Shown here one piece after another: positions 1-35,173 of a DNA stretch of 35,173 nt. The translations under genes and the position numbers were made by a program. Source of the DNA: a virus; the IMG/VR virus record IMGVR_UViG_3300028571_000059, positions 1 to 35,173 of that record. The stretch is one strand, 5' to 3'. Each line of letters starts with the position of its first letter. Within the stretch, counting starts at the first letter, position 1. Under the pieces are notes generated by a model. That model saw nothing but the letters and a program-made list of their open reading frames with translations. It had not been told where the DNA came from and ran no database searches.

Positions 1-2215
1 TGGTGCCCATCAGGTCGCTGCTGCCCGCGGGGAAGGCGGAGCCTGTAGCACCACCACCCATGCCAGGGATCACACTGCCCAGCCAGTTGGCCAGCGGCAA
101 GGTGATGGCGCGCTGGATCTGGATGCGCACCAGGTCGGCAACGATGGAATCCGCCAGGCTGCGGAAGTCCAGCTTGCCGGTCATCACAAAGCGGGTGAGC
201 GCATCTTCCATGGAGCGGAAGGCGCTGACCGTCACCTGCTGTGCCCGTTTGGCCGCGTTGGTCGCGTCGTCGATGTAGGACTTGAGCGCTGACTTGGCGC
301 CGTATTCAAAGCTGCGCTGGTACTCGGCATTGGCCCGCACCAGGTCTTCGACGATCGGCAGCTGCCTAGCCAAGGCGTCGTTGATGGCTTCCAGCGTTTG
401 AACACGCAGGCCAGCATCCTCGATCTGATTGGCTTCTTTGCGGACAGTAGCAGCGGCCTTTTCCAGATCGGTGCGGGCTTGCAGGACTGCCCGTTCGGTG
501 TCATTCAGGTCCAGCATCTCGCGCTGCAGTTGCAGGGCTTCAATGCGTTGGCGATTGCTACCGATCAGCCCTTCGGTGATCTTGCGCGAGGCGGCCTCCT
601 CCTTCTCATAAGCGTCGAAAGCCTTGTTGGCCTCCTTCTGGCGCTCGATGGCTTCGAGCACCTGGATGTATTGCTCGGCCTCGGCGGCTACTCCCTTGTA
701 ACCCTTGGCTTCGATTTGCAGGGCTCGGGCGCGCAGCTCGGCGGCTTCGCCGTCTTGGGTGCGGGTCAGGCGTGCGCGCAGCTGGTTGAGGAAGGCCTCA
801 CCTTCGTTGAGTTTTTCTGCGGGCTTCGGCTTTTCGAAGCCAGAGAGGTCCAGCATCGGGCGGGGCTTGCGCGGCAGGGTCGGCAGCAGCTTGTCGTAGA
901 TGGCTTGGACTTCCTTGGCCTGCGCCTCGCTGTCCAGCACGAACTTCTGGCCCATGACGCGCACCGTGCGGCGCTGCTCATCGAAGAATTTTTGTACCCG
1001 GTCCACATAGCCGGGGTTCTGGTTGATGTTGAAGAGCCGGTCGTTGGCCGCACGCACATAGTCGTCACGAGCACCCTGCAACTTAGCAATCTCGGCATCG
1101 ATGACCTTGGGGTCGTAGCCCATGGACTTCATCGAGCGCAGCAGGTCCGTCTTGAACCAGGTCTCGATGTCTTTGCCCACCACCGACAGGCTGTCAAAGG
1201 GCTGGGCAATCACGCGCTTGGCCAGTACCGCCGATTCGGCGATGAAGGCCAGGCCCGAAGCCACCGACTCCAGAAACGCGAGCGTGGCCTCCCGGTTGGC
1301 GGTGATGCGCTGCAGCTCGTTGCTGAAGCTGCCGGTTTCGCCCTGCGCCAGGATCACCTGCTCGGTGAAGTCAGCCAGCACCGGGATGACGGCGGCACCA
1401 ATCTGGCGTTGCACGCCTTCGAAGATGGCCGAGAGGCGCGTGAGGTTGTCGTTGAAGACCTCGGACGCCCGGGCCACGTCTTCGGACATGACCAGGCCAA
1501 GCCGCTGGGCTTCTTCCATCAAGGCCGTGATGCCTTCGCGCCCCTGGTTGAGGAAAGGGATGATGGAGAGGCCTTCCTTGCCGAACAGTTTGACCGCCAG
1601 CGCCGCCTTGTCCGCGCCATCGGGCATAGCAGAGAACTTGTCGGCCAAATCCAGCAGGACTTGCTCGGTTGGACGAATCTGTCCATGCACATCGGTGGCC
1701 GACACCCCCAGGGCTTTGAGCGCGGCGCTGCCTTCTACGCCATTGATCTGGGTGTCGAACATGGCGACCGACAGTTTTTGCAAGGCTTTGGTCAGGCCTT
1801 CGGTGCTGACATCCGACAGCTTGGCGGCGTAATCGAGTGCGGTCAGGGCTTCGACCGAGACCCCGGTCTTTTGCGAGAGCTTGAAGAACTCATCGCCCAC
1901 ACGGGCCACCGGCATGACCAGGGCGGTGATGCCCACGCCCAGTGCGGCGATGCTGGCCCCGGCAATCAGACCGGCGGGGCCGAGTTTGCCCAGGACCGAG
2001 CCCAACATCCCGAGCCGGTCGGTGGCGGCCTGCAGTTGGAACTTAGCGTCGTTGGCTGCCGACGACAGGAGCTTCAGGCCACCGGACGCTGGCGTGGCAG
2101 CCGCCTCGATTTTTTTGAGCGAGCGCTCCCCCTTCTCACCGATCTCGGACAGCTCGGCCTTGACCTTGCCGCCGTCGACCACGGACAGGCGGATGGAGAG
2201 GTTGCGTTCAGCCAT
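1..2215 (-). CDS. Phage tail tape-measure protein (lambda gpH-like), 3' end cut by window edge
   Basis: This protein sets tail length and occupies the tail lumen before DNA ejection. The frame is open from ATG at 2215 to the window edge, giving 738 visible residues (start MAERNLSIRLSVVDGG). An alpha-helical, Ala/Gln/Glu-rich body follows a hydrophobic stretch around residues 75-100 (LIAGASIAALGVGITALVM). The far C-terminal visible part (SFEYGAKSALKSYIDDA, then DFRSLADSIVADLVRIQ) matches what is known of the lambda-family tape-measure C-terminal region. It lies directly downstream of the tail-chaperone frames, as H follows G/T in lambda. The gene continues to the left, so its full length is unknown. 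Family call is strong; exact subfamily is inferred. Confidence 0.93.
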   Translation of the reverse strand, partial: MAERNLSIRLSVVDGGKVKAELSEIGEKGERSLKKIEAAATPASGGLKLLSSAANDAKFQLQAATDRLGMLGSVLGKLGPAGLIAGASIAALGVGITALVMPVARVGDEFFKLSQKTGVSVEALTALDYAAKLSDVSTEGLTKALQKLSVAMFDTQINGVEGSAALKALGVSATDVHGQIRPTEQVLLDLADKFSAMPDGADKAALAVKLFGKEGLSIIPFLNQGREGITALMEEAQRLGLVMSEDVARASEVFNDNLTRLSAIFEGVQRQIGAAVIPVLADFTEQVILAQGETGSFSNELQRITANREATLAFLESVASGLAFIAESAVLAKRVIAQPFDSLSVVGKDIETWFKTDLLRSMKSMGYDPKVIDAEIAKLQGARDDYVRAANDRLFNINQNPGYVDRVQKFFDEQRRTVRVMGQKFVLDSEAQAKEVQAIYDKLLPTLPRKPRPMLDLSGFEKPKPAEKLNEGEAFLNQLRARLTRTQDGEAAELRARALQIEAKGYKGVAAEAEQYIQVLEAIERQKEANKAFDAYEKEEAASRKITEGLIGSNRQRIEALQLQREMLDLNDTERAVLQARTDLEKAAATVRKEANQIEDAGLRVQTLEAINDALARQLPIVEDLVRANAEYQRSFEYGAKSALKSYIDDATNAAKRAQQVTVSAFRSMEDALTRFVMTGKLDFRSLADSIVADLVRIQIQRAITLPLANWLGSVIPGMGGGATGSAFPAGSSDLMGT

Positions 2216-2247
2216 GGGGGAATTCAGTCGTCGTGTGAATCGTTGGA

Positions 2248-2463
2248 CTATTCGTCTTGTTGCAAGGTGCTCATCAGGCCCGCCTCGACCGCCGGGAAGA
2301 GATCGATCGCCGTGGCTTTGTCCAGACCGGTGCTTTCGCAGGCCAGCATCCAGGCGTTCAGATCCAGTCCGACCACACGGCCCTGGGCCATGCGCAACTG
2401 ACTGGCACAGACTTCAATCGCACTGGCGGCTTGCCAGCCATCCAGGCTTTGGGGCGCGTTCAT
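2248..2463 (-). CDS. T-frame of the tail assembly chaperone (probably made only as a frameshift fusion)
   Basis: This is a 71-codon stretch from an ATG at 2463 (MNAPQSLDGWQAASA) to a stop at 2248. It holds the pattern CASQLRMAQGRVVGLDLNAW, typical of small proteins found between phage tail-tube and tape-measure genes. The frame is open further upstream without a stop to the slippery site at 2553-2559, and the ATG has no clear Shine-Dalgarno sequence. I therefore read it as the T-like part of a G-T fusion rather than a free gene. It could also be translated alone from 2463. Confidence 0.7.
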   Translation of the reverse strand: MNAPQSLDGWQAASAIEVCASQLRMAQGRVVGLDLNAWMLACESTGLDKATAIDLFPAVEAGLMSTLQQDE

Positions 2464-2897
2464 GGTGTACGGGCACTCGGGGCACGGATCAGGGCAGGCA
2501 CCGCAGTAGCTCGGCCCGCCACCGAAGTGCCACGCGGTACGGGCCTTCAGACGTTTTTTTCTGCATCCAGGACGTAGAGGCCGGCGAGGTATTCACGCTC
2601 GAAGGCATCGGCCAAGAGCCAGTGCTCCATCAGGGCAGCCACCCCATCGGGGGTGACGGCGGCCGGTTTGCCTTTGTCATCGGCCACACCCTCCCAGGCG
2701 AGCACGGCCAGCTTGGCCAGTTCGGTGATGAGGGTGGCGGTGCGTTCGCCGGCCGCAGCGGTATCGGTGCCAGCCACCTTGGAGGCGGCGTGGCGCGCGG
2801 CCATCACCAACGCCGTGGTGGCGGGGCGGACCTGCAGGCGCACGCCTGCGGCGAGCGTGATCCAGTGCGGTTCACGCGAGATGTTCAGTTTGATCAT
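2248..2897 (-). CDS. G-T tail chaperone fusion by programmed -1 frameshift
   Basis: The ribosome would read 115 codons from 2897 through AAC at 2555-2553, slip back one base, and resume with CGT at 2553-2551. The -1 frame is open from there to 2248, adding 101 residues for a fusion of about 216 aa. The added part begins with a linker carrying four cysteines (codons at 2505, 2496, 2484 and 2475, written YCGACPDPCPECPY) and runs into the T-frame. In lambda a few percent of ribosomes make gpG-T, which links the tape measure to tail-tube subunits. The frame geometry is seen directly; frameshifting efficiency is inference. Confidence 0.75.
2547..2897 (-). CDS. Tail assembly chaperone, G-like product
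   Basis: The 116-aa frame starts at ATG 2897 (MIKLNISREPHWITLAAGVR) and ends at TGA 2547. Longer upstream starts exist but overlap the tail-tube gene. In lambda the equivalent gpG coats the tape-measure protein during tail assembly and is absent from the finished virion. Place (between tail tube and tape measure), length (lambda gpG is about 140 aa) and the slippery heptamer near its 3' end support the role. The ends of the protein are helical and acidic (DAFEREYLAGLYVLDAEKNV). Sequence alone would not identify it; the position and frameshift do. Confidence 0.8.
   Translation of the reverse strand: MIKLNISREPHWITLAAGVRLQVRPATTALVMAARHAASKVAGTDTAAAGERTATLITELAKLAVLAWEGVADDKGKPAAVTPDGVAALMEHWLLADAFEREYLAGLYVLDAEKNV
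2553..2559 (-). other. Slippery heptamer A_AAA_AAC for -1 frameshifting
   Basis: On the minus strand the zero-frame codons read GCA GAA AAA AAC GTC TGA. The last A of GAA with AAA AAC forms the classic X_XXY_YYZ heptamer. It sits five codons or fewer before the zero-frame stop. The downstream sequence is G+C-rich and could fold as a stimulator, but I did not compute a structure. Confidence 0.8.
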
Positions 2898-2917
2898 GGA
2901 AATGTCCTGGGAGTGAA

Positions 2918-3856
2918 TCAATACGTGGTCACGTCGTTGACCAGTTCGACGGTGAGCATGCGAGCCACTCCGGCGGCCTTGGCGGCTTGCCACTCGAAGG
3001 TGGCCTGGATGCCGCCCGGCCCGGAGATGGAGAGCTTGGGCTTGGGCAGGTAGACCTCGTGCGCGATGAAGGTCGGGCGCCGTTCGGCGTCGATCGCATA
3101 GCCAAAGGTCAATTCCAGCGGCGTGTTGTTGGTGGCGGCATCGATCAGCGTGGTGTCGGCAAAGCGCACCTCCAGATTGCCGGTCAGGCTGGCCACCGTG
3201 GGATCGGCGCCGTCGATCTTGCCGTCGGAGCGAATGGTCTCGATGCGCTCCAGGTTGTTGGAATAGGTCAGCTGGGCAGAGACCACATTGCCGAGTGCCG
3301 CGCCGCCCTGCTTGATGGAGCCTTGAAACTGGTTGAAGCGGATCAGGTCGCGGCTGGCGGGTGTGCCATCAAACGTGGTGGCCTGCTTGGCTTCGCCCTG
3401 GGCGATCAAGCCCACGGTGGCATTCGCAGCACCAGATCGGGCAAAGCCCACCTGCAGGCTGTTGACCATGACGCCGGACGCCACAAACCAGGCCGGGATG
3501 TCGGGCAAGCCCGTCTCCAGCGTCAGGCTGGGCAGGCTCGGTTTGCCGGAGGTGAAGGTGTGGGTGACCACGCCGGATCCGCTGACGATGGCATCACCCA
3601 GCAGGGCTTTGAGCCAGATGCCGATGTTGCGCACATCGATGGGGACGACGATGTCGCCTTCGACCTTGATCACGTCGCGGATGGGGGCGCTGGGGTCGCG
3701 GCCTAGCCCAATCAGGTCGTTGGCGATCAGCCCCTGTTCGGAGCCCAGGGTGGTGGAGACGAAAGGCAGCTTCCAGTAGTCGCCCACTGGGTTGCTGCCG
3801 TAGGTGGTTTCGAACGCGGCCAAGAGGCTGGCGTTCGCGCCGTAGGCACGGGCCAT
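2918..3856 (-). CDS. Major tail tube protein (lambda gpV position)
   Basis: The 312-aa product forms the stacked rings of the non-contractile tail tube. ATG at 3856 (MARAYGANASLLAAFETTYG) is chosen because AAGGAG lies just upstream; the open frame extends to 3985 without a better start. The opening residues and the many beta-strand-like segments (GDIVVPIDVRNIGIWLKALLG; NNLERIETIRSDGKIDG; LEVRFADTTLIDAATN) match the large phage tail-tube family seen in beta- and gammaproteobacterial siphophages. It precedes the tail chaperones, as V precedes G in lambda. The family assignment is from recognition, without a search. Confidence 0.85.
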   Translation of the reverse strand: MARAYGANASLLAAFETTYGSNPVGDYWKLPFVSTTLGSEQGLIANDLIGLGRDPSAPIRDVIKVEGDIVVPIDVRNIGIWLKALLGDAIVSGSGVVTHTFTSGKPSLPSLTLETGLPDIPAWFVASGVMVNSLQVGFARSGAANATVGLIAQGEAKQATTFDGTPASRDLIRFNQFQGSIKQGGAALGNVVSAQLTYSNNLERIETIRSDGKIDGADPTVASLTGNLEVRFADTTLIDAATNNTPLELTFGYAIDAERRPTFIAHEVYLPKPKLSISGPGGIQATFEWQAAKAAGVARMLTVELVNDVTTY

Positions 3857-3896
3857 AGGTTGTTCTCCTTCAGATTTGGGTTTCAGTTCAGCGTCG

Positions 3897-4337
3897 TCAG
3901 TGCAAAGGACCTGAGCTGCTGTATTGCAAGACCACGGGCAGCAGGCAGGCCTTGATGCCACTGGTCCCATCGGGGGCCAGTTCATCGAATTTGGGTGGGC
4001 CGATTTCGGCGTACTCGACCTGGCCGCCGAGGGTTCGGTCCATGTCGATCAGGGTGGCTAGCTCGACCAGCAGGCCGTCCATGCGCGCATCGCGTGCACT
4101 GGCATCTGGATCGGCCACGAAGAGTTCGATGGCCACCTGGTGCTGCCAGTGGTAAGTCAGCGGTGAAAGCGAGACCTCGGGTTCGCCCATCTCACCGTCA
4201 CGCAGGATGGCCATGGCGTGGTCGGCGATGCGCTCAGGCAAGGCGGCGTTGCGCTTGACCGTGGTGCCTGAGGTACCCAGGGACAGCTGGCCGAGCACGG
4301 CGAACAGTGCGCCGATGGCGTTTTCACGTTGGCTCAT
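3897..4337 (-). CDS. Probable tail terminator / minor tail protein (lambda gpU position)
   Basis: The 146-aa frame runs from ATG 4337 (MSQRENAIGALFAVLGQL) to 3897. Size and place, between the gpZ-like protein and the tail tube, match the lambda tail terminator gpU, which stops tail-tube growth and helps join tail to head. Central segments (YHWQHQVAIELFVADPDASARDARMDGLL) alternate strands and helices as in that fold. Its ATG overlaps the stop of the upstream gene (ATGA at 4334-4337), suggesting translational coupling. Function is inferred from synteny. Confidence 0.65.
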   Translation of the reverse strand: MSQRENAIGALFAVLGQLSLGTSGTTVKRNAALPERIADHAMAILRDGEMGEPEVSLSPLTYHWQHQVAIELFVADPDASARDARMDGLLVELATLIDMDRTLGGQVEYAEIGPPKFDELAPDGTSGIKACLLPVVLQYSSSGPLH

Positions 4338-4996
4338 GACGTTGCCCCTTTGCGGTCGGCTTCATCGAAACGGTTGGCAATGCGACGGGCCAGCGTGCTG
4401 ATCCACCGGCGCGAGCTGCTGTCGATGTCGAATTTCTTCTTCAGGGTCACTTGGGGCACGAGCAAGAACATGGGGACGGTGACCAGACCTCGGCCTGTGG
4501 CCTGAGCCTTTTGTGAGGCAGCGGAAAATCCACCGCGCTGGCCTTGGCGGGCACGCTGGTTTTCTGCGACGAGCAGCGAGGGTTGGCCTTTGCGGTAGAT
4601 GAAGCGCAGGCGCTGGCCGCGCATCTTTTCCCAGAGGCCTGGGGTCATGCGCTTGCCGCGTGGGCCCTTACCGGCAGCGGGTAGCGGAATCGCCAGCCAG
4701 AACCCATCCTTGGAACGGATGGTGGCGCCCTGGTCATGCGCACCGACGATGACTGGCGCCCGGCTGTAAACCAGACCCGCCGCCTTGATGCTCATCTGCC
4801 CCTTGGGATAGACCTCGCCGCGCCAGGTGTTGGCCAAGCGCTGGCCCAGGCCTGCGCCGGAGATCTGGCTGCGCAGCTCGGTCTTGAGGCCATCGGTGGC
4901 TTCACGGATGGAGTGCGTCACCGCCTGTTCGGCAATGCGAACCTCGTCAGCCAACATCTGATCCAGATTGCCGGTGAGTGCCGCCATGAGCTTCAT
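4334..4996 (-). CDS. DUF6441-type minor tail / head-tail protein (lambda gpZ position)
   Basis: The 220-aa product starts at ATG 4996 (MKLMAALTGNLDQMLADEVR). An N-terminal helix precedes a basic, Gly/Arg-rich middle (GKGPRGKRMTPGLWEKM; QRARQGQRGGFSAAS), and the C-terminus is helical (RRWISTLARRIANRFDEADR). I recognise the overall pattern as DUF6441, which lies in phage morphogenesis clusters between head-joining and tail genes. It overlaps both neighbours by ATGA junctions. By position it corresponds to lambda gpZ, needed for correct tail-DNA connection, but homology to gpZ itself is not claimed. Confidence 0.7.
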   Translation of the reverse strand: MKLMAALTGNLDQMLADEVRIAEQAVTHSIREATDGLKTELRSQISGAGLGQRLANTWRGEVYPKGQMSIKAAGLVYSRAPVIVGAHDQGATIRSKDGFWLAIPLPAAGKGPRGKRMTPGLWEKMRGQRLRFIYRKGQPSLLVAENQRARQGQRGGFSAASQKAQATGRGLVTVPMFLLVPQVTLKKKFDIDSSSRRWISTLARRIANRFDEADRKGATS

Positions 4997-5301
4997 ACCG
5001 GCGCTCCGGTGAGCGTCCAGATCAAGCGATCTCGGTCGGCCAAAGGCTCACCCACCACCTGATAGATCTGGCCAGCAACCGTGAAACGCTCGCCCTCGCG
5101 GGGAGATGCCACGTCGCGGGCCATCACATCGAAGCGGTGGGTGGCCAATGCCAACCGGGTGTCGCCGAAAGACTCGACGACATCTGCCTGTTTGGCGATG
5201 AACCGCGTGGCAATCTCGCGACCATCGGCCAGCAGGTAGGTGCCGGGCACCCCCAGCCGGGCGAACAGGCGTGAGACCGCCCGCTCAAAGGCGTGCTGCA
5301 T
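4993..5301 (-). CDS. Head-tail joining protein (lambda gpFII-like)
   Basis: A 102-aa protein from ATG 5301 (MQHAFERAVSRLFARLGVPG) to 4993. The longer open frame upstream would run into the capsid gene, and ACAGGGAC just before 5301 is a modest ribosome site. A short N-terminal helix is followed by beta-rich segments (GTYLLADGREIATRFIAKQ; GERFTVAGQIYQVVGEPLAD; LIWTLTGAPV). This length and the IYQVVGEP-type ending are typical of FII-like head-tail attachment proteins. It begins nine bases after the major capsid gene, as FII follows E closely in lambda (FI is absent here). Confidence 0.75.
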   Translation of the reverse strand: MQHAFERAVSRLFARLGVPGTYLLADGREIATRFIAKQADVVESFGDTRLALATHRFDVMARDVASPREGERFTVAGQIYQVVGEPLADRDRLIWTLTGAPV

Positions 5302-5309
5302 GTCCCTGT

Positions 5310-6326
5310 TTACGCCGAGGTGAGTTTCACCAGCACGCCCGGGCGGTGGCACATGGGCAGCGGGTTGCTCTGCGTGTGCAGATCGGTGCCGCGATCGAAC
5401 TGGCGGGGTGCCTGCTTGGCGTACAGGGACTGACCCAGCGTGTTGACCGTCTCGTTGAAGTCGGCCGGCGCAAAGTAGGTGCCGAAAGTGTCGACCGTGC
5501 CCAGCGGGAAGGCATGGGCCTCACCGGCTGCAATGAAGCGGCGAGTTCCAAGCTCCCCATTGGCCTGCAGGTAGGCGGCCTGGCCCCGGTATTCCTCGAA
5601 GGTGACTCCGGCGTAGGTGAAGCCCGAACGCACATCGTTAATCAGCACCGCGCCTTGCTGCCAGTTGGTGTACGCGGTCTTGACCTCCTTGTGGGTGGTG
5701 AGCGCCCGGAAGAATTCAGGCGAACACAGCACATGCACGCCGGTCATGAATTCACCCTGGAGAGCGTCCTCGATCTTGGTCAGCAGGTCGTAGCAGTGGC
5801 CCTTGATCTCGCTGTTGGCGTTGGCCAGATCGAAGTTGACCGACTGCGGCGTGATCTGGAATTCGGTGAACAGGTTGCTGATGACGCTGCCGTCGGCGTC
5901 CAGAATCTCACCCTTCAATGCACCCATGCGCAGGTGCTCCAGCGTGATCGCGTGCTTGTTGCGCATGGTCTCCAGGTGACGAGCGAGCACGCCGGAGATC
6001 GCTTCCATTTCGGTCTCGGAGCCGAAGGCACGGATGCCCTGGACTTCCTCGGGCAGCACCACGTCGTCGTGCGGGATATGGGGAATGACGAAGGAGCGCA
6101 GCTTGCGCTTGCCACGCTCACCCACGGTGCCGGGCGAGCCAGGCGGCTTGGTGGGCAGCAGGTTCAGGCGACCGGCGTACTCCTCCACGATGATCTGGCG
6201 GGTGCGCACGGGTTTGGCCGGAAACAGGTTCAGGGCTTCCAGGCGGCCATAGCGGTTGGGGATGAGGTTGATGGCCGCAGTCAAGCTGGCCATCGAGAAA
6301 CCGGGGTTCAGAAACGGGTTGTTCAT
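5310..6326 (-). CDS. Major capsid protein, lambda gpE family
   Basis: The 338-aa product forms the icosahedral head. ATG at 6326 (MNNPFLNPGFSMASLTAAIN) is preferred over 6338 because GGAG lies six bases before it. Family features are clear: the RQIIVEEYAGRLNLLPTKPPG segment near the N-terminus, then IPHIPHDDVVLPEEVQG, and the C-terminal ending KQAPRQFDRGTDLHTQSNPL. These and the length near 340 aa match the phage_cap_E family. It follows the decoration protein gene as in lambda D-E. No sign of truncation. Confidence 0.95.
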   Translation of the reverse strand: MNNPFLNPGFSMASLTAAINLIPNRYGRLEALNLFPAKPVRTRQIIVEEYAGRLNLLPTKPPGSPGTVGERGKRKLRSFVIPHIPHDDVVLPEEVQGIRAFGSETEMEAISGVLARHLETMRNKHAITLEHLRMGALKGEILDADGSVISNLFTEFQITPQSVNFDLANANSEIKGHCYDLLTKIEDALQGEFMTGVHVLCSPEFFRALTTHKEVKTAYTNWQQGAVLINDVRSGFTYAGVTFEEYRGQAAYLQANGELGTRRFIAAGEAHAFPLGTVDTFGTYFAPADFNETVNTLGQSLYAKQAPRQFDRGTDLHTQSNPLPMCHRPGVLVKLTSA

Positions 6327-6347
6327 TCGGGGCTCCAAAAATGACGA

Positions 6348-6378
6348 AACCCGCGCAAGCCAGATGGCCAGGCGGGTT
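6348..6378 (-). terminator. Possible intergenic hairpin between decoration and capsid genes
   Basis: AACCCGC at 6348-6354 pairs with GCGGGTT at 6372-6378. In the leftward direction the stem is followed by TTTCGTCATTTTT, which is interrupted but U-rich. It could be a weak terminator or an mRNA-stabilising hairpin just before the capsid ribosome site. The loop is long (17 bases), so a strong terminator is unlikely. Confidence 0.35.
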
Positions 6379-6412
6379 CGGGGATGAAAGACGGGCGGGT
6401 TTAGGACGTAGG

Positions 6413-6790
6413 TCAGGCGGATTCACGCACCAGCACGCCACGCTCGGCCAACTGCTGCTCATAGGAAATGCGCTGGGCCCCGGTGAGCGCGATCGGCCAG
6501 ACCAGCGCAGTCTTGGCCACGATGGCGTGGCGGGCGATCAGGATGGCGTCGCTGCGGTCGGCGTTGGTGGCATCGATGGCGTTGGCGAGCACGCCGATGG
6601 CGGACTCGGTGCCGTCGGTGGCGGCCGGGTCGATGGCGTAGTGTTTGCCATCGCTGGCATTGCGTCCGAGCACCGTGCCCAAGGGCAGGTTCTGGCCAGC
6701 GGCAATGGTGGCAACGTCACGCGAATAGCGGTTGGGGGCTTCGTACTTCAAGAGGTCGCCGAGGTTGTTTTGTTCGGTGATGGGGGTCAT
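6413..6790 (-). CDS. Head decoration protein, lambda gpD family
   Basis: A 125-aa protein from ATG 6790 (MTPITEQNNLGDLLKYEAPN), with AAAGGA seven bases upstream. gpD-like trimers lock the expanded capsid shell. The N-terminal segment LLKYEAPNRYSRDVATIAAGQ, then LPLGTVLGRN and the DATNADRSDAILIARHAIV stretch, are characteristic of the HDPD family, and the length is normal (lambda gpD is 110 aa). It lies between the protease/scaffold gene and the capsid gene, the D position. Confidence 0.92.
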   Translation of the reverse strand: MTPITEQNNLGDLLKYEAPNRYSRDVATIAAGQNLPLGTVLGRNASDGKHYAIDPAATDGTESAIGVLANAIDATNADRSDAILIARHAIVAKTALVWPIALTGAQRISYEQQLAERGVLVRESA

Positions 6791-6817
6791 GGTTCAGTCC
6801 TTTCTGGGTCGGGTGCG

Positions 6818-7162
6818 TCAGGCCTGGGCCGTGAGCTTTTTGACGGCGGCCACGATGGGCGAGGCCTCCGGGCGGTCGAGTTTTTGGGTGCCGGCATCCA
6901 CGGTGATGGTCGATCGGATGTCAGCGGCCTCGGAACGTGCCGCACGGGTGTCGATCAGTACGCGACGTACATCGGCCTCGGTCTTGCCAGCGGCGATGAA
7001 CTCGGCCGCGCGGTCAGGGCAACCGGCCAGCAGGCAAACCTCGGCGATGGCCTGGGCAGCCTGGGTCACCTCGCGGCGGGCTTCAGCGACCAGCACCGCA
7101 GCCTCATCAACGCCGATGGTTTCAGAGAGGCTTTTGTCGGGGGTTTCTTGCAGTTCAGACAT
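6818..7162 (-). CDS. Internal-start scaffold protein (lambda Nu3-like), nested in the protease gene
   Basis: A strong ribosome site, AAGGAG followed by TTATCC, precedes an in-frame ATG at 7162, codon 301 of the protease gene. Translation from here gives a 114-aa product (MSELQETPDKSLSETIGVDE) that ends with the same stop at 6818. It is helical and Ala/Glu-rich, as expected of a scaffold that templates the procapsid and is then degraded. Lambda makes Nu3 from within C in the same way. The ribosome site and frame are seen directly; the role is inferred. Confidence 0.75.
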   Translation of the reverse strand: MSELQETPDKSLSETIGVDEAAVLVAEARREVTQAAQAIAEVCLLAGCPDRAAEFIAAGKTEADVRRVLIDTRAARSEAADIRSTITVDAGTQKLDRPEASPIVAAVKKLTAQA

Positions 7163-8062
7163 GGATAACTCCTTGTGGGGAAACGCCGCCTCAGCACGGA
7201 TGACGCCCCGCACCTGAGACGGCGAATGGTTACGGGCGTTGATAAATCGATGGAATTCGGCAAGGGTGGCGTCCAGCGTCTGGATGCCATCGGCAAGACC
7301 CTGGGCCACGGCATTGGTGCCGAAGAAGAGTCCGGCCTGGGTTGCTCGCACGGCGTCCAGATCCAGGCCGCGCATGGCGGCCACGTGATCGGTGAAGATG
7401 GAATACAGCCGATCCACTTCCCCTTGCAGCTCGGTCTTGGCGGTATCCGATAAGGGCTCGTGAGGTGAGTAGTCGTTCTTGTGGGAACCCGCCGTGATGG
7501 CCGTAAACCGGTAGCCGTCCTTGGCATCCTTGACTGACTGATCGACATGGAGCGCAATCACGCCGATGGAGCCGACACCGCCCGTCTCGGTCACGAACAG
7601 GCGCTGGGCGCTGGCTGCAATCGCATAGGCCGCTGAATACGCGGCATCGTTGGCCACCGCCCAGACGGGTTTCATGGCTGCCACCTCGCGCACACGGCGG
7701 GCCAACTCGAAACTGCCCGAGGCTTCGCCACCGGGAGAATCGATGTCCAGCAGCACACCACTCACCTGGGGATCGGCGAGTGCCGCATCCAACATCGCAG
7801 CGATCTCGCCGTAGGAGGTCAGACCTGACGCGGCCTCCATACCCAGCGAGCGTTTGACCAGCGAGCCGTGGATCGGGATCACCGCAATGCCCTCGGGGGC
7901 TGCGGCTGCGGGTGGCCGTTGGTACACGGTCATGTCCATCGAGGGCATGGCGGGGATATCGGCCATGCCTATGCGCTGACCGACCACGGAGAGGATCACG
8001 TCCAGCTTGGGTCGGTGAATCAGCAGGGGCGTCCCGAACAGGCGGGAGGCAAGGTAAGTCAT
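6818..8062 (-). CDS. S49-family head maturation protease with C-terminal scaffold domain (lambda gpC-like)
   Basis: The 414-aa product is a signal-peptide-peptidase-A-like serine protease that matures the procapsid. The S49 core spans roughly residues 55-260: LLDIDSPGGEASG near 104-116, the probable nucleophile Ser143 in DAAYSAAYAIA, GGVGSIGVIA near 161-170, and the probable general-base Lys195 in AGSHKNDYSP. Residues about 300-414 form the scaffold part, also made separately from codon 301. ATG 8062 overlaps the portal stop as ATGA (8059-8062). Catalytic residues are assigned by family pattern. Confidence 0.93.
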   Translation of the reverse strand: MTYLASRLFGTPLLIHRPKLDVILSVVGQRIGMADIPAMPSMDMTVYQRPPAAAAPEGIAVIPIHGSLVKRSLGMEAASGLTSYGEIAAMLDAALADPQVSGVLLDIDSPGGEASGSFELARRVREVAAMKPVWAVANDAAYSAAYAIAASAQRLFVTETGGVGSIGVIALHVDQSVKDAKDGYRFTAITAGSHKNDYSPHEPLSDTAKTELQGEVDRLYSIFTDHVAAMRGLDLDAVRATQAGLFFGTNAVAQGLADGIQTLDATLAEFHRFINARNHSPSQVRGVIRAEAAFPHKELSMSELQETPDKSLSETIGVDEAAVLVAEARREVTQAAQAIAEVCLLAGCPDRAAEFIAAGKTEADVRRVLIDTRAARSEAADIRSTITVDAGTQKLDRPEASPIVAAVKKLTAQA

Positions 8063-9600
8063 GGTTGGGGGTCCTGGTTATTGGGTGGTGCGGCCTCTGG
8101 GTCACTGGACTCGGGATCCGTGGGCTGCGCGTCTGGGGTGTCGGTGGGTGGCGCAGCGGCTACCTGGTCATGCCGGGCATCGGAGTCAAAGACCAAGCCC
8201 AGCGCATCGGCCCGGGCGTTGTCCGCTGCGATCTCGCGGTCCACGTCTTCGGCGTCGTAGCCATTGCCGGAGATGGCTTCAGACCGGCTCATAAGGCCTG
8301 CGCGGATCGCCAGCTTCATGGCGTTGAATTCCTTCTGCGGATCGACCCAGCTCCAACCCTGTGGAATCCACTTGGCGGCTTGATAGGCGCGGCGGTCTTT
8401 GCGGTAGCCGGGCAAATCCAGTGCGCCTTCCAACACCGCCTGGTCCATCCAGGCGCGCCAGATCGGTCGGCACAGCTGGTGCACGATCACACCGTGCTGA
8501 AGGGCTTCGCACCGACGACGGAACTCCAGCAGACCCGCCCGGATCGAGGAGTAGTTCACCTGCGTCAGGTCGCCCGTGAGCATTTCGTAGGTGATGCCCA
8601 TGGCAGCGGCCACCGCGCGGAACTGCTGGCGCATGAATTCAGCGTAGGAACTGCCGACATCCGCTGGAGCTGAGAACTTGATGTCCTCGCCTGGCTCCAG
8701 GATCTGCAGCGTGCCCGGCTCCATGCCCGCGAGCGCCACACCGTTGGCATCTGCTGCCGACTCGCCCATCAGGTTATCTTCAGGGGCCATGCGGGTGATG
8801 AAGCCGGCGAACATGGCAGCCGTCTTCTTGCGCACCAACTCCGCGTCGTCATACTGATCCAACTCGTTGAGCTTCACCAGCGCCCGAGTGAGCCAAGGCT
8901 CGCCCCGGATCTGGCCGGGACGCAAGGGGCGAAACAGGTGGATCACTTCACTGGCATCCACCCGCACGGTGTCCATGCCACCGCCACCCGCATTGCTCGA
9001 CATCGGTGCCAGCAAGCCATCATTGGGGTGCGAGCGGTAGAGGTGGTAGGCCACCCGGTGCCCCAGCCGATCTAATTCGATGCCGGAGCGGATGACGTTG
9101 CCACCGGGTAGATCCCGGTTCATGCTGGTTGGCAGGTGCTCGGCTTCCAGTACCTGGATCTGGAGCGCCACCGGCAGGCCATCTTCGGTGCGGCGGTAGC
9201 GCAACCGAATCAGTGCCTCGCCCCCTTCGAGCATGGCGCGGGTGGCGAGTGCTTGGAGACCGTAGAAGTCGGTCAGCCCTGCGGCATCGGCCTGCTCACA
9301 CCAGTCCCACCAGAGGCTGTGGATGGCTTCGCGCGTGGCCTGGTCTTGGACCATGCTCTGCGGTTTAATGCCGGTGCCGATGGCGTTGGCCACGTAGGCT
9401 TCGATGCCCGCCGCTGCCCAGGCGTTGCGCCTGACGAGGTCACGGCTTTTGGCGCGCAGTTCGTCTTGGGCCAGCGACAGGGCGGCCACCGCACCGGGGT
9501 TGCTGGGCATCCAGGCCAGTGCACGCCGACCGCCGCCGGTGCCGTCGTAGACGGGTGTGCCGCCGAACATGCGGCGACGCAGATTTTTGAGCCAGGCCAT
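8059..9600 (-). CDS. Portal protein, lambda gpB family
   Basis: The 513-aa product forms the dodecameric ring through which DNA enters and leaves the head. Family marks include RDLVRRNAWAAAGIEAYVAN near the N-terminus, VIHLFRPLRPGQIRGEPWL in the middle, and the AAMGITYEMLTGDLTQVNYSS segment followed by EFRRRCEALQHGVIVHQLC. A Pro/Asp-rich tail (TPDAQPTDPESSDPE) is variable in the family and may be low-complexity linker. ATG 9600 overlaps the gpW-like stop in a TGATG junction. Confidence 0.95.
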   Translation of the reverse strand: MAWLKNLRRRMFGGTPVYDGTGGGRRALAWMPSNPGAVAALSLAQDELRAKSRDLVRRNAWAAAGIEAYVANAIGTGIKPQSMVQDQATREAIHSLWWDWCEQADAAGLTDFYGLQALATRAMLEGGEALIRLRYRRTEDGLPVALQIQVLEAEHLPTSMNRDLPGGNVIRSGIELDRLGHRVAYHLYRSHPNDGLLAPMSSNAGGGGMDTVRVDASEVIHLFRPLRPGQIRGEPWLTRALVKLNELDQYDDAELVRKKTAAMFAGFITRMAPEDNLMGESAADANGVALAGMEPGTLQILEPGEDIKFSAPADVGSSYAEFMRQQFRAVAAAMGITYEMLTGDLTQVNYSSIRAGLLEFRRRCEALQHGVIVHQLCRPIWRAWMDQAVLEGALDLPGYRKDRRAYQAAKWIPQGWSWVDPQKEFNAMKLAIRAGLMSRSEAISGNGYDAEDVDREIAADNARADALGLVFDSDARHDQVAAAPPTDTPDAQPTDPESSDPEAAPPNNQDPQP

Positions 9601-9806
9601 CAGAGTGCCTTGCTCGTGGTCACGCGGATCTGGCGTGATTTGGGTGCGCCGGATTCACGGGCGATGGTGGCTTCGACTTCGGCAATCGCAGCCTTCAAAT
9701 CGGTAACGCTGCGGTACTCGATGCTTTTGCCGTCGTAGGTCACGCGGTGCTCGCCGCTGGCCAGCGCTTCGCGCAAAGCTTGCAGGTGTTCGGGGGTGTA
9801 GGTCAT
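9600..9806 (-). CDS. gpW-like head completion protein
   Basis: A 68-aa protein from ATG 9806 (MTYTPEHLQALREALASGEH). It has the two-helix, one-hairpin layout of lambda gpW: helix LQALREALASG, strands HRVTYDGKSIEYRS, helix TDLKAAIAEVEATIARE. gpW (68 aa in lambda) stabilises DNA in the filled head and provides the site for gpFII. Length, the position between terminase and portal, and the YRSVTDLKAAI motif make this secure. Confidence 0.92.
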   Translation of the reverse strand: MTYTPEHLQALREALASGEHRVTYDGKSIEYRSVTDLKAAIAEVEATIARESGAPKSRQIRVTTSKAL

Positions 9807-9819
9807 GCTCAGGTCATCC

Positions 9820-11793
9820 TCAATTCATCCATTTGCTTCGCACCACCCGACGCGGGTTCGGTTTGGCGCTGCCAGAAGTCACAAGGCCACCGTCGAATTG
9901 CTGTTCTCGGGTGGCCTCAGGTGTGTCAGTGGATATGGCGATGGCTGAAGGGCCAACGCCGAGTTGTTTTTCCAATTCGATCCAGTGCCGGTCTTCGAAC
10001 CGATCCAGGCCAGCAGCCGCTGCGGCCGCCCGGGCGTAGACATAGCAGTCGAGCGCCTCATTGCGCTCGCGCATCTTTTGCCACTCGCGGTGGGCAAAGC
10101 CATTGCGATCGCGCCGGGTGATCAACTGCTCGGCACACAGCTGCTGCAGGTATTCCGCATCGACCTTGGGCAGGTGCACAAAACCAGCCGGGTAGATCGG
10201 CGTAATGCCGTCTTCGGCCACTTCGGCGCTTTTGCGCAGGTTGTTATAGAACTCCAGCTTGGCAATGCCACCCGCCACCGGGAACACCTTGATGCCCCGG
10301 CGCAGCTTCTTGCCGCTGGCGGTGGCATCCACCGCTGTGGGCGTGCCGATCAGCGCCGCACCACCGGCAATGCCCTTGATCGGCATAAGCTGGGCATCGC
10401 GCACGCTGCGCACGAAGGCATAGGCCTCCTGGGTGGCGTAGCCGGTGTCCAGCGCTAGGCGCGTCAGGCTCAGCTGGCAGCCGCTGCTGTGGGTCCAGGT
10501 CTCAACCATGAGCTTCGCCAGGGCAGACCAGACCTCGGTACGCGCCGTGTCGCCCATCAGCACCCGGTGCTCCACCAGCCACGCGGCCTTGCCCCGCCCG
10601 AAGGCCCAGACCGAGACTTCGATACGGTCCTTCTGCACATCGGCACCGGCGGTGAGCAGCAAGCCGCCAGCAGGCACGGTGCCGATACGATAGTCCTCCC
10701 GGCGCTCCAGCAGGCGCTGCCAATCCGGCGCTTCACCTTCTTCGACCCAGGTCTCACCCAGTTCAGTGTTCTTGAAGGTCTTAATCGCTGAGGCCGAGCG
10801 GGAATCGGACATGGCGGCCGACTCCCAGGCCCGGGCGATCTCGATCCAGCTGCGCCAGCCCACTGGGCTGTAGAGGCTGGAGAGGTGGAACCCCGCCGTG
10901 CGTCCGGCTTGTTCTGGCGCGCAGGCCTGCCACTGGCCGTTCTCCAGCATCCAGGTCTTGTGATGCTCGGCAATCGGCTGGCTGCAAGATTCGCAGATGT
11001 AGGCCGCCGTTTCCGGCTGGCCGCGCTCCCAGCGCAGTTGCTCAAACCGCAGCCACTGGCGATGGTCGCAATGCGGGCAAGGCACGAAGAAGCGGCGCTG
11101 GTCCGACGATTCGAACTCGCGCTCCACTGCACTGGCCCCGGCAATCGTCGGGGTCGAGACGATCAGGATCTTGCGCCGGGCAAAGGTGCGGGTGCGGGCT
11201 TCGGCCAGCGAGATCGCATCGCCTTCACCTTCCACATCCAGCGGGTAGCCGTCGACCTCGTCCAGAAACAGGTAGCGCACCGGCATGGAGCGCAGCCCCA
11301 CCGCGCTGTTGGCACCGGTCATCACCAGCACGCCGCCATGAAATTCCTTGGCGAGAATCGTATTGCCCGAATCCCGGCTTCGCGCGGGAGCGATTCGCTC
11401 TTGGATGGCGGGGCTTTCTTCGATCAGCGCGTCGATCCGCTGTTTGGAGGCTCGCTTGGCCATCTCGACCGTCGGCCACACCGCCATCATCGGGCCCGGG
11501 GCGTGGTGGATCACGTAGCCCACCCAGTTCAGGCCCAGTTCAGTGCCGCCAACCTGCGCACCCTTCATGAATACCACCCGCTCGATCGGCGACATGGGCG
11601 ACAAGCAATCCATGATCTCGCGCAGGTAGGGCGTGCGGCTGGTGCGCCAGCGGCCCGGCTCTGATGCAGCCTTGCTGGAGAGCACGCGGTGCTTATCGGC
11701 CCATTCTGAGACAGTCAGCAGCGGATCGGGGGTGAGGCCCTCACGCCAAGCGCGCTCGATGGCGTCCCAGCCTTCGTAATACAGCTCGTCCAT
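9820..11793 (-). CDS. Terminase large subunit, lambda gpA (GpA) family
   Basis: The 657-aa motor cuts concatemeric DNA and pumps it into the procapsid. ATG 11793 (MDELYYEGWDAIERAWREG) is chosen; the frame extends two codons to a TTG at 11799. The Walker A region is MKGAQVGGTELG at about residues 76-87, Walker B YLFLDEVDG at about 174-182, with the coupling segment ILIVSTPT after it. A CPHC/CESC pair near residues 236-268 is a zinc-finger-like insert common in the GpA family. The C-terminal nuclease part contains LALDTGYATQEAY and EALDCYVYARAAA. It lies two bases after the small-subunit gene. Confidence 0.96.
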   Translation of the reverse strand: MDELYYEGWDAIERAWREGLTPDPLLTVSEWADKHRVLSSKAASEPGRWRTSRTPYLREIMDCLSPMSPIERVVFMKGAQVGGTELGLNWVGYVIHHAPGPMMAVWPTVEMAKRASKQRIDALIEESPAIQERIAPARSRDSGNTILAKEFHGGVLVMTGANSAVGLRSMPVRYLFLDEVDGYPLDVEGEGDAISLAEARTRTFARRKILIVSTPTIAGASAVEREFESSDQRRFFVPCPHCDHRQWLRFEQLRWERGQPETAAYICESCSQPIAEHHKTWMLENGQWQACAPEQAGRTAGFHLSSLYSPVGWRSWIEIARAWESAAMSDSRSASAIKTFKNTELGETWVEEGEAPDWQRLLERREDYRIGTVPAGGLLLTAGADVQKDRIEVSVWAFGRGKAAWLVEHRVLMGDTARTEVWSALAKLMVETWTHSSGCQLSLTRLALDTGYATQEAYAFVRSVRDAQLMPIKGIAGGAALIGTPTAVDATASGKKLRRGIKVFPVAGGIAKLEFYNNLRKSAEVAEDGITPIYPAGFVHLPKVDAEYLQQLCAEQLITRRDRNGFAHREWQKMRERNEALDCYVYARAAAAAAGLDRFEDRHWIELEKQLGVGPSAIAISTDTPEATREQQFDGGLVTSGSAKPNPRRVVRSKWMN

Positions 11794-11795
11794 GG

Positions 11796-12377
11796 TCAAT
11801 CTACCTTGGCTTGCAAGTCGCCCAGGTCCTGCAATTGCTGGCGCACGGCGGCGTCCAGCGCCACATGCAAGACGTGCGCATCGACGCCGAGCCCTGCGGC
11901 CATCTGCGACGAGATGCGTGCTGGCCAGTTGAGCCAGGCATCGCGCTCGGCCCGGGCCAGCTTGAACACATGGGCCACGGCCTGTGATCGATCGACCAGT
12001 TCGCCCTTCAATCGGGCCAGGCGCACTTTGTTGGTCTGCGCCTTGACCACCTCGTTGACCGTGCGAGCCTGGAGTAATGAAGTACCGCCACTCGAGAGCG
12101 CCGGGGTGGGTGGCTCAGGGGTATCCCGTACCACCTTTGCGGAAGTCTGGGGAACCTCGCGGGCAGGTGCGGAAACCTGCGGGGCCGGTTTGTCACTGGC
12201 GACATCTGCCACCGACCGTCGGGTCGGTGTGGTGTTGGCCGCCCACTGGGCATCGGCCACCACCGGATCGATGGTTCCGTCCGGCAATTGGCTGATGCGC
12301 CCGGTATCGATGGCCTTCTTGACGGCCACGTGCGACACGCCTCTGTGGCGCGCGTACGCGCGAATGGACAGTCCCAT
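11796..12377 (-). CDS. Terminase small subunit-like protein (lambda Nu1 position)
   Basis: A 193-aa protein from ATG 12377. Residues 1-50 are a winged-HTH of the Nu1 type (SIRAYARHRGVSHVAVKKAI, then GRISQLPDGTIDP), which in lambda binds cos DNA. A Pro/Ser/Thr-rich linker (about 55-105) leads to a helical C-terminal half (VRLARLKGELVDRSQAVAHV; RDAWLNWPARISSQMAAGL) that would bind the large subunit. It begins the leftward packaging-head-tail block. I see no convincing leftward sigma-70 promoter ahead of it, so expression may depend on read-through or an activator. Confidence 0.88.
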   Translation of the reverse strand: MGLSIRAYARHRGVSHVAVKKAIDTGRISQLPDGTIDPVVADAQWAANTTPTRRSVADVASDKPAPQVSAPAREVPQTSAKVVRDTPEPPTPALSSGGTSLLQARTVNEVVKAQTNKVRLARLKGELVDRSQAVAHVFKLARAERDAWLNWPARISSQMAAGLGVDAHVLHVALDAAVRQQLQDLGDLQAKVD

Positions 12378-12466
12378 GGTGTTGATCTACTCAGTGCAAG
12401 TGGGTGACCTCCGATGTGCTGGGTTTTGCGGCAAAGGCGAGTGAATCACCCGGGATAAGAAAGAGC

Positions 12467-12495
12467 TTGGCTTCTGTTGCGCACAGCGCGTGAAT
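12467..12495 (+). promoter_or_regulatory. Candidate promoter in a repeated leader (copy 1)
   Basis: TTGGCT and GTGAAT are separated by 17 bases. The same two boxes, with the same spacing and an identical 13-base ACAGCGCGTGAAT block (12483-12495), recur at 14117-14145 before another rightward gene. AAGGAG (12524-12529) and the ATG follow at 12536. Conservation between the copies is the main support; the -10 box is poor. Confidence 0.45.
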
Positions 12496-12535
12496 GCGGA
12501 TGTCGATTGACAAGCAACCCACCAAGGAGCCCCAC

Positions 12536-12811
12536 ATGGCCAAACCTAAGCAACCCACCGCACTCTCCCCGGACGAGATCGAGCTCTTGCTCGAATCGAT
12601 CGCCCTGGACCACCTGTTCATCGAAACCCTGCAAACCCGCCACCGCGACAGCCTGGACTTTCATGACGTGAGCGTCTGGGGTGTCAAGAGCGCCTTGCAG
12701 GCCGCGTTTGATGCTGGGCTGCGTGCCGCCGGTGGCGCGCCGAAGCAAACCGTGCATCGCGTACGCAAAGTCCATCCTGGCAATGGCAGCGCCGCTGCCC
12801 TGCAAGCGTGA
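12536..12811 (+). CDS. DUF6900-like small protein
   Basis: A 91-aa protein from ATG 12536 (MAKPKQPTALSPDEIELLLE), six bases after AAGGAG. The segment HLFIETLQTRHRDSLDFHDV followed by SVWGVKSALQAAFDAGLRA matches the pattern I know as DUF6900, small proteins found in proteobacterial mobile elements, often near DUF3489 genes. No catalytic motif is seen and its function is unknown. It is the first gene of a rightward block that opposes the surrounding phage genes. The frame could be extended upstream to 12494, but that start lacks a ribosome site. Confidence 0.7.
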   Translation: MAKPKQPTALSPDEIELLLESIALDHLFIETLQTRHRDSLDFHDVSVWGVKSALQAAFDAGLRAAGGAPKQTVHRVRKVHPGNGSAAALQA

Positions 12812-12818
12812 GGGCGCC

Positions 12819-13385
12819 ATGACCATCTCACTCAACCCCAACCAGCAGGCCATCCTGGAGCACGCCGTACAACACAGCGGCGGCAAGATCGCCTGGTTCC
12901 CGGAGCACATCAAGGGCGGCGCCCGTGCCAAGGTGCTCGAAGGCTTGTTCAAACGCGCCCTGATCACGCCTGACGGCGATGACTGGGTGGTGGCCGCCGA
13001 GGGCTATGACGCCCTGGGCCTGCCCCGACCGGGCGCCTTGCCACAAACCATCACGCTGGACGATCCGGAACTCGAAGCCGATGTCGCCAGTGCAGAGGCC
13101 AGTTGGCAACAACCTGCCAAGGACAAGCCGGTTCGTACCCGCGCCGAGAGCAAACAGGCCCTGGTCATTGGCCTGCTGCAGCGCCCCGAGGGCGCCACGA
13201 TCGCTCAGATCATGGAGGCCACGGGCTGGCAGCAGCACACCGTGCGCGGCACATTGGCCGGCACGCTCAAGAAACGCCTGGGGCTGACCATCACATCAGT
13301 CAAGGAGGACGGTGGTCAGCGGGTGTACCGCATCGAACCCTCGGCTTCTGTTAATGCAACCACCACTGAATCGGAGGCCGCATGA
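12819..13385 (+). CDS. DUF3489 protein with C-terminal winged helix
   Basis: A 188-aa protein from ATG 12819 (MTISLNPNQQAILEHAVQHS), seven bases after the previous stop. Two helical, winged-helix-like halves are visible: residues 1-75 (IAWFPEHIKGGARAKVLEGL, then KRALITPDGDDWVVAAEGYD) and residues about 110-175. The second half carries the DUF3489 signature RPEGATIAQIMEATGWQQHT plus VRGTLAGTLKKRLGL. The family is probably DNA-binding and usually sits beside DUF2924 and serine-recombinase genes. Here those partners are about 14 kb away at 27.8-29.7 kb. Confidence 0.85.
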   Translation: MTISLNPNQQAILEHAVQHSGGKIAWFPEHIKGGARAKVLEGLFKRALITPDGDDWVVAAEGYDALGLPRPGALPQTITLDDPELEADVASAEASWQQPAKDKPVRTRAESKQALVIGLLQRPEGATIAQIMEATGWQQHTVRGTLAGTLKKRLGLTITSVKEDGGQRVYRIEPSASVNATTTESEAA

Positions 13386-13741
13386 ACGCCCGTCCCAACT
13401 TGGCGCGCATCGATGAGCTGGGGCAGCGCCTGGCCGACCAGGCGTTTCGTACCCTGATCAGCCTTTGCCCCGAAATCCGCAGCGCCAGCCATGCGCGTCA
13501 GGAGGCGGTGTGTGCCGCGATACGGGCCAAGGTGGCGCCAAGCATCGACAGCCTGCTCGAAGACGCGCGGCTCGCGCCGTGTTTGGCCGAAGCGGCGTTT
13601 CACAACGCTGTGATCACCCTAGCGCTGGCCGGCGTCGAAGCCTTGCTGGCCAAGGCCGCCAGTCCCAAGTACCCATCCAACAGCCCAACAACTACACCAA
13701 CCAGAAAGGCCCGTCATGGCCAGCATGTCCATCACCATTGA
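13382..13741 (+). CDS. Hypothetical protein of the rightward cassette
   Basis: A 119-aa frame whose ATG overlaps the DUF3489 stop (ATGA at 13382-13385), indicating coupled translation. It is mostly helical (LARIDELGQRLADQAFRTL; CLAEAAFHNAVITLALAGVE) with three cysteines and a Thr/Ser-rich, basic, His-rich tail (ending GQHVHHH). The tail overlaps the next gene by 26 bases and may be poorly conserved. I do not recognise the family. Confidence 0.65.
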   Translation: MNARPNLARIDELGQRLADQAFRTLISLCPEIRSASHARQEAVCAAIRAKVAPSIDSLLEDARLAPCLAEAAFHNAVITLALAGVEALLAKAASPKYPSNSPTTTPTRKARHGQHVHHH

Positions 13742-14075
13742 ACGCACCCCTTTGGCCCTCCAATGGGAGGGCCAGGAGATTCAGGTCGAGCAGCTCGGGA
13801 TCCGACTGCCCTTTGCGCGCAAGCCCGAGAACCTCAAGGACATGAGCGCCAGTGGCGACTACATCGTCTATGTCACCGAGACCCGGACCATGACACCCGA
13901 GGAGTTCGATGGCTTTGCCGCCAACCTGCTGGTCTCGCGCGACTGGCTGGCCGGCAAGGGTGGCTATGTGGGCGAGGGACGTCTGTGCGTCGAAATCCAC
14001 GCCCCCGGACGCCCGTATCTGTATGTCGATCCGTCTGGCGGGGACTACGCACGCTACGCGGCCCGGCTGGGCTAG
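13716..14075 (+). CDS. Hypothetical protein of the rightward cassette
   Basis: A 119-aa protein from ATG 13716 (MASMSITIERTPLALQWEGQ), with AGAAAGG upstream. It is compact and probably beta-rich (DYIVYVTETRTMTPEEFDGF; GRLCVEIHAPGRPYLYVDPS), ending DYARYAARLG. The composition is that of a real, soluble protein with no membrane segment or known motif. I cannot name the family. It overlaps the previous gene by 26 bases and is followed by about 100 bases holding the second repeated leader. Confidence 0.7.
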   Translation: MASMSITIERTPLALQWEGQEIQVEQLGIRLPFARKPENLKDMSASGDYIVYVTETRTMTPEEFDGFAANLLVSRDWLAGKGGYVGEGRLCVEIHAPGRPYLYVDPSGGDYARYAARLG

Positions 14076-14116
14076 TGGCTCTGCCGCCACGCTGTCCATC
14101 TTCTGCAATCAAAGCC

Positions 14117-14145
14117 TTGGCTTTGTGATGGAACAGCGCGTGAAT
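14117..14145 (+). promoter_or_regulatory. Candidate promoter in a repeated leader (copy 2)
   Basis: TTGGCT (14117-14122), 17 bases, then GTGAAT (14140-14145), within a block nearly identical to 12467-12495, including ACAGCGCGTGAAT at 14133-14145. It precedes the gene at 14179, whose ribosome site AAGGAG is at 14167-14172. Confidence 0.45.
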
Positions 14146-14178
14146 AGAGCCATCTCCAACACAGACAAGGAGCCGATG

Positions 14179-14544
14179 ATGAACACCACCAAGATGCCAG
14201 CGACGAACAACCCCAATTGGGGATTTTTTGGCAGTCTGCGTGACCAAGCCGAGGTGGCCTGGCCCATCGCCATGACGGCGATTTCAGACGCCACCCACCA
14301 GCCCGTCGAATCCGTACGCGCCTTTCTCGACAGTCGCCACGGCCGTCACTTTGCCGACGATGTGCTCAACAGCCTGCACGCCGGATCGAACCTGCACGAT
14401 GCGATCCACGCCGCCACCCAACGCTGGATGGGCTGGACCATCGGACGCCTCACCAGCAAGCAACACGGCATCCCCAAGGGTCTGCCTTACCTGACGGGCT
14501 TTGTGATCCACTGCGAGATTGTCGAAGAATCCCTGGCCGACTGA
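14179..14544 (+). CDS. Hypothetical protein of the rightward cassette
   Basis: A 121-aa protein (MNTTKMPATNNPNWGFFGSL). Two ATGs adjoin; 14179 is chosen because it lies six bases from AAGGAG while 14176 lies only three. Features are an NWGFFGSLRDQAEVAWPIAM opening, the segment ESVRAFLDSRHGRHFADDVL, and a helical region rich in His and Trp (DAIHAATQRWMGWTIGRLT). Similar proteins are common in proteobacterial plasmids and phages, from memory, but without known function. Its 3' end overlaps the oppositely oriented DUF7220 gene by 58 bases. Confidence 0.75.
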   Translation: MNTTKMPATNNPNWGFFGSLRDQAEVAWPIAMTAISDATHQPVESVRAFLDSRHGRHFADDVLNSLHAGSNLHDAIHAATQRWMGWTIGRLTSKQHGIPKGLPYLTGFVIHCEIVEESLAD

Positions 14545-14756
14545 CGCACCCGCAGGGCTTCGAAGCCCCGGCGCAGCGCGTAGCTGCGCACGATCGAGAC
14601 GGCCGTGAAGATCAAGCCGATCAGCAAGTTCTCAGTGACGGTCACTGCCAGGCCGAACAGGGGGAACACCACCATCTGCGTGACCACCGCCACCCCGTAA
14701 CCCACTAGCACATTGGCGAGCGACTCCACCATGGACATCAGGCGCGACTGCTTCAT
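14487..14756 (-). CDS. DUF7220-like small membrane protein
   Basis: An 89-aa protein from ATG 14756 (MKQSRLMSMVESLANVLVGY), overlapping the methyltransferase stop by ATGA. Two hydrophobic helices are plain: about residues 12-32 (ANVLVGYGVAVVTQMVVFPLF) split from 41-57 (NLLIGLIFTAVSIVRSY), with a basic loop (ALRRGFEALRVRQ) after them. The pattern VESL-NV-VGYG-AV-TQ and VSIVRSY-LRR is one I recall as DUF7220, small phage membrane proteins. Role unknown; it is translated after the methyltransferases. Confidence 0.75.
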   Translation of the reverse strand: MKQSRLMSMVESLANVLVGYGVAVVTQMVVFPLFGLAVTVTENLLIGLIFTAVSIVRSYALRRGFEALRVRQSARDSSTISQWITKPVR

Positions 14757-16042
14757 GCGTCGGCCTCCTGGTCTGCTGTAATCGTCACGCCTGCCACTGC
14801 CGCCAGGTCGTTGAACTTGACCGCGTCGGCTTCCCGGTAGGCTTCCTGCCCACTCCAGTCCTGCCAGCGGCGCACAATCACATCCACGTACTTGGGATCG
14901 AGCTCGATCAGCCAACCGATACGACCGGTTTTTTCTGCGGCGATGAGGGTGGTGCCCGAACCGCTGAACGGGTCCAGCACGATGTCACCCGGACGGCTGG
15001 AGTTACGGATGGCCCGCTCGACCAGTTCCACCGGCTTCATGGTCGGGTGCAGGTCGTTTTTCTGAGGCTTCTTGATGTTCCACACGTCGCCCTGATCGCG
15101 ATCCCCGCACCAGTGGCGGTTCTCTCCTTCGGGCCAGCCATACAAGATGGGCTCATACTGACGCTGGTAGTCGGCGCGGCCGAGCGTGAAGGTGTTCTTG
15201 GCCCAAATGATGAACGTGGACCACTTGCCACCGGCAGCGCGGAATGCAGACTGCAGCGTGTCGAGTTCGCTGGATGACATGGCCACATAGACGGCTCCGC
15301 TACAGCGCTCCAGCATCGGCGTCATGGCCGCCAGCAGGAAATCGTAGAAATCATCGCCCAGGTTATCGTTCAGGATCGGGCGGTCCTTGCCGCGCATTTT
15401 GTCCTTGGCGCTGTTGGCATAGTCCACGTTATAGGGCGGATCTGTCACGATCATGTCTGCCTTGGCATCGGCCATCAGCAGCTCGTAGCTCTTGGGGTCC
15501 GTGGCATCGCCGCACACCAGCCGGTGATTGCCCAGCTCCCAAACATCACCCGGGCGGGAGATGGCAGTGGCCGACACTTCGGGAACGGCATCGTCATCCG
15601 TCTGGCCATCGACCGTGGTCTCTTCGCCCGCCATGATTTCGGCCAGGGCATCGGCATCGAAGCCGGTGATGTCCAGATTGAAACCATCCTCCTGCAGTGA
15701 CTGCAGTTCGATGCGCAGCATGGCGTCGTCCCAACCGGCGTTTTCTGCGATGCGGTTGTCCGCAATGATGAGCGCGCGACGCTGGGTGGGGGTCAGGTGA
15801 TCCAAAACCACCACGGGCACGGCGTCCAGACCGAGCTTTTGTGCGGCGGCCAGCCGTCCGTGACCGGCGACGATCACGCCATCGGACCCGGCCAGGATCG
15901 GATTGGTGAAGCCAAACTCGACGATGGAGGCAGCGATCTGTGCCACCTGCTCTTCGGAGTGGGTGCGGGCGTTGCGGGCGTAGGGCACAAGCTTGGCCGT
16001 CGGCCAGCGCTCGATGTGGGTGGAAAGCCAAGGTTCAGACAT
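14753..16042 (-). CDS. ParB-domain DNA methyltransferase, DPPY type
   Basis: A 429-aa protein from ATG 16042 (MSEPWLSTHIERWPTAKLVP); a TTG at 16081 is a possible alternative. Residues 10-100 are a ParB/Srx-like domain with VIVAGHGRLAAAQKL at 57-70. The methyltransferase follows: DPPY at 201-204, the SAM-binding DPFSGSGTT at 357-365. DPPY before the SAM motif marks the beta class, which methylates adenine N6 or cytosine N4; which base and site are unknown. Phages use such enzymes to escape host restriction or time replication and packaging. It overlaps the related upstream gene by eight bases. Confidence 0.92.
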   Translation of the reverse strand: MSEPWLSTHIERWPTAKLVPYARNARTHSEEQVAQIAASIVEFGFTNPILAGSDGVIVAGHGRLAAAQKLGLDAVPVVVLDHLTPTQRRALIIADNRIAENAGWDDAMLRIELQSLQEDGFNLDITGFDADALAEIMAGEETTVDGQTDDDAVPEVSATAISRPGDVWELGNHRLVCGDATDPKSYELLMADAKADMIVTDPPYNVDYANSAKDKMRGKDRPILNDNLGDDFYDFLLAAMTPMLERCSGAVYVAMSSSELDTLQSAFRAAGGKWSTFIIWAKNTFTLGRADYQRQYEPILYGWPEGENRHWCGDRDQGDVWNIKKPQKNDLHPTMKPVELVERAIRNSSRPGDIVLDPFSGSGTTLIAAEKTGRIGWLIELDPKYVDVIVRRWQDWSGQEAYREADAVKFNDLAAVAGVTITADQEADA

Positions 16043-17441
16043 GAGTGGATTCGCTTTGTCGTTGTTGGGCGATGGCCTCAAAGGTCTCGCCTGTGGCGGC
16101 CAATGTCACCGGCACGCCGGGGAAGTTCTGTTGGAAACGGATCAGCGCCACATCCACGTACTCAGGCGCGATCTCTACGGCACGGCCAACGCGACCAGTG
16201 CGCTGGGCGGCCATCAACGTGGTACCGCTACCGCCAAAGGGCTCAAACACGATCTCGCCTTCATCGGTGTAGGCCTCGATTACCTCCACCGGCAGCGTCA
16301 CCGGGAACACAGCTGGGTGGTCGATGTCCTTGCCGATCTTTCCCTTGTGGCGCATGACCCGGATGACCGAGTCAGGGATGCGGTGGTCCTGCGTCGGCTG
16401 ACCCGCAGCGGTCCAGCCATTGACCTGGCCATCCTTGCCACGCATGGCGGTTGAGGATCCGTCGGCGCGCAGGTGGGTCTCCTGACCAGCGAACTTGCAG
16501 GGCACCGTCTTGTTGGGTTTGCGGGTCTGCCGGTTGAAGTGGAAGATGAATTCGAAGCTCGGTGCGAGACGTCCTTGCCAGTCGCCGGGCATCCCTGGCC
16601 CCTGGTCCCAGACGTACCAGGCAAAGCGCCGCCAGCCTTGTGTCCGCATCCAATCAAGCCACTGGTCCCAATACGGGATGAACTCGTTGTCGCGGTGGAT
16701 CAGACCCAGATTGACCAGCACCTGGCCATCGGCGGCCATGGGCACTTGCGCAAACACGCCGCGCATCAGGCCATCCCAATCAGCGATACCGCCGGAGGTG
16801 TAGTCGCGCTGGTTGCCGTAGGGCGGGGAGGTGAAACACAGGCTGGCCTGCTCGTTCTGCATCAAAGTGGCGATCACCGTCGGATCGCTGGTGTCGCCGC
16901 AGATCAGGCGGTGCGGGCCCAGTTGCCAGACGTCCCCTGGGCGGGAGATCGGCTGCTTGGGAGGCTCTGGGACATCATCATCCTCATCGCTGGCCGGTTC
17001 TTCATCGGTATCCGAACCCTCCGTCTCTGCAATGTCGGCCAGCATCTGGGCCAGTTCGTCATCGTCAAAGCCGGTGAGCAGCAGGTCATAACCCGATTCG
17101 GACAGTTCCGCCATTTCGAGCGCCAGCAACTCCTCGTCCCAGCCAGCATCCAGCGCCAGGCGGTTGTCGGCGATCACGTAGGCGCGCTTTTGCGCAGGGG
17201 TCAGGTGGCCCAGTTCGATGACAGGGACCTCGGCCAGATCCAACTTGCGCGCCGCCGCCAGGCGCCCGTGTCCGGCGATGATGCCGCTCTCCCCATCAAC
17301 CAGGATGGGTTGCGTCCAGCCAAACTCCACGATGCTGGCCGCGATCTTGGCAATCTGAGCCGGCGAGTGTGTGCGCGGATTTCTTGCGTAGGGCAGCAGC
17401 GCATCGATCGCGCGATATTCGATCTGCAGGTTTGGCGTCAT
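16035..17441 (-). CDS. ParB-domain DNA methyltransferase, SPPY type
   Basis: A 468-aa protein from ATG 17441 (MTPNLQIEYRAIDALLPYAR); the frame extends to an ATG at 17603 but that part looks non-coding and contains a terminator-like hairpin. The ParB-like domain includes IIAGHGRLAAARKL at 54-67. After an acidic linker (about 140-160) comes TSPPYGNQRDY with SPPY at 205-208, then PFGGSGTT at 401-408. SPPY is most often seen in cytosine-N4 enzymes. It is a paralogue of the next gene with the same domain order but a different target region. Confidence 0.9.
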   Translation of the reverse strand: MTPNLQIEYRAIDALLPYARNPRTHSPAQIAKIAASIVEFGWTQPILVDGESGIIAGHGRLAAARKLDLAEVPVIELGHLTPAQKRAYVIADNRLALDAGWDEELLALEMAELSESGYDLLLTGFDDDELAQMLADIAETEGSDTDEEPASDEDDDVPEPPKQPISRPGDVWQLGPHRLICGDTSDPTVIATLMQNEQASLCFTSPPYGNQRDYTSGGIADWDGLMRGVFAQVPMAADGQVLVNLGLIHRDNEFIPYWDQWLDWMRTQGWRRFAWYVWDQGPGMPGDWQGRLAPSFEFIFHFNRQTRKPNKTVPCKFAGQETHLRADGSSTAMRGKDGQVNGWTAAGQPTQDHRIPDSVIRVMRHKGKIGKDIDHPAVFPVTLPVEVIEAYTDEGEIVFEPFGGSGTTLMAAQRTGRVGRAVEIAPEYVDVALIRFQQNFPGVPVTLAATGETFEAIAQQRQSESTHV

Positions 17442-17448
17442 GGAATTG

Positions 17449-17480
17449 AAAAACCCGCCGAGCGTTGCCGCCGGGCGGGT
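17449..17480 (-). terminator. Rho-independent terminator or attenuator ahead of the methyltransferases
   Basis: Read leftward, ACCCGCC (17480-17474) pairs with GGCGGGT (17459-17453) and is followed at once by TTTTT (17453-17449). It lies eight bases before the methyltransferase ATG. It would end transcripts coming from the early operon, or act as an attenuator at the early/middle boundary. Confidence 0.7.
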
Positions 17481-17497
17481 GAGAAACTTGAAGGGGT

Positions 17498-17552
17498 GGT
17501 AACTGTCGGGGGCGGTGGTAACCACAGGCCGGTAACCTGGCCGGGTGGTAAC
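17498..17552. repeat. Four direct GGTAAC repeats
   Basis: GGTAAC occurs at 17498, 17517, 17531 and 17547, three times within GGTGGTAAC and three times followed by C. The start-to-start spacings are 19, 14 and 16 bases. They lie just upstream (in the leftward sense) of the terminator and methyltransferase gene and could bind a regulator. Confidence 0.45.
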
Positions 17553-17809
17553 CTGTTTTTCAGGGCAGTCGCTATCGAAATCTCGCGCTGTTGCCCCCCG
17601 CATTACTATTTGGCCAGGAAGGACCCGTTGATTTCCTCAGGTGCGAGGTGTTTTTGATCCCCTCATGCATCGCTGCACTTCTGTCCTGACCATAGCTGAA
17701 ACTGTACGCTCAAATGGGCCTTCATGCTGCATTCGGATCTAGGCGCATTCTTCGCTCTAAGCCGCATTGACAGCAGGCATTACCCGCACACACGCCAAAA
17801 CACGTTAAA

Positions 17810-18211
17810 TCACGCAGCGCCGTTTCCCCGATTGAGTTGATGGGCCACCAGCTCCATGACCCGGTGCCAGCGCCGTGAGGCCGTATTCCGGTCGCAGGCA
17901 AAGCGCCGTCCGATCTGCTGCCACTCGTAGCGGTTGGCGCGCATCCAGACCAGGTGCCGCTGCTCCACCTCCAGCCACTGCACCCAGCGCATGGTCTCGA
18001 GCATTCTCTCCACGGCTTGTGGGCTGGGCGGTATGGGCCGGTACAGGCGCTCGGGATCGGGGTAGCGTTCGGGCACCTGCATGGCAAGCGTCATCCAGGG
18101 GTTGAAGTAGCCGCCTGGTCTGACCCGGGGCAACTTGTGTGCGGTCTCGGCAGCCTCGGCAAACCGGGCGGCCACCTCGTCCACAGTCCATTCGGTTCGG
18201 GTCTCAGCCAT
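17810..18211 (-). CDS. DUF6362-like protein with C-terminal HTH
   Basis: A 133-aa protein from ATG 18211 (MAETRTEWTVDEVAARFAEA). The segment LPRVRPGGYFNPWMTLAMQV and the C-terminal helix-turn-helix (NRYEWQQIGRRFACDRNTAS, then RRWHRVMELVAHQLN) fit DUF6362, a family of phage proteins resembling the DNA-binding part of sigma factors or small terminases. It is the last gene of the early operon and overlaps its neighbour by eight bases. A role as a late regulator is possible and unproved. The 200 bases downstream to 17604 hold no supported gene. Confidence 0.75.
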   Translation of the reverse strand: MAETRTEWTVDEVAARFAEAAETAHKLPRVRPGGYFNPWMTLAMQVPERYPDPERLYRPIPPSPQAVERMLETMRWVQWLEVEQRHLVWMRANRYEWQQIGRRFACDRNTASRRWHRVMELVAHQLNRGNGAA

Positions 18212-18413
18212 GGCGCTTGCCTCCATCCCCGTAAAGACGTTCGCCCAGCCTGCGCACGAACTGTTTCTCCACCCAGTCGAGCCGTTCGTCGTGCTCGGAG
18301 ACCACCAGGATGTGATCGGTGCGCCAGCCCTCGCGTTTGACGGCATCCAGGTCGGGCGTGGTGGGCTGGAGATTGCCCAAGGGGCAGCGGTAACGGTATT
18401 GGGGCACTTTCAT
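18204..18413 (-). CDS. Small hypothetical phage protein
   Basis: A 69-aa protein from ATG 18413 (MKVPQYRYRCPLGNLQPTTP), one base after the nuclease stop. It carries DAVKREGWRTDHILVVSEHD then LDWVEKQFVRRLGERLYGD. The codon use, tight spacing and overlap with the DUF6362 gene support it being real. I recall similar proteins in Burkholderiales prophages without a function. Confidence 0.7.
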   Translation of the reverse strand: MKVPQYRYRCPLGNLQPTTPDLDAVKREGWRTDHILVVSEHDERLDWVEKQFVRRLGERLYGDGGKRHG

Positions 18414-18414
18414 G

Positions 18415-18888
18415 TCACACCCCCTCCGTGGCCATTTCACGGGCCAGGTACAACAAGGCGATGGCGTCAGCCTCGTTGTCGTCAGCCGGAGCATGGCCAC
18501 GGGCACGGACGGCAGCCACCATCTCGTCTTTGCTGGCGTTGCCCTTGCCGGTCGCGTGCTTTTTGATCGTGCCCACTGGCACGCCCTGATACGGGATCTG
18601 GTGGTGCTCGCACCAAGCGGTGAGCTGGCCCATGAAGCCGCCGTAGGCGTGGGCTGCGTCAACACCAACGTGGCGACGGACTTCTTCGAAGACCACCTGG
18701 TCAATGCCGTCGTTGCACTGCTTGATGTCGGTAAGCCAGCGCTTGAAGCGCAGGAAGCGCATGCCGCCGCCTTCGAAGCGTTGGGGTTTGAATGATTGGC
18801 TACCACTGCTGATGCTGCCGTCACGGCTGGTCAGTGCCCAGCCTGTTTGGGTGCCCAGGTCGAGGGCAAGGATGGTCGTTGTGTTCAT
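18415..18888 (-). CDS. RuvC-like / RNase H-fold endonuclease (Holliday-junction resolvase type)
   Basis: A 157-aa protein from ATG 18888. It has the RuvC order of acidic residues: ILALDLGTQTGWAL (Asp10), QVVFEEVRRHVG (Glu near 68-69) and the C-terminal DDNEADAIALLYLAR (Asp residues near 140-146), plus KDEMVAAVRARG before it. Such phage enzymes resolve branched DNA before packaging. The frame stays open upstream to an ATG at 19020, adding 44 residues (MKTIASDASDMAERNFS and on) that do not resemble RuvC. The shorter form starts at the canonical first strand and is preferred. Confidence 0.85.
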   Translation of the reverse strand: MNTTTILALDLGTQTGWALTSRDGSISSGSQSFKPQRFEGGGMRFLRFKRWLTDIKQCNDGIDQVVFEEVRRHVGVDAAHAYGGFMGQLTAWCEHHQIPYQGVPVGTIKKHATGKGNASKDEMVAAVRARGHAPADDNEADAIALLYLAREMATEGV

Positions 18889-19026
18889 GTTGTCAGTCCT
18901 GTCGTGCTCGGCCTGACACATCGGACGCAGCAACACATAACTATCTTCGTGACGCGCGAGCACACGCGTAGAGAAGTTACGTTCAGCCATGTCAGATGCG
19001 TCGGACGCGATGGTTTTCATGGGGGG

Positions 19027-21309
19027 TCAGTCGTCCGAATAGGGGGTGTATGCGGGTGTGTGCGGCTGTTTGAGGCCAATGCCCTGAAACCCGCGCACGC
19101 CCATGCTGTTGCGCCATTTCTCCAGCCCACGCGTGATGAGCAAATCGGAGAACCGGCGCTGGGTGCCAATGAATTCACCCGCCGCTTCGGCCCACTGCTT
19201 CCAGTCGGTGAACAGCTCGGCGGTCAGCGACTTGGCGTTGGCGGTGCGCACGCAGCGTTCGTCAAGCCATCGACCGAGTGCGTCTTCGGAATCGAAGTAC
19301 TCCGCCGTCGCCGCCTGTACGCAGGCGGGTGGCTGCAGACCAGATCGCTGCCATGCCAGGCACCCGGCCACCGCCCAGGCGAGGATGCCGTCGCGTTCGG
19401 CCAGCAGCTTTTCTGTCAAGCGCGGATCACGTCTTTCCGGCGGGATCGTCACCGTGAAGGGAATCATGTGCAGCCGTCGCCGCATCGCCTCATCGATGTT
19501 GCGAATGGCCGGCTTGTGGTTGCCCACGATCACCGGTTTGAATTGCGGCGTGTACTCGAAGAAGTCCTTGTGCATGAAACGCGCAGAGATTTTGTCGCCA
19601 CCCGTGATGGCTTTGACCTTGGACTCGTTCAAGCGCCGGCCCTGTTCGGTCTCAATGGCCGTCACAAAGCGCGCCCCGCGCAGGCCGGCCAGATCGGTCG
19701 GATGCCTGTCGCCACGCGTTTCAACAAAGGTGTCCATTGACGCGGTGGCGGCATAGTCACCCAGGATGGTGCTGATCACGTTGGCAAAGACGCTTTTGCC
19801 GTTGGCACCCGTGCCGTACAGAAAGAACAGCGCGTGGGCGCTCGTCGCACCGGTCAGGCAGTACCCCACCATCCTTTGGAGGTAGGCCTGCAGTTCGTCG
19901 TCGCCACCGGTGATGTTGGCCAGAAACGCCGTCCACTGCGGGCACAGTCCCTGAGGCCTGGCCGTGGTGATCTTGGTCATCCGGTCGGCTCGTTCGTTGG
20001 CACGTGTGCGGCCCGTTTTGAGGTCGACCACACCGCCTGGGGTGTTGAGCAGCCAGGGATCGGCATCCCACTCGTCGGTCGTGGCCGCATGCCTGCGGTC
20101 GGATCGCGCCAAGCGCTCCACGCCACTGACTGTCCCGGAGCTCGCCAGCTTGGCAGCGACCTTGGGGTTGTCCGCGTGCACGGCCGCGTGGCGACACACG
20201 CTGCGGATCAGGTCGGTGGCGGCCAAGGTGTCTTCGTTACGCCAGCGGTGGCCGTCCCACACCAACCACCGCCCCCAGGTCGCCACGTATCGCCAGTCGC
20301 GGTGATACCGGCGGGTGAAGGCCAGCGCCAGCGCATCCTCTGTGCCCCACACCGATTCATCGCTGCTGACGGCCGGCTCGGCGTCATCTGTGATGTCGTG
20401 CATCTGCAGACGCGGCCCGTGGCTGAGAAAGGTCGCGATATCGAACCCCTCCGCAATGGCATCAGCCGCGTCCCAGCCTTCAGCAGCATCCTCGGGGGGA
20501 TACAGCACGTGGCAAGATTTCGCACAGGCTGACAAGATGGCCTGCGCAGCTTGCGCTGCGTATTCCCAGCCCGGCTTGTCGCGGTCCGGCCAAATCAGCA
20601 CAGCCTTGCCAGACAGCGGCGACCAGTCGGTTTTGTCGAGCGGGGCATTGGCGCCATGCATGGCCGTCGTAGCAGTGACGCCAGCGCAGATCAGCGCCTG
20701 TGCACATTTCTCGCCCTCAACGAGGATGACTTGGGCCGCGTCCTTCAACCCTGGCTGGTTGTACAGCGGCCTGGGGTCCGGTGGTGCCATCTTCCGGCGC
20801 CGGACATCCCAGGGCCGAAACTCCTTCTTGCCCCCAGGCGGGTCATAGCGGTAGACGATGGCGATCAGTTGGCCCGCTGCATCGAGGTAGTCCCATTTGG
20901 CGGTGGCCGGACCCAGCTCGTCGACCGGAGCCTCTTTCTTCTTGGCCTTGCGGGACGGGGTTGCAGACGACTGACCGAGCAGATCAGCCGCGTGTTGCAT
21001 CACCCGCGGGAAATCCGTATGCGCATTGGCGCCGAGATGAGCAGCAATCAGGTCGAAGATGTCGCCACCGTCACCGGTTGCGCGGTCGGTCCACAGCCCG
21101 GCCTTCTCGCCATCGAGCACCACTTCGAGACTGTCTCCGGGGCTGCCCAGTACATCGCCGATGAGGAATTTGCCCCTGCGCTTTTTGCCAGCGGGAAACA
21201 GCGTGGCCAGGAGGGAGTCCAAACGGGCGACCAGATCGGCACGAATTGACTCACGTGTGGCGTCAGGATCGGATGGCAACGCAGCTGGGGCGTAATTGAA
21301 GTCAAGCAT
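19027..21309 (-). CDS. Primase-helicase, phage/plasmid P4 type
   Basis: A 760-aa replication protein from ATG 21309, with GGAGG eight bases upstream. The N-terminal part (DGEKAGLWTDRATGDGGDIF at 66-85) is like phage primase leaders. A TOPRIM domain follows: ILVEGEKCAQAL at 195-206 and LIWPDRDKPGWEYA at 238-251. The C-terminal superfamily-3 helicase has Walker A GTGANGKSVFAN at 499-510, then GLRGARFVTAIETEQG, KAITGGDKISARFMHKD and VIVGNHKPAIRNIDEAMRRR. It would unwind and prime phage DNA. The upstream HTH gene overlaps its start by eight bases. Confidence 0.95.
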   Translation of the reverse strand: MLDFNYAPAALPSDPDATRESIRADLVARLDSLLATLFPAGKKRRGKFLIGDVLGSPGDSLEVVLDGEKAGLWTDRATGDGGDIFDLIAAHLGANAHTDFPRVMQHAADLLGQSSATPSRKAKKKEAPVDELGPATAKWDYLDAAGQLIAIVYRYDPPGGKKEFRPWDVRRRKMAPPDPRPLYNQPGLKDAAQVILVEGEKCAQALICAGVTATTAMHGANAPLDKTDWSPLSGKAVLIWPDRDKPGWEYAAQAAQAILSACAKSCHVLYPPEDAAEGWDAADAIAEGFDIATFLSHGPRLQMHDITDDAEPAVSSDESVWGTEDALALAFTRRYHRDWRYVATWGRWLVWDGHRWRNEDTLAATDLIRSVCRHAAVHADNPKVAAKLASSGTVSGVERLARSDRRHAATTDEWDADPWLLNTPGGVVDLKTGRTRANERADRMTKITTARPQGLCPQWTAFLANITGGDDELQAYLQRMVGYCLTGATSAHALFFLYGTGANGKSVFANVISTILGDYAATASMDTFVETRGDRHPTDLAGLRGARFVTAIETEQGRRLNESKVKAITGGDKISARFMHKDFFEYTPQFKPVIVGNHKPAIRNIDEAMRRRLHMIPFTVTIPPERRDPRLTEKLLAERDGILAWAVAGCLAWQRSGLQPPACVQAATAEYFDSEDALGRWLDERCVRTANAKSLTAELFTDWKQWAEAAGEFIGTQRRFSDLLITRGLEKWRNSMGVRGFQGIGLKQPHTPAYTPYSDD

Positions 21310-21517
21310 GCGTTGTGCCTCCTTGCCGCTCCAGCCAATTGATCAGCTCCTCGAGCTTGAATCGCACCAGCTTGCCCACCCGGTAATGCGGCACCAGCAG
21401 GCGCTCGCGCTCTTTCGGGTGGGTCAGCAGGTAGATCGGAATATTCAGACGGTGCGCCGCCTCTCTGGAATCGATAAGACGTTCACCCAGGACGTCGTTC
21501 ATGGATGGGGTATTCAT
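21302..21517 (-). CDS. Small HTH DNA-binding protein (excisionase/AlpA-like)
   Basis: A 71-aa protein from ATG 21517 (MNTPSMNDVLGERLIDSREA), with GGAGG eight bases upstream. The winged-helix motif is IDSREAAHRLNIPIYLLTHP followed by PHYRVGKLVRFKLEELINWL, the usual pattern of MerR-like excisionase folds. It could be the excision or replication-control factor; its position directly before the primase favours a replication or regulatory role. It overlaps the genes on both sides. Confidence 0.8.
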   Translation of the reverse strand: MNTPSMNDVLGERLIDSREAAHRLNIPIYLLTHPKERERLLVPHYRVGKLVRFKLEELINWLERQGGTTHA

Positions 21518-22251
21518 GTAGGGTTCCTCCAGCAGCGGTCCTGCCAGGCGCACATGCGGCATTCGAAGTGAGTCGGGTCGTTGAAGCTGCGAGGCAACAA
21601 CTCACCCGCCACGGTGGCGGTGATGACCTTGACGGCCCGGTCCGACATGCGCTGCGCCAGCACGGGATCAAAGGGCACGAGCTCGGTGTAGATCTCCATG
21701 GTGTCGGCGTTGATCGCCGTGAAGATGGCCGGGTGCTCGTGCAGTTCGAGATAGGCTTGATAGATAGCGACTTGCGCCGCGTAGACTGGCTTGGAAACGG
21801 CCAGCTTGTGTTTGTCGAGGTCTCGCCAGGACTTGTTGCCCAGGCACTTGCACTCCCACAGGGCGGGGTAGGCAAAACCCTCGGGGCCGCCGACGATCAC
21901 GCCATCGACGTGACCCTTGAGGCGCCCATCGGCAGCCGAAAAGCCAAACTGGTTTCCGTCTGCCTTGCGGGTGCGCAGGTCAAACCCGGCCTCACGCAGC
22001 CAGATGACCATGCAGTCCTCCATCACATGGCCACGCTCGAAGATGCGCAGCATGCGCCCCTCCAGGCGACGGCCACTGTCGATGGAGGCCTTGGCGAACT
22101 CGTATTGCAGCGCCCGCTCGCAGGCCACGCCCAGGCGCGACGCACCGAGGTAATCACGCGCAGGCTGAGCCGCCCGGCTGCGCTGCATGCCGGCGTCGAT
22201 CAGTTCGGTGAACTGGCCTGAGACGCTGGCCGAAGAGTTGAAGTCCATCAT
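21514..22251 (-). CDS. Cas4/RecB-like PD-(D/E)XK nuclease
   Basis: A 245-aa protein from ATG 22251, overlapping the DUF6511 stop. The nuclease core shows GHVDGVIVGG (Asp116) and ALWECKCL (Glu133, Lys135), the D...ExK signature. One cysteine near the N-terminus (VACERALQY, Cys44) and three at the C-terminus (ECRMCAWQDRC, Cys231, Cys234, Cys240) match the Fe-S cluster pattern of Cas4 and AddB-type nucleases. Next to a Sak4-like recombinase it is probably the resecting exonuclease of phage recombination. No CRISPR array or Cas1/Cas2 is present, so CRISPR adaptation is not suggested. Confidence 0.87.
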   Translation of the reverse strand: MMDFNSSASVSGQFTELIDAGMQRSRAAQPARDYLGASRLGVACERALQYEFAKASIDSGRRLEGRMLRIFERGHVMEDCMVIWLREAGFDLRTRKADGNQFGFSAADGRLKGHVDGVIVGGPEGFAYPALWECKCLGNKSWRDLDKHKLAVSKPVYAAQVAIYQAYLELHEHPAIFTAINADTMEIYTELVPFDPVLAQRMSDRAVKVITATVAGELLPRSFNDPTHFECRMCAWQDRCWRNPT

Positions 22252-22727
22252 GGCTTCGCCCCCTGCGGTTCTTCCCATGGCAAGTCGTCCTCCAGGTCGG
22301 CGAACGGATGGGCCAGCGGATCCGGGGCGGGTGGCATGCCGCGCACCGGTGGGTACTTGCTGGCCTCGTGGTGCGCTGCCATGGCATCCGTGTAGCCAGT
22401 GACGATGGCGTCGATCACCTGCAGCGCTTCGGCTTCGGAGTAGTTACCCAGCGGCTTGGCAAAGCCAATCTCGCCGGCGGCCTCACCGAAGGCCTTGAGG
22501 CACTGGCGCATGGCGGCGCGTTCGATCTCAGATGCGTCGATCATCTCGACCTCCTTGCCGAACTTCTGGGCATCCGCCCAGCGGCCGTACATGCGATGGA
22601 ACGCGTCCTGGCAGCGACGGGAACAAAACACCCAATCGATGGGGTAGCGCCGGGGGTTGCCGATGCCATGCCGGTTGTCGGTATGGCCGTACCCCCGGGC
22701 CTGTCGGGAACAGACCCAGCATTTCAT
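22248..22727 (-). CDS. DUF6511-like zinc-binding phage protein
   Basis: A 159-aa protein from ATG 22727. The N-terminus is a treble-clef-like zinc site: CWVCSRQARG (Cys3, Cys6) then WVFCSRRCQDAFHRMYGRW (Cys35, Cys39). A helical middle (DASEIERAAMRQCLKAFGEA; LQVIDAIVTGYTDAMAAHHE) ends in a Pro/Asp-rich tail. I recognise this as DUF6511, common in phage replication clusters. Role unknown. It overlaps the nuclease gene by four bases, so the two are likely co-translated. Confidence 0.8.
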   Translation of the reverse strand: MKCWVCSRQARGYGHTDNRHGIGNPRRYPIDWVFCSRRCQDAFHRMYGRWADAQKFGKEVEMIDASEIERAAMRQCLKAFGEAAGEIGFAKPLGNYSEAEALQVIDAIVTGYTDAMAAHHEASKYPPVRGMPPAPDPLAHPFADLEDDLPWEEPQGAKP

Positions 22728-22736
22728 TGCCCTCCC

Positions 22737-23378
22737 TCACTGCGCCCAGGCCGGCTTGCCGGACACTGCGGGGCGCCCTGCCGCTGCGGGCGGGACTGCG
22801 GTTGGAACCGTGGCTGGATGTGCGGTTGGGACTGCGGTCGGGGTCCCCGCCGTGCGGTTGGGGATGAACCCTGCGCCAGCCATCAAGGCCGCGTACTCGG
22901 GCTCACCCGGTTCGACGGCCATCTTGACGACGTTCTTCGATTCGCCGCGCCCGTCTTTTTCAATGTCGATGCGGGCGATGAACTCCAGGCCATCGAGTTC
23001 ATGGAAGCCCTGGATACGGCGGGCGGCAGCGGCCTGTGGGGTGTTGTCGTCGGGGCGAACGTTGCGGGCCGAGTTCAGGGCGGCGCGCACAAAGGTGCGG
23101 CCCATGTTGCCCCAAGTCGGGCCCTTGGGGCTTTGCAGGCCGATGTTGGACCACAGCTTGCGTTTGGCGAATTCACCTTCGAGCACAACGAACTCGCAGG
23201 CCAAGAAGATGCTGCCGGTCTCAAAGCTCTGGGTGGCATAGCCACCGACCCAGCCTTGGCTCGGGTCGTCATAACCACCGGGCTTGACGGTCATGCGGAC
23301 CTTGGCCACGGTGCCTTTGGGGATAAGGTCGAAGGATTGCTGCTGTTCAGCGTCGTTGAAATCGTTCCAGACGGACAT
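22737..23378 (-). CDS. Possible phage single-strand DNA-binding protein
   Basis: A 213-aa protein from ATG 23378 (MSVWNDFNDAEQQQSFDLIP), with AAGGAG upstream. Beta-rich segments (TVAKVRMTVKPGGYDD; GSIFLACEFVVLEGEFAKRK; DGLEFIARIDIEKDGRGESK) suggest an OB-like domain over residues 15-155. A low-complexity Pro/Ala/Thr tail (about 175-213, TPTAVPTAHPATVPTAVPPA) resembles the flexible tails of SSB proteins, although the end lacks the acidic tip. Its place between a Sak4-like ATPase and a nuclease supports an SSB role. The family is not firmly recognised. Confidence 0.6.
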   Translation of the reverse strand: MSVWNDFNDAEQQQSFDLIPKGTVAKVRMTVKPGGYDDPSQGWVGGYATQSFETGSIFLACEFVVLEGEFAKRKLWSNIGLQSPKGPTWGNMGRTFVRAALNSARNVRPDDNTPQAAAARRIQGFHELDGLEFIARIDIEKDGRGESKNVVKMAVEPGEPEYAALMAGAGFIPNRTAGTPTAVPTAHPATVPTAVPPAAAGRPAVSGKPAWAQ

Positions 23379-23381
23379 GAA

Positions 23382-24221
23382 TTACTCCTTGGTTGTTTGG
23401 GAAGTGAAAACCGGATGGGATGGACGGGTGGCGGCGGCACACTTCTCGATGAGCGCGCACAGGTTCGGCGGCTCCTGCAGATCGAGCTGGCCGGAGCGGT
23501 CCTTGGCTGGGTAGCTGTAGGGGTTGAGCGTGTGGGTTATGAAGGCGCGGTAGCTGCTACCGTCCTCAGCCTTGATCTCGGCCAGGGTCACCACCTCGTC
23601 GACGATGCCGGGCAGCTCAGCGGCGGTCTTGGCACCCTCGATCTGCGGCACGAACACCTTGCGGTTGAAGTCGTCGAGCTTCTCGTCCAGGATGGAGACG
23701 AACACCACGTGCTTGCCACGGGCGTGCTGCAGGTGGGTCAGTGCAGTGAGCATTTCCTGGCCCAGGAGACCGTAGGCCCCGCGGTTGTCGGGCTTACCCG
23801 TGCGCTCGGACAGCGCCTGCGGCTGGACCTTGGCCCAGATCAGCGCCAGGCGCGCCAGCACCGTGATGCTGTCGACAAAGTAGGTTTCGTACTTGGCCAG
23901 TTGGGCCGGGTCACCGTAGCGCTCGCACACATGGTCGAAATGAGCCTTGGAATACGGCGCGTCTGTCGGCAGGGCTGGGTTAGGGCCGGCCAGGAAAACC
24001 ACCAGGTCGCGGAACTCGGGCCAGGTGGTGGGACGCACGCAGTCACCATGCCAGTCCTTGACCGCGAGATCGCCGGCCTCCAGATCGACGAACAGCGTAC
24101 GATCCTCAGGCAGGGTCTTGAGCTGGGTGGTTTTGCCGATGCCGGACTTGCCCAGCAGCACCAGCTTGACCCCTTGCTTTTCTGCCAAGCGCTGGGATGC
24201 GGAGATGATTGGGAGAGCCAT
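23382..24221 (-). CDS. Sak4-like RecA-fold ATPase (phage single-strand annealing/recombination)
   Basis: A 279-aa protein from ATG 24221. Walker A is LLGKSGIGKTTQLKTL near residues 22-37, followed by TLFVDLEAGDLAVKDW and a Walker-B-like strand TYFVDSITVLARLAL. Further RecA-core segments are HVVFVSILDEKLDD and SYRAFITHTLNPYSYPAKDR. This is the AAA_24 / Sak4 pattern, short RecA-like proteins that promote phage recombination with SSB. It sits directly before the SSB-like and nuclease genes. The start overlaps the antirepressor stop (TGATG). Confidence 0.85.
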   Translation of the reverse strand: MALPIISASQRLAEKQGVKLVLLGKSGIGKTTQLKTLPEDRTLFVDLEAGDLAVKDWHGDCVRPTTWPEFRDLVVFLAGPNPALPTDAPYSKAHFDHVCERYGDPAQLAKYETYFVDSITVLARLALIWAKVQPQALSERTGKPDNRGAYGLLGQEMLTALTHLQHARGKHVVFVSILDEKLDDFNRKVFVPQIEGAKTAAELPGIVDEVVTLAEIKAEDGSSYRAFITHTLNPYSYPAKDRSGQLDLQEPPNLCALIEKCAAATRPSHPVFTSQTTKE

Positions 24222-24973
24222 CACGCCACCTCCCGCAGTTGCTCAACCACCGTTGGGTTCCAGAGGATCTGGTAGCCGCTGTGACCATTTCTGGAATACG
24301 GCATGGCCTCAGCCCAGGCTTCACCAGCGTCGGTCAGCTCCCATTCATCGCGATCGTTGCGGTTCTGCAGACCCAAGGCTGCCAAACGCAGATTCGCGGT
24401 CTTAGCGGACAGGCCGGCGAGTTTTCCGAGTTGAGTTGCATTTAGCGAGCAGATGGGTTCATTGGCCGCGGGCAGCGTCCGCCGCAAGGTCTCGACGGCG
24501 AGGCCAGTGTTTTCCTGGATGCAGGTGAGAGTGGCCGCCATAGCGATGCCGGCCTTCACCCCGGGTACTTTGGCCACGGCTTCGCCAATCAGGAGCAGCG
24601 CGGTAACGCGGTCCTGTGTGGGAGCCGGCAGACTGGCTAGCGCTCCGGGAACGGCGTAGCTGCCCGTCTTGCGGATCGAGGGCAATACTTCGTGGGTGAC
24701 CCACCGTTTGAAGCGTTTGGCTTCGGATTTGCGACTGCCAAGCACCAGGGTGTAGAGCCCGGGCTCGTTGACCGTAGTCATCTCTTGGCCGCCGCCGGGG
24801 GTGTGAATTGAACTCACACCCTTTTCATCTTCATCCAGACGCTCAAGTGCCTTGCGATCAAGACCAATGGTCGCCAAGACGTCGGCTGCGACGAACCATG
24901 GCTCACCTTGTGAATCCGTCACGACTCGGACGGGGCGACCTTCAAAGTCAAAGGGGACAAGTTGCTGGTTCAT
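24221..24973 (-). CDS. BRO-N domain phage antirepressor
   Basis: A 250-aa protein from ATG 24973, seven bases after GGAGG. The BRO-N domain covers about residues 1-105: LVPFDFEGRPVRVVTD, PWFVAADVLATIGLDRKALE, TTVNEPGLYTLVLGSRKSEA and RWVTHEVLPSIRKTGSYAV. The C-terminal half holds a winged-HTH (LNATQLGKLAGLSAKTANLRLA) in place of the more usual ANT/KilA-C domain. Antirepressors inactivate prophage repressors or modify early transcription. No CI gene is visible for it to act on; the XRE/ImmA pair near 31 kb is a candidate target. Confidence 0.87.
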   Translation of the reverse strand: MNQQLVPFDFEGRPVRVVTDSQGEPWFVAADVLATIGLDRKALERLDEDEKGVSSIHTPGGGQEMTTVNEPGLYTLVLGSRKSEAKRFKRWVTHEVLPSIRKTGSYAVPGALASLPAPTQDRVTALLLIGEAVAKVPGVKAGIAMAATLTCIQENTGLAVETLRRTLPAANEPICSLNATQLGKLAGLSAKTANLRLAALGLQNRNDRDEWELTDAGEAWAEAMPYSRNGHSGYQILWNPTVVEQLREVA

Positions 24974-24975
24974 GA

Positions 24976-25455
24976 TCAACCCTCCAAGTCAAATGACAAC
25001 TGGAAGGTGGCCTTACCGGCCTCGACCGTGCGGGCATCGGCAAACTGCTGCTGCAGCGCCGGTGGCCAGTTGGTGTAGCGGGACTCAGGAACGGCCAGCT
25101 TCACGTCGAGGTAGCTCTCAACGGCTTCGCCGGAGGCGACGATGCGCTGGGCGATGGCCTTGAGCTTTTTCTGGTCCCAGGACACCTTTTTGGGCAGCTC
25201 GAACTTCACGTGCAGGCCGTCAGCCTTGAGGTGGGCGGTACCGAAATCGCGTTCGGTATCGCGCAGGGCTTCACGCCCCTGGGCACCGAAACGCTGATCC
25301 AGGGCAGCATCCACCTTGGTGCGTGCGCTCTTGAGCCAAGCGATGGCCTGATCCAGGTTGGTGTCGACCTCGTAGAGTTGCTGGGTCGGCAAGCTGGCCA
25401 GTTGGGCGGTCGACATCTCGGCGATGTCGGCTGGGAAGATGGACAAATCGTTCAT
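24976..25455 (-). CDS. Hypothetical early phage protein
   Basis: A 159-aa protein from ATG 25455 (MNDLSIFPADIAEMSTAQLA), six bases after GGGAG. An N-terminal helical pair (LYEVDTNLDQAIAWLKSART; ALDQRFGAQGREALRDTERD) leads to a segment DGLHVKFELPKKVSWDQKKL and a helical end. The layout resembles phage recombination-associated small proteins, but no family is recognised with confidence. It lies two bases before the antirepressor ATG region and is clearly in the same transcript. Confidence 0.75.
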   Translation of the reverse strand: MNDLSIFPADIAEMSTAQLASLPTQQLYEVDTNLDQAIAWLKSARTKVDAALDQRFGAQGREALRDTERDFGTAHLKADGLHVKFELPKKVSWDQKKLKAIAQRIVASGEAVESYLDVKLAVPESRYTNWPPALQQQFADARTVEAGKATFQLSFDLEG

Positions 25456-25466
25456 GACCATCTCCC

Positions 25467-25730
25467 TCATGCCATCACGCGTTCAGCGGTCGACTCGTGC
25501 AGCGCGCTGTACTCGAAGTCGAGAATGGCTTCCAGCGGATAGCTGACCCGCTTGGAGAGCTTGAGGTAACGAGGGCCACGGCCCTCGCTGCGCCAGCGTT
25601 GTAGGGTCTTGGGGCTGACACCCCAGCGCTGTGCCAGCTCGTTTTCGTTCAGGACCCGGCGATCGCCAGGTGCCAGGGTGTTGATCGCCGGGTAGGACGA
25701 CCGGGTTTGGGGGCTTGCCGTGGCGGCCAT
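25467..25730 (-). CDS. First gene of the early operon: small HTH protein
   Basis: An 87-aa protein from ATG 25730, with AAGGAGAG four bases upstream. The MerR/AlpA-type winged helix is LNENELAQRWGVSPKTLQRW plus PRYLKLSKRVSYPLEAILDF. The first 20 residues are a disordered Ser/Thr/Ala stretch. As the promoter-proximal gene it may control its own operon, a Cro- or excisionase-like role; the inverted repeats at 25783-25838 lie directly upstream. The target is inferred only. Confidence 0.82.
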   Translation of the reverse strand: MAATASPQTRSSYPAINTLAPGDRRVLNENELAQRWGVSPKTLQRWRSEGRGPRYLKLSKRVSYPLEAILDFEYSALHESTAERVMA

Positions 25731-25782
25731 GAGACTCTCCTTTGAGGCTGTTGAGGAACAGGTGTCATTGGAGAATTCGGGT

Positions 25783-25838
25783 GGCGAACTTACGAGGGAG
25801 CGATTGGCGAACTCAGCGGAAACTTCCAGTTCGCCAAT
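25783..25838. promoter_or_regulatory. Operator-like GGCGAACT repeats upstream of the early operon
   Basis: ATTGGCGAACT (25803-25813) and AGTTCGCCAAT (25828-25838) form a perfect 11-base inverted repeat with 14 bases between. A third GGCGAACT stands at 25783-25790, 23 bases from the first in the same orientation. This is the layout of a repressor or activator control site. I do not see a good -10/-35 pair for the leftward operon here. Confidence 0.6.
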
Positions 25839-25857
25839 GACGTCCAGAATGCAAAAC

Positions 25858-25876
25858 GGCGAGCACTTGGCTCGCC
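25858..25876 (-). terminator. Hairpin with short T-run, leftward
   Basis: GGCGAGC (25858-25864) and GCTCGCC (25870-25876) form a perfect 7-bp stem with a 5-base loop. Read leftward the stem is followed by GTTTTG. It may shield the early operon from read-through, or be another regulatory palindrome. Confidence 0.4.
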
Positions 25877-25922
25877 ATCTCGGAAGAAAGATTCTGTAAT
25901 ATTGCTACGATGTTGAAACTTT

Positions 25923-25964
25923 GTAAGGTCCTTACCATACGCCGATTGATCATACAAACCTTAC
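25923..25964. promoter_or_regulatory. Second operator-like site, GTAAGG-T-CCTTAC palindrome
   Basis: GTAAGG (25923-25928), T, CCTTAC (25930-25935) is a perfect palindrome. A further CCTTAC half-site is at 25959-25964. It lies 70-80 bases before the Rex-like gene pair. TTGAAA overlaps just upstream of the palindrome with a weak -10 (CATACG) 17 bases on, so the site could control the rightward promoter. Confidence 0.5.
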
Positions 25965-26004
25965 GCCAGCAGCCAACTCTAAGCCATCGCCATCAAGAAA
26001 ATTT

Positions 26005-26865
26005 ATGAAGATACACGCCTATAAAGTTGATTCCTTTGATGGAAGTCGAACCCTTCAAGATGTATTGCTACAAATTGAGAGCGAACCAAGCCTCAGAGAA
26101 AGAATCAGACTAATAAATCAAGTCGAGCTCAGGGCTGAGTCTGTATCGCAAAAAAATGGATTATGGCTGATGGACTTCGTAAGAATCAGAACCAGTAACG
26201 GTCCAGGCAAAGTCGGACGAGATTCTGAAGTTGAAGGATTCGAGTTCGATGAAGAAGAAGGATTTGGCGAAGAGACAGCTGCTCTTTATGATCCCGCAAG
26301 CGGATATATTCTGGTTGAATACAACCACTTTGGGGTAAGGGCTGGAGCTATAGCAGATTATCTGAGCGCATATGACGGAACAGAAACAAGCCTGTACACT
26401 TTTAAACCGAAATATGATGAAGATGTTGAACGCCGACTTCTGAACCATGGCATAACGCGCAAGATATCCTTTTGCCTTGATATTACGAGGATGTCTGAAC
26501 AAGATAGGCAGCGAGGTCGTGCTCTTTCTGAGGCAATTGATTATGGACGACAGAACGGGGCAGATAAAATAAAAGTTGAGATTTCCGTCCAAGGTGAACG
26601 TCAACGTAGCCTCGCTAAAAACGCGCTCGACGGCCTCTCGGCTCTTCGCTCAATTCTTGGACAAAATCCTGACGCCATCACCAAACTGGAAGTTTCTGGC
26701 AAAGAGAATCAAGACTCGGTCACTGAGGTTCTGGATCTTATCGCCCATAGACTCTCAATTGAGTTCAACGATCTCGTTTTGGGCGCTGATCTCCGGTATC
26801 CTCGCGACGAAAGATGGCGAGCGTTAGTGCGAGCCAAGAACGGATGGCACCAGATATTGAGATAG
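26005..26865 (+). CDS. DUF6731-like protein, candidate RexA analogue
   Basis: A 286-aa soluble protein from ATG 26005 (MKIHAYKVDSFDGSRTLQDV), weak ribosome site. An N-terminal domain (1-130) contains GLWLMDFVRIR, an acidic stretch EGFEFDEEEGFGEETAALYD and GYILVEYNHFGVRAGAIADYL. The second half is charged and alternating (ISFCLDITRMSEQDRQRGRA; ADKIKVEISVQGERQRSLAK). I recognise the start and layout as DUF6731-like. Lambda RexA (279 aa) shows, from memory, the same sequence of features: acidic D/E-LGF segment, hydrophobic strand, then a helix. The gene is visibly richer in A+T than its neighbours, a sign of separate origin. It is followed by a membrane protein gene four bases on. Confidence 0.7.
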   Translation: MKIHAYKVDSFDGSRTLQDVLLQIESEPSLRERIRLINQVELRAESVSQKNGLWLMDFVRIRTSNGPGKVGRDSEVEGFEFDEEEGFGEETAALYDPASGYILVEYNHFGVRAGAIADYLSAYDGTETSLYTFKPKYDEDVERRLLNHGITRKISFCLDITRMSEQDRQRGRALSEAIDYGRQNGADKIKVEISVQGERQRSLAKNALDGLSALRSILGQNPDAITKLEVSGKENQDSVTEVLDLIAHRLSIEFNDLVLGADLRYPRDERWRALVRAKNGWHQILR

Positions 26866-26869
26866 AAAA

Positions 26870-27280
26870 ATGAAACTATTTTTCGAGAAAATCTACCCGT
26901 ACTTACTGGGCCTCATAGCATCAGTTTTATGGTTACGTATGCAAGGTACATTTCCAACGGACGACTCATTGCTCTCGGCCACGTTAACGGTGTCTGGTAT
27001 TTTCGTGGGTTTTCTTGCTACAAGCAAGGCAATTCTCATGAGCATGAGCTCGCCAATAATCGAAGAACTAAAAAGAAGCGGCTACATCGAGGAACTTGTA
27101 TCTTACATCGGTCAAGCGATCTGGATAAACCTTCTGTTTTGTAGCATCAATGTGATCGGCTATTTTGTTAGCACGCAAGCGGGGTGGTACTCGTTAATTT
27201 GGATATTTATCTCTGTTTGTGCTCTAGCAACATTTATTCGCGTCACGCACATCATGCTCAAAATCTTCAAGCATGGTTGA
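26870..27280 (+). CDS. Four-helix membrane protein, candidate RexB analogue
   Basis: A 136-aa protein from ATG 26870, four bases after its partner. Four hydrophobic helices are evident: about residues 8-23 (YPYLLGLIASVLWL), 33-57 (LLSATLTVSGIFVGFLATSKA), 78-100 (YIGQAIWINLLFCSINVIGYF) and 105-130 (WYSLIWIFISVCALATFIRV). The loop between helices 2 and 3 holds EELKRSGYIEELV. Lambda RexB (144 aa, four helices) has a comparable ATL-helix-basic-loop-GY layout, as far as I recall it. In that model it is an inner-membrane channel opened by the soluble partner. A+T-rich like the partner. The 90 bases after it hold nothing I can identify. Confidence 0.75.
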   Translation: MKLFFEKIYPYLLGLIASVLWLRMQGTFPTDDSLLSATLTVSGIFVGFLATSKAILMSMSSPIIEELKRSGYIEELVSYIGQAIWINLLFCSINVIGYFVSTQAGWYSLIWIFISVCALATFIRVTHIMLKIFKHG

Positions 27281-27367
27281 CAAGCCTGGAAAGGAATTGC
27301 AGGTGAGCCACTCCTCGCAGTCGATTTCTTTCAGAAAACTCGGCATTATCTGATCAATTGGCGCATA

Positions 27368-27853
27368 TTAGATCGAGAATCCAAACAATCGTCGCTGCTC
27401 CTCCCAGTCCCGTGGCAACGGCTCATGCCGTCCACGCAGTGTCTGCAAATTGAGATGCCGAGGCTGTTTTCCGTCGAGGACGGCTTCGATGATGTCCGGC
27501 GCCAGCATGGTCATGCGCAGCACTTCGGCGACCCAGCCCTGCTCTAATTTCATTGACCTGGACAGATCTCGGATGGTGGCGAATTTGCCTTGATCGAGCA
27601 GCTTCTGCCAGTAGAAGGCTTTGCCCAAGGCGCGGATCATGGAAATGTCTTCCCCACCCGAGCCGAGGACCGAATGCTCACCAGGGGGTGGCGTCATAAC
27701 CTTGTGGTTTCGCTTGCGCCGGATCGTCAGCGGCACCATCGTCACGCGCTGCTGCCCAGTGATGTAGTTGCGGGCGTCCTGGCCAATCTCGATGCGCACA
27801 TTGCGCTGCCTACTGTTCTCCGGACGCGTGACTTGGGTATCGGTGTTTTTCAT
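27368..27853 (-). CDS. HTH/ParB-like protein of the recombinase unit
   Basis: A 161-aa protein whose ATG overlaps the recombinase stop (ATGA at 27850-27853). The N-terminal 60 residues are basic (RIEIGQDARNYITGQQ; PLTIRRKRNHKVMTPP). A helix-turn-helix of the ParB/KorB sort follows (TIRDLSRSMKLEQGWVAEVL), with the characteristic end LRGRHEPLPRDWEEQRRLFGF. Proteins with this ending are regularly found after DUF2924-linked serine recombinases, from memory. It may act as an accessory or directionality factor; this is inference. Confidence 0.8.
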   Translation of the reverse strand: MKNTDTQVTRPENSRQRNVRIEIGQDARNYITGQQRVTMVPLTIRRKRNHKVMTPPPGEHSVLGSGGEDISMIRALGKAFYWQKLLDQGKFATIRDLSRSMKLEQGWVAEVLRMTMLAPDIIEAVLDGKQPRHLNLQTLRGRHEPLPRDWEEQRRLFGFSI

Positions 27854-29265
27854 GCGTACACCTCCTCGGCTGCACCCTTGGTTTCTTCCACCAGAGGGTG
27901 GTTGTGGATGTCGTCACTGAAACCCAGCCAGCCGTCTTCGCGCCACAGAATATCCAGGCCACGCTCGTGCAGATGGACCCGCTCGATCAGCAACTGCGTG
28001 ATCCGCTGTTGTTCCTTCGGGAACAGTTGGTCCCATACGGCGCCAATGCGCTGCATGGCTACCACCACTTGTGCTTCCTCGAGTTTGGCGCCCTTGGGGT
28101 GCTTTTGACAGGAGCGCCATGTCGCCAGCATCAACTCTGGCGCACACAACGCCTTGTGGATCTGCTCCAGTACCGCCGTCTCGATCTCGGCTGCAGGCAA
28201 TGGCCCCATTTCGATAAGGCCAGGCGTGAGTGTTGCACCGGCATTACGGCGTTTGTGAAGATACGGCACGTAGTACCGATACAAGCGTCCGCTCTTCTTG
28301 CGCGTGAAACTGTGGATCATCAGCTGACCATCGGGTGCGTAAAGCAACCCCGTGAGCAGAGCGGAGTGCTGAGTGATCGACTTGCGTGGGCCCTGTTTGC
28401 GGCGCTCAATAAACGCGTGGACAAGGTCCCATGTGTCCTGATCAATGATGGCTTCGTGCTGGCCAGGGTAGCTTTTGTCTTTGTGCTGGACCTCGCCAAG
28501 GTAGATCCGGTTGCGCAGCAATTTGAAAAGGTACTGCTGGTCGATGGGCCGGCCCTCGCGGAACTGACCACTCTGTGTCTGCCAGGCTTTGGTGGTCCGC
28601 CCCTCGATTTCCAATTCACGCACGATCTCTGCGGCCGAGCCATGCTCACCATAGCGTCGGAAGATGGACCGCACCAAATCTGCTTCCGGCTCGTTCACCG
28701 CAAGTTTTCGGTCGACGACGTCGTACCCGAGCGGCGGTGTACCTCCCATCCACATGCCCTTGGCCTTGCTTGCAGCTATCTTGTCGCGGATGCGCTCGCC
28801 GGTGACTTCCCGTTCGAATTGGGCAAACGACAACATCACGTTGAGCATCAGGCGGCCCATTGATGTCGCTGTATTGAATTGCTGGGTGACGGAGACAAAG
28901 GAGACGCCGTGTCGGTCGAAGACTTCGACCAGCTTGGCGAAATCCGTCAGGTTGCGTGTCAGACGATCGATTTTGTAGACGACCACGATATCGATCTTGC
29001 CGGCTTCAATATCAGCCATCAGCCGCCTGAGACCTGGTCGCTCGATGTTGCCACCGGAAAAACCGCCATCGTCATAGCCATCCTGCAGGGCGATCCAGCC
29101 TTCATGACGTTGGCTGGCGATGTACGCAAGCCCCGCATCCCGCTGCGCCTCCAGGCTGTTGTATTCCATGTCCAGGCCCTCATCGGTGGACTTGCGGGTG
29201 TAGACCGCGCAGCGCTTCCGAGGGGCGAGTGCCGCAGGCGCTGGTGTGTTGCGCTGGTTTTTCAT
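27850..29265 (-). CDS. Large serine recombinase, probable integrase
   Basis: A 471-aa protein from ATG 29265 (AAGGAGG upstream). The resolvase domain (about 17-165) has YTRKSTDEG with nucleophile Ser26, SLEAQRDAGL, then DIVVVYKIDRLTRNLTDFAK and MLSFAQFEREVTGERIRDKI. The recombinase domain follows (PPLGYDVVDRKLAVNEPEAD; LLRNRIYLGEVQHKDKSYPG), and then a shortened C-terminal region (TGLLYAPDGQLMIHSFTRKK) that lacks the usual zinc-ribbon cysteines. It would integrate the element by strand exchange through a Ser-DNA link. Overlap with the DUF2924 gene upstream shows coupled expression. Confidence 0.95.
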   Translation of the reverse strand: MKNQRNTPAPAALAPRKRCAVYTRKSTDEGLDMEYNSLEAQRDAGLAYIASQRHEGWIALQDGYDDGGFSGGNIERPGLRRLMADIEAGKIDIVVVYKIDRLTRNLTDFAKLVEVFDRHGVSFVSVTQQFNTATSMGRLMLNVMLSFAQFEREVTGERIRDKIAASKAKGMWMGGTPPLGYDVVDRKLAVNEPEADLVRSIFRRYGEHGSAAEIVRELEIEGRTTKAWQTQSGQFREGRPIDQQYLFKLLRNRIYLGEVQHKDKSYPGQHEAIIDQDTWDLVHAFIERRKQGPRKSITQHSALLTGLLYAPDGQLMIHSFTRKKSGRLYRYYVPYLHKRRNAGATLTPGLIEMGPLPAAEIETAVLEQIHKALCAPELMLATWRSCQKHPKGAKLEEAQVVVAMQRIGAVWDQLFPKEQQRITQLLIERVHLHERGLDILWREDGWLGFSDDIHNHPLVEETKGAAEEVYA

Positions 29266-29729
29266 GCTGCCTCCTTCTTCTTGGTCTTGAGGCCAAAAAA
29301 CACGGGGCCAGACCATGGAGAGCCGGTTATGACCTTGGCGACTGCGGTGAGGCTCGTGAAGCGTTGGTCGCGATATTCAAAGTCGCGCATGCCTCGAACC
29401 GTCACCTTGTGCTCGACGTCGTCATAGACGCGGGTGAGGACCGTGCCGGGCAGCAGGCGGTCCGCGTCGCGGCGCAATCGGGGTGGCAATATCCCGGTCT
29501 CGCCTATCTCTTCGAGCTTGCGGCGCACAGACATCTTCAGACCGCCGAACGCGCGTTCCTGAATTTTGTATGCCAGTCGGGATTCGAGCCAGGTCCGGTG
29601 ATGATGATTCGGGCGCTCGTCGAAATGCTCATCCCATAGAGCCCAAATGTTGTCCATGGGCAGGTGGGACAGTTGTGCGACCCGGGCGGCAACGCTGGCG
29701 GTGTCGGACTGTGGTGCGTGTGGTGTCAT
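29262..29729 (-). CDS. DUF2924 protein
   Basis: A 155-aa protein from ATG 29729. Features typical of DUF2924 are VAQLSHLPMDNIWALWDEHF, SRLAYKIQERAFGGLKMSVR, the basic segment PGTVLTRVYDDVEHKVTVRG and the end YRDQRFTSLTAVAKVITGSP. The last segment resembles the SAM-like/RAMA fold found in DNA-modification proteins. The family is nearly always next to a serine recombinase and is thought to help it; the mechanism is unknown. It overlaps both neighbours by four bases. Confidence 0.92.
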   Translation of the reverse strand: MTPHAPQSDTASVAARVAQLSHLPMDNIWALWDEHFDERPNHHHRTWLESRLAYKIQERAFGGLKMSVRRKLEEIGETGILPPRLRRDADRLLPGTVLTRVYDDVEHKVTVRGMRDFEYRDQRFTSLTAVAKVITGSPWSGPVFFGLKTKKKEAA

Positions 29730-29950
29730 GCGTGAAATCCTTCTTCTTGATAGAGGTTTGTATTCACGCGCTGGTGGGCAGAAAAGCCAAGGTCAACCTG
29801 GTCTTTTGCGTCCAGTGTGGTCGAGTAGGCATGCGCTAAATCCTCGGCACGCAGGCGCAGGATCGCGATGGCTAGCAAGTCAGCGATTTCTTGCTGGGGA
29901 TGGCGCGGCCGGTCGGCATTCGCGCAGAAGGAGGGTTTGTCGATTTGCAT
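29726..29950 (-). CDS. Small hypothetical protein, first of the recombinase unit
   Basis: A 74-aa frame from ATG 29950 (MQIDKPSFCANADRPRHPQQ) that ends in an ATGA overlap with the DUF2924 gene. A helical core (EIADLLAIAILRLRAEDLAH) is the main feature. The coupling to DUF2924 supports it. No family recognised. The 105 bases between this gene and 30056 show a small GGCC-GAA-GGCC hairpin but no clear promoter. Confidence 0.6.
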   Translation of the reverse strand: MQIDKPSFCANADRPRHPQQEIADLLAIAILRLRAEDLAHAYSTTLDAKDQVDLGFSAHQRVNTNLYQEEGFHA

Positions 29951-30055
29951 GGCAGGCTTTCATGTGAAAAACGCTGCTTATGCTATGGACAGGGGGTGCT
30001 CCGCGTAACGTGTTTTAGCGGGAGTGCGCGGCCTTCGGCCATTGTGAAGTTTTGA

Positions 30056-30625
30056 CTAAAGGTTCCCGCTTTGCTGCGGAGAGACGCTTTCCACCATCAT
30101 GGCCAAAAATTGCTTTACGTCTGCTTGGAGACGCGAAAATGCTTCTTGGGAAATATCGAAGCTCAAATCAGAATGCAAGAACGTTCCGCTGCGCATACTG
30201 AGACCATAGTGAACCTTTCGAGATGCACCATTCTCGGAAATCTCGAGAAGCTTATTTTCATGTTTTTCCCCTGGCAGGCGCTGATCGATATGTTCGAAAG
30301 CCTCCCGCCCCTTTGCATAATGCTTAAACCATACGTCGTTCAAAACTTGAAGACCAGGCTCCAAGTGCACAAGCATTGGGTCTTGGACGGCTTTATACAA
30401 AAACCGATATAGGTTCCGCAGAGCAATGAAGTAGAAATGCACATCAATCAACACATCATGAACAGCATCTACATACTGAGGATTTTCGGCGGAAACCCCA
30501 GGTCGACTCCAGATGCGCCCGACTTGTACTTCTGCTGCACGAAGTGATCGGCGAGCCAAATCAAAACAATGCGCCGTAGCGGGCCTTTGGCATCCAAAAA
30601 CCAGATGTCGATAATCGCTATTCAT
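30056..30625 (-). CDS. Hypothetical protein coupled to ImmA-like protease
   Basis: A 189-aa protein from ATG 30625 (MNSDYRHLVFGCQRPATAHC), overlapping the protease stop by ATGA. It is mainly helical (VHDVLIDVHFYFIALRNLYR; AFSRLQADVKQFLAMMVESV) with aromatic-rich stretches. Base composition is more A+T-rich than the two genes before it, so it may have a separate origin. I do not recognise the family. As the third gene of an XRE-ImmA operon it could be an effector. Confidence 0.7.
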   Translation of the reverse strand: MNSDYRHLVFGCQRPATAHCFDLARRSLRAAEVQVGRIWSRPGVSAENPQYVDAVHDVLIDVHFYFIALRNLYRFLYKAVQDPMLVHLEPGLQVLNDVWFKHYAKGREAFEHIDQRLPGEKHENKLLEISENGASRKVHYGLSMRSGTFLHSDLSFDISQEAFSRLQADVKQFLAMMVESVSPQQSGNL

Positions 30626-31521
30626 GTGCCCATAGTACCGTCCGACACGTCGTCCTCCCACGACCGACCCCATGACCGGGGAGTCGCGCTTTCAAGCAGC
30701 AACAGCGACAGGACGCGGTCCCGCGCACCGTAGGTGTGCTTGAACTCGGTCAGCGTGATGTCGGCGGATTCGTCTGGACACCATACGTCGGCCGGCATGT
30801 CGATGCCGTTCCATTCCTGCTCAATGTCCGGGTCGGCAGCCAGCGTTTCCGGCAACGGTTCTTGCGGATCATCCGTGCGCCGGATGCGTGCCCGCGTCTT
30901 GATGGCGCTGCTGCTACGCCACTCGTACTTGGCGAATCCGTTGTCCCAATAGACCAGGATCGCGCGCTGCGGCGTGAACTTGATGAACCGGATGCACAGG
31001 GACTCGAACGAAACCTGGAAGCGTTTGGCAAGGACACTGAGAATGTGCAGATCAATGCGCCGGTCGGAAATCGCGTCGCGCAGCAGGTCACCAGGGATCA
31101 ACAGGTTACTGGCGAAGTCGTCCGCTTCGCGCTCAATGTCACGCATGCGGTCGGCGCCGGAATAGACGCTTTCCTTGTCACAGCTGAAGCTGGGGCGCTG
31201 GCCACGGTGCAAGACGAAGTGGCCAAGTTCATGGGCGATAGTGAAACGCTGGCGCTCGGCGGGTGACTTGCCGTTGAAGAAGATGCCCCACTCGGTGTCA
31301 TCCTGTGGGTTGCGCACCAGCATGCCCTCGCAGCTGGCCAGGCCATGCGCCATCGGTGCCTTGATTTCGCGAACACCCTGACCGTAGGGGGTGTCCGGCA
31401 ACATCTGGCGGACGAGGTCCAGATCAATGGCGTCCGGTGCAGACCCCTGGTGCCATGCGCGCATCCATTTGTGAATGTTGTTGGCCGCGATGGAACCGGT
31501 GAGGGCCTGCGTGGTGCTCAT
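30622..31521 (-). CDS. ImmA/IrrE-type zinc metalloprotease
   Basis: A 299-aa protein from ATG 31521. The catalytic motif is TIAHELGHFVLH (His97, Glu98, His101), and the third ligand is probably Glu132 in READDFASNLLIPGDLL, the usual HEXXH...E arrangement. In ICEBs1, ImmA cleaves the XRE repressor ImmR to switch on the element, and the neighbouring XRE gene suggests the same here. A C-terminal extension of about 120 residues (ending DGTMGT) is longer than in minimal ImmA and may sense a signal. Confidence 0.9.
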   Translation of the reverse strand: MSTTQALTGSIAANNIHKWMRAWHQGSAPDAIDLDLVRQMLPDTPYGQGVREIKAPMAHGLASCEGMLVRNPQDDTEWGIFFNGKSPAERQRFTIAHELGHFVLHRGQRPSFSCDKESVYSGADRMRDIEREADDFASNLLIPGDLLRDAISDRRIDLHILSVLAKRFQVSFESLCIRFIKFTPQRAILVYWDNGFAKYEWRSSSAIKTRARIRRTDDPQEPLPETLAADPDIEQEWNGIDMPADVWCPDESADITLTEFKHTYGARDRVLSLLLLESATPRSWGRSWEDDVSDGTMGT

Positions 31522-31524
31522 GAC

Positions 31525-31866
31525 TCAATCTCCGCTTTTGCCCTTGTCGGGGAACGCGATCTGGAGCAGTTGCCGGTAACGGTCTTTCTCCTCGTCGGTC
31601 ATGCCAGCGTACTCGCGGAAAAACTGGACATCTTCGGGGCTGGCCTCAGGCACAGCCTCCAAGGGCTCACCCATGACGTCTTCCATCGTCACGCCCAACA
31701 CCTTGGCCAACCCGCGCACCCGCTCGGCGGATGGGCGCTGGCCTTCCTTCATTTCTAGTTCCCAGATGTAAGCCTTGGTGCAGCCGACGGCGTCGGCTAC
31801 CTGCTGGAGGGTCAGCCCCTTCGCCTCACGCAAGCGCCGCAGGCGTGCCCCGAATGCCGAAGCCAT
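31525..31866 (-). CDS. XRE-family repressor (ImmR-like)
   Basis: A 113-aa protein from ATG 31866, seven bases after AGGAG. The HTH spans about residues 5-60: LRRLREAKGLTLQQVADAVG, KAYIWELEMKEGQRPSAERV and RGLAKVLGVTMEDVMGEPLE. The C-terminal third (EDVQFFREYAGMTDEEKDRY) is a short helical region, perhaps the ImmA cleavage or dimerisation part. Its promoter contains an inverted repeat around the -10 box, so it probably represses itself. It may be the prophage repressor or a regulator of the flanking modules only. Confidence 0.88.
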   Translation of the reverse strand: MASAFGARLRRLREAKGLTLQQVADAVGCTKAYIWELEMKEGQRPSAERVRGLAKVLGVTMEDVMGEPLEAVPEASPEDVQFFREYAGMTDEEKDRYRQLLQIAFPDKGKSGD

Positions 31867-31894
31867 GGCGATGCTCCTGTGTGTTCAATGTTTG

Positions 31895-31928
31895 GACTTT
31901 TGGAGTATAGCAGCGAGACACAAAAGTC
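31895..31928 (-). promoter_or_regulatory. XRE promoter with operator inverted repeat
   Basis: Leftward TATACT at 31909-31904 with TG one base upstream is an extended -10. GACTTTTG (31895-31902) and CAAAAGTC (31921-31928) form a perfect 8-base inverted repeat flanking it. A protein bound here would block the XRE-ImmA promoter, and the rightward promoter starts only 20 bases away. Confidence 0.6.
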
Positions 31929-31948
31929 GGCCAGATGTGCCTACCTGA

Positions 31949-31977
31949 TTGACAAGCGGAAATGCGCGGGACACAAT
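31949..31977 (+). promoter_or_regulatory. Sigma-70 promoter for the rightward two-protein module
   Basis: TTGACA (31949-31954), 17 bases, CACAAT (31972-31977). The -35 box is perfect and the spacing ideal. It leaves an untranslated leader of roughly 110 bases before the ATG at 32097. Confidence 0.7.
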
Positions 31978-32096
31978 CACCCTGTATCACGTCACTTTAC
32001 TTGTACGCGATATCCGTTTAGTAACTTAGTCGCCGGCCAGCGCACCAAGACTTCGGTCCGCAGACCTCCGACACCTCCTCGGAAAGGACCGCCAAC

Positions 32097-33329
32097 ATGA
32101 AAAAAACCTGGATCGACCTGCTGTGTGAGTTGCCCGTGGACGTCACCTTGCGTGAGTTCCTGACCAGCCATGGGCTGCTGATGCCAGACGACTTTGCTTG
32201 GACTGACAAGCCTGAGACCACGCAAGCCCTGATCGCGGCATTGCTCGGCTGCCCTGACATGGCCGTGCGCGACACGGTGGCCGCCAAACTGCGTGCCAGT
32301 GTCGCTCTTGGCGATTCGGCCGGATCGCAGGCCATGTTCCAGGTGGCCACCGGCGACGGGGCCGCCCTGACGGCACTGGCCACCTGCAAGAGCGACATCC
32401 ATCGCTCGTTCTGGCTGTACGTGAAACACCCGGAACTGTTCGACCGCGCAGGGGACGTTGATCACTTTGAACGCCAGGCGACCAACGCCCAGCAGCATGA
32501 CCTGGGCGTCAAAACCATCCCCGACACATCGGACGCCGCTCTGACCGCACTGCGGGCCGATGTCGCCGCCTTTTACCAGCGCGAGCTGCAGTGTGGCGAC
32601 CGCAGCAAGGCCTACGTCATGGAGCGCAGTCCTGGGGTGTTCCTGCTGAGCGTGCACGTCAAGGACCTGTCGACGGTCCAGTTGGAATTCATGGGGGACG
32701 ACCTCAAGCGCCGCGTCGGCAACCCCAACATCCATTCGGTGCTGGAGTACTCGACGCGCACAGGCGTCACCCGCTCGCTGGTCAAGGGCGGGGCCAAGTA
32801 CCACCAGATGCTGCTCAAGGCGTTCGCTGAACATCTGCTGCACACCACTCTCGATGCGCAAAGATTGAAGGCGCCGACGCTCGATTTGTCGGCGCTGCGG
32901 CTGGGATTCGATGTGCCGCAGGCGCAGATTGATGGTTTCAACGTACTGCAGGTGAAGTCGATCAGCCTGCTCAGCCCTGACAACCAGTTGAAGCTTGACT
33001 GCACAGCCATGGCGGCAAGCGACCACCGCTGCGTCACCGACCTGTTGGCTGAAAAGCTGCCGGGCCCGTTGTCGGAGAACTGGATGGTCACCGCCGCACA
33101 GATCAATCTGTACTACCCACCCGAGCCCGGCAAGTCGAAGGCGAAGATGGTGGCCATCGAAATCACCCGCAAAGGGCGGCTGAATCTGCACAAGTTCGAC
33201 GCGCCATTGCAGGCGCAGTTGGAAGGCTACCTGGTGGCCCTGGGCATTCTGGCCAAGGGTCAAACGCTCAATGCGCAGGAGGTGACGATCGGAGATGTGC
33301 CGAATCTACAACCCGCCTACGAGGACTGA
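32097..33329 (+). CDS. Hypothetical 410-aa protein, module with the next gene
   Basis: ATG at 32097 follows AAAGGA. No family is recognised. The first 110 residues are helical (IDLLCELPVDVTLREFLTSH; DMAVRDTVAAKLRASVALGD), resembling a repeat-type or scaffold domain. The remainder mixes strands and helices (VFLLSVHVKDLSTVQLEFMG; FNVLQVKSISLLSPDNQLKL; KAKMVAIEITRKGRLNLHKF). There is no membrane segment, signal peptide or nucleotide-binding motif. The gene has its own sigma-70 promoter, divergent from the XRE/ImmA operon, and is three bases from the next gene. G+C content is similar to the phage core. Confidence 0.85.
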   Translation: MKKTWIDLLCELPVDVTLREFLTSHGLLMPDDFAWTDKPETTQALIAALLGCPDMAVRDTVAAKLRASVALGDSAGSQAMFQVATGDGAALTALATCKSDIHRSFWLYVKHPELFDRAGDVDHFERQATNAQQHDLGVKTIPDTSDAALTALRADVAAFYQRELQCGDRSKAYVMERSPGVFLLSVHVKDLSTVQLEFMGDDLKRRVGNPNIHSVLEYSTRTGVTRSLVKGGAKYHQMLLKAFAEHLLHTTLDAQRLKAPTLDLSALRLGFDVPQAQIDGFNVLQVKSISLLSPDNQLKLDCTAMAASDHRCVTDLLAEKLPGPLSENWMVTAAQINLYYPPEPGKSKAKMVAIEITRKGRLNLHKFDAPLQAQLEGYLVALGILAKGQTLNAQEVTIGDVPNLQPAYED

Positions 33330-33332
33330 TCG

Positions 33333-34283
33333 ATGTCGACCCACGTAGCGTGGTCGCTGGTCTGTCGCCTGTTTCGGGGCGGCACGCCCATATTCCGAGG
33401 GGCGTTGTCACCACCCGAGGTGTCGGCCTGCGCCAGCCTGGGTGCAGCGATCAAGCCAACAGTCATCAGCCGCAACTTCGTGCTGTGCCCGTATTGCCAG
33501 CTGCAAAGCGGTCAGATCGTTGGTGATGGCAAGGACGGACAGGTCTGCCAGTGCCCTGAATGCGGTCCCATCACGCTGACACCTGACGATCGGGCGGCGA
33601 TGATGTTGGACGAAGGGTGGCTGCGGTCAAAGCTGAGGATGGCCCTGGAAATCGAAAGCCGCGACGGCATCACCGACATCGCCGATGGTGTCTGGCGGTT
33701 GGGCGACGCACGGCGCTCCCCGGTGCTACTGGCCAGGAGCCTGAGCCGACTGTGGTCCGACCCGTCCATCTTCGAGCGCGTCCGTATCGCCGGCGCCGAC
33801 ATCCGGGTCATCGCGCCCAAGGCACCAGAGGTCCGTGGCAATCCGTTTGCGCTCGGCATCGAGTGGTTGCCGCTGGAGGAACGGTTCACGCTCTATGGCG
33901 GCGGGATTGCATTGATCGGTTACGACACGGGCCAGGCACCGATGATGGTGGCCGAACCCTGGGCCACGTACCTTGGCCCTTTCTCGGCGGACTTCAGGTG
34001 GGTATCGCTGGATGACTGGCCCCACGGTCCGATCCGCTGCACTGATGGCCAGGCTGCCGTCTTCAAGGCGCTCTGGTCATTCAAGGGCGTCAAGGTCGAT
34101 GCCGAGCGCGTGATGCTGAAAGCGGGCCAGGACAGCCAAAAGCCCAACGACCTGTTCAAGATCAAGAAAGAAAACAAAGGCAAGCCCGAGTACGAGGGGC
34201 CGCTGCATGCGTACCGCACGCTTGTGAGATCAACCCGGCGACCGGGGGAGTACTGGATGCCGTGTGCAGCGGCAGCAGGTTGA
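33333..34283 (+). CDS. Hypothetical 316-aa zinc-ribbon protein
   Basis: ATG 33333 is three bases after the previous stop. A zinc ribbon is visible near residues 52-76: LCPYCQLQSG and QCPECGPITL. After it, helical and strand segments (RSKLRMALEIESRDGITDIA; DIRVIAPKAPEVRGNPFALG) lead to a probable C-terminal winged helix (DGQAAVFKALWSFKGVKVDA; KPNDLFKIKKENKGKPEYEG). These suggest nucleic-acid binding. The family is not recognised. It may work as a pair with the 410-aa protein. Confidence 0.85.
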   Translation: MSTHVAWSLVCRLFRGGTPIFRGALSPPEVSACASLGAAIKPTVISRNFVLCPYCQLQSGQIVGDGKDGQVCQCPECGPITLTPDDRAAMMLDEGWLRSKLRMALEIESRDGITDIADGVWRLGDARRSPVLLARSLSRLWSDPSIFERVRIAGADIRVIAPKAPEVRGNPFALGIEWLPLEERFTLYGGGIALIGYDTGQAPMMVAEPWATYLGPFSADFRWVSLDDWPHGPIRCTDGQAAVFKALWSFKGVKVDAERVMLKAGQDSQKPNDLFKIKKENKGKPEYEGPLHAYRTLVRSTRRPGEYWMPCAAAAG

Positions 34284-34292
34284 GACAGAAAT

Positions 34293-34322
34293 TTGAGATG
34301 CCACGACGGCGTCGCGATTAAT
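34293..34322 (+). promoter_or_regulatory. Weak candidate promoter for the acidic protein gene
   Basis: TTGAGA (34293-34298), 18 bases, ATTAAT (34317-34322). It would leave a very short leader before the strong AAAGGAG at 34328-34334. Read-through from the upstream module is equally possible. Confidence 0.25.
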
Positions 34323-34339
34323 TTTCAAAGGAGATTGAC

Positions 34340-34684
34340 ATGGGATTTTTCAAACCGCTGACCGGACGACAAGTGGTCGAATACGCGAACTCAATCTGTC
34401 AGAAGTGGGATAGCCTCACCCCCGAAGAAAAGGCCAGTGGCGAGTACATCGACCCAGACGAACCCGTGGTGATCGCCGTGCCAAACCCACAATGGAAGGG
34501 AACGGACGACTGCTATAACGATGACGAGCACGGCAACAAATGGCTACTTCACTTCCACATGCAAAGCTATGGCGGTGGCGACGATATGGACGACGATGGC
34601 AACGAGTGCGGCCATGACGGTGCGGAAATCGTCTGCATGGCGATGGAGCAGTCCACTTTCGTCGAGAAGGGCATGAAGGCATAA
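34340..34684 (+). CDS. Very acidic 114-aa hypothetical protein
   Basis: ATG 34340 follows AAAGGAG. About 23 Asp/Glu residues against some 8 Lys/Arg give a strongly negative protein, with clusters EYIDPDEPVVIAVPNPQW, TDDCYNDDEHGNKWLLHFHM and GGGDDMDDDGNECGHDG. His and Cys residues within the last cluster could bind metal. The family is not recognised. An acidic surface of this kind is found in DNA-mimic anti-restriction proteins; this is speculation. It is the last gene before the tRNA end. Confidence 0.75.
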   Translation: MGFFKPLTGRQVVEYANSICQKWDSLTPEEKASGEYIDPDEPVVIAVPNPQWKGTDDCYNDDEHGNKWLLHFHMQSYGGGDDMDDDGNECGHDGAEIVCMAMEQSTFVEKGMKA

Positions 34685-35011
34685 AAGCCAGCCGCCGCTA
34701 CGACTGCGTGCATTGGCTCGTGGTTGAAACCGTCATGATGTGCGCCTTGCTGTCGTCCCAGCCCGAAAAACCCGCCGATCTTGTGTTCCGCTACTCCAAG
34801 TTGCCTGGCGAACTTGAAAAATCGACACTCGCGTAAGCCCCTGTCGCACATAGCAATATGCGTGCGGTGTGGCGTAAAAGTTGGCGTCTCTTTACTAGAG
34901 AACAGAGGGCAGAAAAGGAGCGAACTGGCCGTTTTGGCGGCCCACTCAGCCAGACCCAGGCACACGCAGATTGCGCGCGATCCCCGCGTGTACAGGGGAG
35001 CCCCACAAACG
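34685..35011 (+). other. Non-genic stretch with a possible gene remnant
   Basis: A short rightward frame ends at TAA 34834-34836 and reads HWLVVETVMMCALLSSQPEK then PADLVFRYSKLPGELEKSTLA from about 34708, with GTG and ATG starts but no good ribosome site. It has protein-like codon use and may be a broken or very small gene. From 34837 to 35011 I see no gene; one hairpin CCCC-GCGTGTACA-GGGG is present. The junction between element and chromosome may lie here. Confidence 0.3.
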
Positions 35012-35039
35012 AAAAGGCCAACCTGAGAACAGGTTGGCC
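35012..35039 (-). terminator. Terminator of the tRNA-Phe gene
   Basis: GGCCAACCTG (35016-35025) and CAGGTTGGCC (35030-35039) form a perfect 10-bp stem with an AGAA loop. Read leftward it is followed by TTTT (35015-35012). It lies eight bases after the tRNA 3' end. Confidence 0.85.
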
Positions 35040-35046
35040 GAAAACG

Positions 35047-35122
35047 TGGTGGCCCGGGGCGGAATCGAACCACCGACACAAGGATTTTCAATCCTCTGCT
35101 CTACCGACTGAGCTACCGGGCC
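35047..35122 (-). tRNA. tRNA-Phe (anticodon GAA)
   Basis: The minus strand encodes a 76-base tRNA with an encoded CCA end (35047-35049 complement). The acceptor stem is GGCCCGG/CCGGGCC, the D-arm contains AGCTCAGTCGGTAGAGC, the anticodon loop is TTGAAAA with anticodon GAA at 35089-35087, and the T-loop is GGTTCGATTCC. All positions are standard. Its 3' end faces the phage genes, the orientation common for tRNA insertion sites, though no second copy of the tRNA end is visible in the window. Confidence 0.97.
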
Positions 35123-35173
35123 AAGCCTGTGATTATAGCAGTACTTTAGCCCGCTCAGCCCCCTGCTGTGCTT

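Follow-up and report, generated by a model that had tools for sequence, protein, structure and literature searches.

A DUF6731 gene and its membrane-protein partner in a prophage as a probable, strongly diverged RexAB-type exclusion system

Overview

Two adjacent genes of the viral record IMGVR_UViG_3300028571_000059 are well supported as very distant relatives of the lambda genes rexA and rexB, and very likely make up a diverged, prophage-borne exclusion system of the RexAB type. The window (the whole stretch of DNA analysed, 35,173 nt) had been the subject of a preliminary description, in which the Rex relationship was proposed by eye and in which profile comparison, AlphaFold/Foldseek comparison and a survey of DUF6731 neighbours were suggested as checks. 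The proposal is now supported by matches between protein profiles, by a structure search in which RexA ranked first, and by the pairing of the two genes at every locus collected. The relationship is documented at the level of homology, fold and topology, gene order, strict pairing and purifying selection; exclusion activity of the pair would be expected by analogy.

The gene pair

The two ORFs (nt 26005–26865 and 26870–27280) are both on the + strand, begin with ATG and specify proteins of 286 and 136 aa. They are four bases apart, as described previously, the sequence between stop and start being AAAA. Two further statements of the preliminary description were borne out: the pair forms an A+T-rich island (44.7% G+C, compared to 61.6% for the whole record), and it is divergent from the early operon, with the early genes on the - strand and the pair on the + strand. 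Comparison with a 95% identical copy (locus L005) gave values of dN 0.027 and dS 1.12 for the first gene (dN/dS about 0.024), and dN 0.063 and dS 1.31 for the second (dN/dS about 0.048). Both ORFs are under purifying selection, and because dN is far lower than dS against this copy they can be taken as real genes.

The first protein was correctly assigned beforehand to the DUF6731 family (Pfam PF20505), which it matches with 72.5 bits, well above the curated cut-off of 27. Searches of this protein against Pfam RexA, PADLOC RexA and PDB sequences (phmmer) all lacked a link to RexA, and phmmer and profile searches of PDB sequences with DUF6731 and its partner returned nothing useful. Neither window protein matched the narrow lambda RexA and RexB families in Pfam (PF15969 and PF15968), while the lambda proteins did. 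Because these curated models gave no match, the pair is not filed under PF15969/PF15968. Though not a member of these narrow families, it is RexAB in kind, possessing two of the features that mark the type in the broad sense, i.e. a soluble component of RexA/RdgC fold and, adjacent and downstream, a RexB-related membrane protein.

A PADLOC candidate model, PDC-M67A, also matches DUF6731 proteins, over 35–70 residues only and not over the whole length; the likeness corresponds to a conserved D/E-E-GFGEE segment (E-values of 2e-6 to 3e-4 in most members). When genomes were searched with PDC-M67A, the sole protein recovered was the DUF6731 protein of genome G001. Literature searches found no paper mentioning DUF6731 and none on PDC-M67. 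Weak matches to BRD4_CDT, E1-N, SpoVAB, Csn2 and Cmr3 were dismissed, being either below cut-off or not common to the homologues.

Four hydrophobic helices had been claimed for the 136-aa protein. Three of them (residues 39–57, 83–101 and 112–130) exceed a simple hydropathy threshold, and the first (about residues 9–27) falls under it in the window protein but passes it in several homologues. Between helices 2 and 3 is a short conserved loop, LKRSGYIEEL. Among 5,027 PADLOC models, the best for this protein was RexB, with an E-value (0.022) that would not count for the window partner alone. RexB was likewise the best PADLOC model for the distant partners of L006 (Neptuniibacter; 3.1e-4), L025 (2.2e-4) and L029 (4.4e-3). 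PADLOC gave no RexB match for the partners of L004, L011, L026 and L028, and for that of L022 only an insignificant match to Csn2. By direct sequence searches, the Rex link appears weak for the second protein and absent for the first.

Profile and structure comparisons

Profiles of 14 DUF6731/partner pairs were compared by hhalign with those of 14 RexA/RexB pairs, the latter drawn from lambda, Klebsiella, Hafnia-type and Salmonella phages, viral contigs and one bacterial genome. Each protein found its expected counterpart, as the preliminary description had anticipated. DUF6731 matched RexA with a probability of 95 and P of 3.9e-8 across 218 columns starting at residue 1, an alignment spanning most of the protein, and the partner matched RexB with a probability of 96.5 and P of 7.2e-10 across 153 columns, end to end. 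As controls, the alignments were either reversed or shuffled by whole columns, by blocks of 10 or by blocks of 20, with 100 shuffles of each kind (300 per pair). The shuffles preserve composition and local hydropathy, and control scores were at most half of the real ones, with maxima of 27.3 and 30.3 against 62.5 (DUF6731/RexA) and 63.2 (partner/RexB). The crossed hhalign comparisons, DUF6731 with RexB and partner with RexA, gave no match. An earlier hhalign run with few sequences had been suggestive only (probabilities of 38 for DUF6731/RexA and 80 for partner/RexB).

Searches with HMMs provided support in both directions, though only as such, the E-values being from small sets: a RexB HMM recovered most partners singly, and the partner HMM recovered RexB proteins, of which that of L055 was best. 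With the partner profile, the RexB proteins of L055 and L021 outscored lambda RexB, and the two groups are thus bridged. Loci L055, L054, L056 and L021 are distant RexA/RexB pairs with 26–31% identity to lambda RexA.

The first AlphaFold model of the DUF6731 protein, from 8 homologues, reached a pLDDT of 65.5, and human CENP-N, not RexA, accounted for all of its nine top PDB matches. These matches nevertheless offered a clue, CENP-N being orthologous to Chl4 of yeast (PMC4080450) and the RdgC/Iml3/Chl4 fold being that of RexA (PMC11077077). The plasmid-derived row was left out of the later input alignments. A model from 13 homologues had a mean pLDDT of 74.7 and a pTM of 0.66, and when it was compared by Foldseek with 350,542 PDB chains the best match was not an unrelated fold but RexA (8TWQ; E 5.7e-6 and 2.8e-5, prob 1.00), followed by RdgC of E. 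coli (2OWL; E 3.8e-5 and 2.2e-4). These were the only PDB entries with E <0.001, and CENP-N came next. The global TM-score of the model against RexA is low (0.33). In its published crystal RexA is closed, with a different arrangement of its two domains from that in RdgC (PMC11077077), and this may or may not explain the low score. Element by element, seven strands lead into a middle domain built from four strands and four helices, and a C-terminal helix ends the model, which agrees count-for-count with the description of RexA. The second domain of the model is of middling confidence.

Conserved pairing and distribution

DUF6731 genes were gathered from viral contigs, genome contigs, a plasmid and whole genomes, and fell into 14 distinct loci (the window, L004, L005, L006, L011, L015, L016, L017, L022 and L025–L029). 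In 14/14 the DUF6731 gene is followed by a gene for a RexB-like membrane protein on the same strand, overlapping it or within about 25 bases, and the conserved pairing that the suggested survey was to look for is therefore present. All of the partners are about 136–171 aa in length, with 3–4 hydrophobic helices, and share a motif that reads, roughly, S-A-x-x-T-x-S-G-x-x-x-G-F-L-x-T-x-x-(S/A)-I-L ... L-K-x-S-G-Y. In a fifteenth copy, L012, the first gene is broken and the second retained.

The family is sparse. DUF6731 was detected above cut-off in 2 of the 369 genomes of the class to which the Neptuniibacter genome belongs, in 6/399 of its phylum, and in 2/297 of the phylum that includes the source genome of L005. 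Among 50,697 phage records, tblastn with both window proteins and the Niallia DUF6731 protein found no match, and a search of plasmids found a single Niallia record (L004). Pseudomonadota and Bacillota are the phyla confirmed for DUF6731 pairs.

Genomic context and regulation

The early operon of the prophage (- strand) carries genes for an HTH protein, a phrog_2480 protein, an antirepressor, a Sak4-like protein, a Cas4-type exonuclease and a primase, and the terminase and portal genes are on the same strand. The prophage had been called lambda-like, which holds for the terminase and portal; the immunity region is not that of lambda. The first gene of this divergent operon, outside the pair (nt 25467–25730, - strand), specifies a small excisionase/MerR-like protein (HTH_17). 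The 57 bases at nt 25781–25837, between this gene and the pair, hold three operator-like copies of TTGGCGAACT, two on the + strand (25781–25790 and 25804–25813) and one on the - strand (25828–25837). With one mismatch allowed, sites of this type occur 9 times in the window against 2.2 expected, a number reached in 0/100 shuffles. The repeat segment is identical in L005 and L014, and the DNA just after it differs in L005. The repeats may be repressor operators. The A+T-rich leader of the pair (nt 25850–26004, + strand), at about which the alignment with L005 begins to diverge, presumably holds its own promoter. A consensus promoter was not found on the + strand upstream of the pair, and the scan for promoters and terminators performed no better than chance.

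The window contains no repressor gene adjoining the pair. Beyond the recombinase described below, a gene for an HTH_31/HTH_3 regulator (nt 31525–31866) is followed by one for an IrrE/ImmA-like M78 peptidase (nt 30622–31521), both on the - strand. Together (nt 30622–31866) they resemble an ImmR/ImmA switch, and are probably the immunity module of the prophage. The interval between the pair and these genes is occupied by a cassette (nt 27368–29729, - strand) comprising a large serine recombinase, a small phrog_14161 protein and a DUF2924 protein; in L005 also, the pair is followed by a similar recombinase and a phrog_14161-type protein. Elsewhere in the window, two neighbouring genes (nt 14753–17603, - strand) are fusions of ParB-N and DNA methyltransferase, and a tRNA-Phe(GAA) gene (nt 35047–35122, - strand) at the end of the record is possibly host sequence flanking the prophage.

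The surroundings of the pair vary between loci. In L022, a Mu-type transposase phage, an HTH_31 repressor-type gene lies directly upstream, and in L015 the pair is preceded by an HTH gene, with one further gene in between; a repressor-type gene followed by the pair is the order of lambda cI-rexA-rexB. The pair adjoins a 1443-aa gene of tape-measure size in L016, a lysis gene in L027 and the antitermination gene Q in L028. In L006 it has non-phage genes directly beside it and comes after genes recognised by eye as those for urease accessory proteins. On the Niallia plasmid (L004) its neighbour is a type I restriction operon. A DUF6710 protein (nt 2378–3109 of L004), possibly a further defence family, is specified near the restriction genes, some 800 bases upstream of the pair.

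Comparison with known Rex systems

Lambda RexA and RexB share with the window pair the order of the genes, the sizes of the proteins (279 and 144 aa compared to 286 and 136), the location in a prophage, the RexA/RdgC fold, the spacing of the RexB helices and a profile-level similarity along most of the length. They differ in that identity is about 12–19%, the Pfam families are separate, and the window pair is not directly downstream of a repressor. Only five Rex systems have been described (PMC12894663). Among them RexABpp of the Pseudomonas putida prophage P1 (PP_5643–5644) is, by its description, alike in its gene order, its four-helix partner and its diverged RexA, identified from profile and structure comparisons; it is an already characterised example of a Rex system that is missed by plain BLAST (PMC12894663). 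CarolAnn gp44/gp43 and Sbash gp30/gp31 likewise combine a soluble protein with a four-helix membrane protein (PMC6426606, PMC6426596), and in CarolAnn the Rex-like pair is co-expressed with the repressor (PMC6426606); unlike the DUF6731 proteins, the RexA-like proteins of these phages are about 370 aa in length. As single sequences, CarolAnn gp44 and gp43 showed no detectable similarity to the DUF6731 and partner profiles.

Proposed mechanism and alternatives

The DUF6731 protein, as a RexA homologue, would be a two-domain and probably dimeric DNA-clamp of the RexA/RdgC fold acting as a sensor, which could detect an infecting phage either through DNA-protein intermediates or through a phage protein. 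It would then trigger the RexB homologue, predicted to be an oligomeric four-helix protein of the inner membrane, which would depolarise or damage the membrane, arrest growth and abort the infection. We infer DNA binding, the step from sensor to effector, membrane damage and exclusion from the characterised Rex systems. Lambda RexA, like its homologues, forms dimers and binds DNA non-specifically (PMC11077077). For the lambda, CarolAnn, Sbash and P. putida systems it has been either demonstrated or proposed that the RexA-like partner activates a membrane effector, whereupon growth stops (PMC12894663, PMC6426606, PMC6426596). The simplest view is that the window pair would act alike.

The strongest competitor, itself unlikely, is that the RexA-like protein serves mainly to tune the lysis-lysogeny switch of the prophage, restrained by the membrane protein, with exclusion as a by-product. 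Lambda RexA does bias the CI-Cro switch and is antagonised by RexB (PMC11077077), the window pair starts beside operator-like repeats at a divergent early promoter, and repressor-type genes precede the pairs of L022 and L015; the pairs beside restriction genes on the Niallia plasmid and beside non-phage genes in L006, however, are without an evident switch. The roles could also be reversed, with the soluble protein as antiviral effector, kept inactive by the membrane protein. Such an arrangement is known for gp30/gp31 of mycobacteriophage Butters, which is the exception among the five described Rex systems (PMC12894663). The conserved loop between helices 2 and 3 of the window partner would rather fit a contact with an effector, by analogy with Sbash gp31, in which loop mutants lose defence (PMC6426596), and the reversed arrangement is considered improbable.

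That the pair is an unrelated moron or toxin-antitoxin-like unit, its resemblance to Rex arising by chance or from membrane-protein bias, would suit the weakness of the sequence signal in any single protein, but is very improbable given that two independent proteins match both Rex proteins in the right order, that controls preserving composition and hydropathy fail, and that RexA is the top structural match in the PDB. Least credible of all is the relationship to Kiwa, which the preliminary description had offered as an alternative. The layout is similar, four-helix KwaA being a membrane protein and KwaB a soluble one of about 300 aa, but the gene order is opposite (KwaA before KwaB), and profiles of one KwaAB pair gave no match by hhalign (P of 0.46 for KwaB and 0.22 for KwaA, probabilities <0.5). 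Neither the KwaB family (PF16162) in Pfam nor any Kiwa model in PADLOC was matched.

Significance

With a diverged RexAB-type exclusion system as the preferred explanation, the DUF6731 family gains a probable anti-phage function by analogy, and the link to RexA and RexB provides a testable role for proteins whose function had been unknown. The trigger of lambda Rex has been an open question since the rII work of Benzer, and more sequences are now at hand for mapping the conserved surfaces of both Rex proteins. Rex is also extended to Mu-type phages and to a plasmid of Bacillota. On balance, it seems somewhat more likely than not that the whole of DUF6731 is a large, overlooked branch of RexA that, with its partner, makes up a mobile exclusion system found in varied temperate phages (the present one and a Mu-type phage) and outside prophages, as exemplified by the Niallia plasmid, where the pair lies beside type I restriction genes. 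If true, RexAB would be a general bacterial defence system rather than a lambda curiosity.
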